A DNA stretch of 64,000 bases from Aliiroseovarius marinus (GTDB lineage: Bacteria > Pseudomonadota > Alphaproteobacteria > Rhodobacterales > Rhodobacteraceae): contig NZ_SAIT01000011.1 of assembly GCF_004360145.1 (NCBI RefSeq), forward strand, positions 124,001-188,000, written 5' to 3'. Below, one piece after another: positions 1-64,000 of this stretch. A program made the translations under genes and the position numbers. The stretch's first letter is position 1. Every line of letters begins with the position of its first letter. Under the pieces are notes generated by a model that was not told the DNA's origin, ran no database searches, and worked only from the letters and a program-made list of their open reading frames with translations.

Positions 1-656
1 TGACTGTGACGGCGGGGCCGGCGTTTACGTCGAAATGGCTTGCGCCTCGGCTGTATGACTTCGCCCACGATCATCCCGAGATCGAGCTGCGCTTTGCTGC
101 GGGTTTGAAGTTTGTGGACCTGAACCGAGACGAAGTCGACGTCGCCATCCGGTTTGGCTACGGCCCCGACGACGGGCTGTATTCTCATCCGCTGGCGAAC
201 GAATGGCTGACCCCAGTGATGTTGCCCGCGTTGGCCGAGAGATATCCAGAGCCGAGAGACCTGTTGTCGGCGCCTCTGATCCACAACACATCAGATGATT
301 TCTTGAACCCACCCTGTGACTGGCCCGCGTGGTTACGCGCGGCTGGCGTTCATGGGACGCCCCGGATCACGTCGGTGTTTTCCCAACCCGACCACGCGCT
401 GGATGCGGCGATGGCAGGGGTGGGTGTGGTGTTAGGTCGGCGCGCCTTTGTGGTCAAATATCTGGCCGAGGGGCGCCTGGTCGCACCCTATGGATTGGCG
501 TTGTCGACCAAGGCGCGATTTAGGTTCCTGTGCCGTCTGGGGCAGGAAAACCGACCAGCGATTGCCGCGTTCCGCGATTGGGTGCTTGCCGAGATCGCAA
601 AAAACACGCATGTGACGGACGGTTTGAAAATTGTTTCGGTCGAGGATTTGGCGTGA
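1..656 (+). CDS. LysR-family transcriptional regulator, C-terminal part (5' end outside window)
   Basis: This is the effector-binding half of a LysR-type regulator. The reading frame is open to base 1, so the helix-turn-helix lies before the window. The visible residues start inside the first substrate-binding subdomain (TAGPAFTSKWLAPRL), followed by the family-typical stretch with VDVAIRFGYG near residue 46. The region from FSQPDHALDAAMAGVGV onward closes the second subdomain. The order resembles the GcvA-like branch. The stop overlaps the GTG start of the next gene (GTGA), so the regulator is probably translationally coupled to the transporter that follows. The ligand is unknown. Confidence 0.85.
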   Translation, partial: TVTAGPAFTSKWLAPRLYDFAHDHPEIELRFAAGLKFVDLNRDEVDVAIRFGYGPDDGLYSHPLANEWLTPVMLPALAERYPEPRDLLSAPLIHNTSDDFLNPPCDWPAWLRAAGVHGTPRITSVFSQPDHALDAAMAGVGVVLGRRAFVVKYLAEGRLVAPYGLALSTKARFRFLCRLGQENRPAIAAFRDWVLAEIAKNTHVTDGLKIVSVEDLA

Positions 657-1528
657 CGCGGAAAACTGCCACCTTCATCGGGTTCACCGCTGTGCTGCTG
701 TGGTCGCTTTTGGCGCTGTTCACCGTGGGCACAGCTCCGGTGCCGCCGTTCCAGCTGGCGGCGATGACCTTCCTGGTCGGCGGAACGTTGGGCGTGATCT
801 GGATCGCTACGACCGAGGGGTTGGGCGTATTGCGCACGGTCAGCTGGCGGGTCTATGCGTTCGGGACGCTGGGGCTGTTTGGCTATCACGCGCTGTATTT
901 CTCGGCCCTGCGCATGGCACCCGCGGCCGAAGCCGGATTGATCGCCTATCTGTGGCCTCTCTTCATCGTGTTGTTTTCCGGGCTGCTGCCCGGCGAAAGC
1001 TTGCGCCCAATGCATGTGATCGGCGCGTTGGTGTCCTTTGCCGGTGCGGCCTTGATCGTGCTGGGCGGTGCCACCGGCTTTGACGCAGCCGCGCTGCCGG
1101 GGTTTGTGCTGGCCTTCCTCTGCGCGCTGACATGGTCGGGCTATTCGGTTCTGTCGCGCCGGCTTGGGAATACGCCCACGGCTTCGGTCGTGGTGTTCTG
1201 TCTGGCCACCGCCATCCTGTCCACCGGTGCGCATTTCTTGTGGGAGGACACGATCTGGCCCAGCGGAACACTTGGCTGGGCGTCCGTCGCGGGGCTTGGG
1301 TTAGGGCCAGTCGGACTGGCCTTCTATGTCTGGGATGTGGGGGTCAAACGCGGAGACATTCAACTTCTAGGCGTCGCAAGCTATGGCGCGCCTTTGCTGT
1401 CTACGCTTGTGTTGATTTTGGCGGGAGTCGCGCAGCCTCACCCATCTCTGCTGATCGCGGGGGTGTTGATCACTGCGGGTGCTCTGATGGCGGCACGGGC
1501 CAGTGCTGGTTCGTCTGAACAGAACTGA
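653..1528 (+). CDS. EamA/DMT-family transporter
   Basis: This is a multi-spanning inner-membrane protein of about 291 residues with roughly ten hydrophobic segments arranged as two EamA repeats, as in drug/metabolite exporters (RhaT/YddG type). The repeats are recognisable at residues about 8-135 and 145-280. I chose the GTG at 653 because it overlaps the regulator's stop codon and gives a protein that starts just before the first membrane helix. An ATG much further upstream would run inside the LysR frame. The LysR neighbour is the likely regulator. The substrate cannot be inferred. Confidence 0.88.
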   Translation: MTRKTATFIGFTAVLLWSLLALFTVGTAPVPPFQLAAMTFLVGGTLGVIWIATTEGLGVLRTVSWRVYAFGTLGLFGYHALYFSALRMAPAAEAGLIAYLWPLFIVLFSGLLPGESLRPMHVIGALVSFAGAALIVLGGATGFDAAALPGFVLAFLCALTWSGYSVLSRRLGNTPTASVVVFCLATAILSTGAHFLWEDTIWPSGTLGWASVAGLGLGPVGLAFYVWDVGVKRGDIQLLGVASYGAPLLSTLVLILAGVAQPHPSLLIAGVLITAGALMAARASAGSSEQN

Positions 1529-1544
1529 CCCGGGCCTAAAACCG

Positions 1545-1718
1545 TCAGGCCGTAGCCGTCGTCAGTCGTTCAATTTCTTCCTTGAGCTGGAGCTTTTGCT
1601 TTTTTAGTTCGGTAATCTCGGCATCTGTACTGCCGGGCGCGCGCTGGATCTCTTCGACTTTTTCCGAGAGGACCTCGTGTTTCCTGCGCAGCTCTTCAAG
1701 ATGCGAACTCATGCTCAT
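1545..1718 (-). CDS. YdcH/DUF465-family small coiled-coil protein
   Basis: This is a 57-residue ORF read from the minus strand with a strong ribosome site (AGGAGG six bases before the ATG at 1718). The sequence is charged and helical (HLEELRRKHEVLSEKVEEIQ, then ITELKKQKLQLKEEIERL), which is the pattern of the YdcH/DUF465 family. That family is widespread in proteobacteria and has no established function. A second in-frame ATG lies two codons inside, but the ribosome site spacing favours the outer one. The gene is convergent with the EamA gene upstream. Confidence 0.8.
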   Translation of the reverse strand: MSMSSHLEELRRKHEVLSEKVEEIQRAPGSTDAEITELKKQKLQLKEEIERLTTATA

Positions 1719-1844
1719 GGCGATCCTCCTGTTGATTTATAGAACGTACCGAGTGCAACACATAATTTCCGGCTTGTCACGGAATCGTTGCAAATCTTTC
1801 GCGGATAATTGTCGCACCGCAGATCTGTTTCGTTCAGGAGTGGC

Positions 1845-2603
1845 CTATCGCCAGTCCAGCGCAGCCCCCTCGCGCAAGATGGCCTGTATCTCGGGCGTAT
1901 AGTGTTCACGGTCCGTAGTATGCGCGGCGCCTTCATGCAGAACAATCGGCGCGGCCAGACGGAACGCCGCGCGCCCGCCTTTGCGGGCCTGCAACAGAAG
2001 CAGTTTCGCGGCGCGCCCGGTACGCGGACACAGCGGTTGCACCACCACCGAGCCCAGCCGATCATCTAGCGCCGACAGAATGTCCGGCAACCGCTCGGCT
2101 GCGTTGATCATCGTCAGCATGCCGCGGGGTTTCAAGCGGCGCGTGGCTTGATCCATCCAGACCGCCAAGGGGGTCTCTTCCCCCATCGCCTGCTCGCGGG
2201 CGTCGTGTGGCGACATGCTGCCGCGCGCGCGGTCGAAATAGGGCGGGTTCATGATCACATGATCAAAGCTTAGGGCGCGTAGCGCATCCGGCATCCGCGC
2301 CAGATCGCCGTCATGCACGGTCAAGGAAATTCCGTTATCTTCCGCATTCTTGCGCGCCAGTGCCGCGTGATCCGCCTGTCGTTCGATCCCGTGCAGTGTT
2401 ATCCCTGATACCCGCCGCCCCAGACACAGCGATGCCGCCCCAACGCCACAGCCCAGCTCCAGCACAGATTCACCAGTCTTCGCAGTTACGGCGCTGGCCA
2501 GAAACACCGGATCGACCCCAGCGCGATAGCCGGTTCTGGGTTGCGTCAGCACAAGCTGCCCACCCAGAAAATCATCCTGTGTCAGATCGTCGGAATGCAT
2601 CAT
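1845..2603 (-). CDS. tRNA1(Val) adenine-N6 methyltransferase-like protein (TrmN6/YfiC type)
   Basis: This is a 252-residue class I SAM-dependent methyltransferase. The SAM-binding loop LELGCGVGAAS lies at residues 48-58 and the catalytic NPPYF motif of N6-adenine/N5-glutamine methyltransferases at 119-123. The N-terminal start TQDDFLGGQLVLTQP followed by GYRAGVDPVFLA matches the TrmN6/YfiC group, which modifies A37 of tRNA1(Val). The exact substrate in this organism is an inference. It lies 5 bp after the DUF2007 gene on the same strand and is probably co-transcribed with it. Confidence 0.82.
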   Translation of the reverse strand: MMHSDDLTQDDFLGGQLVLTQPRTGYRAGVDPVFLASAVTAKTGESVLELGCGVGAASLCLGRRVSGITLHGIERQADHAALARKNAEDNGISLTVHDGDLARMPDALRALSFDHVIMNPPYFDRARGSMSPHDAREQAMGEETPLAVWMDQATRRLKPRGMLTMINAAERLPDILSALDDRLGSVVVQPLCPRTGRAAKLLLLQARKGGRAAFRLAAPIVLHEGAAHTTDREHYTPEIQAILREGAALDWR

Positions 2604-2608
2604 GGCCC

Positions 2609-2824
2609 TTAGCTTTCAAAGGCGATGTCGTGGTCGCGCAAGATGGCTTGCGCCATGAACAAATCCTCGTCCCTCACCATCAATCGGCGCGGCAAAATGC
2701 CAATGCTTCCTTCCAGCGCACTCATATGGACGTCCATCGCAAAGCAAGCTATATCCTCGCCTGTAAGAAGGGCGGTGACGAAGGGGATCATGGTTGGATC
2801 CGTGGTTCTCAGAAGCTCTTTCAT
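2609..2824 (-). CDS. DUF2007-family protein
   Basis: This is a 71-residue protein reading MKELLRTTDPTMIPFVTALL, then ARM-like strand segments ending RRLMVRDEDLFMAQAIL. This matches the DUF2007 'putative signal transducing protein' family, whose role is unknown. The start at 2824 gives the usual family N-terminus. A longer frame exists upstream but would overlap the control region of the divergent polyprenyl synthase gene. The ribosome site is weak. It is probably in an operon with the methyltransferase that follows 5 bp downstream. Confidence 0.75.
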   Translation of the reverse strand: MKELLRTTDPTMIPFVTALLTGEDIACFAMDVHMSALEGSIGILPRRLMVRDEDLFMAQAILRDHDIAFES

Positions 2825-2883
2825 GCTTTCGGAGATAAGGGCATCCCCGCCCATTTGTCGAGCCGGTTGACGGGAAGGTGAAG

Positions 2884-3879
2884 ATGCTGATCGAAGCTGC
2901 ACATAAACCGCATGAGCGTCTGGGCCAGCATTTGGCCGAGGATATGGAGGCCGTGAACACGCTGATTCGCGAGCGGATGGCCTCGAAACATGCGCCGCGT
3001 ATTCCCGAAGTGACTGCGCATCTGGTCGATGCAGGCGGCAAACGTCTGCGCCCGATGCTGACTTTGGCCGCCGCGCGTCTGTGTGGCTATGACGGCCCCT
3101 ATCACATCCATTTGGCCGCGACGGTCGAGTTCATTCACACCGCGACGCTTCTGCATGATGACGTGGTGGACGAAAGCGCCCAACGTCGTGGGCGCCCCAC
3201 CGCGAATTTGCTGTGGGACAACAAGTCCAGCGTGTTGGTGGGCGACTACCTCTTCTCGCGCTCGTTCCAGCTGATGACCGACACCGGTTCGCTGGATGTG
3301 CTGCGCATCCTGTCCAACGCCTCTGCCACGATTGCCGAAGGCGAAGTTCTGCAGCTGACCGCCGCGCAGGATCTGTCGACGGATGAAGAGATCTACCGTC
3401 AGGTTGTCCGCGGCAAAACCGCCGCGCTGTTCTCGGCTGCGACCGAGGTGGGCGGTGTCATTGCGGGTGCACCCGAAGATCAGGTGAAGGCGCTGTTCGA
3501 CTATGGCGACGCGCTCGGCATTTCCTTCCAGATCGTGGACGATCTGCTGGACTATGGGGGTGGCGACGCCACCGGCAAGAACATCGGCGACGATTTCCGC
3601 GAACGCAAACTGACCCTGCCGCTGATCAAGGCTGTGGCCAAGGCCGACGACGAAGAACGTGCCTTCTGGACGCGCACGATCGAAAAAGGCCGTCAGGAAG
3701 AGGGCGATCTGGAGCACGCTCTGAAGCTGCTGAACAAACACGGCGCGCTGGAAGACACCCGGGCCGAGGCCATCGCCTGGGCAGACAAAGCCAAAGCCGC
3801 CCTGACCGCACTGCCCGACGCCCCGATCCGCCACATGCTGCATGACATCGCAGACTACGTGGTCGCGCGCCTGAACTAA
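2884..3879 (+). CDS. Polyprenyl diphosphate synthase (ubiquinone side chain)
   Basis: This trans-prenyltransferase condenses isopentenyl diphosphate units onto an allylic primer to make the long side chain of ubiquinone, in the cytosol. The 331-residue protein shows GKRLRP at about 52-57, the first aspartate-rich motif DDVVD at 92-96 and the second, DDLLD, at 219-223. Length and motifs fit octa/decaprenyl synthases of the IspB/DdsA group. Alphaproteobacteria of this family usually make Q10, so a decaprenyl product is likely. The ATG at 2884 follows GGAAGG at good spacing. A GTG two codons upstream is less likely. It is divergent from the DUF2007 gene. Confidence 0.9.
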   Translation: MLIEAAHKPHERLGQHLAEDMEAVNTLIRERMASKHAPRIPEVTAHLVDAGGKRLRPMLTLAAARLCGYDGPYHIHLAATVEFIHTATLLHDDVVDESAQRRGRPTANLLWDNKSSVLVGDYLFSRSFQLMTDTGSLDVLRILSNASATIAEGEVLQLTAAQDLSTDEEIYRQVVRGKTAALFSAATEVGGVIAGAPEDQVKALFDYGDALGISFQIVDDLLDYGGGDATGKNIGDDFRERKLTLPLIKAVAKADDEERAFWTRTIEKGRQEEGDLEHALKLLNKHGALEDTRAEAIAWADKAKAALTALPDAPIRHMLHDIADYVVARLN

Positions 3880-3894
3880 ACTTCCTCTTGCGTT

Positions 3895-3959
3895 AAATAC
3901 CTCGGGGGAGCGCGCAGCGCGGGGGCAGCGCCCCCTAGGCTCACGAAGTGAGCCACCGA
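3895..3959 (+). repeat. Palindromic intergenic repeat, family 1, copy A
   Basis: A GC-rich stretch begins AAATACCTCGGGG and ends with a hairpin GGCTCACGAAGTGAGCC followed by ACCGA. Between them lies a second hairpin-forming part (GGGGGCAGCGCCCCC). Close relatives occur at 48561-48630 and 52319-52388. It sits between the convergent ends of the polyprenyl synthase gene and ispE, where it may also serve as a transcript end. Confidence 0.8.
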
Positions 3960-3975
3960 CAGCCCGCCGACAGCC

Positions 3976-4806
3976 CTAGGCCAGTTTCGCCGCTTCTACC
4001 CACCAGTCAGGCTGTGCCGATGCCAGCGCGGCAGCCCCCGCGTGCGCCGCATCCTCGGTTTCAAACAACGCAAAGCACGTTGCCCCGGACCCTGACATCC
4101 GCGTCAGTCGCGCGCCGGGCAGATCCTCCAACGCGTCCAACACGTCCTGAATGACCGGGGATCGCGCAATCGCCGGGGCTTCCAAATCATTGCGTTGGGT
4201 TGCCAGCCAGTCGATGAACGCACCCGTTTTCATGCCCTGCGGGATCCGTTTGGGCATGGGCTGGTTTTGTTTGCTCTCCAGCGCTTTGAAGACCTCAGGG
4301 GTTGGTACGTCCACACCCGGATTTGCCAGAACCGCAAACAGGGGAGGTAGGCCGGGGCAGGGGGCGACGTCTTCGCCTATCCCGCGCATGCGGGCGGCTT
4401 GCCGCATCAGGGAGACACGCACGTCTGCGCCCAGTTCGGCCACGCCCTCGGGCAGGCGCGTGTCGCCCAACAGGTCCGACAGAGCCAGAATGGTCGCCGC
4501 CGCGTCCGAGCTTCCGCCTCCGATCCCTGCGGCAGCCGGTAGGTGTTTCGACAGAACGATATGGACCGGCACGCCAAACAGGTCCGCCGCGCGGGCAACA
4601 AGGTTTGAGCCATCGGTTGGCACGCCCGTCGCTTTCGGGCCAATCACCTCCAGCCGGTTTTGTTCGGCGGGCATCACCGTGATCCGATCGCCCACATCTG
4701 CAAAAACCACAAGGCTGTCCAGCAAGTGGTAGCCGTCACGCCGCTGCCCGGTCACATGTAGGGTCAGGTTCACCTTGGCGGGGGCGAATACCTTGGTGAT
4801 GCTCAT
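3976..4806 (-). CDS. ispE: 4-diphosphocytidyl-2-C-methyl-D-erythritol kinase
   Basis: This GHMP-family kinase phosphorylates CDP-methylerythritol in the MEP pathway to isoprenoid precursors. The 276-residue protein begins with FAPAKVNLTLHV, and the ATP-binding GHMP motif LPAAAGIGGGSSDAAA lies at 89-104. A C-terminal LTRMSGSGATCFALF matches the family's third motif. Its ATG overlaps the stop of the upstream TPR gene (ATGA at 4803-4806), indicating translational coupling. The polyprenyl synthase, which uses MEP-pathway products, faces it across a repeat. Confidence 0.96.
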   Translation of the reverse strand: MSITKVFAPAKVNLTLHVTGQRRDGYHLLDSLVVFADVGDRITVMPAEQNRLEVIGPKATGVPTDGSNLVARAADLFGVPVHIVLSKHLPAAAGIGGGSSDAAATILALSDLLGDTRLPEGVAELGADVRVSLMRQAARMRGIGEDVAPCPGLPPLFAVLANPGVDVPTPEVFKALESKQNQPMPKRIPQGMKTGAFIDWLATQRNDLEAPAIARSPVIQDVLDALEDLPGARLTRMSGSGATCFALFETEDAAHAGAAALASAQPDWWVEAAKLA

Positions 4807-6524
4807 TCGGACGCGTGCAGGGGATCGGCCCCTTCTTCTTCCAAAACCACGTCCAATCCGACCTCGAGCTTGCGGCGAATGCGGTCGGGGTCAAGCTCGG
4901 TCAGGTCGGTGTCGTCGGTGATGAAGCTCAGCGCGCGGCTCCATTGGAACTCGGCCTCACGCTTGCGGCCAACGGCCCAATAGGTGTCGCCCAGATGGTC
5001 GTTCAGGATCGGTTCCACCGGCTCCAGCTCGACTGCGCGCTCCATTTGCACGACGGCTTCGTCATAGCGGCCAAGGCGGTACAGAACCCAGCCCAGACTG
5101 TCGACGATATAGCCGCGATCCGGGCGGGCCGCGACGGCGCGTTCGATCATGTCCAGCGCCTCGTCCAGTTTCTCGCGGCGTTCCACCAACGAGTAGCCAA
5201 GATAGTTCAGGACGGTGGGCTGCTCGGGACTCAGCTCCAGTGCCTTACGGAAATCGGCTTCGGCAGCGGGCCAGTCGCCCAGCTTGTGGGCGGCAATGGC
5301 GCGCTGGAAATAGGTGGGCCATTGGGTGGCCAGGTCTGCCTCGAACCGAGAGATGGCAAGGTCATAGGCGTCGCGGGCTTCGGCGAAGCGGTCTTGCTGC
5401 ATCAACGTATCCCCGAGCGCCACGCGAAAGCGCAGCGTGTCCGGGAAGGTTTCGGCCAAGGTGCGCAGCTCTCCGGTCGCTTCGTCCAACCGGCCAGCGC
5501 GGCGCAGCACATCAGTACGGCCAAGGGCGGCGTGCTGATAGGCAAAGCTGTCTTGCGGCACCCGGCCATAGGTCTCGATCGCCAGATCATGATGGCCCAT
5601 GTCTTCAAGGATCTGGGCCGATAGGACCAGTGCACCGGCATGGTCCGGGGCAAGATGCTCGGCCACGCGGTTGTAAAGAAGGATGCCGGTCTGATCGCCT
5701 TCGGGGCCCACCGATTCGGCCACGGCAAACAACAGTTCGGCAATTCCGTCCTGCGGGGCGCGGATGATGGTGAAGTCCAGCGTTTTGCCAGCCTCAAGAT
5801 CCGCGATCATTTGTTCGACTTCGGCGTCGGTCATGCCTGACTGGGCCGCCTTCATCAGCTCAAGCGCTTCCTCGGGGCGGTCGCTTTGGCTGAGCGACTG
5901 GGCGTGGGCGAAGACGCCCGAGCGGTTCAGTTGCAGCGCTCCGTCCTCACCCCCCAGAATGCGGGCCGCGCCCTCGAAGTCCCCAACATAGGCCAATGTC
6001 AGTGCCTTCTGGTACAGGGTAAAGCCGTGGCTGGCATTGTCTTCCCCAAGCGTGTCGAAGATCGCCAGTGCCTCTGACATCTTGCCTTTTCCAATGCGGA
6101 TCCAGGCCTGAATCATCTGATCAATCACCGGGGCGATCGACACCTTCGTGCCCACCAGCGCGGTCGCTGTGCCCCAATCGCCTTTCTTCAGCGCATCGCC
6201 CAACAGGACCAGCGCGGCGATCTGGTTGTTTTCACTGACCGAGGCCAGCCTGCGTGCATAAGGCAGCGCATCATCCAGCTTGCCAAGCGCGATCTGGGCG
6301 ACGATCAGCCCTTCCAGAACGTCCAGATTTTGCGGGTCCTGCGCAATGGCGCGGGTGCCGTATTCCACCATTTCCGAGAAGCTGCGCGACAGATCAGCGT
6401 GGCGTGCGGCAAGATAAGCGCCCGCCACATTATCCGCGTAGGCAGCAGTTCCCACAGCGCAGTGCGCGGCCAGAAGGGTCGGAAGGGCAAGGCGGCGCAG
6501 GGCCGTAGATGTCAGGCGGAACAA
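4803..6524 (-). CDS. TPR-repeat protein, probably exported
   Basis: This is a roughly 573-residue protein with an N-terminal hydrophobic signal (LALPTLLAAHCAVGTAAYA) followed almost entirely by tetratricopeptide repeats. The clearest copies are in the C-terminal half, such as YLGYSLVERREKLDEALDMI and HLGDTYWAVGRKREAEFQW. I place the start at the TTG at 6524 because it follows AAGGAA at about 8 bases and directly precedes the signal sequence. A much longer open frame upstream runs through the ETF-QO terminator and is not credible. It is coupled to ispE by an ATGA overlap. The role is unknown; the repeats imply a protein-binding scaffold in the periplasm. Confidence 0.8.
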   Translation of the reverse strand: MFRLTSTALRRLALPTLLAAHCAVGTAAYADNVAGAYLAARHADLSRSFSEMVEYGTRAIAQDPQNLDVLEGLIVAQIALGKLDDALPYARRLASVSENNQIAALVLLGDALKKGDWGTATALVGTKVSIAPVIDQMIQAWIRIGKGKMSEALAIFDTLGEDNASHGFTLYQKALTLAYVGDFEGAARILGGEDGALQLNRSGVFAHAQSLSQSDRPEEALELMKAAQSGMTDAEVEQMIADLEAGKTLDFTIIRAPQDGIAELLFAVAESVGPEGDQTGILLYNRVAEHLAPDHAGALVLSAQILEDMGHHDLAIETYGRVPQDSFAYQHAALGRTDVLRRAGRLDEATGELRTLAETFPDTLRFRVALGDTLMQQDRFAEARDAYDLAISRFEADLATQWPTYFQRAIAAHKLGDWPAAEADFRKALELSPEQPTVLNYLGYSLVERREKLDEALDMIERAVAARPDRGYIVDSLGWVLYRLGRYDEAVVQMERAVELEPVEPILNDHLGDTYWAVGRKREAEFQWSRALSFITDDTDLTELDPDRIRRKLEVGLDVVLEEEGADPLHASE

Positions 6525-6585
6525 GGGCAGAAATTCCTTAAGTCGCAGCAGGGTTACGTCTGCAAAACCTAATGTGCCTTCCAGT

Positions 6586-6625
6586 TGAAAACAATGAGGG
6601 GCAGCACATGGCCGCCCCTCATTGT
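6586..6625 (-). terminator. Rho-independent terminator after the ETF-QO gene
   Basis: Read on the minus strand, a perfect 12-bp stem (ACAATGAGGGGC with GCCCCTCATTGT) closes an 11-base loop and is followed by TTTTC. It lies 21 bp past the ETF-QO stop and before the TPR gene, so it separates the two transcription units. Confidence 0.85.
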
Positions 6626-6646
6626 CGCTTTTTTGATCGCTTGCGA

Positions 6647-8299
6647 TCACATGTTCGGATAGTTCGGTCCGTCGCCGCCCTGCGGAACCGTCCAGGTGAT
6701 GTTCTGGCTGGGGTCCTTGATGTCGCAGGTCTTGCAGTGCACGCAGTTCTGGAAGTTCACGACAAAGCGCGGGTCTTTGCCGTCTTCTTCGACGACTTCG
6801 TACACACCGGCCGGGCAGTAACGCTGCGCGGGTTCTGCGAACTCGGGCAGGTTGACCGAGATCGGCAGATCCGGGTTTGCCAGCTTCAGGTGGCAAGGCT
6901 GGCTTTCTTCGTGGTTGGTGGCCGCGAAGGATACGTTGGTCAGGCGGTCAAAGGACAGCGTGCCATCGGGTTTCGGATAGTCGATTTCCGGGTAGTCCTT
7001 GGCCTTGCCGGTGGCTTCCGCATCGGACTTGCCGTGCTTCACGGTGCCGAAGGGCGAGAACTTGAAGATCGACTGAACCCACATGTCCAGACCGCCCAGC
7101 ATCAGCGATGCGGTCAGGCCGTATTTCGACCATAGCGGCTTGACGTTGCGGACCTTCTTCAGGTCTTTCGCGACGTCGCCGGTGCGCAGTTCTTCTTCGT
7201 AATCGTTCAGCTCGTCGCTGGAACGGCCTGCCTTGATGGCTTTTACAGCCGCATCAGCCGCCGCGATGCCCGACAGCATGGCGTTGTGGTTGCCCTTGAT
7301 GCGCGGCACGTTCACCAGACCGACCGAGCAGCCCAAGAGTGCGCCACCGGGGAACGAGGCTTTCGGCATCGACTGATAGCCACCTTCCGAGATCGCACGC
7401 GCGCCGTACGCAACGCGCTTGCCGCCTTCCAGAAGCTTGGCGATTTCAGGGTGATGCTTGAAGCGCTGGAATTCCATGTAAGGATACAGGTGCGGGTTCT
7501 TGTAGTTCAGGTGAACCACGAAGCCGACAAACACCTGATTATTTTCCAGGTGATAGATGAACGAGCCACCGCCTGCGTTCTTGCCCAGCGGCCAGCCCAT
7601 CGTGTGGGTCACGGTGCCTTCGCGGTGCTTGGCGGGGTCGATCTCCCAGATTTCTTTCATGCCGACGCCGAATTTCTGAACGTCGCGGCCAGCCTGCAGG
7701 TCGTATTTGGCGATGATCTCTTTCGCCAGCGAGCCACGCACACCTTCCGAGATGAAGACGTATTTACCGTGCAGCTCCATGCCCGGCTCGGTGTTGGGGC
7801 CATAGGATCCGTCGGCTTCCAGACCGAAGACACCCGCAACGACGCCCTTCACTTCGCCATTGTCGCCATAGACCAGTTCCGATGCGGCCATGCCCGGGAA
7901 GATTTCCACGCCCAGCTCTTCAGCTTGTTCGGCCATCCAGCGGCAAACATTCGCCATCGAGACGATGTACTTGCCGTGGTTGTTCATCAGCGGCGGCATC
8001 GGCCAGTTCGGCACGCGCAGGTGACCTGCCGGTCCAAGCACAAGGAAGTTGTCTTTCTTCACTTCCGTCTTGATCGGCGCGCCTTTGTCCTTCCAATCGG
8101 GGATCAGCTTGTCCAGACCGCAGGTGTCCAGCACAGCACCCGACAGGATGTGCGCGCCCACTTCCGAGCCCTTCTCAAGCACCACGACCTCAAGGTCTGG
8201 GTCTTGTTGTTTCAGACGAATGGCGGCGGACAGGCCTGCGGGGCCTGCGCCCACGATGACCACGTCGTATTCCATGCTTTCGCGTTCGATGTCGCTCAT
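6647..8299 (-). CDS. Electron transfer flavoprotein-ubiquinone oxidoreductase
   Basis: This inner-membrane enzyme passes electrons from reduced electron transfer flavoprotein, fed by acyl-CoA dehydrogenases, to ubiquinone. The 550-residue length fits. The FAD-binding VVIVGAGPAGLSAAIRL lies near the N-terminus. The [4Fe-4S] ligands are the cysteines at about 495 (CPAGVYEV) and 519, 522 and 525 (NCVHCKTCDI), all present. I chose the ATG at 8299, preceded by GGGGAAAAG. An earlier in-frame ATG adds ten residues not seen in the family. The etfAB genes are not in the window. Confidence 0.96.
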   Translation of the reverse strand: MSDIERESMEYDVVIVGAGPAGLSAAIRLKQQDPDLEVVVLEKGSEVGAHILSGAVLDTCGLDKLIPDWKDKGAPIKTEVKKDNFLVLGPAGHLRVPNWPMPPLMNNHGKYIVSMANVCRWMAEQAEELGVEIFPGMAASELVYGDNGEVKGVVAGVFGLEADGSYGPNTEPGMELHGKYVFISEGVRGSLAKEIIAKYDLQAGRDVQKFGVGMKEIWEIDPAKHREGTVTHTMGWPLGKNAGGGSFIYHLENNQVFVGFVVHLNYKNPHLYPYMEFQRFKHHPEIAKLLEGGKRVAYGARAISEGGYQSMPKASFPGGALLGCSVGLVNVPRIKGNHNAMLSGIAAADAAVKAIKAGRSSDELNDYEEELRTGDVAKDLKKVRNVKPLWSKYGLTASLMLGGLDMWVQSIFKFSPFGTVKHGKSDAEATGKAKDYPEIDYPKPDGTLSFDRLTNVSFAATNHEESQPCHLKLANPDLPISVNLPEFAEPAQRYCPAGVYEVVEEDGKDPRFVVNFQNCVHCKTCDIKDPSQNITWTVPQGGDGPNYPNM

Positions 8300-8592
8300 A
8301 ATCTTTTCCCCGGATGGTCCGTTTCGCAAGATCGTTAGCTTGACGCACCGGGCGGGTCAATCAGGACACGACGTTACAAGGGTGTGTTTCCGACAAATTT
8401 GCCGAACCACGGCTTTGTTTGCGCTGACACCAGCGGCGTGGGGGTGAAATGCTGCATTTCGGATCCAATCGTGCAAGCAAACAAGGGCGTTGCAAATCGC
8501 GCCGGATTGCTAGATTTTCGACCCGACCGAGCCGAAATGAGACCACGCTGGCGGGCACCTTCGTGCCGAGCGACAATAAATGAACAGGTTTG

Positions 8593-9063
8593 ATGGAAAA
8601 AATACCTTTGACCCGCGCGGGGCACACCGCGCTGAATGACGAGTTGAAGCAGTTGAAGACTGTGGAACGCCCCGCGATTATCGAGGCGATTGCCACCGCG
8701 CGCGAGCTTGGCGACCTGAAAGAAAATGCCGAATACCACTCGGCCCGTGAGAAGCAGGGATTCATCGAAGGCCGCATCAAAGAGCTGGAAGGCATCCTGT
8801 CGCTGGCCGAGGTGATCGACCCGGCGAACATGTCTGGCACCGTCAAGTTCTCGGCCACCGTCACGATCGTTGACGAAGACACCGACGAAGAGAAGACCTA
8901 TCAGATCGTTGGCGAGCCCGAAGCCGATATCGAAAACGGCAAGCTGAACATCAAGTCCCCCTTGGCCCGCGCCCTGATCGGCAAGGAAGAAGGCGACAGC
9001 GTCGAGGTTCGTACGCCGGGCGGCGAGAAAGCTTATGAAATCCTGAGCATCGACTGGATCTAA
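8593..9063 (+). CDS. greA: Transcription elongation factor GreA
   Basis: GreA rescues backtracked RNA polymerase by stimulating cleavage of the transcript. The 156-residue protein has the N-terminal coiled coil with the acidic tip sequence GDLKENAEYHSAREKQ, followed by the FKBP-like C-terminal domain ending EILSIDWI. The start is the ATG at 8593. The preceding TTG is in frame but adds only one residue. The Shine-Dalgarno sequence is weak. The next gene begins 2 bp after the stop and is probably co-transcribed. Confidence 0.96.
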   Translation: MEKIPLTRAGHTALNDELKQLKTVERPAIIEAIATARELGDLKENAEYHSAREKQGFIEGRIKELEGILSLAEVIDPANMSGTVKFSATVTIVDEDTDEEKTYQIVGEPEADIENGKLNIKSPLARALIGKEEGDSVEVRTPGGEKAYEILSIDWI

Positions 9064-9065
9064 CC

Positions 9066-10136
9066 GTGGCAGACAAGCCCCAGACACAGGACACCAAGCG
9101 GTTCCCGCTGAAAGGGACCGCACCTCTTGAGATGCTGGACGAGGCGTCCTCGCTTTCCATGGCCGAGGTAATCGGCCTTGCCCTGTCCTTCGTCTGGTTG
9201 GCGGCCTGCGCGATGTTCTTCATGGTGCTGGGCACCGGTCCGTCTGAGGGTGGCTTTGACCCGCTGCGGTTCGTGATGGTCGTCGTGGCGATCGCGATGC
9301 CTGTCGCGATGATCTGGGTGGCTGTCGCCGCGATGCGCTCGGCGCGGATTATGCGGCAGGAAAGCACGCGCCTGAAGGCAGCGATCGATGGGATGCGCAC
9401 CGCGTATCTGCAGCAGCAACAAAGCATTGGTGGCCCCGGTGCGCAGGTGTCGAAGGTCGAACAGAAGCTGGAAGAGATCGCCAAGGTTTCGCGCCGGACG
9501 GAAACGGCGCTGGCCACGTTTGTGTCGATTCGTCCCGGCATGCCCAGCCTGACCAACCCGCACCCCGACCCGGTAGCGCCTGCTATGGGTCCCGAGGAAG
9601 CGCCAAAAGATCCGGTGGATCAAACCAAGCTCGAGCTTGGCACCCCGGCCGAAGATATGATCCCGCCCCTGTCGATCGAGGATTTCATCCGCGCGATGCA
9701 TTTCCCCGAACACGCCCAAGATGCCGAGGGCTTCCGTGCCCTGCGCCGCGCCCTTGAAGATCGTCAGGTCGCGGGGCTGGTGCAGGCAGCACAGGACATT
9801 CTCACGCTGATGTCGCAGGACGGCATCTACATGGACGACCTGCGCCCGGACCGCGCCCGCCCCGAGGTGTGGCGCAAGTTTGCCGCTGGCGAACGCGGAA
9901 AAGAGATTGCCGCCTTGGGCGGGATCCGCGACCGCTCGTCCCTGGCCCTGACAGCTGGACGGATGCGCAAAGATCCGGTGTTCCGTGACACTGCCCACCA
10001 TTTCCTGCGCCGCTTCGACCAGACCTTCGCGCAATTCGAAAAGAACGCCTCGGACGCGGATCTGGCGGCAATGGCCGACACCCGCACCGCGCGGGCCTTC
10101 ATGCTGCTGGGGCGTGTGACCGGGACGTTCGACTAA
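9066..10136 (+). CDS. Membrane protein of unknown function downstream of greA
   Basis: This 356-residue protein starts with GTG 2 bp after greA. Two hydrophobic segments (about 32-52 and 67-90) are followed by a helical, partly coiled-coil stretch (QSIGGPGAQVSKVEQKLEEI). A proline-rich spacer comes next, and then a soluble C-terminal part from about residue 195 (PPLSIEDFIRAMHF) that is mostly helical. I do not recognise a named domain. The tight spacing to greA implies co-transcription. The layout suggests an inner-membrane anchor with a cytoplasmic helical domain. Confidence 0.8.
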   Translation: MADKPQTQDTKRFPLKGTAPLEMLDEASSLSMAEVIGLALSFVWLAACAMFFMVLGTGPSEGGFDPLRFVMVVVAIAMPVAMIWVAVAAMRSARIMRQESTRLKAAIDGMRTAYLQQQQSIGGPGAQVSKVEQKLEEIAKVSRRTETALATFVSIRPGMPSLTNPHPDPVAPAMGPEEAPKDPVDQTKLELGTPAEDMIPPLSIEDFIRAMHFPEHAQDAEGFRALRRALEDRQVAGLVQAAQDILTLMSQDGIYMDDLRPDRARPEVWRKFAAGERGKEIAALGGIRDRSSLALTAGRMRKDPVFRDTAHHFLRRFDQTFAQFEKNASDADLAAMADTRTARAFMLLGRVTGTFD

Positions 10137-10179
10137 ACCCTCCCGCCCGTGTGTCATGCCTGACGGCCGGTCCCCCGGT

Positions 10180-10221
10180 TGGGGATGAGCGGCGTCAGCC
10201 GCGAGGGGCAGCGCCCCTTTG
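10180..10221 (+). repeat. Partial copy of palindromic repeat family 1
   Basis: The core CGAGGGGCAGCGCCCCT at 10202-10218 matches the centre of the family 1 repeats at 48561 and 52319, while the flanks have diverged. It covers the last codons and stop of the RND permease gene, read on the opposite strand. Confidence 0.5.
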
Positions 10222-13200
10222 GCTGGCATAGGCCGCCGCCATACTGATTACCGCGATGGCTCCGCACATCATGACCGCCCGCAGGATTGCGCCATTGGTG
10301 GCGCCCCAGATTGCGACGGAGCCGACAAAGGCCAGCAGCATCGCACCTGCCGCCAGCCCGGTCACGCGCACTGCCGGTTTCGCCGCCGTACGTCCACGCC
10401 CGTGCCAAAGACGCCGCAACGTTCCCAGCATCTTGCCGATGTCGGTTTGAATAGCGATCAGCGACGGCACGATCAGCAGCACCAGAACCATCCCGAACCC
10501 AAGCCCATAGATCAGCGTGATCACCGTGGGTTTCAGGAACTGCGCCTGCCGCGAGGTCTCGTACAGTAGCGGCATTAGCCCCAGCACGGTGGTCAGGGTG
10601 GTCAGCATCACCGCGCGCAGGCGGTCGGCGGTGCCCTCGATGATCGCCGGAATGATCCCTCGTTCCTTCGCGTATTCGTCGATGGTGGTCACCAGCACGA
10701 TGGAATCGTTGATGATGATCCCTGTCATCCCGATCAGCCCCACGACCGAGAACATGGACAGCGGAACCCCCCATTGCACATGCCCGTAAATGGCCCCGAC
10801 CAGCCCAAATGGAATGATCGACATCACCACCAAAGGCCGCGTCCAGCTTGAGAAGATCCACGCGAGTGTCAGGAAGATCCCCAGCAGCACCAAGATCAGA
10901 CCGGTGCGGGCATCCGACAGGAAATCACGCTGCTGCTCGGCCAGCCCGCCGATTCGGTATTCGATCGAGTGAGTTTCGGCCAGTGCGGGCAGGATTTCGG
11001 TCTCAATCGTGCGTTGGATTTCTTCGGCGCGGGCCGCGTTGTCTTCGCTGATATCGCCCGAGACATTGACCATCCGAATGCCGTTCTCGCGCTGGACGGT
11101 GGCAAAGCCTTGCCGCGTCTGCACAGACACCAGATCGGCCAGGCTGACATAAGCGCCCGTCTGCGTGCGCAGCTGCATCCGTTCAAGGAAATCGGCGGAG
11201 CGTTCGCCGTCCGGAATTTCCACCCGGATTTCGGCCGAGCGCGTGCCGTCGGGATAGGTTGCGGCCTCGACCCCGTTCAGGCGATTGCGCAAGACGCGGC
11301 TGAGGTCATCAATGGTGAACCCCAGCGCTTTGCCCTGCGCGGTCAGGTCCAGAACCAACTCTTCCTTATCGTAGCTCAGGCTGTCTTCCAGCGCCGAGAC
11401 CTCGGGGTATTGGATCAACTGTGTTTTCAGGTCTTCAGCGGCGGCTTTCAGGGCCTCTGACGTTGCGCCAAACAGGTCGACATCAAGGCTGTCGCCGCCC
11501 GGTCCGAATCTGCCGCCGCGGAAGGATAGAACCTCAAGCAGCGGGTGGTTGACGATCTCGTCCTGCAGGGCCGAGATGAGCTCGAATGTGGAGTAGGGGC
11601 GCAGGTCGGCATCAATCAGCTCGACCACGATCGAGCCCAAAAGGTCGGCGTCTTTGTTGTCGACGCCCGACAGGCCGCGCCCGGCATTGCCGCCGATTTG
11701 CGCCAGTGCATGGGCGACGGGGTCAGCACCATATTCCGCCTCGAACTTGGCGGTGGTGGCCTCCACGGCGCGCTGCACATTGTCCAACATGGCACGGGTG
11801 TCAGCGCGGGTCGCACCTTCGGCCATCGCGAAGTTCGCGGTGATCGACGAACGCTCGGGTGCGCTGAAGAAGCGGAAGGTCAGGTCGCCGCGAATGAAGA
11901 TTGACGCTTGGCTGGCAAGAATCACGATGGTCGCCGCAATCACCGGATAGCGTGCCTTGATCACCAGCGCCATGAACGGACGGAACAGGTTATCCCGCAC
12001 CCAGCGGAAGCCTTTATTCACCTGCCGCGACGGCCAGTCGTACCAATGTTCCTTGGCGGTGTGGGTCAGCGCGTGCGCCATGTGGTGCGGCAGGATCAGG
12101 AAGCATTCGATCAGCGATGCCGCCAGCACCACGATCACGGTGAAGGGGATATCGGTAATGAGGTCTCCGAACCGCCCGCCAATCGAGGTCAGGCCGAAGA
12201 ACGCGATGATTGTGGTTAGGGTGGCGGAAAAGACCGGCGGGAACATGCGTCGCGCGGCGTTTTCGGCGGCGGTGAAGGGGCCTTCGCCCAACCGTCGCGC
12301 CCGGAAATCCGCGTGTTCGCCCACCACGATGGCGTCATCCACCACGATCCCCAACGTGATGATCAACGAGAAAAGCGAGATCATGTTAATCGTGATCCCA
12401 GACATATACATCAGGAAAACGGCAGTGGTCATGGCGACGGGAATGCCCGCCGCGACCCAGAACGCGGTGCGGGCGTTCAGGAACAGGAACAGCAGAAGCA
12501 GCACCAGCCCAAGCCCCTGCAGCCCGTTTTCGGTGAGCATTTTCAGGCGGGCGGAAATCAGAGCGGACCGCGTGCGCATCAGCTCGATCTCGACCCCTTC
12601 GGGCAGGGTTTCCAGCATCTCGGCGCGGATGTCCTCGACGATCTCTTGCAGCTCGATTGCGTCCCCTTGGGCGGATCGCGAGACGTTTAGCGCCATCGCC
12701 GGATCGTCGCCCACGAAATAAGAGCGGTTGCGGTTTACGCCCTCGACGCGCACGGTCGCAATGTCCCCGATGGTCAGGTTCGATCCGTCGGGATTGGCGC
12801 GCAGGACGAGTGCGGCGATGTCGTCGGGGGTCCGCTTTGGATCGCCCGTACGCACCCGCGCTGCGCCGGACGAGACGTTGCCCGCCGGGTTCGTACTGAC
12901 CGCACCTGCGATGACCTGAGCGATTTCGGCCATGGTCACATCGTTTTCGATCAACGAGAGTGAGGTCACTTCGATCACGGTTTGCGGCGCGGCAAAACCT
13001 CGGATCGAGGTGCGCGTCACGCCACGTTCAAAGAGGCGGATCACCATTTCGTCGGCAAAGCGCCCCAGCTGTTCAATCGCCACAGGGCCCGAGATCACCA
13101 CGTCTGTCACGCTGTCACGCCACGCGCCGCGCCGGACTTGGGGGGTGTCGGCGTCTTCGGGCAGATCGGTGATCTCGTCTACCGCAGTCTGGATGTCATC

Positions 13201-13527
13201 GGCGGCCTGATTGACGTTCCAGCCGGGCTCGAACTCCATTGTGATGTTGGCCCGCCCTTCGAAGGCGCGCGAGCTGACGCTAGAGACGCCATCCACGGCC
13301 AGAAGCGAAGGCTCCAGCACTTGAACGATTGCGGTGTCTACATCCTCGGCGCCTGCGCCCTGCCATGTGGTGTTGACCGAGACGGTCTCGACCACGACAT
13401 CGGGGAAGAACTGTGCCCGCATTTGCGGATAGCTGGCGATGCCAAGCGCCATCAGGATCACCAACAGCAGATTGGCGACCGTGGCGTGGCGGGTGAAATA
13501 GGACAGAATGCCGGTGGCAGGGGTCAT
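10195..13527 (-). CDS. RND-family efflux permease (AcrB/HAE1-like)
   Basis: This 1110-residue inner-membrane proton-driven exporter has the expected layout: a first membrane helix (about 15-35), a large periplasmic loop, a block of helices, a second periplasmic loop, and a final helix block. GIVVDDAIVVGEHADFRARR in the fourth-helix region carries the conserved aspartate pair used in proton relay. GIIINDSIVLVTTIDEYAKE is the matching motif in the second half. The start is 3 bp after the stop of the adaptor gene, so the two are one operon. No outer-membrane TolC-like gene is nearby. The C-terminal residues (QRGAAPRG) come from repeat-like sequence. The substrate is unknown. Confidence 0.93.
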   Translation of the reverse strand: MTPATGILSYFTRHATVANLLLVILMALGIASYPQMRAQFFPDVVVETVSVNTTWQGAGAEDVDTAIVQVLEPSLLAVDGVSSVSSRAFEGRANITMEFEPGWNVNQAADDIQTAVDEITDLPEDADTPQVRRGAWRDSVTDVVISGPVAIEQLGRFADEMVIRLFERGVTRTSIRGFAAPQTVIEVTSLSLIENDVTMAEIAQVIAGAVSTNPAGNVSSGAARVRTGDPKRTPDDIAALVLRANPDGSNLTIGDIATVRVEGVNRNRSYFVGDDPAMALNVSRSAQGDAIELQEIVEDIRAEMLETLPEGVEIELMRTRSALISARLKMLTENGLQGLGLVLLLLFLFLNARTAFWVAAGIPVAMTTAVFLMYMSGITINMISLFSLIITLGIVVDDAIVVGEHADFRARRLGEGPFTAAENAARRMFPPVFSATLTTIIAFFGLTSIGGRFGDLITDIPFTVIVVLAASLIECFLILPHHMAHALTHTAKEHWYDWPSRQVNKGFRWVRDNLFRPFMALVIKARYPVIAATIVILASQASIFIRGDLTFRFFSAPERSSITANFAMAEGATRADTRAMLDNVQRAVEATTAKFEAEYGADPVAHALAQIGGNAGRGLSGVDNKDADLLGSIVVELIDADLRPYSTFELISALQDEIVNHPLLEVLSFRGGRFGPGGDSLDVDLFGATSEALKAAAEDLKTQLIQYPEVSALEDSLSYDKEELVLDLTAQGKALGFTIDDLSRVLRNRLNGVEAATYPDGTRSAEIRVEIPDGERSADFLERMQLRTQTGAYVSLADLVSVQTRQGFATVQRENGIRMVNVSGDISEDNAARAEEIQRTIETEILPALAETHSIEYRIGGLAEQQRDFLSDARTGLILVLLGIFLTLAWIFSSWTRPLVVMSIIPFGLVGAIYGHVQWGVPLSMFSVVGLIGMTGIIINDSIVLVTTIDEYAKERGIIPAIIEGTADRLRAVMLTTLTTVLGLMPLLYETSRQAQFLKPTVITLIYGLGFGMVLVLLIVPSLIAIQTDIGKMLGTLRRLWHGRGRTAAKPAVRVTGLAAGAMLLAFVGSVAIWGATNGAILRAVMMCGAIAVISMAAAYASQRGAAPRG

Positions 13528-13530
13528 GAC

Positions 13531-14988
13531 TTAGTTCCCCATGCGCTTTTCAAGCCGCGCCAAAGTGTCGGCGGGCAATTCGCCCTCGTCCAACTGGCGT
13601 AGGATGCGATCGCGGGCGCTTTCCGGCATCCGCGTGTTGCTTTCCACGAAGCTTTTCAACAGCGCAATGCGGGCGGGGTCCAGCGCGACCATTTCGGGCT
13701 TGGCTTCCGGGGCCAGCTTGCCATCGCGCACGGGGCGCACACGAATGCCTTCGCCCAGAACCGGGCTGCGCTTGGTGATCGCCTCGCGCCCGTTCAGGCC
13801 TGAGGCGCGGACTAGAACGTCGTCACCTTGGCGACGCAGAAGAGTCACCTGCGCGCTTTCCAGCCGGTCACCTTCGCCCAAAATGAGGATATTGCCGGAC
13901 GCATCCAGAGCGGTTGCAGGCAGGCGTACCACTTGGTCCAGCGGCGGTTCGGACAGTTCGACCGTCACGAAATCCCCCGGGCGCAATCCCGGCGTGGCGT
14001 CCAGATTGGCAAAGAGCATCCGGCCCGTTTGCCCTTCACCCACATCGGCGTTTTCACGGTCGACGCGGCCGGTGGCGGTTAGGTCTACGCCGGTGGCTTC
14101 CAGCCGGACCGTGACCGGCAGATCCGCAAGCGCAGCGTTGTCTGCAAGCAATCGTGCATATTGCGCGGTCGAGACGCGGAAGCCGACCTCGAGCTTGTTG
14201 GGATCGACCAAGCGTGCCAGCTTTTCGTTCGGGGTGACCAGCCCGCCACGCAACACGGTCACGTCGGTCAATGTGCCTGCGAATGCGGCGCGAATTTCGG
14301 TTTCGTCCAGACGGCGCTGGGCCTCGTCACGGGCGATTTCGCGGCGCGACAGGGTGGCTTCGGCCGTGGCGACGCGGGCTTCGGCGGAGATCACGGACTG
14401 CCGTTTGCCCAGCACAGCTTGGGCGGCTGAGGAGGCCGCGAGCGCTGCGTTTTCCACCGCGGCTTCGGTTCCGACGCCGCGGGCAACGAGATCGTTCTGA
14501 CGCGCCAAAGCCGCGTCGCGCAGATCAGCCTGACGGCGGGCGTTGTCCAGATCATCGCGGGCCAGATCCAAGGCGGCGGTTGCATCACGCAGCTCGGCCT
14601 TGGCTTGGGTCAGGTCCGTCTCGGCCAAGTCCAGCGCGGCTTTGTAGTCGGTCGGGTCGATGCGCAGCAAAAGCGCGCCTTCCGCGACCTGCCCGCCGTT
14701 TACGAAGGCCTCGGACATTTCAACCACGGTGCCCGAGGCACGGGCGCGGATGTCCAGGCCTCGGCGTGTGGCGAGTTCCCCGAATGAGGACAGGATGGGG
14801 GTGATGGTCGTGGGCTCCAGCGTGACTACATTGGCCGAAAACACCCGCTCGCGCCCCGACGGGGCCGCGTTATCGCGATCCGCGCGGGCCTTGAAGGCCG
14901 ATTGCACCATCAGTCCGGCCATCGCCAAAAAGCCGATCGTGGCAGCCAGCAGGAAAAGCCCAATCAGGCTGCGTCCCAGAAATCGCAT
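13531..14988 (-). CDS. RND efflux periplasmic adaptor (membrane fusion protein)
   Basis: This 485-residue adaptor links the RND permease to an outer-membrane channel. An N-terminal membrane anchor (SLIGLFLLAATIGFLAMAGL) is followed by a lipoyl-type segment (RASGTVVEMSEAFVNGGQV). A long alpha-hairpin with alanine-rich heptads comes next (LAETDLTQAKAELRDATAAL), then the returning barrel (DVTVLRGGLVTPNEKLARLV). I place the start at the ATG at 14988, preceded by GGAGAG at five bases. The upstream in-frame ATG would add an uncharacteristic arginine-rich tail. A perfect inverted repeat at 15081-15096 upstream may be an operator. Confidence 0.92.
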   Translation of the reverse strand: MRFLGRSLIGLFLLAATIGFLAMAGLMVQSAFKARADRDNAAPSGRERVFSANVVTLEPTTITPILSSFGELATRRGLDIRARASGTVVEMSEAFVNGGQVAEGALLLRIDPTDYKAALDLAETDLTQAKAELRDATAALDLARDDLDNARRQADLRDAALARQNDLVARGVGTEAAVENAALAASSAAQAVLGKRQSVISAEARVATAEATLSRREIARDEAQRRLDETEIRAAFAGTLTDVTVLRGGLVTPNEKLARLVDPNKLEVGFRVSTAQYARLLADNAALADLPVTVRLEATGVDLTATGRVDRENADVGEGQTGRMLFANLDATPGLRPGDFVTVELSEPPLDQVVRLPATALDASGNILILGEGDRLESAQVTLLRRQGDDVLVRASGLNGREAITKRSPVLGEGIRVRPVRDGKLAPEAKPEMVALDPARIALLKSFVESNTRMPESARDRILRQLDEGELPADTLARLEKRMGN

Positions 14989-15080
14989 AAATCTCTCCGT
15001 CTCATCCGTTGCTATCCTGACGCGCGCCACAGGCCGGGGCAAGCGGCGTGTGGTCACAGGTTCGATAGCGTCGGCCCATA

Positions 15081-15096
15081 TGATCCATACGGATCA
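15081..15096. promoter_or_regulatory. Inverted repeat, candidate operator upstream of the RND operon
   Basis: TGATCC and GGATCA form a perfect 6-bp inverted repeat around ATAC. It lies about 93 bp before the adaptor start codon in the only non-coding gap of the operon, just after the moaB stop. The size and symmetry suit a dimeric repressor. No regulator gene is adjacent. Confidence 0.4.
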
Positions 15097-15110
15097 AACG
15101 GATGAGCGGA

Positions 15111-15659
15111 TTACTTCCGTCGCTTATGTTCGTCCAAACGCGGAAAAATTTCGACGAAGTTGCAGGGGTGGTGGCGATAGTCCAGCTGATGCACCAAAAT
15201 CTCGTCCCACGCGTCCTTGCACGCGCCGGGGCTGCCGGGCAGGGCGAAGAAATAAGTGCCGTTGGCGACGCCCCCCGTGGCGCGGCTTTGCACCGCCGAG
15301 GTGCCGATCTTTTTCATCGAGACGATGGTGAAGACCGTCGCGAAGGCTTCGATTTCCTTTTCATAGACATCGCGATGCGCCTCGACCGAGACATCGCGGC
15401 CCGTCAGACCGGTGCCGCCCGTGGAGATGACCACGTCAATTTCGGGGTCCAGTGACCATGCGCGCAATTGGTCTGCGATCTCACCCCGTTCGTCTCGGAT
15501 GATCTTGCGGTCGGCCAGCAGATGCCCGGCCCCCTCCAACCGTTTGACCAACGTATCGCCCGAGCGGTCCTCGTCCATCGAGCGGCTGTCCGAGACAGTC
15601 AGAACCGCGATGCGGGTGGGAATGAACTCGCGTTGGTTGTCGGCGGGGACTTTGGACAT
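15111..15659 (-). CDS. moaB: Molybdenum cofactor biosynthesis protein MoaB
   Basis: This MoaB/MogA-fold protein adenylylates molybdopterin or supports that step in Mo cofactor synthesis. The 182-residue sequence has the family's IAVLTVSDSRSMDEDRSGDT near the N-terminus, the binding loop ISTGGTGLTGRDVSVEA in the middle, and FFALPGSPGACKDAWDEIL near the end. I chose the ATG at 15659; a longer frame extends into the uracil-DNA glycosylase gene. It lies 23 bp downstream of that gene on the same strand and may be co-transcribed with it. Confidence 0.93.
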   Translation of the reverse strand: MSKVPADNQREFIPTRIAVLTVSDSRSMDEDRSGDTLVKRLEGAGHLLADRKIIRDERGEIADQLRAWSLDPEIDVVISTGGTGLTGRDVSVEAHRDVYEKEIEAFATVFTIVSMKKIGTSAVQSRATGGVANGTYFFALPGSPGACKDAWDEILVHQLDYRHHPCNFVEIFPRLDEHKRRK

Positions 15660-15682
15660 GGTGGGACCTGTGTTTTGGCGGG

Positions 15683-16498
15683 CTATGCGCCCTCGTTCAG
15701 TTTCGCTTGGATTTCCAGAAGGTCCGCCCATGCCTCGCGCTTGGCGGCGGGGTTGCGCAGCAGATAGGCGGGGTGGAACATCGGCATGATCGGCTTTCCC
15801 CACTGGCTGTCCCAGTGGCCGCGCAGGCGGGTGATGCCGCGCTTGCCGAGGACGGCCTGACAGGGGGTGTTGCCCATCAGCACGATCAGCTCGGGTGCGA
15901 CCAGTTGCACGTGGCGTTCGAGGAAGGGGACCATCATGGCCATTTCCTCGGGACTTGGGTCACGGTTTTGCGGCGGGCGCCACGGCATGACGTTGGTGAT
16001 GTAAACGGCGTCCTTGGACAAAGGCACGTCGCGCCCCATGCCAATGGCGGCGAACATCTTGTTCAGAAGCTGCCCGGCGCGGCCCACGAAGGGGCGGCCT
16101 TCGATATCCTCGTCCCGGCCCGGAGCCTCGCCGATGATCATCACGCGCGCGGCGGGGTTGCCGTCAGAGATCACCGTATTGCGTGCGCCCTTCTTCAATT
16201 CGCAGCCATCAAAAGCCTTCATCGCGGCCTTCAGCCCGTCCAAATCCTGCGCCCCTGCTGCGGCCTGTTTGGCCAGCGCGACATAGTCGATCTTGGGCTC
16301 AGCAGGCGGCGGTGTCGGAGCGGTCCGTTTGGGCAGCTCGACCGGTGCGGATGTTTGGGCTTTGGGGGCGGGTTTCGGCTCGGACGGGGCCAAGGCATAG
16401 CGATCCACCGGGGCGTCGGAAATTGCATCCACCGCGCCCAGCTCGATCTGCCATTCCAAAAGCGCTTTTGCGCTGTGCCAGTCTTGTGCCGATTCCAT
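15683..16498 (-). CDS. Family 4-like uracil-DNA glycosylase lacking Fe-S cysteines
   Basis: This 271-residue base-excision repair enzyme would remove uracil from DNA. The catalytic water-activating motif GEAPGRDED lies at 123-131, the fold's FVGRAGQLL at 137-145 and the DNA-intercalation motif HPAYLL at 242-247. Typical family 4 enzymes carry four cysteines for a [4Fe-4S] cluster. Here only Cys99 is at an expected site. The other three sites carry Phe96, Trp173 and Met189. A proline/alanine-rich linker (about 38-67) separates a short N-terminal helix from the domain. It precedes moaB. Confidence 0.88.
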   Translation of the reverse strand: MESAQDWHSAKALLEWQIELGAVDAISDAPVDRYALAPSEPKPAPKAQTSAPVELPKRTAPTPPPAEPKIDYVALAKQAAAGAQDLDGLKAAMKAFDGCELKKGARNTVISDGNPAARVMIIGEAPGRDEDIEGRPFVGRAGQLLNKMFAAIGMGRDVPLSKDAVYITNVMPWRPPQNRDPSPEEMAMMVPFLERHVQLVAPELIVLMGNTPCQAVLGKRGITRLRGHWDSQWGKPIMPMFHPAYLLRNPAAKREAWADLLEIQAKLNEGA

Positions 16499-16570
16499 GT
16501 GCGCAGCTTACGGGGGCCGCGAAGGAAGGTAAACGCACTCAAGGCGATAGGAATTACCCTCTCGCCTGCC

Positions 16571-16635
16571 GATAGGTAGGCAGCGCCCGACCCTCCCCCA
16601 TGGGAGGGCGCTTCACACCCACCCAGGCTCGGGCG
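16571..16635 (+). repeat. GC-rich palindromic repeat, family 2, copy E
   Basis: This copy carries CGCCCGACCCTCCCC, then an ATGGGAGGGCG arm forming a hairpin, then CACCCACCCAGGCTCGGGCG. A close relative lies at 59545-59610. It sits in the divergent gap between the uracil-DNA glycosylase gene and pyrB, about 100 bp upstream of the pyrB start. Confidence 0.7.
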
Positions 16636-16738
16636 CCGCCTGCGTTCAAGACGCAACGGTGCCGTCACATGCATACAAGGGATAGACGAACACGCGCCCC
16701 GCACATATAAGCGCGTGGAACACAGGACGGAGGCCCGT

Positions 16739-17701
16739 ATGACATTCCGCCAACGACATCTTCTTGGGATCGAACAGCTTCACCCGGAAGAGATCAAAAC
16801 CGTTCTCGATCTTGCCGACAGCTATGCCGAGATGAACCGCTCGTCCGTCAAGCATTCCGATGCTTTGGCCGGGCTGACCCAGATCAACATGTTCTTCGAG
16901 AACTCTACCCGCACGCAGGCCTCGTTCGAGATCGCCGGCAAGCGTCTGGGTGCGGATGTGATGAACATGGCGATGCAGGCGTCGTCCATTAAGAAGGGCG
17001 AGACGCTGATCGACACTGCGCTGACGCTGAACGCCATGCACCCGGATCTGCTGGTCGTGCGCCACCCGCATTCCGGCGCGGTGAACCTGCTGGCTGAGAA
17101 GGTGAATTGCGCCGTCTTGAATGCTGGCGACGGCAAACACGAACACCCCACGCAGGCGCTTTTGGATGCGCTGACCATCCGACGCGAGAAGGGGCGGCTT
17201 CATCGCCTAACCGTCGCGATCTGTGGCGACATCGCACACAGCCGCGTCGCCCGCTCGAACCTGATCCTGTTGGGCAAGATGGAAAACCGCGTGCGCCTTG
17301 TCGGCCCGCCGACCCTGATGCCCAGCCAGATCGACCAATTCGGGGTCGAGGTCTATGACGACATGGAAGAAGGTCTGAAAGACGCTGACGTCGTCATGAT
17401 GCTGCGCCTTCAACGCGAGCGTATGGATGGCGGCTTTATCCCCTCGGAACGCGAATACTATCACCGTTACGGTCTGGATGCCGAAAAGCTGGCCCACGCC
17501 AAGGACGACGCCATCGTCATGCACCCCGGCCCGATGAACCGCGGGGTCGAGATCGACGGCACCATTGCCGACGACATCAACCGATCCGTCATTCAGGAAC
17601 AGGTGGAAATGGGCGTCGCCGTCCGCATGGCCGCGATGGACCTACTTGCGCGCAACCTGAAAGCGGAACGCGAAAACCGGACCGAGGGTGTCTATGTCTG
17701 A
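16739..17701 (+). CDS. pyrB: Aspartate carbamoyltransferase catalytic subunit
   Basis: This enzyme joins carbamoyl phosphate and aspartate, the committed step of pyrimidine synthesis. The 320-residue protein has the carbamoyl phosphate loop [19 protein letters not shown] near residue 55 and [11 protein letters not shown] near 265, as in ATCases. I chose the ATG at 16739 because GGAGG stands five bases before it; an upstream ATG adds eight residues without a ribosome site. The downstream bPH-like gene overlaps its end by 8 bases, and pyrC' follows, so this is an operon. There is no pyrI regulatory subunit gene here. Confidence 0.96.
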
Positions 17702-18125
17702 AATGTCTGAACGCGCACTTGATCTGGAACCCGGCGAAAAGCTGATCGAGAGCTTCTCGGGCAACACGAAAACCTATGTGAAAGAGCACGTGATGTTGGC
17801 TGCGCTGGGCGCGGTTGTGATCTCGGGCGCGTTGATGGCGATGGGTAATCCCCACGCCTGGACGGGTGTCGTCGGATCGGTCGCCGCCATCGGGGTGCGC
17901 GGGCTGTATGTCGCCAAGGAACAGCTGGGTTTCACATGGCACCTGACCAACCGTCGCCTGATCGGCCCGGATGGGCGCACCATCTTGTTGACCTCAATCG
18001 ACAAGGTGAACGTGATTTTCACCGCCGCGCAGATGGTGACCCTGACGGGCGACAAATACATGCTGAAATATCAGGCCGACGCCAAGGCCACCCAAGCCGC
18101 GATTGATCGTGCGCGAGGCGCGTAA
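17694..18125 (+). CDS. Bacterial PH-like-domain membrane protein between pyrB and pyrC'
   Basis: This 143-residue protein overlaps the end of pyrB by 8 bases. Two hydrophobic segments (about 38-52 and 58-75) are followed by a beta-rich domain containing [15 protein letters not shown] and [20 protein letters not shown]. The pattern 'x-L-T-N-x-R-L' followed by basic and hydrophobic strands is typical of bacterial PH domains (bPH_2/YdbT-like). The function is unknown. Its place inside the pyrimidine operon suggests co-regulation. Nothing in it points to nucleotide chemistry. Confidence 0.75.
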
Positions 18126-18135
18126 GGAGACTGAC

Positions 18136-19407
18136 ATGACCACCACCTTCACCAATGCCCGCCTGATTAACCCGGAAACCGGCACGGACGAGATTGGCAG
18201 CCTGACCATCGAGGGTGGGCTGATCACGGGTGTGAACGCGGGCGAGGCGGGCGAGGTCATCGATTGCGGCGGCAAATGTCTGGCTCCCGGCATCGTGGAT
18301 ATCGGCGTGAAGATCGGCGAACCGGGCGAACGGCACAAGGAAAGCTTCCGCACCGCCGGTCTGGCGGCTGCGGCGGGTGGCGTGACCACCATGGTCATCC
18401 GCCCCGACACCACCCCTGCTGTTGATACGCCCGAGACGTTGTCCTTTGTCACTCGTCGCGCTGGGCAGGTGACGCCGGTGAACGTGCATTCGATGGGCGC
18501 GCTGACCAAAGGCCGTGAGGGCCGCGAGATGGTCGAGATGGGCTTTATGCTGGATGCCGGCGCGATCGCCTTTACCGATTGCGACCACGTGGTGACCGAC
18601 AACAAGGTCTATTCCCGCGCCATGACCTATGCCCGCTCGCTGCGCGCGCTGATCATCGGCCACCCGCAGGATCCGCAGCTGTCGAAAGGGGCGGCTGTGA
18701 CCTCGGGCAAGTTTGCGTCCTTGCGCGGGTTGCCTGCTGTGAACCCTCTGGCCGAGCGCATGGGGCTGGAACGCGATCTGGCTCTGGCCGAGATGACGGG
18801 CGTCGCCTATCACGCCGACAGCCTGTCGACCGCGAAATCGCTGCCTGCGTTGGAGCGCGCCAAAGCCGCGGGCGTTGACGTGTCCGCCGGCGTGAACATT
18901 CATCACCTGACCCTGAACGAGCTGGACGTGGGCGACTATCGCACCTTCTTTAAGGTCAAGCCGCCTCTGCGTAGCGAAGACGACCGTTTGGCGATGGTCG
19001 AGGCTGTCGCCTCGGGCCTGATCGACATCATCTCGTCCATGCACACCCCACAGGATGAAGAAAGCAAACGCCTTCCGTTCGAGGAAGCGGCCTCGGGCGC
19101 GGTGGCGCTGGAAACGCTACTGCCCGCCGCGATGCGTTTGGTCCATGCGGGTCTGATCGACCTGCCGACGCTCTGGCGCGCGCTGTCGTTGAACCCCGCC
19201 CGCCGGTTTAACCTGCCGGGCGGTGAGCTGACCGTGGGTGCCCCCGCCGATCTGGTCCTGTTTGATCCCGATGCGCCCTTCGTCCTGGATCGCTTCAAGC
19301 TGAACTCGAAATCCAAAAACACGCCCTTCGATGGTGCGCGGATGGAGGGTAAAGTGCTGGGCACATGGGTCGCGGGCGAGCGCGTGTTTGGAGGCAATGA
19401 TGCCTGA
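18136..19407 (+). CDS. pyrC: Dihydroorotase-like protein PyrC', probably non-catalytic
   Basis: This is a 423-residue amidohydrolase-fold protein aligned to class I dihydroorotases over its whole length, but without the metal site. The HxH motif that normally follows the first strand is replaced by VDIGVK (54-59). The later ligand histidine is a serine (YHADSLST, 225-232). The catalytic aspartate of (T)DHAPH is replaced in SMHTPQ (301-306). Such PyrC' proteins are known from Pseudomonas, where they are needed to assemble active ATCase with PyrB. The operon position behind pyrB fits that role. AAGGAGA precedes the ATG. A catalytic dihydroorotase should exist elsewhere in the genome. Confidence 0.88.
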   Translation: MTTTFTNARLINPETGTDEIGSLTIEGGLITGVNAGEAGEVIDCGGKCLAPGIVDIGVKIGEPGERHKESFRTAGLAAAAGGVTTMVIRPDTTPAVDTPETLSFVTRRAGQVTPVNVHSMGALTKGREGREMVEMGFMLDAGAIAFTDCDHVVTDNKVYSRAMTYARSLRALIIGHPQDPQLSKGAAVTSGKFASLRGLPAVNPLAERMGLERDLALAEMTGVAYHADSLSTAKSLPALERAKAAGVDVSAGVNIHHLTLNELDVGDYRTFFKVKPPLRSEDDRLAMVEAVASGLIDIISSMHTPQDEESKRLPFEEAASGAVALETLLPAAMRLVHAGLIDLPTLWRALSLNPARRFNLPGGELTVGAPADLVLFDPDAPFVLDRFKLNSKSKNTPFDGARMEGKVLGTWVAGERVFGGNDA

Positions 19408-20005
19408 TCTCGTCACCTCGTTTCCGCTGCTGGTCGGCGTGGCCATCGCAGGCTATCTTCTGGGTTCGATCCCCTTTGGCATCGTCATGGCGCGCCTGTT
19501 TGGTCTGGGCGATCTGCGACAGATCGGATCGGGTAATATCGGCGCGACCAACGTGCTGCGCACCGGCAACAAACTCGCCGCTTTCCTGACCCTGATCGGA
19601 GACGCCGGCAAAGGCGGAGCCGCCGTTCTGCTGGCCCGTGCGCTCTTTGCCGAAGACGCCGCCCAACTGGCGGGCTTCGCGGCCTTCCTTGGCCACTGTT
19701 TCCCAGTCTTTCTGGGCTTCAAGGGTGGCAAAGGTGTTGCCACATGGTTGGGCACGATGCTGGCCTTGGCCTTCCCGCTGGGATTGGCCGCGTGTGCCAC
19801 ATGGCTTGTGACCGCGCTGGTCTTCCGCATTTCCTCGCTTGCCGCCTTGGTCGCGGCAGCCCTGTCGCCGGTCATCGCGTTGGTGTTTGGCTGGAACAGC
19901 CTTTTTCTTATTTCAGTTGCATTGGCTGCCTTGATTTTCTACCGCCACAGCGCGAATATCACGCGTATCATCGCGGGCGAAGAGCCGCGGATTGGGCGCA
20001 AGTAG
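19400..20005 (+). CDS. plsY: Glycerol-3-phosphate acyltransferase PlsY
   Basis: This inner-membrane enzyme acylates glycerol-3-phosphate from acyl phosphate, the first step of phospholipid synthesis. The 201-residue protein has several membrane helices and the PlsY motifs GSIPFGIVMARLF, GSGNIGATNVLRT and GFKGGKGVATWLG, all in the usual order. It overlaps the end of pyrC' by 8 bases. The ATG at 19400 is five bases after GGAGG, and another ATG just before it is too close to the ribosome site. Confidence 0.95.
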   Translation: MPDLVTSFPLLVGVAIAGYLLGSIPFGIVMARLFGLGDLRQIGSGNIGATNVLRTGNKLAAFLTLIGDAGKGGAAVLLARALFAEDAAQLAGFAAFLGHCFPVFLGFKGGKGVATWLGTMLALAFPLGLAACATWLVTALVFRISSLAALVAAALSPVIALVFGWNSLFLISVALAALIFYRHSANITRIIAGEEPRIGRK

Positions 20006-20032
20006 CGCCGCACGTAACAAGGAATAGTCTCG

Positions 20033-20461
20033 ATGGATTTTCAGACATCAGTTAGAATCTGCTTTCAGAAATACGTAACCTTCTCAGGCCGCGCGATCCG
20101 AAGTGAATATTGGTGGTTTTCCCTGTTCCTCGTCCTTGCGTCGATCGCTCTGGGAATTGTGGACAGCATTTTCTTTGGTTGGGAAAGCATGTTCTCGCCG
20201 CTGAGCGACCTGTTCTCGCTGGCGACCATTTTGCCCAGCTTGGCTGTCACGTCGCGCCGTCTGCACGATATCGACAAATCGGCGTGGTGGATGCTGCTGA
20301 TCCTGATCCCGATCGTTGGCTGGATCGTTCTGATCTATTGGATGTGCCAGCCCGGCACCCAAGGCCCGAACCAGTTTGGTAACGATCCGTTCGGCGATGG
20401 TCCGGCTGATTACGATGACAGCGACTATGCGCCGTCGTCGATCCCGAATGTCGGTGACTGA
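20033..20461 (+). CDS. DUF805-family membrane protein
   Basis: This 142-residue protein starts KYVTFSGRAIRSEYWWFSLF, the signature of DUF805 ('FSGRASRxEYW'). It continues with hydrophobic helices and RRLHDIDKSAWWMLLILIP (about 75-95), another family hallmark. The tail after about residue 110 is acidic and glycine/asparagine rich. It is an inner-membrane protein of unknown function. It follows plsY by 27 bp and may be in the same transcript. It ends exactly where the convergent DUF167 gene ends. Confidence 0.88.
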   Translation: MDFQTSVRICFQKYVTFSGRAIRSEYWWFSLFLVLASIALGIVDSIFFGWESMFSPLSDLFSLATILPSLAVTSRRLHDIDKSAWWMLLILIPIVGWIVLIYWMCQPGTQGPNQFGNDPFGDGPADYDDSDYAPSSIPNVGD

Positions 20462-20719
20462 TCACCCGGTGATCTGAAACACCTTATCCTTCGATGTCGC
20501 GCCTTGGACCAGTTCAAGGCGCGATTTTGCTATGCCAAGCGCGTCGGCCAGCAGCTTTCCAACCGCCTTGTTGGCCTTGCCGTTCTCGGGTGCGGTGGTG
20601 GTCTGCACGCGGATTTGCCCGTCGCGAAGGCTGACCTCGTTGCGCGAGGCCTTCGGAGTGACCCGCACCGCGATCCGCGCGCCTTCCTTAGCCAGATATG
20701 ACAGCTCGCCCTTCTTCAT
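20462..20719 (-). CDS. DUF167/YggU-family protein
   Basis: This 85-residue protein has the DUF167 pattern: IAVRVTPKASRNEV followed by IRVQTTTAPENGKANKAVGKLLADALG. This is a small alpha/beta fold conserved from bacteria to eukaryotes, with no firm function. It is convergent with and directly abuts DUF805. It is divergent from the histone-deacetylase-family gene. Confidence 0.88.
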   Translation of the reverse strand: MKKGELSYLAKEGARIAVRVTPKASRNEVSLRDGQIRVQTTTAPENGKANKAVGKLLADALGIAKSRLELVQGATSKDKVFQITG

Positions 20720-20793
20720 GGGCGCAGAGTGCCGCGCAGGGCTGGACGGCGCAAGGGCTGTGGGTCACTGTGCTGGTAATGACGGAGGGCGGC

Positions 20794-21906
20794 ATGCGCG
20801 AGACAGGGTTTTTCTGGGACGAGAAGTGCTTTTGGCATTCGGGCGGCAACTATGCGGGCACCTTGCCTGTGGGCGGGCTGGTGCAGCCCTTGGCCGCCGG
20901 TGGATTGCCCGAAAGCCCCGAGACCAAGCGGCGCTTGAAAAACCTGATGGATGTGACCGGCCTGTCCGGCGCGCTTGACCTGCGCACGGCGGTTGCGGCG
21001 GATATCGAGACGCTGGCCCGGGTTCACCCCGCATCCTTCCTGTCAGACTTCAAAGCCGCCTCGGACACGGGCGGGGGCGAGCTGGGCCTGCGCACCCCCT
21101 TCGGCCAAGGCGGGTTCGAGATTGCCGCGCTGTCGGCGGGCCTGTCCGTCGCTGCGTTGGAGGCTGTTCTGCGGGGCGATGTCGACAACGCATATGCTTT
21201 GTCGCGCCCGCCGGGGCATCACTGTTTGCCGGATTTCCCCAACGGCTTCTGTCTGCTCGCCAACCTCGGCATCGCGATCCGCAATGCGCAGGCGAAGGGC
21301 CTCGCCAAGCGCTTTGTCGTGTTGGATTGGGACGTGCATCACGGCAACGGAACCGAGGCGATCTTTTTAGATGATCCTGACGTGCTGACCATCTCGATCC
21401 ACCAAGAACGGAACTATCCGCTGGATACCGGCGACGCAGATGTGCGCGGCGAGGGGAAAGGGCAGGGCGCCAATATGAATCTGCCTCTGCCGCCGGGCGC
21501 GGGGCATGCGACCTATCTGGAAGCGATGGAGCGGATCATCCTGCCCGCCATCCGCGCGCACGAGCCCGAGGTGATCGTGGTCGCCAACGGCTATGACGCG
21601 GCGGTGATTGATCCCCTGTCCTGCATGTTGGCGACCGCAGACACGTTCCGCCAGATGACCCGCATGGTGATGGCGTTGGCCGATGACATCTGTGATGGCC
21701 GTGTGATGATGGCGCATGAGGGCGGATACTCCGAGGTCTACGTCCCTTTCTGCGGCCATGCCGTGCTGGAAGAGATGTCGGGTTCGGGCATTCACGCCGC
21801 TGATCCTCTGGCCGAGGCCTTCGCGATCCGGCAGCCCAACGCCAAGGCGGAAGCGTTCTTTTCGGACCAACTGGGCGACCTGTCCGATTTCTTCAATGTA
21901 AAGTGA
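20794..21906 (+). CDS. Histone deacetylase-family (class II) amidohydrolase
   Basis: This zinc-dependent deacylase of the HDAC/acetylpolyamine amidohydrolase superfamily has about 370 residues. The catalytic histidine pair is in RPPGHH (138-143), and the zinc and second histidine motif is DWDVHHGNG (178-186). The C-terminal part has GYDA and HEGGYSE. The N-terminus WDEKCFWHSGGN resembles class II bacterial enzymes. I chose the ATG at 20794, preceded by GGAGGG; an earlier ATG at 20779 overlaps that ribosome site. The substrate is unknown; acetylated polyamines or small amides are more likely than proteins. Confidence 0.9.
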   Translation: MRETGFFWDEKCFWHSGGNYAGTLPVGGLVQPLAAGGLPESPETKRRLKNLMDVTGLSGALDLRTAVAADIETLARVHPASFLSDFKAASDTGGGELGLRTPFGQGGFEIAALSAGLSVAALEAVLRGDVDNAYALSRPPGHHCLPDFPNGFCLLANLGIAIRNAQAKGLAKRFVVLDWDVHHGNGTEAIFLDDPDVLTISIHQERNYPLDTGDADVRGEGKGQGANMNLPLPPGAGHATYLEAMERIILPAIRAHEPEVIVVANGYDAAVIDPLSCMLATADTFRQMTRMVMALADDICDGRVMMAHEGGYSEVYVPFCGHAVLEEMSGSGIHAADPLAEAFAIRQPNAKAEAFFSDQLGDLSDFFNVK

Positions 21907-22005
21907 CTTAACATCTTGACGTTGGGCTGCGCAGACCCGACATATCCCCCAAGCCAGCCGCGTCCCGCGGCCAAGCAAGATATTGCTCTGACCAAGGACA
22001 AAACG

Positions 22006-22584
22006 ATGCCTGAACGCAACCAAGCGGCGCTTGATTTTCTTCTGACCCGCCGGTCCCGCCCCGCCAAAACTCTGACCGGTCCCGGCCCGGATCGCGACAC
22101 GCTGACAACCATCCTGACAGCCGCCGCCCGCACGCCGGATCACGGCAAGCTAGAGCCGTGGCGCTTTGTGGTGCTGGAGAAGCCTGCCCTGATGCGCGCC
22201 CACGCGCTGGTGGCCGAGCGCGGTGCTGCGCTAGGTCTTGACCCTGCAAAGATCGAGAAAGAACAAATCGCTTATGAACGGAGCCCTCTGGCCGTCGTCG
22301 TCGTGGAAAGCCCTGTCGACAGCGAGAAGGTGCCGGCGATCGAGCAGACCTATTCTGCCGGTGCCGTCTGCCTGGCGCTCTTGAACGCCGCCTTGGCCTC
22401 GGGCTGGGGGGCGAACTGGCTGTCTGGCTGGGCCAGCTTTGACGCGGATTTCACCCACGATGCGTTTGGCGTGAACAGTCACGAAAGCGTTGCAGGGATC
22501 ATCCATATCGGCACCGAAACCGTAGCCCCGCCCGAGCGTCCGCGCCCGGATCTGGACGCCATCACCACTTGGATTGAGAGCTAA
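22006..22584 (+). CDS. Nitroreductase-family protein
   Basis: This 192-residue flavin-dependent reductase of the nitroreductase superfamily shows LLTRRSRPAKTLTGPGPD (FMN phosphate contact) and AARTPDHGKLEPWRFVVL near the N-terminus. GWGANWLSGW lies near residue 130 and GIIHIGT near the end. It resembles the YdjA/DUF-like minimal nitroreductases. The physiological substrate is unknown. The last base of its stop is the first base of the next gene's ATG (TAATG), so the pair is translationally coupled. Confidence 0.88.
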   Translation: MPERNQAALDFLLTRRSRPAKTLTGPGPDRDTLTTILTAAARTPDHGKLEPWRFVVLEKPALMRAHALVAERGAALGLDPAKIEKEQIAYERSPLAVVVVESPVDSEKVPAIEQTYSAGAVCLALLNAALASGWGANWLSGWASFDADFTHDAFGVNSHESVAGIIHIGTETVAPPERPRPDLDAITTWIES

Positions 22585-23270
22585 TGTTTGACGATTTCTT
22601 CCGCGCCCTCGGCCAGCTTGGCGATCCGCGCTTTCGTAACGTGCTGCTGAAGGGGCTTGGCCTGACCGTCGGCCTTCTGGCTGCAATCACCATCGCGATG
22701 ACATGGCTTGTCGGCTTTCTGGTTCCCGACACCCTGTCGCTGCCCTTCGTGGGCGAGATCTCGTGGGTCAACGGGCTGGCGCTTTGGGCCTCGGTCCTGC
22801 TGATGTTGGTGCTGTCGGTCATCCTGATGGTGCCCGTCGCGGGTGCCTTTACCGGTCTGTTTCTGGATGAGGTCGCCGATGCGGTCGAGGCAAAGCACTA
22901 TCCCCACCTGCCGCCCAACCCCGAGACGTCACTTCTGAACGACGTCCGCGAAAGCCTTGGCTTTTTCGGCGTGATTGTCGGGGTGAACCTGATCGCCTTG
23001 ATCCTGTTTTTCTTCGTGGGTCCGCTCGCCCCAATCCTGTTCTACGCGGTGAACGGATACCTGCTGGGCCGTGAATACTTCACCATGGCCGCCATGCGCC
23101 GGATGTCCCGCGCAGACGCGCACGCGCTGCGGCGGCGTCACAACGCACAGATCTGGTTTGCCGGGTGCTTGATGGCGGTGCCGTTGTCGGTGCCGTTGGT
23201 GAACCTGCTGATCCCCATCCTAGGGGCCGCGAGCTTCACACATATGTTCCACCGTCTTGCAGGACGTTAG
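22584..23270 (+). CDS. EI24/CysZ-like membrane protein
   Basis: This 228-residue inner-membrane protein starts at the last base of the nitroreductase stop. It has four main hydrophobic stretches and the conserved segments PVAGAFTGLFLDEVADAVEA (about 85-105) and LGREYFTMAAMRRM (about 155-170). Both are typical of the EI24/CysZ (DUF540-like) family, whose best-known member transports sulfate. The precise role here is not known. A terminator hairpin follows at 23280. Confidence 0.85.
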   Translation: MFDDFFRALGQLGDPRFRNVLLKGLGLTVGLLAAITIAMTWLVGFLVPDTLSLPFVGEISWVNGLALWASVLLMLVLSVILMVPVAGAFTGLFLDEVADAVEAKHYPHLPPNPETSLLNDVRESLGFFGVIVGVNLIALILFFFVGPLAPILFYAVNGYLLGREYFTMAAMRRMSRADAHALRRRHNAQIWFAGCLMAVPLSVPLVNLLIPILGAASFTHMFHRLAGR

Positions 23271-23279
23271 AACGAAACA

Positions 23280-23303
23280 GGGCGCCCGCTGGGCGCCCTT
23301 TTC
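23280..23303 (+). terminator. Rho-independent terminator between EI24 and DUF1467 genes
   Basis: GGGCGCCC and GGGCGCCC (self-complementary arms) around a GCT-type loop are followed by TTTTC. It lies between two convergent genes and ends one base before the DUF1467 stop, so it may serve both directions. Confidence 0.85.
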
Positions 23304-23582
23304 TTATCCGCTGGTGTCATCGTAGCGGTCGAACCAGTCGATATCCTCGACACCGATCCAGCCCGAGATGATGATACCCGCGATAATCGCCCAGACGATC
23401 GTGCCCGCGATGGTCACGATCAAAAGCGTACGTCCCAGTTTGAAATTGGCCGGGGCGCCTGCATGGGTGCCGGGCACGATCTCGCCCTCGTCGCCTTGGG
23501 TACGCAAACGGATCGGAAGGACCACGAACATGGTCACGAACCAGATCACCACATAAAGGACGGCGGCGGCGGTGATCGACAT
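23304..23582 (-). CDS. DUF1467-family membrane protein
   Basis: This 92-residue protein reads AVLYVVIWFVTMFVVLPIRL, then RTQGDEGEIVPGTHAGAPANF, then a second membrane segment. This is the DUF1467 pattern found throughout alphaproteobacteria. It has two transmembrane helices and an unknown function. Its ATG shares one base with the stop of mce upstream, so it is coupled to the epimerase gene. Confidence 0.9.
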   Translation of the reverse strand: MSITAAAVLYVVIWFVTMFVVLPIRLRTQGDEGEIVPGTHAGAPANFKLGRTLLIVTIAGTIVWAIIAGIIISGWIGVEDIDWFDRYDDTSG

Positions 23583-23986
23583 CAGACTTGTTCCAGTTCC
23601 ACCAGAGTGCCGGTGAAGTCTTTCGGGTGCAGGAACAGAACCGGCTTGCCGTGCGCGCCGATCTTCGGTTCGCCTGTGCCCAGAACGCGGGCGCCCGAGG
23701 CTTGCAGCTGGTCACGTGCAGCCAGAATGTCGTCGACTTCATAGCAGATGTGGTGGATGCCACCCGACGGGTTCTTTTCCAGGAAGCCGGCGATGGGCGA
23801 GTTGTCCCCCAGCGGGTAGAGCAGTTCGATCTTGGTGTTGGGAAGTTCGATGAACACGACGGTCACGCCGTGATCGGGTTCGTCCTGCGGTGCGTTCACT
23901 TTGGCACCCAGCGTGTCGCGGTATTGCGCGGCAGCGGCCTCAAGGTCCGGTACGGCGATGGCTACGTGGTTCAGGCGTCCGATCAT
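23582..23986 (-). CDS. mce: Methylmalonyl-CoA epimerase
   Basis: This enzyme interconverts (2S)- and (2R)-methylmalonyl-CoA on the path from propionyl-CoA to succinyl-CoA. The 134-residue protein has the vicinal-oxygen-chelate fold: RLNHVAIAVPDLEAAAAQY with a metal histidine at position 7, IHHICYEVDDI in the middle, and LVELEQV with the terminal glutamate ligand. MeaB, from the same pathway, is encoded 24 kb away at 47562. A 14-bp palindrome 30 bp upstream may be its operator. Confidence 0.93.
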   Translation of the reverse strand: MIGRLNHVAIAVPDLEAAAAQYRDTLGAKVNAPQDEPDHGVTVVFIELPNTKIELLYPLGDNSPIAGFLEKNPSGGIHHICYEVDDILAARDQLQASGARVLGTGEPKIGAHGKPVLFLHPKDFTGTLVELEQV

Positions 23987-24015
23987 CTTGTCTCTCCCAA
24001 TTCAAATGCTGTGCT

Positions 24016-24029
24016 GCTTATGCATAAGC
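24016..24029. promoter_or_regulatory. Perfect 14-bp palindrome upstream of mce
   Basis: GCTTATGCATAAGC is fully self-complementary and lies 30 bp before the mce start codon, overlapping where a promoter -10 region would be. It suits a dimeric regulator. No adjacent gene suggests which one. Confidence 0.45.
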
Positions 24030-24089
24030 GGCCCCTTCAGGGCAAGCGGCACTGTGCCACAGGCCCTGAATGCCGTTGCGTTTCTGGGG

Positions 24090-24104
24090 TTAACCGGTTG
24101 TTAG
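24090..24104 (+). promoter_or_regulatory. CtrA-like box upstream of the response regulator gene
   Basis: TTAA, seven bases, then TTAG matches the CtrA consensus TTAA-N7-TTAA with one mismatch. It lies 40 bp upstream of the response regulator's start codon. CtrA is the standard cell-cycle and motility regulator in this family. One near match is weak evidence. Confidence 0.3.
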
Positions 24105-24143
24105 GCAGTTTTGCGCCAAGCTGATCCCGAAAGGAGCATGAAG

Positions 24144-24863
24144 ATGAGCGATGAACTGGAAGCCTTCATGATGACCCAACCCCCAACCGCCGAGCGCCCC
24201 CTAAACGGGATGACCGTTTTGGTGGTCGAAGACAGCCGATTTGCGTCCGAGGCCATTCGCCTTCTGTGTTTACGATCCGGCGCGCGGATCCGGCGGGCCG
24301 ACAATCTGGCCGCCGCGCATCGACATCTTCGTGTTTACCGCCCGTCGGTCGTCATTGTGGATATGGGGCTTCCAGATGGGTTCGGTGCGGATTTGATCCA
24401 GGAGCTTACAGGCGATGCCATCCGCGTGCCCGTGATCCTTGGGATGAGCGGGGACGCCGGCACATGTGATGCTGCGCTTGAGGCCGGAGCAGATGGGTTT
24501 CTGGAAAAACCCGTTGAAAGCCTCGCCGCATTCCAGCAGGCGATCCTGAGTGTGCTGCCAAACCAAGAAGGACCGTTGACCCCACGTTCGCTGTCGAAAG
24601 ATGTGGTTGCTCCGGATGCTTTGGCGCTGCAGGACGACCTGTCGCACCTGGCCCAGATCATGCGTGACGGGGACGATGGCGCGACACAAGACTATATCGC
24701 GCAGTTTCTGGGGGGATTGGCCTTGTCGGCCCATGATCAGGGGCTTGCGGCTGCAGCCAAACGGCTTGCCGCCGCCCGGGATGCCGGTCGATCCACGGGG
24801 GCTGACATGGCCCATGTGGCGCATCTGGTGGAAGATCGGCTAAGGGAAAGACGACAACTTTAA
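24144..24863 (+). CDS. Orphan response regulator
   Basis: This 239-residue protein has an N-terminal receiver domain (about 23-145). The acidic pair ED is at 29-30, the phosphorylated aspartate is D73 in VVIVDMGLPDGFG, and the conserved lysine is in FLEKPVE. The C-terminal 90 residues are helical and alanine rich (LALSAHDQGLAAAAKRLAAA) and contain no DNA-binding motif I recognise. They look like a degenerate histidine-phosphotransfer bundle without the HxxKG motif. The start at 24144 is seven bases from AAGGAG; the ATG at 24138 is too close. No histidine kinase is nearby. Confidence 0.85.
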   Translation: MSDELEAFMMTQPPTAERPLNGMTVLVVEDSRFASEAIRLLCLRSGARIRRADNLAAAHRHLRVYRPSVVIVDMGLPDGFGADLIQELTGDAIRVPVILGMSGDAGTCDAALEAGADGFLEKPVESLAAFQQAILSVLPNQEGPLTPRSLSKDVVAPDALALQDDLSHLAQIMRDGDDGATQDYIAQFLGGLALSAHDQGLAAAAKRLAAARDAGRSTGADMAHVAHLVEDRLRERRQL

Positions 24864-24983
24864 GCTGCGACGTCAGAGAAATCCGGCACGAAATAAACCT
24901 CGGCCCTCCTCATTTCCGCCCTTTTTCGGGGGCACTCTTAAGAATGAGGAAAGGTATTTGAATCAATTTGCGAGGTTGATGTC

Positions 24984-25166
24984 GTGAAAGACCTGATCAA
25001 GAAATTTGCTGATGAAGAGCTGGGCAATGCCGTAATTGACTGGACCGTATTGATTGCGGGCGCGGTCATGATGGTAACTGCGGTGGTTCTTGCGGTGGTC
25101 GAACCCAATGCGCCGGTGAGCGAGGCGTCGGGCTATATCATTGAAGTGCAGCCCTTGGCGGGTTGA
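24984..25166 (+). CDS. Small Flp-pilin-like membrane peptide
   Basis: This 60-residue ORF starts with GTG. A short charged N-terminus (KDLIKKFADEELGNA) is followed by VIDWTVLIAGAVMMVTAVVLAV, a single hydrophobic segment. The layout resembles the short Flp/Fap-type pilin subunits of the roseobacters, where 'VDWVVLTA' is common. The processing site is not canonical and no tad genes are near, so the assignment is an inference from pattern only. A hairpin follows at 25205. Confidence 0.55.
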   Translation: MKDLIKKFADEELGNAVIDWTVLIAGAVMMVTAVVLAVVEPNAPVSEASGYIIEVQPLAG

Positions 25167-25204
25167 CCTGACCTTATTGTAAACGTTCTGCTGTTATGAG
25201 TATC

Positions 25205-25236
25205 GGGCGCGCCTTAGAAGCGCGCCCTATTCTATT
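25205..25236 (+). terminator. Rho-independent terminator after the pilin-like gene
   Basis: GGGCGCGC and GCGCGCCC pair around CTTAGAA, followed by TATTCTATTT. It lies between the pilin-like gene and the convergent DUF1501 gene. Confidence 0.75.
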
Positions 25237-25243
25237 TCACCCA

Positions 25244-26479
25244 TCAGGCAATGATCCCGGGAAGCCCGGGTGACAGATCCAACCCCGGGAAAATGGTGCC
25301 TTCAATCTGCGACGCGGTGGCGTTGAACAGTCCCTGCATCGCTGCCGCCGCATAAAGGCGGATGTCAGCCGTCGGCATTAGGTCACGGCGGTTGTACAGA
25401 TCCTCTTCCGCCAGTCCGGGCCAGTCTCCGTAAATCTTGCCGCCGCGAATCGCACCACCCGCGACGATCACGGTGCCACCGGTTCCGTGATCCGTCCCCT
25501 TGCTGCCGTTCTGACGGACCGTGCGCCCGAATTCGGTCATGGCCAGCACAGTGGTCTTGCCCCAGATCGGACCAAGCTCGGTTTTCAGGGTCATGATCGC
25601 GTCTTGCAGGTTTTTCAGTGGCCGTTTGAAGCCCGACGTCTGCCCCACATGCGTGTCCCATCCGCCGATCGAGAAGGACGCAATGCGGGTGTCCTGTTTC
25701 AACATCTCGGCAGTGAACGTGGCGATGCCTGTCGTTCCGCGGTGCGCTTTGGCCATCATCATGGCGTCTGACATGACTTCAGACGGATCGTTCGGGGCGT
25801 CATCCGCGTTCCGCAGAAGCTCCGGGCGCAGCACATCGGTCAGGTCCATCGCTTCGCCCAAGGCGGAAGAGAACAGCGGGTCACCGTCATACACCCGTGC
25901 CATCAACAGCCGGGACGCCTCGGACAGGGGGAGGGTCACATCCGGCGACCATCCGGACGTGGTAGCATCCCCACTGAGAATAAGCAGATCTTCGCGTCCC
26001 ACCGCCAGCGCGGTGCGCAGCTGAGTGTCGGGCATGGTCTGCACCAACCGGTTCAGCCATCCATCCCGGATTGCACCGCCCGCACCGACACCGGCCTCGA
26101 GTATATCCTGCCCGTCGAAATGGCTGCGCTTGTCGCGATAGGGGGTCGAGACCGCTTGACCAAACGCCAGCTCGCCCGCCATCCAAAGAGCGTGCAGTTT
26201 GTCCGCCTCTGGGTGCAGGGCATAGAAGTCCGTCAGGGGAAGTTTCGGGTCCGCCGAAGACAGGTTCGGCCTGAGACCGGCAAACAGGGGATCGCCGACC
26301 GGGCGCACAAGGTCCAGCCCATCCATGCCACCGCGCAAGACAATCACCACCAACCGGTGATCGCCGGGGGCGGCGGCCAGACTGACCGGTGTGACCAGCG
26401 GGCTTGCGGCGAGCGAGCAGCCCAGAACGCCTGCGTTCTTCAGAAACGAGCGTCGGGAAAGGGAACTGTGTTTCGTCAT
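25244..26479 (-). CDS. DUF1501-family exported protein (Tat signal)
   Basis: This 411-residue protein has a twin-arginine signal, SRRSFLKNAGVLG, near the N-terminus. DUF1501 proteins have an alkaline phosphatase/sulfatase-like fold. Conserved pieces here are VIVLRGGMDGLDLV, IGGWDTHVGQTSGF and AMTEFGRTVRQNGSKGTDHG. The family has no assigned reaction. I chose the ATG at 26479, with AGGAG before it; a longer frame runs back into the DUF1800 gene. The DUF1800 gene lies 13 bp upstream, which is the usual pairing of these two families. Confidence 0.92.
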   Translation of the reverse strand: MTKHSSLSRRSFLKNAGVLGCSLAASPLVTPVSLAAAPGDHRLVVIVLRGGMDGLDLVRPVGDPLFAGLRPNLSSADPKLPLTDFYALHPEADKLHALWMAGELAFGQAVSTPYRDKRSHFDGQDILEAGVGAGGAIRDGWLNRLVQTMPDTQLRTALAVGREDLLILSGDATTSGWSPDVTLPLSEASRLLMARVYDGDPLFSSALGEAMDLTDVLRPELLRNADDAPNDPSEVMSDAMMMAKAHRGTTGIATFTAEMLKQDTRIASFSIGGWDTHVGQTSGFKRPLKNLQDAIMTLKTELGPIWGKTTVLAMTEFGRTVRQNGSKGTDHGTGGTVIVAGGAIRGGKIYGDWPGLAEEDLYNRRDLMPTADIRLYAAAAMQGLFNATASQIEGTIFPGLDLSPGLPGIIA

Positions 26480-26492
26480 GGCGATCTCCTTC

Positions 26493-27878
26493 CTAGCGGC
26501 GCTGAAACTCGGGCGAGGACAGGATGATGCCGATCCCCTCCCAGCGGGTTTCTGCGGCGCGGGCTGCGAATTGGGTTGCCTCAGACGCTTGACCGGCCAG
26601 CGCCGTCTGAACAAAGTTGCGTGGGTCGGGCAGCTTGGCGTTCAAAGCTGACGGGGCCGAGACCGCCCACTGAATGCGTGCGGCCAGTCCTTGAGGTGTG
26701 ATCCAATGTGCAGCGTCCTCGGGCCAGCCATCAGGGCCGCTGGGACGTTCCCACGGTTGCCCCATCAGCTTCAGCGGCCCGAAGAACAAGAGATTACGAT
26801 CCTTGCGTTTCAGGGATGCCAGCGTGTCAACCGACACGTCCAAGGCCCGCACGGCGGATGCAATGTAGTCGAAGGGTTGCTTGATCTTCTTCTGCGCCGG
26901 TGCCCACGCAGCGGGGTGGTTTAGCAGCGCGCCATAGAGCGCCATCAGGTCTCCATCGCTATCGGTGAAGCTGGTGCTCAGGGCATCGATCAAATCGGGG
27001 TCAGGGTCATCCGACACGAAATGCGTGGCCAGTTTGCGGGCAATATGGCGTGCGGTGTCCGGGTGGCGGGCAATGTCGTCCAGCGCCTCGAAGACATCTT
27101 CGACCCGAGGTTTCTGACCGCCATAGGACTTGCCCAGAACGACTTCTGGCCCCGGATTACCCCAGTTCGGGCGATAGGCGGCACGGCCTTCTTTCCCCGG
27201 GGCGAATCCGGCCAGAAGATTGGCAAAGGCGCGCACATCGGTCTGGGTATAGCTGCCGTCCACCCCCAACGTGTGCAGTTCCAAGATTTCGCGTGCCAAG
27301 TTTTCGTTCAGGCTGCGCTTGCCTTTCATTGCCAGCTTGCTGCCTTCCCCGGCCGAGGCGAACTGGTCCAGATAGTGCAGCATCACCGGATGGGTGGTGC
27401 TGGCGCGCAGCATATCGGCGAAACGGCCGGTGATGTGGGGACGCACGACATCCTCGGGAAAAGTCGCAACCACGCTTTGGAAAAGCGGCCCCTTGCCGAC
27501 GACCGTAAAATGGTCAGCCCAGAAGCGCACCAAGCGCTCGCGAAACGCATCCTCAGCCGTGGCGCAGCGCGCGACGGTGGCCAGAAACCATGCGTCCCGC
27601 TTGCGGTTCATCTCGCGATATTTTTCTTTGCGGGCGGCTTTGGTGGTTTCGACCGCGTCCCCACCTTTGTTGCGCGCCTTGCGAAAGGCGGCGGTGAGGT
27701 CGCGGATTTCTTGAAGATCGCCGAACACATCAACGAAGCCCGAGATCGGAAAGCGGGTGGCCTGCGTGTCTGGCCCGGCCAGACGAGCCAACATGTGCTG
27801 GACCGAGCGCGGCGGCTCAAAGCCCGGCCCCGGCCCATACCCAAACCGGTTTTGTGCAATGCGTGGGTCGAATGACAT
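26493..27878 (-). CDS. DUF1800-family protein
   Basis: This 461-residue protein begins FDPRIAQNRFGYGPGPG, the DUF1800 N-terminal motif, and contains LNENLAREILELHTLGVDG and RHIARKLATHFVSDDPD, which are diagnostic for the family. I see no classical signal peptide, while its partner DUF1501 carries a Tat signal. The two are almost always encoded together. The reaction is unknown. The start at 27878 follows AGGAGA by six bases; a longer frame upstream overlaps a hairpin-rich gap. Confidence 0.92.
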   Translation of the reverse strand: MSFDPRIAQNRFGYGPGPGFEPPRSVQHMLARLAGPDTQATRFPISGFVDVFGDLQEIRDLTAAFRKARNKGGDAVETTKAARKEKYREMNRKRDAWFLATVARCATAEDAFRERLVRFWADHFTVVGKGPLFQSVVATFPEDVVRPHITGRFADMLRASTTHPVMLHYLDQFASAGEGSKLAMKGKRSLNENLAREILELHTLGVDGSYTQTDVRAFANLLAGFAPGKEGRAAYRPNWGNPGPEVVLGKSYGGQKPRVEDVFEALDDIARHPDTARHIARKLATHFVSDDPDPDLIDALSTSFTDSDGDLMALYGALLNHPAAWAPAQKKIKQPFDYIASAVRALDVSVDTLASLKRKDRNLLFFGPLKLMGQPWERPSGPDGWPEDAAHWITPQGLAARIQWAVSAPSALNAKLPDPRNFVQTALAGQASEATQFAARAAETRWEGIGIILSSPEFQRR

Positions 27879-27972
27879 TCTGTTCTCCTGGCACCAGACT
27901 GGCGCGCACAGCATGTGCGGGCAAGTCAGAGTGTGCCAGGGGAATTATTGATATACGATGACAGTGACGAGA

Positions 27973-29823
27973 TCACTCTTGCGGAATGACCCGCAGGTGC
28001 AGTTCGCGCAGCTGTTCGTTCTGCGGTTCGGAAGGGGCGTTCATCATCAGGTCTTCGGCGCGCTGGTTCATCGGGAACATCATCACTTCGCGGATGTTTT
28101 CCTGATCGGCCAGCAGCATGACGATGCGGTCGACACCAGCAGCACAGCCACCGTGCGGGGGTGCGCCGTACTGGAACGCGTTGACCATACCGCCGAAGCG
28201 TTTGATCACTTCGCTTTTACCATAGCCGGCCAGTTCGAAGGCCTTGAACATGATCTCAGGCTGGTGGTTCCGGATCGCGCCCGACACTAGTTCGTAGCCG
28301 TTACAGGCCAAGTCATACTGGAAGCCTTTGACGTGCAGCGGATCGCCCAGCAGCGCGTCCAGACCGCCTTGCGGCATCGAGAACGGGTTGTGGTCGAAGT
28401 CCAGACCACCGTTTTCTTCGTCCAGCTGGAAGATCGGGAAGTCGACGATCCAAGCAAAGGCGAAACGGTCCTTGTCGGTCAGGCCAAGCTCGTCACCGAT
28501 GACGGTACGGGCGCGGCCCGCGACGCCTTCGAAGGCTTTCGGCTTGCCGCCCAGGAAGAAGGCCGCGTCGCCGATGTCCAGACCCAGTTGTTGGCGGATG
28601 GCTTCGGTGCGCTCGGGGCCGATGTTCTTGGCCAGCGGACCGGCCGCTTCCATGCCGCCTTCGACTTCGCCGGATTTCAGCTTGGCTTGGGCTTCTTTCA
28701 CGGTGATGCCCAGCTCTTGCGCCACGGCATCTGCGGTCTTCTCGCGCCAGAAGATATAGCCCATGCCGGGCAGACCTTCTTGCTGCGCGAATTTGTTCAT
28801 GCGGTCGCAGAACTTGCGCGAGCCACCTTTGGGGGCCGGGATGGCGCGGATTTCAGTACCGTCCTGTTCCAGCAGCTTGGCGAAGATCGCGAAGCCCGAG
28901 CCACGGAAGTGGTCCGAGACGATCTGCATTTTGATCGGGTTGCGCAGGTCCGGCTTGTCGGTGCCATACCACAGGGCGGAATCTGCGTACGAGATCTGCT
29001 CCCATGTCTGGTCGACTTTGCGGCCTTTGCCGAATTCTTCGAAGATGCCGCGCAGAACCGGCTCGATCGTGTCGAACACGTCCTGCTGGGTGACGAAGCT
29101 CATCTCCATGTCCAACTGATAGAAGTCGGTGGGCGAGCGGTCGGCACGCGGGTCTTCGTCGCGGAAGCACGGCGCGATCTGGAAATACTTGTCGAAGCCA
29201 GCAACCATCATCAGCTGTTTGAACTGCTGCGGGGCCTGTGGCAGCGCATAGAACTTGCCCGGGTGCAGACGCGACGGCACAAGGAAGTCACGCGCACCTT
29301 CCGGCGACGAGGCTGTGATGATCGGGGTCTGGTATTCGCGGAAGCCCTGATCCCACATACGCTTGCGCATCGAGGCCACAACGTCCGAACGCAGCTTCAT
29401 GTTTTCCTGCATCACCTCACGACGCAGGTCCAGGAAGCGGTACTTCAGACGGGTTTCTTCCGGGTATTCCTGATCGCCGAACACCATCAGCGGCAGTTCG
29501 TCAGCGGCGCCCAGAACCTCCAGATCACGGACGAAGACTTCGACTTCACCGGTCGGGATCTTTTCGTTGATCAGGTCTTCGTCGCGCGCTTTTACGTTGC
29601 CGTCGATGCGGATACACCATTCCGAGCGCACCTTCTCCATCTCGGCAAAGACGGGGCTGTCGGGGTCACACAGAACCTGCGTCACGCCGTAATGGTCGCG
29701 CAGGTCGATGAACAGGATGCCGCCATGGTCGCGGACACGATGGACCCAGCCCGACAGGCGGACGGTCTCACCGACGTTGGATTTGTTCAGTTCAGCACAG
29801 GTGTGGCTGCGATAGGCGTGCAT
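27973..29823 (-). CDS. aspS: Aspartyl-tRNA synthetase, possibly non-discriminating
   Basis: This 616-residue class II synthetase charges tRNA-Asp with aspartate. The N-terminal OB-fold carries [12 protein letters not shown] (24-35). Motif 2 is [12 protein letters not shown], the bacterial GAD insertion domain is in the middle, and motif 3 is [11 protein letters not shown] near the C-terminus. His33 in RDHGG is the residue type associated with enzymes that also charge tRNA-Asn. If so, a GatCAB amidotransferase would be needed. That part is an inference. Confidence 0.96.
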
Positions 29824-30084
29824 GTCAGGCTCCCACGAGCGGATTTAAGTCTCGGGCCGATACACCTGCCTTGGCGGGCAAAGTCAAGGCGCAGTGGCAC
29901 CAATGGCGCAAAAGAGCCGCCACAAGGTGCAATTTTCTTGGCGTGGGGCGCAGCGCTGGCTAGAAAACTCCTATTCATCCCCACCAGCAGGTGGGCAGAG
30001 GTTTCGAGGCAAAGACCGAATGGTCGGGCAATTTGATCACGGGAATAGATCCGCCGGAATGGGCCGCCTTGAAAGGCTGGCCCC

Positions 30085-31353
30085 ATGACAGATCGCATGG
30101 ACAAGGCTCTGGGCATCTTCATCCTTGGGGGTTTCCTTGGCCTGATGCTGCACAGCTATTGGGGCAATTGGCCGGTCGACCTGTCGGCGCTGTACTTCGC
30201 GGCTTACTTCTTTGATGCGGGCGCCTATGAGCTGGTCTATGCGCCCGACGGTCAGGCGTTCTGGGATCAGGCCTATCCAGAGTGGCGCGCGCTGGCGCGA
30301 TCACAGGGGTACGAGGCGACCCTGCTTCCGGCCTATGTCTATCCTCCGCTATGGGCGGCGGTCTTGGGGCCGTGGGCCAGCGTCGTGAGTTTCACCAGCT
30401 TTGCGAATACGTTCCTTTTGGTCTTTCTGGGGGCGATCATCGGAATGATCCTGATGACCTACCAAATGGCCCGCCGGATTGCAGAGGCCGCAGGCACGCC
30501 CCTGATTCCCTTTGCGCTCTTTTGCCTGATCGGTGCCTTTCTGGCCGGGTCTACGTCCTACGGCTCGCTTTCTTTTCAATTGGGGCAACCGCAGATATTG
30601 GTCTCGTTCCTGCTGATGCTGTGCCTGTATCTGCTTAGCTGCAACAACGATCTGTCGGCGGGTGTCGTGTTGGCTTTCGCGGCGGCGATCAAACTGATGC
30701 CCGCGATACTGGTGGTGCTGTTCATCATGGAGCGCCGTTGGCGGGCGTTGGGGGCCTTCGTCGTGGCGGGGGCGCTGTTGGCCGGAATGTCTGTTATTGT
30801 GGCCGGGTGGCCAATGCATCAGGCCTTGCTCGAGCGGATTGGGCACCTGACGTCGCAAATCTCGATCAGTCGGCTGGGGATCGGGATCGAGACCGTGCTT
30901 TATCATTTCGGGCAGGTGGCAACGGGTGATGGCCAATGGCAGATCGAACGCCCTGAATTGATAGAGAAACCCGCATGGCTGGGCATCAGCACCCGTGCCC
31001 TTCTTATCGCTGGCCTGCTTGCGATTTGGTCCAGCACCTGTGCGGTGCTTCCACCCGTCCGCCTGTGGGTCCGGTTCACGCTGATCTTTCTGCTGGTCGT
31101 CACAACCGCGTCGCTGTCATGGCTTCACTATCTGGTCTTGCCCGCGCTTTTGGCGCTGGTCGCGGCAAGCCTTGCCCCCGGCCGCGGCGTGCGCCTTGTT
31201 TTGCTGGGCGGCGCCGTTCTTACCTGCTTGCCGGTCTACCTGTGGCTGCTGGACACGCCGCTTGCTGGCTACGGTGAAGTCTATCTGCATTTGGCCTTAA
31301 TTATGGCCACAGCGCTGGCGCTTTTGCAGGCAGCGCGAAAACATCGTATATGA
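30085..31353 (+). CDS. GT87/DUF2029-family membrane glycosyltransferase
   Basis: This 422-residue inner-membrane protein has about ten hydrophobic helices. The first periplasmic loop carries the conserved aspartate (WPVDLSALYFAAYF) and YPPLWAAVLGP, features of GT87 polyprenol-phosphate mannosyltransferases. Later come FQLGQPQILVSFLLML and AAAIKLMPAILVVLFI. It may transfer sugars from a lipid carrier in the periplasm; donor and acceptor are unknown. A possible alternative start is the ATG at 30097. It precedes carB but is separated from it by about 100 bp. Confidence 0.85.
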   Translation: MTDRMDKALGIFILGGFLGLMLHSYWGNWPVDLSALYFAAYFFDAGAYELVYAPDGQAFWDQAYPEWRALARSQGYEATLLPAYVYPPLWAAVLGPWASVVSFTSFANTFLLVFLGAIIGMILMTYQMARRIAEAAGTPLIPFALFCLIGAFLAGSTSYGSLSFQLGQPQILVSFLLMLCLYLLSCNNDLSAGVVLAFAAAIKLMPAILVVLFIMERRWRALGAFVVAGALLAGMSVIVAGWPMHQALLERIGHLTSQISISRLGIGIETVLYHFGQVATGDGQWQIERPELIEKPAWLGISTRALLIAGLLAIWSSTCAVLPPVRLWVRFTLIFLLVVTTASLSWLHYLVLPALLALVAASLAPGRGVRLVLLGGAVLTCLPVYLWLLDTPLAGYGEVYLHLALIMATALALLQAARKHRI

Positions 31354-31466
31354 ATGCGCAAACAGGGCTTGCAGAAACCCCGCTGGTGTCTATAACCCAC
31401 GACAATTTGCGTGCGGCAGGGATTCCCGCGCGCGTTCAGTCTGCCGATGGGGGATACCATGCCTAA
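31350..31466 (+). CDS. Possible small ORF bridging the GT87 gene and carB
   Basis: A 38-codon frame starts in an ATGA overlap with the GT87 stop and ends 5 bases inside carB. The peptide ([20 protein letters not shown] as its first half) has no recognisable domain. Its position would allow translational coupling from one gene to the next. There is no ribosome site besides the overlap, so it may be chance. Confidence 0.2.
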
Positions 31467-34400
31467 AAGAACCGATATCAACTCGATCATGATCATCGGC
31501 GCGGGGCCCATCATTATTGGGCAAGCCTGCGAGTTTGACTACTCGGGTGCCCAAGCTTGTAAGGCGCTGCGCGAAGAAGGCTACCGCGTCATTCTGGTGA
31601 ACTCGAACCCGGCGACGATCATGACCGACCCCGGTCTGGCCGACGCGACATATATCGAGCCGATCACCGCCGAAGTCGTCGCCAAAATCATCGAGAAAGA
31701 GCGCCCCGATGCGTTGCTACCCACCATGGGTGGTCAGACCGGTCTGAACACCGCGCTGGAACTGGACGATCTGGGTGTTCTGGACAAGTTCAACGTGGAA
31801 CTGATCGGCGCCAAGCGCGACGCCATCGAGATGGCAGAAGACCGCAAACTGTTCCGCGAAGCGATGGACCGTCTGGGCATCGAAAACCCCCGCGCAACCA
31901 TCGTCACCGCACCGACCAACGAAAAGGGTCACGCGGATCTGGACGCTGGCGTGAAGATGGCGCTCGAGACGCTGGACGAAATCGGTCTGCCCGCGATCAT
32001 CCGCCCCGCCTTTACCTTGGGCGGCACCGGCGGTGGTGTGGCGTATAACCGCGAAGAATACGAACATTACTGCCGCACCGGCATGGATGCCTCGCCGGTG
32101 AACCAGATCCTTGTGGATGAAAGCCTGCTGGGTTGGAAAGAATACGAGATGGAGGTTGTGCGCGACACTGCCGACAACGCCATCATCGTCTGTTCCATCG
32201 AAAACGTGGATCCGATGGGTGTACACACCGGCGACTCGATCACCGTCGCGCCCGCGCTGACGCTGACCGACAAGGAATACCAGCTGATGCGCACGCACTC
32301 GATCAACGTGCTGCGCGAGATCGGCGTGGAAACCGGCGGATCGAACGTACAGTGGGCCGTGAACCCCGCCGATGGCCGTATGGTCGTCATCGAAATGAAC
32401 CCGCGCGTGTCGCGCTCCTCGGCGCTGGCCTCGAAAGCGACCGGTTTCCCGATCGCCAAGATCGCGGCGAAGCTGGCCGTGGGCTATACGCTGGACGAGC
32501 TGGACAACGACATCACCAAGGTCACCCCCGCCTCGTTCGAGCCGACCATCGACTATGTCGTCACCAAGATCCCGAAATTCGCGTTCGAGAAGTTCCCCGG
32601 CTCCAAGCCCGAACTGACCACCGCGATGAAATCCGTGGGCGAGGCGATGTCGATTGGCCGCACCATCCACGAATCGATGCAGAAGGCTCTGGCGTCGATG
32701 GAATCGGGCCTGACCGGATTTGACGAGGTCGAGATCGAAGGCGCCCCGGAAGAGGCTGCTATCATCAAGGCCCTCTCGGAACAGCGCCCCGACCGCATCT
32801 TGCAGATCGCGCAGGCCATGCGCCTTGGCATGTCGAACTCTGACATCCAGCGTGTGACCGCGTTTGACCCGTGGTTCCTGGACCGTATCCGCGAGATCGT
32901 GGATGCTGAAAACGTTGTGCGTGAAAACGGCCTGCCGCTGGACGAAGCCGGTTTGCGCAAGCTGAAGATGCTGGGCTTCACCGATGCCCGCCTGGCCAAT
33001 TTGTCGGGCCGCACCGAAAAAGACGTGCGCGATGTACGCCGGAACGCTGGTGTGAACGCAGTGTTCAAGCGCATCGACACCTGCGCGGCGGAATTCGAAG
33101 CGCAGACGCCCTATATGTACTCGACCTATGAAGCCCCGATGATGGGCGAAGTAGAGTGTGAGGCCCGCCCGTCCGACCGCAAAAAGGTCGTCATTCTGGG
33201 CGGTGGTCCGAACCGCATCGGGCAGGGGATCGAGTTCGATTACTGCTGCTGTCACGCCTGTTTCGCGCTGACCGACGCGGGTTACGAGACCATCATGGTC
33301 AACTGTAACCCTGAAACCGTGTCGACCGACTATGACACCTCGGATCGTCTGTATTTCGAGCCGCTGACCTTCGAACACGTGATGGAAATCCTGCGTGTCG
33401 AGCAAGACAACGGCACGCTGCACGGCGTGATCGTTCAGTTCGGCGGTCAAACCCCGCTGAAGCTGGCCAACGCGCTGGAAGCCGAGGGCATTCCGATCCT
33501 GGGCACCACCCCGGATGCGATCGATCTGGCCGAAGACCGCGAGCGGTTCCAGGATCTGGTCAACAAGCTGGGCCTGAAGCAGCCGAAAAACGGCATCGCC
33601 TCGACCGACGAACAGGCGCTGGAAATCGCCGAGGAAATCGGCTTCCCGCTGGTCATTCGCCCGTCTTACGTTCTGGGTGGCCGCGCGATGGAGATCGTGC
33701 GCGACATGGGCCAGTTGAAGCGCTACATCGCCGAGGCCGTTGTGGTGTCGGGCGACAGCCCGGTTCTGCTGGACAGCTATCTGGCCGGCGCGATCGAGGT
33801 TGACGTGGACGCGCTGTGTGACGGCGAGAAGGTCCACGTTGCTGGCATCATGCAGCACATCGAAGAAGCTGGCGTCCACTCGGGCGACTCGGGCTGCTCG
33901 CTGCCGCCCTACAGCCTGTCGGAAGACATCATTGCCGAACTGCGCCGCCAGTCGCGCGAGCTTGCGCTGGCCCTGAACGTGGTTGGCCTGATGAACGTGC
34001 AGTTCGCCGTGAAAGATGGCGAGATCTATCTGATCGAAGTGAACCCGCGTGCCTCGCGCACCGTGCCGTTCGTGGCCAAGGCGGTTTTGTCGCCCATCGC
34101 CTCGATCGCAGCACGCGTCATGGCGGGCGAGAAGCTGGATGCGTTCGATCTGGTTGATCCGAACATCGACACCTACGCAGTGAAAGAGGCGGTTCTGCCC
34201 TTCGCCCGCTTCCCCGGTGTGGACACGATCCTTGGCCCGGAGATGCGTTCCACCGGCGAGGTTATGGGCGCAGACAAGGACTTCGCCATGGCCTTCCTGA
34301 AGGCACAGCTGGGCGCAGGCACCATGCTGCCGACCGAAGGCACTGTGTTCCTGTCGATCAAGGATGGCGACAAGACCCCGCAGCTGGTCGAAACCGCTCA

Positions 34401-34728
34401 GATGCTGATCGAGCAAGGCTTCCGCATCATCGCGACCTCGGGCACGGCCAAGTTCTTGGCTGAAAACGCGGTCGAGGCGGATGTGGTTGCGAAAGCCTAT
34501 GAACCGGGCCGCATGATCATCGACATCATGAAAGATGGCGAAGTGCATCTGGTCATGAACACGACCGAGGGCGCGCAATCCGTCAGCGACAGCCGCGAAA
34601 TGCGCAACGTCGCCCTGATGGACAAGATCCCCTACTTCACCACGCTGGCCGGCAGCCACGCCGCTGCCCGCGCCATGAAGACCCGCGGCGAACGCGAGAT
34701 CACGGTGAAAGCGCTGCAAGAGGCGTAA
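31459..34728 (+). CDS. carB: Carbamoyl phosphate synthase large subunit
   Basis: This 1089-residue subunit makes carbamoyl phosphate from ammonia, bicarbonate and two ATP, feeding both pyrB and argF in this window. It has two ATP-grasp halves: [20 protein letters not shown] at the start of the first and [20 protein letters not shown] at the start of the second. The C-terminal allosteric domain includes [18 protein letters not shown]. The ATG at 31459 follows GGGGGA and gives the standard N-terminus MPKRTDINS. The carA gene is not in the window. A terminator follows at 34753. Confidence 0.98.
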
Positions 34729-34752
34729 GTCCCTCAGCACAGACAGAACAAA

Positions 34753-34778
34753 GGGCGCGGCAATTCCGCGCCCTTTTT
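34753..34778 (+). terminator. Rho-independent terminator after carB
   Basis: GGGCGCGG and CCGCGCCC pair around CAATT, followed by TTTTT. It starts 24 bp after the carB stop. Confidence 0.9.
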
Positions 34779-34851
34779 CGTGGCTGGGTGAAAATCTCGT
34801 TCGATTTGCGTGGGCTGTGCTATGCTTTCCTCAACAAGAAGGAGAGCAGTG

Positions 34852-35169
34852 ATGAAACCCTTTGCCCCCATGATCTTGCCCGTCGCACTTGTCGGCCTTC
34901 TGTCCGGATGTCAGGCGATGCAACCAACCACCACGCCCACCACCAACGTCACGGACCTTCCGCTGATGGGCGGGTATCGCAGCCCTGCGGATGAATGCGA
35001 AAAGCTGGGCGAGAACGAGCTGACCATCAACTATCTGGACCACACGGCCACCTTGGTCGGCTGCCCGGCAGACTATGAAGGTCTGGGCGTGTTCCAAGTG
35101 GATACCGGCGGCATCGAGGTCGCGCGGATTGACGGCTGGGTTCTGTTCAGCGTTCCCAGTGGGTCTTAA
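34852..35169 (+). CDS. Small putative lipoprotein
   Basis: This 105-residue protein has a lipoprotein signal: a hydrophobic N-terminus ending LVGLLSGC, with the lipidated cysteine at position 20. A threonine-rich spacer (about 25-34) is followed by a compact domain with two cysteines, in DECEKLGEN and LVGCPADYEG. It probably sits in the outer or inner membrane facing the periplasm. I do not recognise a family. AAGGAGAG precedes the ATG. It overlaps the convergent desaturase gene by four bases at the stop codons. Confidence 0.75.
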   Translation: MKPFAPMILPVALVGLLSGCQAMQPTTTPTTNVTDLPLMGGYRSPADECEKLGENELTINYLDHTATLVGCPADYEGLGVFQVDTGGIEVARIDGWVLFSVPSGS

Positions 35170-36200
35170 CCGTACAGCTGCTGCGCCTGCGTGAACGACA
35201 TCAGCTTCTTGCTTTTCTCGTCCCACAGATGCAGGCGCACGCTGGCAAGGCTCTCGCGGATCGTCATGCGGTTCACCGTCGACAGATACTCGTGGTCTTT
35301 CAGCACTTCGGTCAGGCGATAGAACGGGATACGGCTGTGCAGGTGATGCACGTGGTGAATGCCGATATTCGCACTGAACCATTGCAGGATCGCGGGCATC
35401 ACGTAGTGCGAGCTGCCATGCAGGGCCGCGTCGTGCAGCTGCCAGTCTTCCTCGGCCTTCCAGTGCGTTTCTTCAAACTGGTGCTGGATATAGAACAGCC
35501 ACATGCCCGCGGTGGCGGCCAGCAACGTGGTGGGCAGGAAGATCAGCAGGACGGGCATCAGCCCGCCGAAATACCAGATCAACACAAGCGCCGCGACAAT
35601 CACGATGTTCGTCGCCATCGCACTGACCCAATACTTCGCGGCATTCATCAACCCGAAGGGCAGGCGGTTTTGCAGCAGGAACAGGTATCCGGGCGCAAAG
35701 CCGAACAGCGTGATCGGGTTGCGATAGAGCCGGTACTGGAATTTGCGCAGCGGCGACAGCGCGTTGTACTCGTCCACAGTCAGGGTCATGATGTCGCCAA
35801 TCCCACGCTTGCCCAGATTGCCGGCCGAGTTGTGGTGGATCGAATGCGTGCGCTTCCAGACATCATAGGGCGTCAGGGTGACGACGCCGATCACGCGGCC
35901 AACCCAATCGCTCACCGTGCGGTTTTTGAAGACCGAGCCATGTCCGCAGTCATGCTGGATGGCGAACAGGCGCAGAAGGAAGGCCGCGTTGAATAGCGCG
36001 ATGCCAAGGCTCAGCCACGGGCTAATCGACAGGCAATACCACGCAAGCGCCCAAAGAAGCAGAAACGGAACCGCGCTGACGACCAGCTCGAACGAGCTGC
36101 GCAGCGTGCTGGGTTCGCGATACTTTGCCAGCGTTCTGACCCAATCACGGGCTGTAAGGTCTTCGTCGTTCGGCAGCGGAATGTTTGAGAGCTCTGTCAT
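35166..36200 (-). CDS. Membrane fatty acid desaturase
   Basis: This 344-residue di-iron integral membrane enzyme introduces a double bond into acyl chains of lipids. The three histidine boxes are HDCGH (about 94-98), HSIHH (about 130-134) and HHVHH near residue 289, with membrane helices between them as in the DesA/delta-12 class. The regiochemistry is an inference. I chose the ATG at 36200, with TAGG before it; an upstream in-frame ATG at 36227 adds nine residues. A perfect palindrome lies 29-43 bp upstream. The gene is convergent with the small lipoprotein gene. Confidence 0.88.
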   Translation of the reverse strand: MTELSNIPLPNDEDLTARDWVRTLAKYREPSTLRSSFELVVSAVPFLLLWALAWYCLSISPWLSLGIALFNAAFLLRLFAIQHDCGHGSVFKNRTVSDWVGRVIGVVTLTPYDVWKRTHSIHHNSAGNLGKRGIGDIMTLTVDEYNALSPLRKFQYRLYRNPITLFGFAPGYLFLLQNRLPFGLMNAAKYWVSAMATNIVIVAALVLIWYFGGLMPVLLIFLPTTLLAATAGMWLFYIQHQFEETHWKAEEDWQLHDAALHGSSHYVMPAILQWFSANIGIHHVHHLHSRIPFYRLTEVLKDHEYLSTVNRMTIRESLASVRLHLWDEKSKKLMSFTQAQQLYG

Positions 36201-36228
36201 GGGCCTACTTTTGTGGTGGTAGGCCATT

Positions 36229-36243
36229 CCGATAGACTATCGG
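36229..36243. promoter_or_regulatory. Palindrome upstream of the desaturase gene
   Basis: CCGATAG and CTATCGG form a perfect 7-bp inverted repeat around a single A, 29-43 bp upstream of the desaturase start codon. The position suits an operator of a dimeric repressor. Confidence 0.45.
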
Positions 36244-36308
36244 GTCAACATATCAAGCGAATTCTGGAATATGTGGGGAACTCTCGTTTGGCGAGAGTGC
36301 ACCAAAGC

Positions 36309-36710
36309 TCAGGCGCTCAGCCCGATTGGCTCGATCCGATAGACGCCGTTGATCCGCCATTTGCCGTCAATGACGATCATTTCGTAGGCGAACCAATGGT
36401 CCTTGCCGGACTGGTCCTGAATGCGCAGACGTTGAAGCGTGTAGCTGCCATTGGTGATCTGATCGACATATTCCAGCTCGGCCGGATTTTGCACCATCGG
36501 ATAGCCGTTTTGCACCATCATGCCGAAGTTTTCAGGCGTGCCGAACAGGTTCTGGATGTTGGGCGACGCATAAGAAAACGCCTTGTCCGTATCCTGCGCC
36601 CCGAACGCGTCGATCTGGGACGAGATCACATCCTCGATGCTTTGATCCTGTGCGTAGGCTGGGGTCAGCATCAGCGCCAAACCCAGCAGAAGAGATGTCG
36701 GAAACCTCAT
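36309..36710 (-). CDS. DUF4864-family exported protein
   Basis: This 133-residue protein has a cleavable signal (about residues 1-20, ending TPAYAQ). The domain that follows includes SIEDVISSQIDAFGAQDTDKAFSYASP-type helices (residues about 23-50), then GMMVQNGYPMV and a beta-rich C-terminal part with WRINGVYRI. This is the DUF4864 pattern, an NTF2-like fold of unknown role. A very strong ribosome site, GGAGGTGAT, precedes the ATG at 36710. The lipoprotein gene 50 bp upstream on the same strand may be co-transcribed. Confidence 0.85.
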   Translation of the reverse strand: MRFPTSLLLGLALMLTPAYAQDQSIEDVISSQIDAFGAQDTDKAFSYASPNIQNLFGTPENFGMMVQNGYPMVQNPAELEYVDQITNGSYTLQRLRIQDQSGKDHWFAYEMIVIDGKWRINGVYRIEPIGLSA

Positions 36711-36760
36711 GTGTATCACCTCCTTTACGAAGACGATTACGGTGCGAGGTGCGGTTTGGA

Positions 36761-37237
36761 TCAGTTGCAGGAATAGATGCCGCGCGCGACGATCGCTTTC
36801 CAATCTGGGCCCAGAACTTCACGGGCGTCGATCGCGGTCTTATAGCCTTTGTCGCGTGGCTTGAACATTTGGACATACATCATGGCCTCATGCGCGCCGG
36901 ACATGGCGACCCGCTGATTGCCGAAATATGTGACGTTCCCATTGGCCGAGGGGCTGGAGGTGTCGGCAGTGGCATAGGGGTTCGCATGGGTCGGCCCCGT
37001 TACGGTCGCGCGGGTGCTGTTGGCTACGGTGTTGCGCAGAATCTGGAACCGGTCATAGCCACGGCGCAACGTTTCAACCGCCGCCAGCTCTTGCTCGACC
37101 CGCGCCGCCGCCATTGGACCACATGCTGTCGCGGTGGAGGTTCTAAGCATAAACTGGCTTTCCAGCCCACCGGTGGACTTGCACCCCGCCAATGCGGCCA
37201 GAGTAAAGGCGAACGCCATTCCGATACGTAGCTTCAT
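36761..37237 (-). CDS. Putative lipoprotein of unknown function
   Basis: This 158-residue protein has a lipoprotein signal ending ALAGC, with the acylated cysteine at position 19. The mature part has a short helical stretch (MAAARVEQELAAVETLRRGY) and later a predicted periplasmic domain ending GIYSCN. Three cysteines lie in the mature part. I do not recognise a family. A TTG start two codons upstream is possible; I prefer the ATG at 37237. It lies upstream of the DUF4864 gene on the same strand. Confidence 0.7.
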   Translation of the reverse strand: MKLRIGMAFAFTLAALAGCKSTGGLESQFMLRTSTATACGPMAAARVEQELAAVETLRRGYDRFQILRNTVANSTRATVTGPTHANPYATADTSSPSANGNVTYFGNQRVAMSGAHEAMMYVQMFKPRDKGYKTAIDAREVLGPDWKAIVARGIYSCN

Positions 37238-37302
37238 GTGCAAATGCTCCCGATAAGTCCGGCATCAATTTAGCCGAGGGGATGGCAGGGGCAAGTCTTG
37301 GA

Positions 37303-38697
37303 TTATGACTTGAGCTGTCCCCACAGATCATATTCCCCCGCCTCGTCGACCTCGACGGACACGATATCCCCGACCGACAGCCCCTCGGTGCCGTCGTCGA
37401 TGAACAGGTTGCCGTCGATCTCGGGCGCGTCGGCTTTGGTGCGGCAGGTGGCGATGCCGTCTTCGTCGATGTCGTCGACGATCACGTCCATTACCTGACC
37501 GACCTTAGCGGCCAGTTTGGCTTCGGAAATCGCCTGCGCCTTTTCCATGAAGCGTTCCCAGCGGTCTTGTTTGACCTCGGCGGGGACGTGATCGGGCAGG
37601 TCGTTGGAGCGTGCGCCATCGACGTTTTCGTATTGGAAGCAGCCAACGCGATCCAGTTGCGCCTCGTCCATCCAGTCCAGAAGGGTTTGGAATTCTTCCT
37701 CGGTCTCGCCGGGGTAGCCGACGATGAAGGTTGAGCGCAGGGTGATGTCGGGGCAGTCCGCGCGCCACGCGGCGATTTCGTCGAGCGTTTTCGAGGCTGC
37801 CGCCGGGCGGGCCATGCGCTTCAGCGTGTCCGGGTGGGCGTGCTGAAACGGGATGTCCAGATAAGGCAGGATCAGCCCTTCGGCCATCAGCGGGATCAGA
37901 TTGCGCACATGCGGATAGGGATAGACATAGTGCAGGCGCACCCACAGGTCCTTGCCCGCGCCGAGCGCCCCAAGGTCACGCGCCAGATCGGTGATGTGGG
38001 CGCGGTGGCCGCGTTCCTCGGCGTGTTTGATGTCGACGCCATAGGCCGAGGTGTCTTGCGAGATTACCAACAGCTCTTTCACGCCGGCATCCACCAGTTT
38101 CCCGGCCTCGCGGATCACCGCGTGGGCCGGACGGCTGGCGAGCTTCCCGCGCATGTCGGGAATGATGCAGAATTTGCACTTGTGGTTACAGCCCTCGGAA
38201 ATCTTCAGATAGCTGTAGTGGCGCGGGGTCAGGCTGACGCCGGTGGCGGGCAGCAGGTCGATGAAGGGATCGGGGCTGGGTGGTACGGCGCCGTGCACGG
38301 CGTCCAGCACCTGCTCGTATTGATGCGGGCCAGTGACGGCCAAGACGCTGGGATGGGTGCCGCGGATATAGTCCTCTTCCGCGCCTAGACAGCCGGTGAC
38401 GATCACTTTGCCGTTTTCGTTCAGGGCTTCCCCGATCGCTTCAAGGCTTTCGGCCTTCGCTGAATCCAGAAACCCGCAGGTGTTCACGATCACAGCATCC
38501 GCGCCGGAATAGTCCGGGCTGATCGCATAGCCTTCGGCACGCAGGCGCGTCAGGATGCGTTCGCTGTCGACCAGCGCTTTCGGGCAGCCAAGGCTGACCA
38601 TGCCCACGGTGGGCTGGCCATCGCGGGCAGGCTCGGAAAAGCGGGCCTTGGGGGCAAGGTCGGGACGCAGGTTGGGCGGATTTACAGGATCTGTCAT
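37303..38697 (-). CDS. rimO: Ribosomal protein S12 methylthiotransferase RimO
   Basis: This radical-SAM enzyme adds a methylthio group to an aspartate of ribosomal protein S12. The 464-residue protein has the UPF0004 domain ([33 protein letters not shown], holding three cysteines of the second cluster). The radical-SAM motif is CNHKCKFC (CxxxCxxC), and a C-terminal TRAM domain ends [10 protein letters not shown]. The order and the SLGCPK motif separate RimO from MiaB. Confidence 0.96.
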
Positions 38698-38801
38698 GGC
38701 GGGCCGTATAGCTAAAGCTGGACGTTATGGGAAGGGCGCGGGGCCGGAATGCAAAAGCGCGCCCGGTGGGACGCGCTTTCGAAATGCTGTGTCGCGGATG
38801 C

Positions 38802-39386
38802 TTACCGCTTGCGGTCGCGACGCGAGGACATCGGCTGGAACGCCACGCCCACGTGGGCTTCGCAATAGGGCTTGCCTTGCTGCACGGCCAGACCGCAGAA
38901 CCAGAAGTCATCGGTGGCCGGGTCGCCCACGGGCCATTTGCAGGTCTTCTCGGTCAGCTCCATCAGGTTCAGACGCTTGGCGCCTTTTTCCACTTCACTG
39001 ACCTTGGCCAGGGCCTCGGGGCTGATTTCATTGGCCGAGGGTTGCGGGGGCAGGGGTTGGCCTGCCGGAATGATCGCCTTGCGTGCGGGCGTTGCGGGCT
39101 TGGCTTCCGCGGCAGGAGCCTCTTCGACTTTCGGCGCGGGTTCGGCGGCCTTCTTCGGCGCTGCCTTGGGCTTGGCGGCGGGTTTGGGTTTGGCGGCTGC
39201 CTTGGCCTTGTCCGCAGCAGGCGCTTTGGTGCCGCCTGCCGAGCGGTTGGACAGGCCCAGACGATGCACCTTACCGATGACCGCATTGCGGGTCACACCA
39301 CCAAGTTCCTTTGCGATGACCGAGGCCGATTGACCCTCGCCCCACATCTTTTTCAGGATTTCTACGCGCTCGTCGGTCCAGGACAT
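38802..39386 (-). CDS. gcrA: Cell-cycle regulator GcrA
   Basis: GcrA works with sigma-70 to activate genes through methylated GANTC sites in alphaproteobacteria. The 194-residue protein has the hallmark N-terminus SWTDERVEILKKMWGEGQSA with a helix-turn-helix continuing to GKVHRLGLSNR. A long alanine/lysine/proline linker (about 52-105) follows. The C-terminal RNA polymerase-binding part has CKWPVGDP and FCGLAVQQGKPYC. It is transcribed alone. The start is clear. Confidence 0.95.
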   Translation of the reverse strand: MSWTDERVEILKKMWGEGQSASVIAKELGGVTRNAVIGKVHRLGLSNRSAGGTKAPAADKAKAAAKPKPAAKPKAAPKKAAEPAPKVEEAPAAEAKPATPARKAIIPAGQPLPPQPSANEISPEALAKVSEVEKGAKRLNLMELTEKTCKWPVGDPATDDFWFCGLAVQQGKPYCEAHVGVAFQPMSSRRDRKR

Positions 39387-39494
39387 GCTTACTTCCCGTC
39401 TGCTTGGGGGTGGCCGGATCCGGTCAGGGCCCCTTTGAATTCACAAGCCCCTATACTAGTCACCCGCGCGGGGGATACAAGCCAAGAAGCCGCT

Positions 39495-40370
39495 TTACTT
39501 GGCCTGTCGTCCTTCGCGCCACGCCAGAATGGCGCCGCCCGCCACGATAATGGCCGCGCCAAGCGCGCTGACCCAGCCCGGTGCCACGCCGAACAGGCCG
39601 AAATCATAGAGGGCGGCGAAGATCAGTGTGGCGTAGGAAAACGGCACGACAAAGCTGGCATCCGCGCGCCGGATCGCCTGCACATAGCACGCCTGCGCCG
39701 CGGCCATCATGAAGCCAAGCGCTGCCAGCACGGCCCATTGCGCGGGGGTGGGGGCTTGCCACACGAACAGCACCGCACAAGAGGCAATGGTTAGGCCGAT
39801 CGCATTGTTGATGACGAGGATCTGCAGGGGTGCCTCGCGCCCTGCCAGTCGTTTAATGAAGATGGTTTCGAGCCCCAAGATTGCTGCGGCCCCAAGGGCG
39901 AGCAGCGCCGCCGGGTCGAAGCTGGAGGCACCCGGGCGGATCAGGATCAGCGCACCGGTCAGTGCCATCGCGACCGATAGCCAGCGCCACGGGCCAACCC
40001 GTTCGCCCAGCAGAGGGATCGCTAGCAGCATGGCGAAGACAGGGTTCAGGAACGAGATTGCCGTGGCATCCGCCAGTGGGATCAGCGTGGCGGCGGCAAA
40101 CATCAGCGTCACACCCGCAAACCCAGCAGCAGACCGCGCGGCGTGGAGTTTCAGGTTGGGGCGCGTGATGCGCAGCCGTCGAAACAGCGCGAAGCTGCCG
40201 ATCGCCAGAAAAGCGAAGGTAAACCGCCCGTGGGTGATCTGAAACGGGTGTAGGGGATCGCCCAGAAGATCCTTCCCCGCCAGCTTCGCCATCAGCGTCG
40301 TGCCCGCGATGAACACGGTGGCCACCAGCATGAAGCCAACAGCAGCGAGGGGAGAGTTGCGCGTTTCCAT
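39495..40370 (-). CDS. EamA/DMT-family transporter
   Basis: This 291-residue inner-membrane protein has about ten helices in two EamA repeats (about 10-140 and 155-285). FAAATLIPLADATAISFLNP and FVVPFSYATLIFAALYDFGL are the corresponding positions of the two halves. It resembles the SAM/RhaT-like exporters of roseobacters. The substrate is unknown. It is divergent from the argD-argF operon, sharing a roughly 250-bp gap that holds a short arginine-rich ORF. Confidence 0.88.
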   Translation of the reverse strand: METRNSPLAAVGFMLVATVFIAGTTLMAKLAGKDLLGDPLHPFQITHGRFTFAFLAIGSFALFRRLRITRPNLKLHAARSAAGFAGVTLMFAAATLIPLADATAISFLNPVFAMLLAIPLLGERVGPWRWLSVAMALTGALILIRPGASSFDPAALLALGAAAILGLETIFIKRLAGREAPLQILVINNAIGLTIASCAVLFVWQAPTPAQWAVLAALGFMMAAAQACYVQAIRRADASFVVPFSYATLIFAALYDFGLFGVAPGWVSALGAAIIVAGGAILAWREGRQAK

Positions 40371-40443
40371 CCTTTCCCTCTACGCGCGCGCATCCCGATT
40401 GAAAAGGCTGGACAGAACAGGCGCGATCCCCTATCCCGCCCCC

Positions 40444-40497
40444 ATGAACAAACGCCTGCATATCGCTGAAACCCGACGCCGACGCACCCGCGCCTGA
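40444..40497 (+). CDS. Candidate arginine-rich leader peptide upstream of argD-argF
   Basis: This is a 17-codon ORF, MNKRLHIAETRRRRTRA, with six arginines, four in a row near the end. All six are CGC or CGA codons, which the same tRNA-Arg (ICG) reads. It ends 120 bp before argD. The stop is followed by overlapping palindromes (40517-40536). It fits the layout of a biosynthetic leader peptide. No clear ribosome site precedes it, so this is a hypothesis. Confidence 0.35.
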   Translation: MNKRLHIAETRRRRTRA

Positions 40498-40516
40498 CGT
40501 CCCGTTCGTTTGTTCC

Positions 40517-40536
40517 TGCGCAACGTTTGCGCAAAC
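40517..40536. promoter_or_regulatory. Overlapping palindromes between the leader ORF and argD
   Basis: TGCGCAA and TTGCGCA pair around CGT (40517-40533). The overlapping GTTTGCGCAAAC (40525-40536) is perfectly self-complementary. Only one can form at a time, as expected for alternative RNA structures or for an operator. There is no U-run after either. Confidence 0.35.
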
Positions 40537-40617
40537 CCATCCAAAACCATCTGGAAATTGTTGACTTGAGGCCCGCCATCCGGCACCCAAAGGCTTCTTT
40601 TTGAAGAGGATACCACC

Positions 40618-41799
40618 ATGATCCCGTCGCTTTTGCCGACCTATAACCGTGTTGACCTTGCGTTTGAGCGTGGTCAGGGCAGCTGGCTTGTCACGGATGG
40701 GGGCGAGCGATACCTGGATCTGGGCGCGGGCATCGCGGTGAACGCGCTGGGCCATGCCCATCCTGCACTGGTCGAGGCTCTGACCGAGCAGGGCGCGAAG
40801 CTGTGGCATGTGTCGAACCTCTATAAGATCCCGCAGCAACAGACGCTGGCCGATCAGCTGGTCGACTTGACCTTTGCTGACACGGTGTTCTTTACGAACT
40901 CGGGCACCGAAGCCTGCGAGCTGGCGGTGAAGATGGCGCGGAAGTACTGGTCGGACAAAGGCGAAGACCGCGCGCGGATCATCGGCTTTGAGGGCTCGTT
41001 CCACGGACGGTCGTCCGCAGGCATCGCCGCCGCGGGTGGCGAAAAGCTGACTGCTGGCTTCGGCCCGCTGCTGCCCGGTTTCACCCACCTGCCCTTTGGC
41101 GACCTCGACGGTCTGACCAACGAGTTGGCCGAAGGCGACGTCGCCGCCGTGATCATCGAACCCGTACAGGGCGAGGGTGGCATCCGCCCCGTCCCCGATG
41201 ACGAGCTGAAAGCCATCCGCGCTGCCTGTGACAACGCAGGTGCGCTTCTGATCTTTGACGAAGTGCAATGCGGCATGGGCCGGACCGGCAAGCTCTTCGC
41301 GCACGAGTTCTCGGGCGTCACGCCGGATATCATGATGGTCGCCAAAGGCATCGGCGGGGGCTTCCCGCTGGGTGCTGTTCTGGCAACTGAAGAGGCCGCC
41401 AGCGGCATGGTCGCGGGCACCCATGGGTCCACCTATGGCGGCAACCCGCTGGCTTGTGCCGTCGGTTCGAAAGTGACCGAGATCGTCGCCGATCCCGAAT
41501 TTCTGGCCGAGGTCAGCCGCAAGGCCGGTCTGTTCCGTCAGAAGCTGGAGGGCCTTGTCGCCGCGCACCCGGACGTCTTTGAAGGCGTGCGTGGGTCGGG
41601 TCTGATGCTGGGCCTGAAATGCAAAGCGACCAATATGGATGTTTTGGCGAAATGCTATGACGCGCAGCTGCTCTGCGTGCCTGCAGGCGACAACGTGCTG
41701 CGTATCCTGCCCGCGCTGACCATCGAAGACGAAGATATTGCCGAGGCGATCACCCGCCTTGAAACCGCTGCCAAGGCCGTGGAGGGCCAGAGCACATGA
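40618..41799 (+). CDS. argD: Acetylornithine aminotransferase
   Basis: This PLP-dependent enzyme converts N-acetylglutamate semialdehyde to N-acetylornithine in arginine synthesis. The 393-residue protein has [56 protein letters not shown] and the PLP lysine in [15 protein letters not shown] (about 238-252). A GAAGAGG ribosome site precedes the ATG, within a possible small hairpin. The stop overlaps the argF start (ATGA), so translation is coupled. Confidence 0.95.
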
Positions 41800-42722
41800 A
41801 ACATTTCCTCGACATCAACGCCACGGAAACGGGCGAGCTGAAAAACATCATCTCGGAAGCGCACCGGATCAAAGCCGCGCGTGCGGGCCGCCCCAAAGGC
41901 GCCCTGGACGACGAAAAGCCGCTGGACGGCCACATGGTCGCGCTGATTTTCGAAAAGCCCTCGACCCGGACGCGCGTCAGCTTTGACGTGGGTGTACGCC
42001 AAATGGGCGGTGAAACCATGGTTCTGTCCGGCTCTGAAATGCAGCTGGGTCATGGTGAAACTGTTGCCGACACCGCCAAGGTGCTGTCCCGCTATGTTGA
42101 CATGATCATGATCCGGACCTTCGAAGAAGCGACCCTGCTCGAGATGGCAGAATATGCCGACGTGCCGGTGATCAACGGGCTGACCAACCGCTCGCACCCC
42201 TGCCAGATCATGGCCGACATCCTGACGTATGAGGAACATCGCGGCTCGATCGAGGGCAAGAAAGTGGTCTGGGCGGGTGACGGCAACAATGTCTGCGCCT
42301 CGTTCCTGCACGCCGCAGGCCAGTTCGGCTTTGACCTGACATTCACCGGTCCGGAACCTCTGGACCCGGAAATGGCCTTTGTCGAGGAAGCCCGCGCCAA
42401 AGGCGTGAATGTCGAGATCGTGCGCGATCCGGTGAAGGCCGTGGAAGGTGCGGATCTTTTGGTCGCCGATACCTGGGTGTCGATGCATGATGCGCCCTCG
42501 GCCCGCGAGCGTCGCCACAACCTGCTGCGTCCCTATCAGATCAATGACGAGCTGATGGCGCACGCCAAACCCGACGCGCTGTTCATGCACTGCCTGCCCG
42601 CACACCGGGAAGAGGAAGTGACGAACTCGGTCATGGACGGCCCGCAATCGGTGATCTTTGACGAGGCCGAAAACCGCCTGCATGCCCAGAAGGCCGTCAT
42701 GCGCTGGTGTTTGGGCAAGTAA
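41796..42722 (+). CDS. argF: Ornithine carbamoyltransferase
   Basis: This enzyme makes citrulline from ornithine and carbamoyl phosphate. The 308-residue protein has the carbamoyl phosphate motif [15 protein letters not shown] near residue 52, [11 protein letters not shown] near 130, and [11 protein letters not shown] near 268. The last holds the catalytic cysteine of this family. It starts inside the argD stop. A terminator follows at 42743. Its carbamoyl phosphate would come from the CarB encoded 7 kb upstream. Confidence 0.97.
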
Positions 42723-42742
42723 GCCTGACGATCATCCAATAG

Positions 42743-42771
42743 AAAAGGGCGCCTCACTGGGCGCCCTTTTT
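42743..42771 (+). terminator. Bidirectional terminator between argF and the PiT gene
   Basis: AAAAGGGCGCC and GGCGCCCTTTT pair around TCACT, with an A-run on the left and a T-run on the right. It lies between the convergent argF and PiT genes and suits both. Confidence 0.9.
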
Positions 42772-42790
42772 GGTTCGACTGTCCTGTGGA

Positions 42791-44272
42791 TCACGCCACG
42801 ATGGAGTTCAGCAGGAAGAAAATCACAGCCGACATCATCGCAGCGGCAGGCACGGTGATCACCCACGCAGCAACGATGGTCATGAAATGCGAACGGCGCA
42901 CCAGTTTGCGGCGGCGGCGTTCCTCGGGGGCGATGCGTTTTGCTGCAGGGCGTGCTTCGCGCGATTTGCGCAGGCGGCGCTCCATGTGGAACTCGCGATA
43001 GAAGCCCACGCCGAAGACGCCCCCCACAGCGATGTGGGTTGAGCTTACGGGCAGGCCCAGCCAGCTGGCGACGATCACAGTGATCGCGGCGGACAGTGCT
43101 ACGCAATAGGCGCGCATCGGGTTCAGCTTGGTGATCTGGCTGCCGACCATGCGGATCAGCTTCGGGCCGAACAGCATCAAGCCAAAGCTGATGCCGAACG
43201 CGCCGATCACCATGACCCATGTGGGGATCGAGACTTTCGCGGCGAAGTCGCCCACGCTTTCCACGTGTACGATGGCGGCCAGCGGGCCAACCGCGTTCGC
43301 CACGTCGTTGGCGCCGTGTGCGAAGGACAGAAGCGCGGCCGAGAAAATCAGCGGCAGGGCAAACAACGTCTTCAGCGATTTGGTGCGGTTCTCAAGCCCT
43401 TCGGCCTGACGGGCGATCAGCGGGGCGGTGATGACATATGCCGCGCCACCCACGGCGGCACCGATCAGCAGGGCAGTGCCAAGGTCAATCTTGATGATCT
43501 TCTTCAAGCCTTTGATCGACAGATAGGCACCGAAAGCTGCAGCCATGATCCCGATCAGGATCGGCACCCAGCGTTTTGCAGCAGCAATCTTGTCTTCCTG
43601 ATAGACGATCTTGTGTTTGATCAGGGCAAGGAAACAGGCCGCAATCACGCCACCCAGAACCGGCGAGATCACCCAGCTGGCGGCAATCTTACCCATGGTG
43701 GGCCAGCTGACCGCAGCAAAACCAGCCGCCGCGATGCCCGCGCCCATGACGCCGCCCACGACCGAGTGTGTGGTCGAGACCGGAGCGCCAACCCACGTGG
43801 CAAGGTTCACCCACAGCGCGGACGAGATCAGCGCCGCCATCATCGCCCAGACAAAGGTGCGCGAGTGGTCAAAGCCCGACGGGTCGATAATCCCCTTCGA
43901 GATGGTCGAGACCACGTCGCCCCCCGCCAAAAGCGCACCGGCGCTTTCGAACAGGGCGGCAATCACGATCGCGCCGCCCATGGTCAGCGCGTTTGCGCCC
44001 ACCGCAGGGCCCATGTTGTTGGCAACGTCATTCGCGCCGATGTTCAGGGCCATATAGGCGCCAAACGCGGCGGCGATGACGACAACCAAAGAGGTCGGGG
44101 TTTGGCCGAAGAACACCGCCGCACCCAAGGCTGCGACCACGATAAAGGCCAACGCCACGCCCATGCCCACCAGCGGACGCGCCACCAGTTGGGTTGCGTA
44201 TTCGACTTGGCTGATCTTGTTCAGGTCCTTGTCCAGTGTCTTCCACTGGTTGCCGCTGTTCTCGCCGCTCAT
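42791..44272 (-). CDS. Inorganic phosphate transporter, PiT family
   Basis: This 493-residue inner-membrane phosphate/cation symporter has the two PHO-4 signature repeats GANDVANNMGPAVGANAL (about 84-100) and GANDVANAVGPLAAIV (about 318-332). APVSTTHSVVGG and LPVSSTHIAVGG mark the matching helices of each half. A basic loop lies near the C-terminus (SREARPAAKRIAPEERRRRK). I chose the ATG at 44272, with GAGG upstream. Three direct repeats with an 11-bp period lie just upstream (44293-44321) and suggest Pho regulation. Confidence 0.93.
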   Translation of the reverse strand: MSGENSGNQWKTLDKDLNKISQVEYATQLVARPLVGMGVALAFIVVAALGAAVFFGQTPTSLVVVIAAAFGAYMALNIGANDVANNMGPAVGANALTMGGAIVIAALFESAGALLAGGDVVSTISKGIIDPSGFDHSRTFVWAMMAALISSALWVNLATWVGAPVSTTHSVVGGVMGAGIAAAGFAAVSWPTMGKIAASWVISPVLGGVIAACFLALIKHKIVYQEDKIAAAKRWVPILIGIMAAAFGAYLSIKGLKKIIKIDLGTALLIGAAVGGAAYVITAPLIARQAEGLENRTKSLKTLFALPLIFSAALLSFAHGANDVANAVGPLAAIVHVESVGDFAAKVSIPTWVMVIGAFGISFGLMLFGPKLIRMVGSQITKLNPMRAYCVALSAAITVIVASWLGLPVSSTHIAVGGVFGVGFYREFHMERRLRKSREARPAAKRIAPEERRRRKLVRRSHFMTIVAAWVITVPAAAMMSAVIFFLLNSIVA

Positions 44273-44292
44273 GTCCCATCCTCGCAAGCTGC

Positions 44293-44321
44293 TTGTTACA
44301 CGGCTGTTACGTAGCCGTTAC
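44293..44321 (+). promoter_or_regulatory. Triple heptamer repeat, candidate PhoB-type box at the pit promoter
   Basis: TTGTTAC, CTGTTAC and CCGTTAC begin at 44293, 44104+200 (that is 44304) and 44315, exactly 11 bp apart with 4-bp spacers. This is the geometry of PHO boxes and of OmpR-family operators in general. The repeats lie 21-49 bp before the PiT start codon and read on the opposite strand to the gene. Confidence 0.45.
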
Positions 44322-44400
44322 AATTCAGCGCCCGCGCTAGCTTGTCAGGGCTGCGATTGCAACAGATTCTGTGATGGAAATGCCATGTGGCGCTGGGAAA

Positions 44401-44859
44401 TCAGAAATCACGCAACAGTTTGCGCAAACCTTTTTCCTGCACCATCTCGGCGGCCTCTACCGGCGACACCCACGCACGCGTGCGCTCGTCCGCTTCGGGG
44501 AAGTCGTTTTCCAGCGTTTTGACCTTCAGAGGGAACACGCGGGCAGAACAATGCGCCAGACCACCATCGTCCAGTTCCTTGGCATAGCTGTATTCGCCGA
44601 TCGGTGCGCGATCCAATTGGCCCTTCTTGACGCCGGCCTCTTCCCACGCTTCCTGCGCGGCGGCTTCGGCATCGTGCTTGCCATCCATCGGCCAGCCCTT
44701 GGGCAGGATCCAGCGACCCGTCCCGCGCGAGGTCACCAGCAGCACTTCTTTATCATCGCCTTGCCCACGATAGCACAGCGCCGCAACCTGAGAGCGGCTG
44801 GGGCGTTTCAGCATTGGCGATAGGACTTCGTCCCAAGCTTGTTTCAAAAGCGACGACAT
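44401..44859 (-). CDS. NUDIX hydrolase
   Basis: This 152-residue protein would hydrolyse a nucleoside diphosphate-linked or diphosphoinositol-like substrate. It contains WILPKGWPMDGKHDAEAAAQ (about 59-78) running into EAWEEAGVKKG, a NUDIX box of the type common in alphaproteobacteria. I chose the ATG at 44859; an upstream in-frame ATG adds 25 asparagine/lysine-rich residues from the AT-rich gap. The PiT gene lies downstream on the same strand, 128 bp away. Confidence 0.88.
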   Translation of the reverse strand: MSSLLKQAWDEVLSPMLKRPSRSQVAALCYRGQGDDKEVLLVTSRGTGRWILPKGWPMDGKHDAEAAAQEAWEEAGVKKGQLDRAPIGEYSYAKELDDGGLAHCSARVFPLKVKTLENDFPEADERTRAWVSPVEAAEMVQEKGLRKLLRDF

Positions 44860-44976
44860 AGGGTGCCTGTGGTGTTTTTGCTCGTTCTTTAAGTTGTTGC
44901 GGCTGTTAAATAGCTGTTTGCGACTAAATTGCAAGTAAACGGGCCGTGATCATATGTTTAAGGCTGGTTTACGTGG

Positions 44977-47430
44977 CTATGTACCCCGCGGTTTGGCGCG
45001 GAGGGTCGGGTCCGCGACTGTCGGATCCTCGGGCCAGGGGTGTTTTGGGTAGCGCCCGCGCATGTCCTTGCGCACATCGGCATAGCTGGTGGCCCAGAAA
45101 TTCGGAATGTCCGTCGTGGTCTGCACCGGACGGCGGGCAGGCGACAGAAGCGTGACACGCAGGGGCGTCCTGCCCACGGTGGGGTGGCGGGTGACACCGA
45201 ACATTTCCTGCAGGCGCAGGCTGATTTCGGGCGTGTCGCCGGAATAGTCGATGGGCGTCTTGTGCCCCAAGGGCGTGATGAAATGGGCAGGGGCCTCGGC
45301 ATCCAGTCGTGACATCTGGTGCCAATCGAGCATCGCGCGCAAGGCGTCGAGGATCTCGAACTTCTTCCAGTCGGCAGTGGTTTTGACGCCGCCCAGATGC
45401 GGTAGGAGCCAGTCGTCCAGCGCGGCCATCAAAGCGGGCTCGGTCATATCGGGTAAGCTGTCTCCGCCTGCGCGCAGCAGTTCGACCCGTGCGATGAAGC
45501 GTTTGGCGGCGTCCGAGGGCCGCAGCCCCAAATCGCGCACCCCGTCCAGCATTGCGCGGGCCACGTCATCCCGCGGGGCGTCTTTCCAGATGCGGTCATC
45601 CAGCACGACTGCGCCCAGACATTCCTGCCGCCGCGCAATCACACGCCCATCGCGCTTGGACCACGCACAGCTGTCGATCCAAGCGATCTGATCCGCGAAC
45701 AGCTCGCGCAGCTCGCCTTCGCTGATCTGGATCGCCTGCCGCACCCGCGCCTCGCGCGGGTTGCCGTCTGTGTCGGTGATGACCAGCAAGCGCGATCCGG
45801 CCAGCGCGTCGCTTTCATCCATCACCGCCCCTTTGCCGCCCGACATGACGAAACGCGGAATGTCCCCGGGGCGGCGCAGCGCCACGCGGTCGGGATAGGC
45901 CAGCGCCGCCATCTGCGCGGGGCTGAAATCCGGGCGCGCATCGCCCGCCATCCGACGCAGACGCTTGGCCTCGGTCCGGATGCGCTCGATGCCGCCCCGA
46001 TTTGCTTGAATGCCACGCCGGGCGGCAAAGCCTTTTGGATCGCGGATGGCCTCAAGCCGCAGAGCCAGATCCATCGCGGCCCCACGGGGCAGGGGATCCC
46101 GGTCGCTCCAAAGGGCGGCCAGATCGGCTGCGTCGGGTCCAGCCGTCAGCAGCATATGTCCAAGACGCGGATGCAACGGTAGGCGAGACAGCTGCGCTCC
46201 GTGATCCGTGATCCGCCCGCTATCATCCAGCGCGCCCAATCCGCGCAATAGCGCTTGCGCCTCCGAGAGCACGCCCGCATTGGGCGGCGTCAGAAACGCC
46301 AGCCCTGCGCCATCCGGGCTGCCCCAACCGGCCAGCTCCAACGCCAAGGGGGCAAGGTCGGCGGTTTCGATCTCGGCAGGCGCGAAGGGCGGCATCCCGC
46401 CGTCCTCGCCCTTGGTCCACAGCCGATAGCAGGTGCCCGGCGCCACACGCCCCGCACGGCCCCGCCGCTGTTCAGCCTCGGCCTTTGACACGCGCTCGGT
46501 CACCAGCCTGGACATCCCCGAACCCGGATCGAACCGAGCACGCCGCGCCTGTCCCGCATCCACCACCACGCGGATGTCCTGAATGGTTAGCGAGGTCTCG
46601 GCAATCGCGGTCGCCAGCACGATCTTGCGACCCTCTTTCGCGGGTTGAATGGCAGCGCGTTGGGCTGCAAAATCCATCGCGCCGAACAGCGTGTGCAGGT
46701 GACAGCCGGCGGGCAGGCGCCCTTTCAGCGCGCCCTCGCAGCGCCGAATTTCACCCTCGCCTGGCAGGAAGACCAGCACGCCGCCTTCGGTGTTAGCCAA
46801 GGCCGTCATCACCAGATCGGCAGTCGCCTCCGGCAGGCGCACGCCCTTTGCCAGCGGCCGCCCCAGATGCCGCGTCTCGACCGGAAAGGCCCGTCCTTCG
46901 GACCGCACAATCGGCGCGCCGTCCAACAGTCGTGCCACCGGGTCCGCATCCAACGTGGCCGACATGACGACCAGTTTCAGATCATCGCGCAGCGCGCCCA
47001 TCGCTTCCCATGTCAGCGCCAGCCCAAGGTCTGCGTTCAGCGAACGCTCGTGAAATTCGTCAAATATCACCGCGCCTACGCCCTCAAGCGAGGGGTCCGA
47101 TTGTAGCATCCGCGTCAGGATGCCCTCGGTCACGACCTCGATCCGGGTGGATTTCGACACTTTCGCCTCGCCGCGAATGCGATAGCCCACGGTTTCGCCC
47201 GCCCGCTCGCCCAGTGTCTGCGCCATCCGCTCGGCGGCACCCCGCGCGGCAAGGCGGCGAGGTTCCAACATGATCAGCCGTCCCTCAAACGCGCCCGCCT
47301 TCAGCATCTCAAGCGGCACCACAGTCGTCTTACCCGCACCGGGCGGCGCCATCAGCACCGCGCGGCCCTGATCCCGCAGTGCCTGAAGCAGCGGTGGAAT
47401 GGCATCGTGTATGGGCAATTTGACCGTCAT
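44977..47430 (-). CDS. hrpB: ATP-dependent helicase HrpB
   Basis: This 817-residue DEAH/RHA-family superfamily 2 helicase has Walker A APPGAGKTTVVPLEML at about 28-43, the variant DEFHERSLNADLGLAL (motif II) near 127, SAT in VVMSATLDA, and the motif VI arginine finger region AEQRRGRAGRVAPGTCYRLW. The C-terminal HrpB-specific region includes LRVTLLSPARRPVQTTTDIPN-like sequence (residues about 755-775). It is a conserved RNA or DNA helicase whose cellular role is not settled. It is transcribed alone and divergent from meaB. Confidence 0.95.
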   Translation of the reverse strand: MTVKLPIHDAIPPLLQALRDQGRAVLMAPPGAGKTTVVPLEMLKAGAFEGRLIMLEPRRLAARGAAERMAQTLGERAGETVGYRIRGEAKVSKSTRIEVVTEGILTRMLQSDPSLEGVGAVIFDEFHERSLNADLGLALTWEAMGALRDDLKLVVMSATLDADPVARLLDGAPIVRSEGRAFPVETRHLGRPLAKGVRLPEATADLVMTALANTEGGVLVFLPGEGEIRRCEGALKGRLPAGCHLHTLFGAMDFAAQRAAIQPAKEGRKIVLATAIAETSLTIQDIRVVVDAGQARRARFDPGSGMSRLVTERVSKAEAEQRRGRAGRVAPGTCYRLWTKGEDGGMPPFAPAEIETADLAPLALELAGWGSPDGAGLAFLTPPNAGVLSEAQALLRGLGALDDSGRITDHGAQLSRLPLHPRLGHMLLTAGPDAADLAALWSDRDPLPRGAAMDLALRLEAIRDPKGFAARRGIQANRGGIERIRTEAKRLRRMAGDARPDFSPAQMAALAYPDRVALRRPGDIPRFVMSGGKGAVMDESDALAGSRLLVITDTDGNPREARVRQAIQISEGELRELFADQIAWIDSCAWSKRDGRVIARRQECLGAVVLDDRIWKDAPRDDVARAMLDGVRDLGLRPSDAAKRFIARVELLRAGGDSLPDMTEPALMAALDDWLLPHLGGVKTTADWKKFEILDALRAMLDWHQMSRLDAEAPAHFITPLGHKTPIDYSGDTPEISLRLQEMFGVTRHPTVGRTPLRVTLLSPARRPVQTTTDIPNFWATSYADVRKDMRGRYPKHPWPEDPTVADPTLRAKPRGT

Positions 47431-47561
47431 TCCGTCCTTATCCGACGCTCTGCACCTCGGGTCTAGCCCAGATCACATCCCACATCGGCGCTAACATCCT
47501 TCGAGGCTCTGGACAGGGGCGTTTCCGCACGGCATGAACAGACCCGGAAAAGGGAGGCGAC

Positions 47562-48536
47562 ATGGACATTCAGGATCTGGCCAAACGGGTGATTGCAGGC
47601 GAACGCCGTGCCTTGGCACGCGCCATCACGTTGGTGGAAAGCGGCCGCGCTGACCACCGCGCGCAGGCGGTCGAACTGCTCGAGGCCACCGCGCCAGAAG
47701 GCCGCCAAGCCCTGCGCATCGGTCTGTCCGGCACCCCCGGCGTTGGCAAATCCACATTCATCGAAGCCTTCGGCATGTTCTTGATCGAGAAGGGCCTGAA
47801 GGTGGCTGTGCTGGCCGTCGACCCAAGCTCGGCCCGGTCGGGTGGCTCCATTCTGGGCGATAAAACCCGCATGGAAAGCCTCAGCCGCGAGAAGAACGCC
47901 TTCATCCGCCCTTCGCCCTCGCAGGCGCAAATGGGCGGCGTGGCGCGCCGGACCCGCGAAGCCGTGGCGCTGTGTGAAGCCGCGGGCTTTGACATTGTGC
48001 TGATCGAAACTGTTGGCGTCGGCCAGTCCGAAACCATGGTGGCCGAGATGTCGGACCTGTTCCTGCTGCTGCTGGCCCCCGCCGGTGGCGACGAGCTGCA
48101 AGGCGTGAAACGCGGCATCATGGAGATTGCCGACCTGATCTTGGTGAACAAGGCCGACGGCCCCCTGAAAGAAACCGCGATGCGCACCTGTGCCGACTAT
48201 GCCGGTGCACTGCGTCTTCTGCGCAAACGCGTCTACGATCCCGAAGGCTTCCCCAAGGCGCTGATGGTCTCGGCCGTCACCCATGATGGCCTGCCAGAGG
48301 CATGGGACACCATGACCGAACTGACCAACTGGCGCCGCGAACACGGCCATTGGGACAAACGCCGCGCAGCTCAGGCGCGCCATTGGTTCGAAGAGGACCT
48401 GCGCATCGGTCTGCTGTCCGTGCTGGAAAACCCCGACACCCGCGCCCGGATCGAAAGCCTCGGCACGCAGGTCGCCCAAGGCACCCTCTCCGCCACCCGC
48501 GCGGCCGAGGATATGCTAGCGCACCTGAAGCTTTAA
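47562..48536 (+). CDS. meaB: Methylmalonyl-CoA mutase-associated GTPase MeaB
   Basis: This G3E-family GTPase protects and loads the B12-dependent methylmalonyl-CoA mutase. The 324-residue protein has the P-loop GLSGTPGVGKST (about 50-61), AVDPSSARSGGSILGDKTRM next, the switch region ETVGVGQSE, and NKADG as the guanine specificity motif. AGGGAGG precedes the ATG. The mutase gene itself is not in the window; the epimerase is at 23582. Confidence 0.95.
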   Translation: MDIQDLAKRVIAGERRALARAITLVESGRADHRAQAVELLEATAPEGRQALRIGLSGTPGVGKSTFIEAFGMFLIEKGLKVAVLAVDPSSARSGGSILGDKTRMESLSREKNAFIRPSPSQAQMGGVARRTREAVALCEAAGFDIVLIETVGVGQSETMVAEMSDLFLLLLAPAGGDELQGVKRGIMEIADLILVNKADGPLKETAMRTCADYAGALRLLRKRVYDPEGFPKALMVSAVTHDGLPEAWDTMTELTNWRREHGHWDKRRAAQARHWFEEDLRIGLLSVLENPDTRARIESLGTQVAQGTLSATRAAEDMLAHLKL

Positions 48537-48817
48537 CAGCTCCCCCCTTCCTATTGCCCCAAATACCTTGGGGTGAGCCCCGCAGGGGCGAGGGGCAACG
48601 CCCCTTCAGGCTCGTGAAACGAGCCACCGAATTCCTGCCTGAAACCAAAGGTTGATCACCGCTAACATTTCGGATAGCGTCGCTGCACGGACACCAAGAA
48701 GGAATTGCCGGATGCGAACAGTCAGGACCCCATACCACGCGTAGAACGCCGGTCCTGTCGGGCTGTCGTCAGCCCCGTTTCCCTATTTCTATTTCTTCCA
48801 GCGCATGAGGCGCCACC
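48537..48817. other. Intergenic gap between meaB and the ABC exporter gene
   Basis: The left part holds the family 1 repeat at 48561-48630. To the right lies a 10-codon frame starting at 48713 with AAGGAA 8 bases upstream, then GC-rich inverted segments and a pyrimidine-rich stretch just before the exporter gene. I see no protein gene, and the 10-codon frame is not supported by any further sign. Confidence 0.6.
48561..48630 (+). repeat. Palindromic intergenic repeat, family 1, copy B
   Basis: The copy runs from AAATACCTTGGGG through GAGCCCCGCAGGGGCGAGGGG and CAACGCCCCTTCAGG to a terminal hairpin GGCTCGTGAAACGAGCC and ACCGA. It is nearly identical to copy C (52319-52388) and similar to copy A (3895-3959). 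It begins 24 bp after the meaB stop. Confidence 0.9.
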
Positions 48818-50647
48818 ATGTTCCGTTTCTTTGAAAACCTGATCGACCCGTTCCGTCCGTCCTCGGACGACACCCCGCCCGCCAAATTGTGGCCCTATCT
48901 GAAGTCGCAATATGACGGCTTCGGCAGGCTGATGGCGTTCATGGCCATGTCGGGCGTCATCGTCGCCCTGATCGAAACCAGCCTGATCTTCTATTCGGGC
49001 CGGGTGATCGACCTGATGGATGGCAGCACCACCGACAGCTTCTTCGCCTCCCATGGGGTCGAGCTGCTGTTGGCGGCCCTGTTCATTCTGTTCCTACGCC
49101 CAGCCACCATCGGCCTGAACCACCTATTGCTTGAGCAAACCCTCGTCGGAAACCTGCACGATCAGGTCCGCTGGCGCGCGCATAAACACCTGCTAGGGCA
49201 AAGCATGGGGTTCTTCCAGAACGACTTTGCCGGACGGCTGTCCAACCGCGTGATGCAACTGGGCGGCGCGGTCGAGGATGGCACCTATATGGCGTTCGAG
49301 GGCATCTGGTACGCGCTGACCTATGTGATCGCGGCGGCCCTGATCCTCAGCCAGATCGACCCAAGACTGGCCGCACCGCTGCTGATTTGGCTGGTGCTGT
49401 ACGTGATCTACACACGCTGGATCGCGCTGCGCGTGGCATCGGCGTCAGAAAAATGGTCCGACGCGCGCTCGCTTCTATCTGGGCGGATCGTGGATGCCTA
49501 TGCCAATATCGAAAGCGTCAAGCTGTTCAGCCAAGGCGAAAGCGAGGAACGCTATGTGCTGTCCGCCCTCAAGCGCCACCGCTTGCGGTTCCAGCGCTTC
49601 CTGCGCCTGATGACGGAACTGAGCTTTGGTCTGAACGTGCTGAACGGGCTGCTGATCACCGGCGTTCTGGGTACCTCGATCTGGTTCTGGACGCGTGGTG
49701 TCGTAACGGTGGGCGAGGTCGCCGCGGCATCCGCTCTGACCATCCGTCTGAACGGCATGTCCGGCTGGATCATGTGGGTCACGGTGCGGCTGTTCGAACA
49801 TGCAGGCGTGATCCGCGAAGGGCTGCGTTCGATCGCGGTCGAGCATGAAGTAACCGATGCGCCGAACGCCCCCGCGCTGGCCTTGACCAAGGGCGAGATC
49901 CAGTTTGATGGGCTGACCCATCACTATGGCAAAGGCTCGGGCGGGTTGGACAACGTCACCCTGTCGGTGCATCCGGGCGAAAAGGTCGGGCTGGTCGGGC
50001 GCTCGGGCGCGGGTAAGTCGAGCCTTGTGAACCTGCTTCTGCGCTTCCGCGATCCCGAAGGTGGGCGCATCCTGATCGACGGTCAGGACGTGGCGGGCGT
50101 TACCCAAGACAGCCTGCGTGCGCAGATCGGCATGGTCACGCAAGACAGCTCGCTTCTGCACCGTTCGGTGCGTGCGAACCTGCTTTACGGTCGCCCCTCG
50201 GCCAGTGAGGCCGAGATGATCGCCGCCGCCGAACGCGCCGAGGCGCATGCGTTTATCCAGACGCTCGAAGACCCGAAAGGGCGCACCGGCTATGACGCCC
50301 ATGTGGGCGAGCGTGGTGTGAAACTGTCTGGTGGTCAGCGCCAACGGATCGCCATCGCGCGTGTGATGCTGAAGAACGCGCCCATTCTGGTGCTGGACGA
50401 GGCCACATCGGCCTTGGATAGCGAGGTCGAGGCCGCGATCCAGAAAACCCTCTATGGTATGATGGAGGGCAAGACTGTGATCGCCATCGCGCACCGCCTG
50501 TCGACAATTGCCCAGATGGACCGGATCGTGGTGCTGGATCAGGGCCGAGTGATAGAAGACGGCAGTCACGATGAACTTCTGGCCGCCAAGGGCATCTATG
50601 CCGGTCTGTGGGAACGCCAATCGGGCGGTTTCCTGGCCGAAGAGTAA
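48818..50647 (+). CDS. ABC exporter, fused membrane and ATPase domains
   Basis: This 609-residue half-transporter would act as a homodimer in the inner membrane. The N-terminal six-helix domain (about 35-330) is followed by a nucleotide-binding domain: Walker A GRSGAGKSS near 395, signature LSGGQRQRIAIARVML near 508, Walker B ILVLDEATSALDSE near 530. It resembles lipid A/multidrug exporters of the MsbA/HlyB branch. The substrate is unknown. The start codon lies at the end of a roughly 280-bp gap. A hairpin follows at 50657. Confidence 0.93.
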   Translation: MFRFFENLIDPFRPSSDDTPPAKLWPYLKSQYDGFGRLMAFMAMSGVIVALIETSLIFYSGRVIDLMDGSTTDSFFASHGVELLLAALFILFLRPATIGLNHLLLEQTLVGNLHDQVRWRAHKHLLGQSMGFFQNDFAGRLSNRVMQLGGAVEDGTYMAFEGIWYALTYVIAAALILSQIDPRLAAPLLIWLVLYVIYTRWIALRVASASEKWSDARSLLSGRIVDAYANIESVKLFSQGESEERYVLSALKRHRLRFQRFLRLMTELSFGLNVLNGLLITGVLGTSIWFWTRGVVTVGEVAAASALTIRLNGMSGWIMWVTVRLFEHAGVIREGLRSIAVEHEVTDAPNAPALALTKGEIQFDGLTHHYGKGSGGLDNVTLSVHPGEKVGLVGRSGAGKSSLVNLLLRFRDPEGGRILIDGQDVAGVTQDSLRAQIGMVTQDSSLLHRSVRANLLYGRPSASEAEMIAAAERAEAHAFIQTLEDPKGRTGYDAHVGERGVKLSGGQRQRIAIARVMLKNAPILVLDEATSALDSEVEAAIQKTLYGMMEGKTVIAIAHRLSTIAQMDRIVVLDQGRVIEDGSHDELLAAKGIYAGLWERQSGGFLAEE

Positions 50648-50656
50648 ACAATTGTG

Positions 50657-50681
50657 GTGGGGCAGAAAATTCCTGCCCCAC
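50657..50681 (+). terminator. Stem-loop after the ABC exporter gene
   Basis: GTGGGGCAG and CTGCCCCAC form a perfect 9-bp stem around AAAATTC, 10 bp after the stop codon. There is no U-run after it, so it may be a transcript-end stabiliser or a weak terminator. Confidence 0.5.
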
Positions 50682-50696
50682 TGCGCCGCGACTCAC

Positions 50697-50725
50697 TTGA
50701 CGTCCCCCGATAAGGCGTCTATTCA
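50697..50725 (+). promoter_or_regulatory. Promoter of rpmB
   Basis: TTGACG (50697-50702), a 17-bp spacer and TATTCA (50720-50725) match a sigma-70 promoter well. The predicted transcript begins about 115 bases before rpmB, leaving a leader that contains a GC-rich hairpin (50742-50763). Confidence 0.6.
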
Positions 50726-50741
50726 CCGCGGACGGAATTCG

Positions 50742-50763
50742 GGGCGCTGCCGTTGCGGCGCCC
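50742..50763 (+). promoter_or_regulatory. Hairpin in the rpmB leader
   Basis: GGGCGC and GCGCCC pair around TGCCGTTGCG, followed by GTTTGTATT. It sits between the predicted promoter and rpmB, so it could attenuate transcription or bind a ribosomal protein. Confidence 0.35.
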
Positions 50764-50849
50764 GTTTGTATTGACCGGCTGGACGTGAGCGGCGCGAGGG
50801 CGCGCTGAACTTCTCACCAATCTGGCCCGAGAGAGCAAGGATAAGAGCC

Positions 50850-51137
50850 ATGTCGCGAGTTTGCGAACTGACCGGAAAAGGCCCGATGACTGGCAACAAT
50901 GTCAGCCACGCCAAAAACAGAACCCGCCGCCGGTTTCTGCCGAACCTGAACGACGTGACGCTTCAGTCGGAAGCACTGGGCCGCGCGTTCAAACTGCGCA
51001 TCTCGGCTGCCGCCCTGCGTTCGGTTGACCACCGTGGTGGTCTGGATGCGTTCCTGGCAAAAGCCAAGAACGACGAACTGTCGGCCAACGCCCTGAAGAT
51101 CAAGAAAGAAATCGCGAAAGCTCAGGCAGCCGCCTAA
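50850..51137 (+). CDS. rpmB: Ribosomal protein L28
   Basis: This 95-residue large-subunit ribosomal protein starts [20 protein letters not shown], the L28 signature, and continues [20 protein letters not shown]. The C-terminal part is lysine and alanine rich. A sigma-70-type promoter lies about 125 bp upstream and a terminator downstream, so it is a single-gene unit. Confidence 0.97.
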
Positions 51138-51169
51138 GCCCTGCGCTTTTCTGGATCGACCAGATTTTG

Positions 51170-51202
51170 AACCGCCCCGGCCCTTGGCTGCGGGCGGTTT
51201 TC
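51170..51202 (+). terminator. Rho-independent terminator after rpmB
   Basis: AACCGCCC and GGGCGGTT pair across a 14-base loop, followed by TT. It starts 33 bp past the stop codon. Confidence 0.75.
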
Positions 51203-51267
51203 GCGTGTTCTGCACCTGTTACATTTTGTCACTTGTCGCCCCTGAAAAAGAGGCATAGCTAAGTGGC

Positions 51268-51615
51268 ATGATCCGTGCGGTATTTGCATATGTTCTGGCC
51301 TTTGCGCTGACCATCACCAGCTTTGCGCTGGCGGATGCCCGTGGTGAAAACCCCGATATGAATGGTGCGTTCGAGATGGTGCTGTGTACTGGCACCGGCA
51401 TGACCACCATCACGCTTGGCCCCGATGGTGAGCCCATCGAATCGGTGCACCTGTGTCCCGATGGCACGTCGATCTTCGCGGCCGCATTCTCGCTTCCATC
51501 CCTTGATATGCCCGAAACACGGGTGATCGCGCGCATCGTCCCTTCGCGTGCTGTCGCCATGCCGGGCCGGGATGAACTGTCCCCGTCTGCCCGAGGTCCC
51601 CCGGCGCTGGTCTGA
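51268..51615 (+). CDS. DUF2946-like exported protein preceding PCuAC
   Basis: This 115-residue protein starts with a hydrophobic signal (AVFAYVLAFALTITSFALAD) and has a short domain with two cysteines, in MVLCTGTGMTTITLGPDGE and SVHLCPDGTS. This resembles DUF2946 proteins, which often sit in copper or heme loci. The tail is proline rich. The copper chaperone gene follows 42 bp later on the same strand, so a link to copper handling is likely. The assignment to the family is from pattern only. Confidence 0.65.
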   Translation: MIRAVFAYVLAFALTITSFALADARGENPDMNGAFEMVLCTGTGMTTITLGPDGEPIESVHLCPDGTSIFAAAFSLPSLDMPETRVIARIVPSRAVAMPGRDELSPSARGPPALV

Positions 51616-51657
51616 TCCCTTCCATCAAGACCAACCCAAAGACCTAAGGACAAGACT

Positions 51658-52191
51658 ATGTTCCATATGAAAACCGTTCTGGCTGCCAGTGCAGCTGCCC
51701 TTCTTTCCATGCCTGCTTTCGCGGGTGACATCATGATCAACGACGCCTATGCGCGTGCCTCGGGCATGAACGCCAAGGCCGGTGCCGCCTTCTTCCAGAT
51801 CATGAACCACGGCACCGAAGATGACCGCCTGATCGCCGCAAAATCCGATGCCTCGAAGCGCGTCGAGCTGCACACCCACAAAGATATGGGTGACGGCGTG
51901 ATGAAGATGATGGAGGTCGAAGAAGGCTTCCCGATCGCAGCAGGCGGCATGCACGCCCTGAAACGTGGTGGAGACCACGTCATGTTCATGGGTCTGAACG
52001 AACCCTTCGTAGATGGTGAAACCGTGACCGTCACGCTGGTCTTTGAAAAAGCCGGCGAAATGACTGTCGAGATTCCGATCGACCTGAAGCGCAACCCGAT
52101 GGCTGGCGGCATGCAGCACGGCAAGCCTGAAGACGGCAAAATGGGTGAGGGTCACGGCACCATGACAATGGGCGACGGCAAGTCGAACTAA
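51658..52191 (+). CDS. Copper chaperone PCuAC
   Basis: This 177-residue periplasmic Cu(I) carrier helps metallate cytochrome oxidase CuA. A signal peptide (about 1-22) precedes the domain. Its copper ligands are in VELHTHKDMGDGVMKM and, after the expected spacing, in GGDHVMFMGL (the H-x-M pair). A methionine/histidine-rich C-terminal tail (GGMQHGKPEDGKMGEGHGTM) could bind extra copper. A second ATG three codons in (MKTVLAA) is a plausible start. Confidence 0.92.
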   Translation: MFHMKTVLAASAAALLSMPAFAGDIMINDAYARASGMNAKAGAAFFQIMNHGTEDDRLIAAKSDASKRVELHTHKDMGDGVMKMMEVEEGFPIAAGGMHALKRGGDHVMFMGLNEPFVDGETVTVTLVFEKAGEMTVEIPIDLKRNPMAGGMQHGKPEDGKMGEGHGTMTMGDGKSN

Positions 52192-52318
52192 GGGCAGCCC
52201 TTCAGAATTGAGGGCGCGGGGCGATAATGCGTCCCCAGCCCCGTGCCCCTAAAGGGGTCTCGTCAACCCCGGATGGCCGTAGCGATGCGCTGCGGCCTTT
52301 CCTATTTCCTCTTGCCCT

Positions 52319-52388
52319 AAATACCTTGGGGTAAGCCCCGCAGGGGCGAGGGGCAAAGCCCCGTCAGGCTCGCGAAGCGAGCCACCGA
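52319..52388 (+). repeat. Palindromic intergenic repeat, family 1, copy C
   Basis: It runs from AAATACCTTGGGGTAAGCCCC through CAGGGGCGAGGGGCAAAGCC to the hairpin GGCTCGCGAAGCGAGCC and ACCGA. It is nearly identical to copy B at 48561. It lies between the PCuAC gene and the convergent sirtuin gene, ending 7 bp before the latter's stop. Confidence 0.9.
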
Positions 52389-52394
52389 AGCAGG

Positions 52395-53084
52395 TTAGCC
52401 CAGCACCTCGTCCACCCACGCTGGGACAATTTGGGTCGCCGGACCAAAGCGTGCCTCGTCGAAAATGCCCGCTGTGTCCGATGGTTCCAGATTCAGTTCC
52501 AGCGTCGGGATGCCCATGGCACGCGCCTCTCCGACGAACCCGGCGGCAGGATAAACGGTGCCCGAGGTGCCGATGGCGACGAACAGGTCCGCCTCTCCCA
52601 ATGCGGCATAGATCATGTCCATCTGATAGGGCATCTCGCCGAACCACACGATGTCAGGGCGGGTGCGCGTGGCATTGCAGCTAGGGCAGGGGGCGGACGG
52701 TGACATCTCGCGCGGGGCGGGCCAACGGTGATCGCATTGCGCGCAGAGTGCCCCGGCCAATTCACCATGCATATGGATCACATCCGTCGCGCCACCGCGT
52801 TCATGCAGGTCGTCGACATTCTGCGTAACCAGCGTTACTTGGCCTACATGCTGGGCTTGCAAGCGGCCCAAGGCGTCATGGGCGGCATTAGGAGTCGCAT
52901 CGAGGCAATTGGCACGCCGGGCGTTATAGAACGCATGCACCAGCGCGGGATCGCGAGCGAAACCCTCGGGCGTGGCCACGTCTTCCAGATCATACTTTGT
53001 CCAAAGCCCGTCCACGTCGCGAAACGTTCCCAACCCGCTTTCAGCCGAAATGCCCGCGCCGGTCAGGATCAGGATATGTGTCAT
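52395..53084 (-). CDS. cobB: NAD-dependent protein deacylase (sirtuin)
   Basis: This 229-residue sirtuin removes acyl groups from lysines using NAD. It has ILTGAGISAESGLGTFRD at the N-terminus, VTQNVDDLHERGG with the active-site region following, IHMHGEL with the catalytic histidine, and the zinc cysteines CAQC and CPSC. The class III-like Tyr/Arg pair is present as YNARRANC, pointing to desuccinylase/deacetylase activity. Its start overlaps the stop of the HxlR regulator gene (ATGA). Confidence 0.94.
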   Translation of the reverse strand: MTHILILTGAGISAESGLGTFRDVDGLWTKYDLEDVATPEGFARDPALVHAFYNARRANCLDATPNAAHDALGRLQAQHVGQVTLVTQNVDDLHERGGATDVIHMHGELAGALCAQCDHRWPAPREMSPSAPCPSCNATRTRPDIVWFGEMPYQMDMIYAALGEADLFVAIGTSGTVYPAAGFVGEARAMGIPTLELNLEPSDTAGIFDEARFGPATQIVPAWVDEVLG

Positions 53085-53731
53085 TTGAAGCCGCCATAAA
53101 TGTCCATTGCTTTCTGCAACAGATCAAGCAGCGCGGCCACTTGCAAGGGATCCTGCGCGGCGATCTCACCTTGGGCGGCGAAGTTGGCAACGCGTTGGTT
53201 GCCCTGCGCGACCGCTTCAAGGTCGGCCCACGCAAATCCCAACCGCACCGGTGCCAGTGGCATCGGCCCTGCGACCATCGCGGCCCGCCCTTGTGACACG
53301 GTCAATGAAAACGGAGCGTCATCCAGCCAAATCTCGGCCCGCAATTCGTCCAGAGGCCCCGCCGCACGTTCAATTGCGCCCGCCAATACGGCAACCCGCG
53401 ACGACGGCGCGTTGGTGGGGGCGGCATTTTCGGGCGCCGGAATGTCGCGGCCGAAACGGGCGAGTTCAAACAGGATCCCGCGTGTCGCTTCCCCGCGCTC
53501 GGTCAGCGCATAGACGCGCCCGGATTTCGAGACCAGCCCGGCCTCGACCAGTTCGGCCAGACGCGCGGACAGCATGTTCGTCGCGATCCCCGGCAACCCA
53601 TCACGCAGCTTGCCAAAGCCGGACGGACCGGCGTGCAGCTCGCGCAGGACATGCAGCGCCCAGCGGTTGCCCAAGAGGTCAAGCGACAGGGAAATCGGAC
53701 AGTTCAGAGAGTAAGGTTTTGCACGCGACAT
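53081..53731 (-). CDS. HxlR-family regulator with C-terminal SCP2-like domain
   Basis: This 216-residue protein has an HxlR winged helix at residues 1-95 (NCPISLSLDLLGNRWALHVL, then FGKLRDGLPGIATNMLSARL). A C-terminal domain of about 95 residues (EIWLDDAPFSLTVSQGRAAM, then LGFAWADLEAVAQGNQRVAN) resembles sterol-carrier (SCP2) type sensor domains seen in some HxlR proteins. Plain HxlR proteins are about 110-150 residues. It probably regulates itself and the coupled sirtuin gene. The start at 53731 gives the family's usual CPISLSLDLLG spacing. Confidence 0.82.
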   Translation of the reverse strand: MSRAKPYSLNCPISLSLDLLGNRWALHVLRELHAGPSGFGKLRDGLPGIATNMLSARLAELVEAGLVSKSGRVYALTERGEATRGILFELARFGRDIPAPENAAPTNAPSSRVAVLAGAIERAAGPLDELRAEIWLDDAPFSLTVSQGRAAMVAGPMPLAPVRLGFAWADLEAVAQGNQRVANFAAQGEIAAQDPLQVAALLDLLQKAMDIYGGFK

Positions 53732-53820
53732 GTGCTGCTTTTGACCCAGTGCAAAGGGGGCCGCAAGATGCGATCTGCACCTTAAGCGAAACAGCGCCCG
53801 TTGACCCGATGCAAGGGCGT

Positions 53821-54069
53821 ATGCATCCTGATGGCATGAGCTTGAAACGCCCGATCCAACCGATGCCAGATGATATTGCGACCCGCCTGGGCGCCGACGG
53901 GCTGCGGCCCGCCTATGACGCGCGCCCGCCCTATCAGCGGAACGACTATCTTGGCTGGATTGCCCAAGCGAAACGTCCTGAGACGCGGCAGAAGCGCATT
54001 GACCAAATGTGTGACGAGCTGCGGGGCGGGCGTCTGTACATGAAAATGGTTTGGCGCAAGGACGCATAG
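53821..54069 (+). CDS. OmdA/YdeI C-terminal-like small protein
   Basis: This 82-residue protein (77 if started at 53836) ends YQRNDYLGWIAQAKRPETRQ followed by KRIDQMCDELRGG, the signature of the OmdA/YdeI 'bacteriocin-protection' domain (PF13376). Here the domain is on its own. AAGGG lies close before the ATG at 53821. The family role is poorly defined. It overlaps nothing and is followed 36 bp later by the phosphatase gene; both are divergent from the HxlR gene. Confidence 0.75.
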   Translation: MHPDGMSLKRPIQPMPDDIATRLGADGLRPAYDARPPYQRNDYLGWIAQAKRPETRQKRIDQMCDELRGGRLYMKMVWRKDA

Positions 54070-54104
54070 GTGACAGCCCGCCGCCGCGCCGCTACAACCA
54101 CCCC

Positions 54105-54557
54105 ATGACTACGCGTGTTCTTTTCGTTTGCCTTGGCAACATCTGCCGTTCCCCAAGTGCCGAGGGCGTGTTTCGTGCGCTTGCCTCTGAGGCGGGGTTG
54201 AAGGTTGAAACCGACAGCGCCGGGACCATGGACTGGCATGTGGGCAGCCCGCCTTACGGGCCGATGCAATCCGCAGCCAAAACGCGCGGGTTCGATCTGT
54301 CCGACCTGCGCGCACGCCAGTTTACCGCCCGTGACTTTGACGCGTTCGACCTGATTATCGGAATGGATGACAGCAATCTTGAGAACATCGAACGACTGCG
54401 TCCTGCGGGGTCGCAGACCCCGGTCCAGATCTTCACGGATTTCGCACCCGAGACTGGCATGGATCACGTGCCTGACCCGTATTACACACGTGATTTCGAC
54501 CAGACGTTGGATCTGGTGCAGGCCGCGTCACTTGGACTGATCGCGCGGTTGTCTTAG
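54105..54557 (+). CDS. Low-molecular-weight protein tyrosine phosphatase
   Basis: This 150-residue phosphatase has VLFVCLGNICRSPSAEGV at the N-terminus, the C-x5-R-S P-loop, and the general acid aspartate in HVPDPYYTRDF (about residues 123-133). Typical targets are bacterial tyrosine kinases of polysaccharide synthesis, or arsenate. No kinase is nearby, so the role is open. I chose the ATG at 54105. The frame extends upstream but without a ribosome site. Its stop overlaps the convergent secreted protein gene by four bases. Confidence 0.93.
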   Translation: MTTRVLFVCLGNICRSPSAEGVFRALASEAGLKVETDSAGTMDWHVGSPPYGPMQSAAKTRGFDLSDLRARQFTARDFDAFDLIIGMDDSNLENIERLRPAGSQTPVQIFTDFAPETGMDHVPDPYYTRDFDQTLDLVQAASLGLIARLS

Positions 54558-54859
54558 CTGCAGTTTTGCGACACCAGTTCGCCGAATTTCTTGTATTTTT
54601 TCCAGAACTGCTCGTCCGAACGGCGGTCGGACTGGCGCGTGGATTGGCTTTTGTGCGGATCGCTAAAGAACTTCGCCACTTTCGAGCGTTCCCCGCCGCT
54701 GAGGGTTGCATCAGCAACGCGCTGGATGCAGCGACACAGAGAGCGCGTGGCATTGGGACGATCCGCCTTTAGGCATGCGCGTTCGATGGTTCCGCCATAG
54801 GCCGATGGGCCTGATAGCATCGCGGTCGCCAAGGTCACTGCAAGAACTGCTCGTTTCAT
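54554..54859 (-). CDS. Small exported protein of unknown function
   Basis: This 101-residue protein has a signal peptide (about 1-20), then TIERACLKADRPNATRSLCR with a CRC-like motif. The C-terminal half is charged (DPHKSQSTRQSDRRSDEQFW, then YKKFGELVSQNC). Four cysteines suggest disulfides in the periplasm. I do not recognise a family. I chose the ATG at 54859; an upstream ATG 16 codons away would put polar residues before the signal. Confidence 0.65.
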   Translation of the reverse strand: MKRAVLAVTLATAMLSGPSAYGGTIERACLKADRPNATRSLCRCIQRVADATLSGGERSKVAKFFSDPHKSQSTRQSDRRSDEQFWKKYKKFGELVSQNCS

Positions 54860-55007
54860 ACCATCACCTAAATATGTGCCTGTTTGGGTCTGTTGCCCGA
54901 TTTGCACTCAGGATATCGGCAGAACGTGCCAGATGCAATTTACCCCGCGCCTCAATGCGCGGGTTTCTGACGCCGACCGGTCAAGGAACCGGACGGCGCC
55001 TTTCGCG

Positions 55008-56057
55008 TTAGGCGGCGCGCGGCGTCATCGAGCGGGTGACCACATCTTGCGCCACCACGGCTGGGCTGACATCAGCATCTTTCGCGCTTGTCAGGATGTC
55101 GCCCATGGTGTTGTCCAAGGCGCGCAGCTTCTCATCCACCCAGTCGGTTTGGTTTTCGATGCCGAGGATTTCGGTCGCGGCATTGATGATGCCGCCGCCG
55201 TTTGCAACGTAGTCGGGGGCATAAAGGATCCCGCGACCATGCATCAACTCGGCGTCTTGGGGGGTGGCCAGCTGGTTGTTGGCACCACCTGCCACGGCCT
55301 TCACCTTCAGCATCGGAATGGTCTCGGCATTCAAAATACCGCCGATCGCGCAGGGGGCAAAAATGTCGGCTTCGGCCGCATAGATCTCGTCCAGCGCAAC
55401 GGGGGTTGCCCCCAGCGAGGCGACAGCAGCCTTGACGCGGTCGGGATCAATGTCGGTGACAATCAACTCGGCGCCCGCAGCTTTCAGGCGGTGGCACAGG
55501 TTCCACCCGACATGCCCCAAGCCCTGCACCGAGATCACGCGGCCTTTCAGTGACGCATCGCCCAGCGCGTGTTCCGACACCTGACGGATTGCGTTGAAGA
55601 TCCCACGCGCGGTGATCGGAGACGGATCGCCTGACGCGAATTTGCCGTCCGCCAGCCCGGCCACATAGCGCGATTCCTTGGCCACGTCGGCCATGTCCGC
55701 CGGCGTCATGCCCATGTCTTCGGCGGTCCAATACCGGCCCTCACAGGCCTCAACGGCTTTCCCGAAGGCGCGCAGCAGTTCGGGTGTCTTCAGCGTTGCG
55801 GGATCACCCATGATCACAGATTTCCCGCCGCCCAAGGGCAGGCCCGCCGCCGCGTTCTTATAGGTCATGCCCTCGGACAAACGCAGCGCATCGGTCAGCG
55901 CTTCGTCCTCGGACCCGTAAGGCTTCATCCGCAAACCGCCCGCCGCCGGGCCAAGCGCGGTCGAGTGGATGGCGATAAATCCGACCAGCCCAAACTCGGC
56001 TGCTTCGACGCGGTAAACGCTTTCGTGGGTGTGCGATGCCACTTGTGTGATGTTCAT
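55008..56057 (-). CDS. Glu/Leu/Phe/Val dehydrogenase (leucine dehydrogenase-like)
   Basis: This 349-residue NAD-dependent amino acid dehydrogenase has the substrate region LGPAAGGLRMKPYGSEDEAL, catalytic lysines in GMTYKNAAAGLPLGGGKSVI, and the nucleotide-binding VISVQGLGHVGWNLCHRL. The length and the 'KNA..GLP.GGGK' spacing fit leucine or phenylalanine dehydrogenase rather than glutamate dehydrogenase. A strong ribosome site (GGAGG) precedes the ATG at 56057. It is divergent from an Lrp-family regulator, which is the usual arrangement for control by the amino acid. Confidence 0.9.
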   Translation of the reverse strand: MNITQVASHTHESVYRVEAAEFGLVGFIAIHSTALGPAAGGLRMKPYGSEDEALTDALRLSEGMTYKNAAAGLPLGGGKSVIMGDPATLKTPELLRAFGKAVEACEGRYWTAEDMGMTPADMADVAKESRYVAGLADGKFASGDPSPITARGIFNAIRQVSEHALGDASLKGRVISVQGLGHVGWNLCHRLKAAGAELIVTDIDPDRVKAAVASLGATPVALDEIYAAEADIFAPCAIGGILNAETIPMLKVKAVAGGANNQLATPQDAELMHGRGILYAPDYVANGGGIINAATEILGIENQTDWVDEKLRALDNTMGDILTSAKDADVSPAVVAQDVVTRSMTPRAA

Positions 56058-56136
56058 GATGTCCTCCATGTTATTAACAGGCTAACAACGCGACTTGGGG
56101 GAATATCACCAAAAAAAGGCGTCGACTCGTGAGATG

Positions 56137-56151
56137 TTAGAGATTATCTAA
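56137..56151. promoter_or_regulatory. Symmetric site in the dehydrogenase-Lrp gap, candidate Lrp operator
   Basis: TTAGA and TCTAA flank GATTA, giving a 15-bp near-symmetric element with an ATT centre, as Lrp-type regulators favour. It lies 31-45 bp before the Lrp gene start and about 80 bp before the dehydrogenase start, inside the divergent promoter region. Confidence 0.45.
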
Positions 56152-56181
56152 TGAAAAAGACGTGAAAACGAGAGAAATCCA

Positions 56182-56637
56182 ATGGACGCAATCGACCGCC
56201 GCATCATCGCCGCCCTACAAGAGAACGGCCGCCAGAAGCTGGGGGAGCTTGCTGATTCCGTCGGCCTGTCCCCCACACCCTGCGCCCGCCGCATCACCGC
56301 GCTGGAAGAGGCCGGCGTGATCACCGGCTATGGCGCCCGCGTCGATCAAGCCAAGCTCGGCCTGCCCGTGACGGTCTTCATCTCGGTCGAATTGGAAAGC
56401 CAAATGGGCGAGGCCGTCACCAAATTCGAACGCGCCGTATCGCGCATGGATGAGGTGATGGAATGCCACTTGATGAGCGGCAACCGAGACATCCTTCTAC
56501 GCGTCGCCGTCGCCGATCTGACCGCCTTCGATCGCTTCATGGAGGAAAAACTGATGCGCGTCGACGGCATCGCGCGGATGCGGTCGAGCTTTACGTTGCG
56601 GACCATGGTGAAGCGGAATGTGATGCCGATGGGGTGA
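56182..56637 (+). CDS. Lrp/AsnC-family transcriptional regulator
   Basis: This 151-residue protein has an N-terminal helix-turn-helix (DAIDRRIIAALQENGRQKLG, then LSPTPCARRITALEEAGVIT) and a RAM-type ligand domain (CHLMSGNRDILLRVAVADL). A paralogue of Lrp is typical next to leucine or glutamate-type dehydrogenases and usually responds to an amino acid. The divergent layout with the dehydrogenase and the symmetric site between them suggests it controls both. Confidence 0.92.
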   Translation: MDAIDRRIIAALQENGRQKLGELADSVGLSPTPCARRITALEEAGVITGYGARVDQAKLGLPVTVFISVELESQMGEAVTKFERAVSRMDEVMECHLMSGNRDILLRVAVADLTAFDRFMEEKLMRVDGIARMRSSFTLRTMVKRNVMPMG

Positions 56638-56772
56638 AGCGACTGGGAGTGCGGTCACGCAGGGTTGAAATTTCAAACCATTTCGTCCGGTCGGACAACC
56701 AGACAGTGCTGACCTGTTAGCGAGTGCATCACACAAAGCTCCACTCCGTTGGGTGGCACTTGGTAACAGGGG

Positions 56773-57288
56773 TTAGCTTTGAAAGGCGTCAATTAGCGGT
56801 TGAGGATCTGGGAACTTGCTTCTGGCTTGCCACTTGATGACGGTCCAAACCGTTCTGCCAGAGGTGTCTACATTTTTGTGGGTCGAAACACCTTTGAGCC
56901 GCATGTATTTCTTGGCAGGAATCACAAGAGTATCGCTGATGAATGTTTTGCCATTTTCTGTGCAGATCAAATCGCCTTTGCCAGACTTGTCTTCCATGCG
57001 TTCCGTGGTCCCATGGCATTCCATGTTCAGCTTGTCATTCCAATAGAAGAAGCTGGACGTCCCATCTGGGCTACCCGTAATAAATCCGTGCATGACGATC
57101 TTCTCACCTGAGGCCATTCTGCTTACCGAGGTGGCAAAGAGTGCCAGCATCCCAAGCCGTTCACCTTTGTGGTTTGCTTTCGGAAGATCCTTCAGTCGCG
57201 GTTCGGATGGAAAGATGATGTCTTCTGCAAATAGGGATGTCGGTGCCAATAGGGCAGCAATTAAGAAGCTGAGCTTAAGGTATTTCAT
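56773..57288 (-). CDS. Exported protein of unknown function, AT-richer than surroundings
   Basis: This 171-residue protein has a signal peptide (about 1-21, ending SLFAED). The mature part alternates strands and short helices: EKIVMHGFITGSPDGTSSFF, then KLNMECHGTTERMEDKSGKG, and VWTVIKWQARSKFPDPQP at the end. There are two cysteines. I do not recognise a family. The codon usage is less GC-rich than the neighbouring genes, which fits recent acquisition. Flanking gaps are also AT-richer. Confidence 0.7.
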   Translation of the reverse strand: MKYLKLSFLIAALLAPTSLFAEDIIFPSEPRLKDLPKANHKGERLGMLALFATSVSRMASGEKIVMHGFITGSPDGTSSFFYWNDKLNMECHGTTERMEDKSGKGDLICTENGKTFISDTLVIPAKKYMRLKGVSTHKNVDTSGRTVWTVIKWQARSKFPDPQPLIDAFQS

Positions 57289-57514
57289 CTAAAGACCTTT
57301 CGAAATATCGATGCGCGTCAACATTGAAGACGGAAACGGGCATTATTGTGGCAGCATGTCATTAATTGTGCGGACGTGCGTCGAACAAGCTATCGGGTCG
57401 ACAGTTAAAATTCGCCACCCTTTTCGCAGGAAAGGATGCGGGGCTCTCTGCTGGAATGCCTGCCGGATTAATAATTGTTGATTTGCCTTCAACTACCCTC
57501 AAGGCCGATCACGC

Positions 57515-57542
57515 TTGACCGCCCCCAAAATCCCTTTAATAC
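57515..57542 (+). promoter_or_regulatory. Possible lepA promoter
   Basis: TTGACC (57515-57520), a 16-bp spacer and TAATAC (57537-57542) form a weak sigma-70-like promoter. The -10 element is only 8 bp before the lepA ATG, so a transcript from it would have almost no leader. No ribosome site is visible before the ATG. Confidence 0.35.
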
Positions 57543-57550
57543 GCTGAACT

Positions 57551-59350
57551 ATGACCGACCTGAAACACATCCGCAATTTCTCGATCGTGGCGCATATTGA
57601 CCACGGTAAATCCACGTTGGCTGATCGTCTCATCCAAGAGACGAACACCGTTGCCGACCGGGACATGAAAGAGCAGATGCTCGACAGTATGGATATCGAG
57701 CGTGAGCGCGGGATTACCATCAAGGCGAACACCGTGCGGATCGCCTATACGGCGGATGATGGGCAGGAATATATCCTCAACCTGATCGACACCCCCGGCC
57801 ACGTGGACTTCGCGTATGAAGTCAGCCGCTCGATGAAAGCCGTTGAGGGCTCGCTGCTGGTGGTGGACTCGACCCAAGGGGTGGAAGCGCAGACGCTGGC
57901 CAATGTCTATCAGGCCATCGACGCGGATCACGAGATCGTGCCGGTTCTGAACAAAATTGACCTGCCTGCCTCCGACTGTGACCGCGTGGCTGAACAGATC
58001 GAGGATGTGATCGGCATCGATGCCTCGGGTGCCATTCAGGTGTCCGCGAAAACCGGGCAGGGCATCCGCGAGACGCTGGAAGCCATCGTTAACGAATTGC
58101 CCGCCCCGCAAGGCGACCCCGATGCGCCGCTGAAAGCGATGCTGGTGGACAGCTGGTACGACGCCTATCTGGGCGTGATCGTTCTGATCCGCGTGATCGA
58201 CGGCAAGCTGAAAAAGGGCGAGCGGATCCGGATGATGTCGACCAATGCGGTCTATCCCGTGGACCGCGTCGGCGTCTTCACGCCCGAGATGAAGCCCATC
58301 GACGTGCTTGGCCCCGGCGAAATCGGCTTCCTGACCGCCTCGATCAAACAGGTGCGCGACACCCGCGTGGGTGACACGATCACGCACGAGAAGAAAGGCA
58401 CCGAAGACGCGCTGCCCGGCTTTAAGCCCGCGCAACCCGTGGTGTTCTGTGGCCTGTTCCCGGTCGATAGCGCCGAATTCGAAGACCTGCGCGACTCGAT
58501 CGAAAAGCTCGCCCTAAACGACGCGTCGTTCAGCTATGAGATGGAGACCTCGGCCGCGCTGGGCTTTGGTTTCCGCTGTGGTTTCCTTGGTCTTCTGCAT
58601 CTCGAAGTCATCCGCGACCGGATCGAGCGTGAGTACAACATCGAGCTAATCACCACCGCCCCCTCGGTCATCTATCACGTCTACCTGAAAGACGGCTCGA
58701 TGATGGAACTGCACAACCCCGCCGACATGCCCGACCTGTCGACCGTTGATCACTTGGAGGAGCCGCGCATCAAGGCAACCATCCTTGTGCCCGACGAATA
58801 TCTGGGCGACGTGCTGAAGCTGTGCCAAGACCGCCGCGGTATCCAGATGGACCTGACCTATGCCGGGTCCCGCGCGATGGTCGTCTATGACCTGCCGCTG
58901 AACGAGGTTGTGTTCGACTTCTATGACCGCCTGAAATCGGTCACCAAAGGCTATGCCAGCTTCGACTACCAGATGATCGGCTATCGCGAGGACTTCCTTG
59001 TGAAAATGTCCGTTCTGGTGAATGACGAGCCGGTGGACGCGCTATCCACCATGGTGCACCGCGACCGCGCGCAACAGCGTGGCCGCGCCATGTGCGAGAA
59101 GCTGAAAGACCTGATCCCGCGCCACATGTTCAAAATCCCGATCCAAGCGGCCATCGGCGGCAAAGTCATCGCCCGCGAGACGCTGTCGGCGATGCGCAAA
59201 GACGTGACCGCGAAATGCTATGGCGGCGACGCGACCCGGAAGAAGAAACTGCTGGAGAAGCAGAAAGCGGGTAAGAAGAAGATGCGCCAGTTCGGTAAGG
59301 TGGATATCCCACAAGAAGCGTTTATCAACGCGCTGAAGATGGACGATTGA
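57551..59350 (+). CDS. lepA: Elongation factor 4 (LepA)
   Basis: This 599-residue translational GTPase can back-translocate ribosomes. The G domain has [14 protein letters not shown] (P-loop), DTPGHVDF and NKIDLP; EF-G-like domains follow. The LepA-specific C-terminal domain ends with [20 protein letters not shown], a strongly conserved signature. The start at 57551 gives the standard N-terminus ([19 protein letters not shown]). A strong terminator follows at 59351. Confidence 0.98.
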
Positions 59351-59387
59351 GAATGAAAATGGCCGCGCAAGCGGCCTTTTTCATTCC
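59351..59387 (+). terminator. Rho-independent terminator after lepA
   Basis: The arms GAATGAAAA-GGCCGC and GCGGCC-TTTTTCATTC pair around GCAA directly after the lepA stop. The T-run is part of the right arm. It is long and nearly perfect. Confidence 0.9.
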
Positions 59388-59500
59388 GTGCGCGGCAGCG
59401 AATTGCGAAGCAAATCGCGTGCGCACCCCCTCACAACTCCGTCCCCTTAGCCCCCCACCCGGAGCGCTAACCCGTCGGTCCACCCCAACACCCTTCCGTC

Positions 59501-59590
59501 CGGTCGATAGACCGACCTCTCGACGATTGCGTGCAATCGTCTGCCGGTTGGCAGACAACGCCCGACCCTCCCCACGGGAGGGCGTTCCGC
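59501..59590 (+). repeat. Train of four adjacent hairpins
   Basis: Four self-complementary units follow one another: CGGTC-GATA-GACCG (59501-59514), GACGATTGC-GT-GCAATCGTC (59522-59541), CTGCC-GGTT-GGCAG (59541-59554), and CCCTCCC-CAC-GGGAGGG (59566-59582). The last belongs to the family 2 repeat. Each stem is perfect. Confidence 0.7.
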
Positions 59591-59610
59591 CCACCCAGGG
59601 TCAGGCGATG
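59545..59610 (+). repeat. GC-rich palindromic repeat, family 2, copy F
   Basis: It shares CGCCCGACCCTCCCC, the GGGAGGGCG arm and CCCACCCAGG with copy E at 16571. The flanking hairpins at 59501-59541 are not seen around copy E. Confidence 0.7.
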
Positions 59611-59775
59611 TCCTTTGTTTAGAATCTGACATGCAATTCCTGATTGAACAGCAGCTTGCATTCGGGTGAACTGTGCCCATGACGACCGCTTTCAAAAAAC
59701 TGGTTCATAAATCACTCGATGGGTTTGATTGTCTGATTGAGGTTGAATGATAATTGTGCGTGAAGGTGTTGATCT

Positions 59776-60228
59776 ATGAGAGCAGCTCTGTTCTCGGCTT
59801 TGATTGTGAGCTTGGCGATTGATTTTTCGCTCTACTTTTTCAACCCCGAGCCGGAAGCGTGGTCGTCAGATTTTACTCAAGACAGCTATACCGAAATACG
59901 CACGAAACTAGGCCCACCAATCTATACACATGGTTTGCTATATGACGACGAGGAATTCACAGCGATCCCGCAAGACTGGGTAGGTGAACCTGGTAAGATG
60001 CCGTTATTCTTTTACGACGTTTGGGTCGCAGGATGGGAGGTAGGAGACCTTTTGTTATTCCCCAAGGTGTTGGCGATCGAGTACTCACTCTTTCTTGAGT
60101 ATTGTAAGCACAATGATACGCCCAACCCTTGCGATGAAGAAAACATTGTCACGAGGTTCAGGTGGTTCTGGATGCGGCCTGCTGGCGCGGACAAGTACGA
60201 GTATGGGGTCTCGGGTTTCAAGATCTAG
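59776..60228 (+). CDS. Membrane-anchored protein of unknown function, AT-rich
   Basis: This 150-residue protein has an N-terminal hydrophobic segment (ALFSALIVSLAIDFSLYFFN, about 3-22) that may be an anchor or uncleaved signal. A soluble part rich in aromatic residues follows (YDDEEFTAIPQDWVGEPGKM, then FPKVLAIEYSLFLEYCKHND). Two cysteines lie near residue 120. I do not recognise a family. Base composition and codon use differ clearly from neighbouring genes. It is probably a recent insertion beside lepA. Confidence 0.65.
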   Translation: MRAALFSALIVSLAIDFSLYFFNPEPEAWSSDFTQDSYTEIRTKLGPPIYTHGLLYDDEEFTAIPQDWVGEPGKMPLFFYDVWVAGWEVGDLLLFPKVLAIEYSLFLEYCKHNDTPNPCDEENIVTRFRWFWMRPAGADKYEYGVSGFKI

Positions 60229-60334
60229 CTTCGTTTGAAGTCAACTTGGAGGCGATACTCCCCTCACGAAAACTTCTGCGTGACTCCCCCTCCCAATCCC
60301 CCCTATAGCTCCCTCATCCAACATCGGAGCCCCT

Positions 60335-60841
60335 ATGCCTTGCCCCCTCTGCGCCGCAGACGCGCCTCTTTCTTCTTTCCCCGTTCCCGGCGGACCCGCT
60401 GACGCCTCGGCTGATATCTGCGCCACCTGTGCCGCTCAGATCGACGGCACGCCGGACGAGAACCACTGGCGCGGGCTGGCGTCCTCGATGTGGTCCGAGG
60501 ATGCGGCGGTTCAGGTGCTCTCGGTGCGGATGCTCAAGCGGCTCGATGCTGCGTGGGCGCGGGATTTACTGGATCAGGTCTATCTGGACGAGGACACGCA
60601 GGCGTGGGTCGACAATGTGGCTGCGGCCTCGCTGCACAAGGACAGCAATGGGGTGACGCTGAACGCGGGGGACAACGTGGTGTTGATCAAGGATCTGCCC
60701 GTGAAGGGCGCAGGCTTCACCGCGAAGCGCGGCACGGCGGTGCGGGGGATCAGCCTTGTCGCCGACAATCCCGCGCATATCGAGGGCCGCGTGGAAGGGC
60801 AGCGCATTGTCATTCTGACGCAGTTTGTGAAGAAGAAATAG
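60335..60841 (+). CDS. PhnA/YjdM-family protein
   Basis: This 168-residue protein has an N-terminal zinc-ribbon-like part with CPLCAADAPL and ICATCAAQI. The C-terminal PhnA/YjdM domain is KDSNGVTLNAGDNVVLIKDL followed by GAGFTAKRGTAVRGISLVAD. The family is often annotated for alkylphosphonate use, but its function is unproven. GGAGCCCCT precedes the ATG. It is followed by a small membrane protein gene. Confidence 0.88.
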   Translation: MPCPLCAADAPLSSFPVPGGPADASADICATCAAQIDGTPDENHWRGLASSMWSEDAAVQVLSVRMLKRLDAAWARDLLDQVYLDEDTQAWVDNVAAASLHKDSNGVTLNAGDNVVLIKDLPVKGAGFTAKRGTAVRGISLVADNPAHIEGRVEGQRIVILTQFVKKK

Positions 60842-60887
60842 CCAGCGCGGGCCCCGTCGGCTATGCCGCCCGGAAAGGAGACCCGCC

Positions 60888-61082
60888 ATGCGCGCACCGC
60901 TTTGGAAAATCGTCGCCACGTTTTACGGCATCATCGGCTCGACCATCGCTTCGGTGCTGGTGGTGATTGCACTGGTGAACGGTGTTTCGGGACTGTGGCC
61001 GCTTCTGGGCGCGGCCGCCGTGGGCTTCGTGATCGGCCTGCCGGTGAGTTACTATGTCGCGCGTGCGATGGCGGGCGATTGA
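60888..61082 (+). CDS. Small membrane protein, paralogue 1
   Basis: This 64-residue protein has two helices: WKIVATFYGIIGSTIASVLV, then LLGAAAVGFVIGLPVSYYVA. AAAGGAG precedes the ATG. It aligns end to end with the gene at 61152: both read 'Y-I-x-G-x-T/S', then 'A-A/G-x-x-GF-V-x-x-x-PVS-Y/W-x-V-A'. Homologues in roseobacters are often mislabelled 'CTP synthetase'. The function is unknown. Confidence 0.75.
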   Translation: MRAPLWKIVATFYGIIGSTIASVLVVIALVNGVSGLWPLLGAAAVGFVIGLPVSYYVARAMAGD

Positions 61083-61151
61083 TCCGGATCAAAGCGCCCT
61101 AGGTTGGACGGGCAGAAGGTCCTCCTGCAAATATTCTGCAAGGAGATTAAC

Positions 61152-61331
61152 ATGTTACGTCTTGCCGCCGTCATCTACATCCTTCTAGGCGCCACGCTGG
61201 CTGGCATCCTGATCGTCGCCGCCTTGACCGTGGGCATGGATACCGCCCAGCCGATCATCTACGCCGCGATCGCCGGTTTCCTTGTCGCCGCCCCCGTATC
61301 TTGGGTCGTCGCCAAGCAGATCAACGGCTAA
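61152..61331 (+). CDS. Small membrane protein, paralogue 2
   Basis: This 59-residue protein has two helices (AAVIYILLGATLAGILIVAA, then IAGFLVAAPVSWVVAKQI). AAGGAG precedes the ATG at 61152. It is a tandem paralogue of the protein at 60888. An in-frame upstream start would lie in the gap without a ribosome site. The function is unknown. Confidence 0.75.
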   Translation: MLRLAAVIYILLGATLAGILIVAALTVGMDTAQPIIYAAIAGFLVAAPVSWVVAKQING

Positions 61332-61385
61332 GCCACGTTTTCAGGTTGAAAATGGACCGCCGGCGGGGGTAATGCTTCGTCCAGC

Positions 61386-61462
61386 GGTCCCTTAGCTCAA
61401 CTGGATAGAGCAGCTGACTTCTAATCAGCAGGTTGAGGGTTCGAGTCCTTCAGGGATCGCCA
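61386..61462 (+). tRNA. tRNA-Arg (anticodon UCU)
   Basis: The acceptor stem is GGTCCCT with AGGGATC, the D arm GCTC/GAGC, the anticodon stem GCTGA/TCAGC around CTTCTAA (anticodon TCT), and the T arm GAGGG/CCTTC around TTCGAGT. The discriminator is G and CCA is encoded. It reads AGA/AGG codons. Confidence 0.95.
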
Positions 61463-61588
61463 TCATCCAATCGCGTCATAAACGCCCTTCGGGTCCCCGT
61501 CATTGTTCGGTGCCACCAATCGTGCTAGCCTGTTGATACCCCGTTACGGGGACGGTTGAGCTGTGCGCATTATGGAAGGAGCCGCAGG

Positions 61589-62548
61589 ATGAAAGCCGTC
61601 ATCTATGACCGCTATGGCAGTCCCGAGCAGCTGCGGCTGACGGATATCGACACGCCCGAACCCGCGAAGGGAGGGATCCGGGTCAAGGTTCTGGCCTGCG
61701 CGGTGAACTTGTCGGATTGGGAGTACCTGACCGGCTCGCCTGCATGGGTGCGGACTGTTGGCGGGTTGTTCAAGCCTAAGGTGTCGGTTCTGGGATCAGA
61801 TATTGTTGGCATCGTCGACAAGCTGGGCGAGGGCGTCAGCGGGTTCGAGATCGGGCAGCGGGTCATGGGGGATTATGTCATGACGCGCGGCGGGTTTGCA
61901 GAATATGCCTGTGTGCCTGCGGGCGAAACTGTAACCGTTCCTGACGCCCTTTCGGATGACATTGCGGCCTGCCTGCCGCAGGCGGGCGGTATTGCCGTAG
62001 CGGGCGCTGAGGGCCTGTTGGAAGGGGACCGGATGCTGATCAACGGAGCGGGCGGCGGGTCGGGCACGATGACATTGCAGCTGGCAAAGGCCGCTGGGGC
62101 GCATGTGACAGCCGTGGACAACGCTGGCAAAACCGCGTGGCTTGCCAGTTTGGGTGCGGACGAGGTGATCGACTATGCCAAGGTGAACTTCACCGAGACG
62201 GGCCAGACGTGGGATCGGATCCTTGATATGGTTGCGACCCGCGGCCCGCGCGAGATCTCTCGCGCGCTTGCCGAAGGCGGGGCTTACAAGGCGCTGGGCG
62301 GCGACGTACCCACGCTTCTGTCGATCGTTTTCGGCGGGAAGCTCCTGTCGCACGGTAAATCCATTGGGATGCTTCTGGTGCCGTCTGGGCAGGAGCTGAC
62401 GCGCCGCGTGGCCGAGTATGCGGTGCAGGGGCGGATCGCCCCGCATGTGGACGCCGTGCTTCCCCTCGCCTCCGTCCCAGAGGCTTTGGAGCGGACGGGG
62501 AAAGGCCAAGTGTTGGGCAAGATCGTCATTAAGCCAAGCCTTGCGTGA
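61589..62548 (+). CDS. Zinc-free MDR oxidoreductase (quinone reductase-like)
   Basis: This 319-residue protein of the medium-chain dehydrogenase/reductase family has MKAVIYDRYGSPEQLRLTDI at the N-terminus and GGFAEYACVPAGETVTVPDA near residue 105. The nucleotide-binding loop GAGGGSGTMTLQLAKAAGAH lies near 155, and the ending is GKGQVLGKIVI. Zinc ligands of alcohol dehydrogenases are absent. NAD(P)H-dependent reduction of an enone or quinone is likely. The start at 61589 gives the family's usual MKAV N-terminus. It is convergent with the CMD gene. Confidence 0.9.
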   Translation: MKAVIYDRYGSPEQLRLTDIDTPEPAKGGIRVKVLACAVNLSDWEYLTGSPAWVRTVGGLFKPKVSVLGSDIVGIVDKLGEGVSGFEIGQRVMGDYVMTRGGFAEYACVPAGETVTVPDALSDDIAACLPQAGGIAVAGAEGLLEGDRMLINGAGGGSGTMTLQLAKAAGAHVTAVDNAGKTAWLASLGADEVIDYAKVNFTETGQTWDRILDMVATRGPREISRALAEGGAYKALGGDVPTLLSIVFGGKLLSHGKSIGMLLVPSGQELTRRVAEYAVQGRIAPHVDAVLPLASVPEALERTGKGQVLGKIVIKPSLA

Positions 62549-62573
62549 GTGACCCTGCCCGACGTGTTGCCAG

Positions 62574-62957
62574 TTAAGAAGTTTCTTCCAGCACCTTGCG
62601 CGCCGCACGGAAGCACTCCAGCGCCTGTGGTACGCCGCAATAGATCCCGATCACGTGGATGATCGCGCGGATTTCCTCTTTGGTGACGCCGTTGTTGATG
62701 GCACCGCGGCAGTGCAGCTCCCATTCGTGCATCTTGCCCAACGCGCCGATCATCGACAGGTTCATCATCGAGCGGGTCTTGGCGTCGATCACGTCGTCGC
62801 CCCAGCCAAAGCCCCAGCACCACGCGGTCATGGCTTCCTGAAACGGGCGGGTGAAATCGTCTGCGGCGGCAAGGTTTTTCTCGACATATTCCGCACCCAA
62901 GGTGCCCTTGCGCTGCTCTAGTCCCTTCAGGAACAGGTCTTCGTCAAACGTGCTCAT
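62574..62957 (-). CDS. Carboxymuconolactone decarboxylase-family protein
   Basis: This 127-residue all-helical protein of the CMD/AhpD-like family contains WGDDVIDAKTRSMMNLSMIG and LHCRGAINNGVTKEEIRAII (about 80-100), then a HVIGIYCGVPQALE stretch. The family includes gamma-carboxymuconolactone decarboxylase and peroxidase-like members; a CxxC pair is lacking here, so a decarboxylase-like role is likelier. It lies 3 bp after the aldehyde dehydrogenase gene, so the two are co-transcribed. Confidence 0.9.
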   Translation of the reverse strand: MSTFDEDLFLKGLEQRKGTLGAEYVEKNLAAADDFTRPFQEAMTAWCWGFGWGDDVIDAKTRSMMNLSMIGALGKMHEWELHCRGAINNGVTKEEIRAIIHVIGIYCGVPQALECFRAARKVLEETS

Positions 62958-62960
62958 CTC

Positions 62961-64000
62961 TTAGCCCTTCAATTTGATTGCGACATTTTTTGTCTGCACA
63001 TAGTTCCACAGCGCCTCGCGCCCTTTTTCACGACCATAGCCGGATTTGCCGTAGCCACCGAAGGGCGTTTCGACGCCGCCTGCATACCATTCATTGACGA
63101 ACACCTGACCTGCGCGGATCTGGCGGGCGGCCGTCGTGGCGCGGTCGAGGTCGCTTGTGAAGACGCCGCCGACCAGCCCATAGGGCGTGCCATTGGCAAT
63201 CTGGATTGCCTCGTCGTCGTCGCGGAATTTCAGGACAGAGAGCACGGGCCCGAAGACCTCGTCATTGGCGATGGCCATGTCGGGCGTGACACCCGTCAGG
63301 ATGGTGGGTTCCAGAAACGCACCGGGGATGTTCATCTTGCGGCCACCCGTGGCGACCGTGGCCCCGTCCGCTTCCGCGGCTTGGATCATGCCTGCGGCCC
63401 TATCCCGCTGCGCGTCGGACACCATTGCGCCCATCGTTGCCCCGTATTCCGGCTGGTCGATGCCGGGTTTGACGGAGAGCGACTGGGCGACACCGACCAT
63501 ACGCTCGACCAACTCGTCATGGACGCTGTCATGCACAATCACGCGGCTCATGGCGGAACACACCTGACCGGCGTTGAAGTAGATGCCCCAACGGACGTCA
63601 TTTTCGAACGCGTCCAGATCGGCGTCATCGTGGACGATGGCGGCGGATTTCCCGCCAAGCTCGAGCACGCAAGGCACGACATTCTTGGCGGCGGAGGTGG
63701 CAATGGCAATGCCTGTGGGCACCGAGCCGGTGAAGACGATCTGGTTCACCTCGGGGTGGGCCGACAGGGCGGCACCGGCTTCGTGGCCCAAACCGCACAG
63801 GATATTCACGGCGCCTTTGGGCAGACCCACAGCCTCGGCAGCGGAGGCGAACCATGCGTTGCTGAGGGGCGTCAGTTCCGGCGTCTTGATCACACAGGCG
63901 TTGCCGGTGGCCAAGGCTGCCGACAGCGACCGCGCGGTCATTTCCACGGGATAATTCCACGGGATGATCTGGGCTGAGACGCCGAAGGGCTCGTAGGTCG
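62961..64000 (-). CDS. Aldehyde dehydrogenase, C-terminal part (5' end outside window)
   Basis: This is an NAD(P)-dependent aldehyde dehydrogenase missing its first part, as the frame is open to the right edge (TYEPFGVSAQIIPWNYPVEM is the first visible stretch). The general base glutamate is in LELGGKSAAIVHDDADL, and the catalytic cysteine is in YFNAGQVCSAMSRV. The C-terminal GGVETPFGGYGKSGYGREKG is typical of the betaine aldehyde/gamma-glutamyl-aldehyde branch. It is in an operon with the CMD-family gene. Confidence 0.92.
   Translation of the reverse strand, partial: TYEPFGVSAQIIPWNYPVEMTARSLSAALATGNACVIKTPELTPLSNAWFASAAEAVGLPKGAVNILCGLGHEAGAALSAHPEVNQIVFTGSVPTGIAIATSAAKNVVPCVLELGGKSAAIVHDDADLDAFENDVRWGIYFNAGQVCSAMSRVIVHDSVHDELVERMVGVAQSLSVKPGIDQPEYGATMGAMVSDAQRDRAAGMIQAAEADGATVATGGRKMNIPGAFLEPTILTGVTPDMAIANDEVFGPVLSVLKFRDDDEAIQIANGTPYGLVGGVFTSDLDRATTAARQIRAGQVFVNEWYAGGVETPFGGYGKSGYGREKGREALWNYVQTKNVAIKLKG

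Follow-up and report, generated by a model that had tools for sequence, protein, structure and literature searches.

Sequence comparison among relatives indicates that the arginine leader peptide gene upstream of argD-argF in Aliiroseovarius marinus is real and conserved. We estimate a probability of roughly two in three that this gene controls argD-argF by ribosome-mediated attenuation, acting via the supply of charged tRNA-Arg(ICG). A more specific version, which we put forward tentatively and with more doubt than confidence, is a leaderless self-closing attenuator. Its 5' end would lock on the post-stop segment, about one ribosome per transcript would test arginyl-tRNA(ICG), and the empty C-over-G leader would be ended by Rho; moreover, a terminal CGA run before argD would have been used more than once in Alphaproteobacteria lacking ArgR. 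The features concerned lie on the forward (+) strand of the window (i.e., the whole stretch of 64,000 nucleotides that was analyzed), as follows.

40409..40437, + strand: promoter-like element P1 (TGGACA, 17 nt, TATCCC), with the start predicted on the first base of the leader ATG
40444..40497, + strand: leader ORF encoding MNKRLHIAETRRRRTRA followed by a stop, predicted to be leaderless
40446..40454, + strand: 5' arm of stem P0, GAACAAACG (pairing permutation test)
40474..40485, + strand: Arg run CGA CGC CGA CGC, the proposed sensing codons
40475..40501, + strand: weak hairpin H1, Arg run with post-stop bases (no covariation found)
40498..40560, + strand: C-over-G stretch (20 C and 12 G in 63), a possible Rho loading region
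40507..40515, + strand: 3' arm of stem P0, CGTTTGTTC (pairing permutation test)
40517..40533, + strand: hairpin H2, TGCGCAA-CGT-TTGCGCA, without a U-run (folding and comparison)
40561..40597, + strand: TTGAC, followed 17-18 nt on by CACCNA; includes inverted-repeat arms and may be a second promoter, an operator or an RNA hairpin
40618..41799, + strand: argD, acetylornithine transaminase (NCBIfam)
41796..42722, + strand: argF, ornithine carbamoyltransferase (NCBIfam)

The first-pass annotation had described a 17-codon, Arg-rich ORF ending 120 bp before argD, with six Arg codons, four of them consecutive and all CGC or CGA. Codon reading and coordinates agree with this description, and NCBIfam backs the identities given to argD and argF. 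The Arg codons occupy positions 4 (CGC), 11-14 (CGA CGC CGA CGC) and 16 (CGC) of the ORF, and 120 nt separate the leader stop from the argD ATG at 40618. The argF start lies over the argD stop, with an overlap of four bases. Among the matches listed, the closest named relative of the window argD was from A. halocynthiae (95%). No Rfam family model matched the leader region. On the opposite strand, 73 nt from the leader ATG, is the start of a carboxylate/amino acid transporter-like gene (39495-40370, - strand; NCBIfam, below cut-off). Two genes from argD is a GcrA-like gene (38802-39386, - strand), the N-terminal half of which matches NCBIfam GcrA below cut-off; passages of PMC3616915 place gcrA and argD in divergent orientation in S. 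meliloti.

Conservation was assessed at two depths. Among 21 Aliiroseovarius genomes, including the window's own, the region was present in 20 (one contig was cut), and both the RRRR run and the exact motif CGACGCCGACGC were kept in all 20 loci (window's own counted). In the comparison that had been suggested along with the original call, the Arg run is kept in relatives (20/20 in the genus), while the remaining peptide is not conserved across the wider set. The wider sample comprised the best 80 of at least 594 argD loci, mostly titled as Rhodobacteraceae genera; four were near-copies of genus loci, and 78 had enough upstream sequence. A leader and an argD locus of the Rhodobacteraceae type are also present on one contig titled Enemella evansiae (L089), possibly a mislabelled or mixed assembly. 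We called a leader strict if an ATG, preceded by TA in the -10 position, opened an ORF of 6-30 codons that held, close to its end, two neighboring codons from the set CGA/CGC/CGT, with CGA occurring at least once. Such leaders were detected in 68 of the 78 loci. A nearly identical test, which differed in making no provision for ATGATG starts, gave 0/78 in the reverse complement, 0/78 further upstream and 0/78 inside argD. Five of the 10 loci that failed have leader-like ORFs without TA at the -10 place. A second test, in which the reading frame was not demanded and ORF choice carried no codon weighting, used the motif CGACGYCGACGY. In 40/40 loci carrying it (of 80), an ATG at promoter spacing led into this motif in the same frame with no intervening stop, at five distances from the ATG (27, 30, 33, 39 or 42 nt); these 40 loci do not amount to 40 independent events because they are related.

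The structure tests started from 95 rows. Eight were omitted (L023-L026, near-copies of genus loci, and L021, L033, L083 and L101, with a wrong ATG or spurious), as were five more without TTGAC (L068, L077, L078, L097 and L100); the remaining 82 were thinned by redundancy to 68. An ORF pick weighted by CGA count and promoter score was used for the pairing, folding, promoter-alignment, peptide and C-over-G tests.

Codon choice in the run was restricted. With a codon-blind ORF pick, the runs of the 68 nonredundant leaders contained 126 CGA, 117 CGC and 13 CGT codons (n=256), and CGG and AGR were absent (0/256). The CGA-weighted pick gave 127 CGA, 119 CGC and 12 CGT of 258, with no CGG, AGA or AGG. 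CGA represented 5/63 of the isolated Arg codons in the same leaders by the codon-blind pick and 5/67 by the weighted pick, the latter also including 10/67 CGG. In argD of the same loci, CGA and CGG made up 7.5% and 24% of Arg codons, respectively. CGA, CGC and CGT, which make up 256/256 of the run codons, are all read by one tRNA, ICG. We take tRNA-Arg(ICG) to be the reader of the run codons in this genome, where a guessed anticodon-loop pattern gave no match to its gene. An assay based on the Salmonella his leader showed slower reading of CGA than of CGC/CGU (PMC4046918, passages). The CGA bias need not reflect a sensing device, because passages of PMC6386406 describe arginine control by Salmonella orf34 as independent of codon identity, with rare and common Arg codons being equal.

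ArgR (PF01316) was found in none of 41 genomes (25 from the same family and 16 others of the class), with positive results in 9/14 controls. Because the Arg-run ORF is conserved, its run consists of ICG-read codons only and ArgR was not found, the ORF is best interpreted as a leader that senses arginine. The first-pass annotation had proposed an arginine-sensing ORF that refolds the argDF leader; the conserved in-frame run and the missing ArgR favor its sensing part, whereas the folds it proposed fared less well (see below).

Similar leaders were sought at argD loci outside the family. An ATG ORF with RRR was present in 7/57 loci, and in 3 of these the run closed the ORF; the reverse-complement control gave 1/57. 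Two of these three loci belong to a second family (G080; loci L200-L227 and L229), in which 31 of 39 genomes had a match and 29 loci were analyzed. SD-led leaders ending in a CGA-rich run preceded argD in 27/29, the leader stop lying 48-110 nt from the argD start, which in this family is often a GTG. Codon choice is less strict there, since CGG accounted for 12/101 Arg codons near the leader end. The spacer is also C-over-G (median percentile, 0.975), and a stem between Arg run and spacer received no support in this family (z 1.4). In a third family, represented by one genome (G238; L171/L199), argD is preceded by MAATALVLPGFRRRR and a stop, with four CGA codons. At another locus (L157, genome G029), reading by eye showed no Arg leader upstream of argD but a promoter-like pair, TTGACA and GATACT, with a U-tailed inverted repeat downstream of it.

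P1, which had not been noticed before, would account for one objection to the leader. TGGACA-N17-TA-N10/11-ATG was found in 20/20 genus loci with the region. When the 68 nonredundant loci were aligned on the ATG, TA occurred at -12/-11 or -13/-12 in 61, T at -35 in 87% and C at -1 in 82%, a signal that is inflated a little because the ATG pick was partly weighted by promoter score. The predicted transcript start on the leader ATG fits a leaderless mRNA. Inspection of the upstream sequence revealed no SD, in line with the first-pass objection that the ORF has no clear ribosome site; a transcript beginning on the AUG itself would be leaderless, which would explain this lack. Partial texts on S. 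meliloti report 171 mapped leaderless starts (PMC3616915) and a leaderless trpL (PMC10117765).

The most pronounced RNA signal was stem P0, which was likewise absent from the earlier annotation. Across the 68 loci, the 5' 14 nt paired with their own post-stop segment at a mean of -10.4 kcal/mol, versus -7.7 with the segments of other loci (permutation z -10.8; 0/5000 permutations). Control pairings gave z -1.3 and -0.7. H1, the hairpin involving the Arg run, gave z -0.9 and was rejected as a covarying stem. In a scan of 195 pairs of windows, the strongest pair joined the 5' end to the post-stop segment (z -6.0; nearby windows, to -3.6), and the strongest without the 5' end joined the dyad arms just after TTGAC (z -3.5). 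No antiterminator partner for the P0 3' arm was found among these pairs. The window leader alone folded no better than shuffles (z -0.17); the mean z values over the 68 loci were -1.75 for the ATG-to-TTGAC stretch and -1.22 for its post-stop part. RNAalifold predicted no pairs for 25 loci, two of which (L024 and L025) lacked the first base in the input; in several rows of the underlying MAFFT alignment, the 3' arm is out of place.

The structures originally proposed were two mutually exclusive palindromes and a small CTTC-loop-GAAG hairpin over the argD ribosome site. For the former, given without coordinates, we found the overlapping pair GTTTGCGCAAAC (40525-40536) and H2. Counterparts of H2 occur at the same place in many relatives, whereas GTTTGCGCAAAC is kept in only 7/21 genus loci and was rejected or rated weak. 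The small hairpin is present in the window, but its exact form (CTTC-N5-GAAG) occurs in 5/21 genus loci; CTTT-N3-AAAG is possible in 10 others. A stem over the argD ribosome site was found in 39/68 wider loci, versus 32.6 (sd 4.3) in shuffles, and we rejected this hairpin as a switch. The folds of the earlier annotation are weakly supported by these comparisons; the RNA feature that does have support is stem P0, in which the 5' end pairs with bases just past the leader stop.

The TTGAC element bears on where argD transcription begins. All 68 loci have the element immediately upstream of argD, with inverted-repeat arms that covary (z -3.5), and an A stands at +24 in 79% of these loci at fixed spacing to TTGAC, which was the alignment anchor. 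The element may be a second promoter, and the argD mRNA could start from TTGAC at 40561, downstream of the leader end at 40497. TTGAC-N16-18-GCACC was rejected as a promoter class of the window's own genome (26 matches versus 31 in the control). An unlikely alternative builds on this element: P1 would produce a separate short leaderless RNA or peptide ending near H2, which acts elsewhere or is a by-product, and argD would be transcribed from its own TTGAC promoter. The fixed spacing of TTGAC and A is as expected from this alternative, the closed 5' end formed by P0 could stabilize a small RNA, and rnTrpL of S. meliloti is a leaderless attenuator sRNA according to passages of PMC10117765. The lack of enrichment of the TTGAC pattern in the genome argues against it, as does the absence of any such leader before argG or argC at 16 genus loci (8 argG and 8 argC).

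The step that would end transcription is less clearly marked. A scan of the window detected no terminator-like site, consistent with the earlier remark that a U-run terminator is missing, and the last post-stop stem is followed by at most two T in 8 nt at 51/68 loci. These results, together with the lack of any competing pairing among the 195 pairs of windows, make it improbable that the leader is a classical attenuator whose intrinsic terminator would be either H2 or, in the TTGAC region, the hairpin GAGGCC/GGCTTC together with U's. Such a terminator would be in keeping with the common H2 counterparts, the covarying dyad arms, the presence of GGCTTCTTTT after the dyad in much of the genus and, in the third-family genome, a U-tailed inverted repeat after the RRRR leader (read by eye). 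C-over-G is the composition that Rho prefers. Among same-length windows of its own locus, the post-stop stretch had a median C-over-G percentile of 0.95 across the 68 loci, compared with 0.45 upstream of P1, although the leader ORF already reached 0.84 (0.838); the value for this stretch in the window's own locus was modest (0.865). This composition suggests a role for Rho and would fit a terminal stall that shields the stretch.

What the ribosome senses could in principle be the peptide rather than its codons. The nascent peptide SpeFL reportedly binds arginine or ornithine in the ribosome. A similar sensor here would be served by the basic run at the end of the peptide, which stops 0-5 codons before the leader stop in the wider set, and by H[I/T] preceding the run in 17/68 loci. 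We consider it very improbable, given that residues outside the run show no conservation across the 68 loci, whereas the run codons are conserved. A DNA site or a chance Arg-rich ORF without translation is disfavored to the point of near dismissal. The motif CGACGCCGACGC is indeed conserved at the nucleotide level, but the frame is kept and open in 40/40 loci across five distances with controls at 0/78, which speaks against a chance or DNA-only motif.

Under attenuation by tRNA-Arg(ICG) supply, the following sequence of events may be envisaged. RNA polymerase would start at the AUG, and a ribosome would load on the bare 5' end. When arginine is plentiful, the ribosome would pass the run and leave at the stop, and P0 would close over the start region, preventing a second ribosome from loading. 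Transcription through the ribosome-free C-over-G stretch would then stop before argD, probably by Rho. When arginyl-tRNA is short, the ribosome would halt at the CGA/CGC codons, 0-5 codons before the stop, and would cover the stop along with some of the P0 arm, allowing transcription to continue into argDF. The TTGAC element near argD may give a basal supply.

In ribosome-mediated attenuators of the his/trp type, a leader peptide with end-product codons precedes a biosynthetic operon. The leader described here resembles them in having such a codon run, conserved in frame, before a biosynthetic operon; unlike them, it had neither a U-tailed terminator nor alternative terminator/antiterminator stems that we could find. 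Sinorhizobium rnTrpL is an intrinsic attenuator. As portrayed in passages of PMC10117765, rnTrpL/peTrpL is similarly a leader peptide gene of Alphaproteobacteria starting at the AUG (a start that is predicted here), and it differs in responding to tryptophan. The leader of Salmonella speF, orf34, is also a short ORF in which arginine is sensed through adjacent Arg codons, and has a Rho-dependent stop for which the counterpart here is predicted from C-over-G composition (PMC6386406, in part). The same passages describe features unlike those found here: orf34 controls ornithine decarboxylase, has an SD and an RNase G step, and has its two Arg codons as codons 12 and 13 in a total of 34, whereas the present leader is predicted to be leaderless, precedes arginine biosynthesis genes and has four Arg codons near its end (PMC6386406). 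The Rhodobacterales cysS uORFC-8-2 motif, from the same order, is a short uORF with tandem relevant codons; it differs in concerning cysteine and in having two stems and a U-run (PMC8632094, in part). Similar in another respect is the S. meliloti DUF1127 uORF attenuator, in which premature termination depends on the uORF and a C-rich sequence can be hidden by a ribosome or by base pairing. As far as the excerpted text goes, however, it senses translation efficiency, has a pairing that involves the RBS and C-rich codons, and serves no amino-acid operon (PMC12218461). A leader peptide for P. aeruginosa carA is cited in a passage of PMC4997734. Among the matches listed in the open-licence literature (titles, abstract starts and some passages), none described a leader peptide for arginine upstream of argD.

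The proposed mechanism would explain how arginine synthesis is tuned in Rhodobacteraceae, a family in which ArgR was not found. The leader would also provide a natural test of CGA choice in sensing how far tRNA is charged, and of the locking of a leaderless mRNA by its 5' end.
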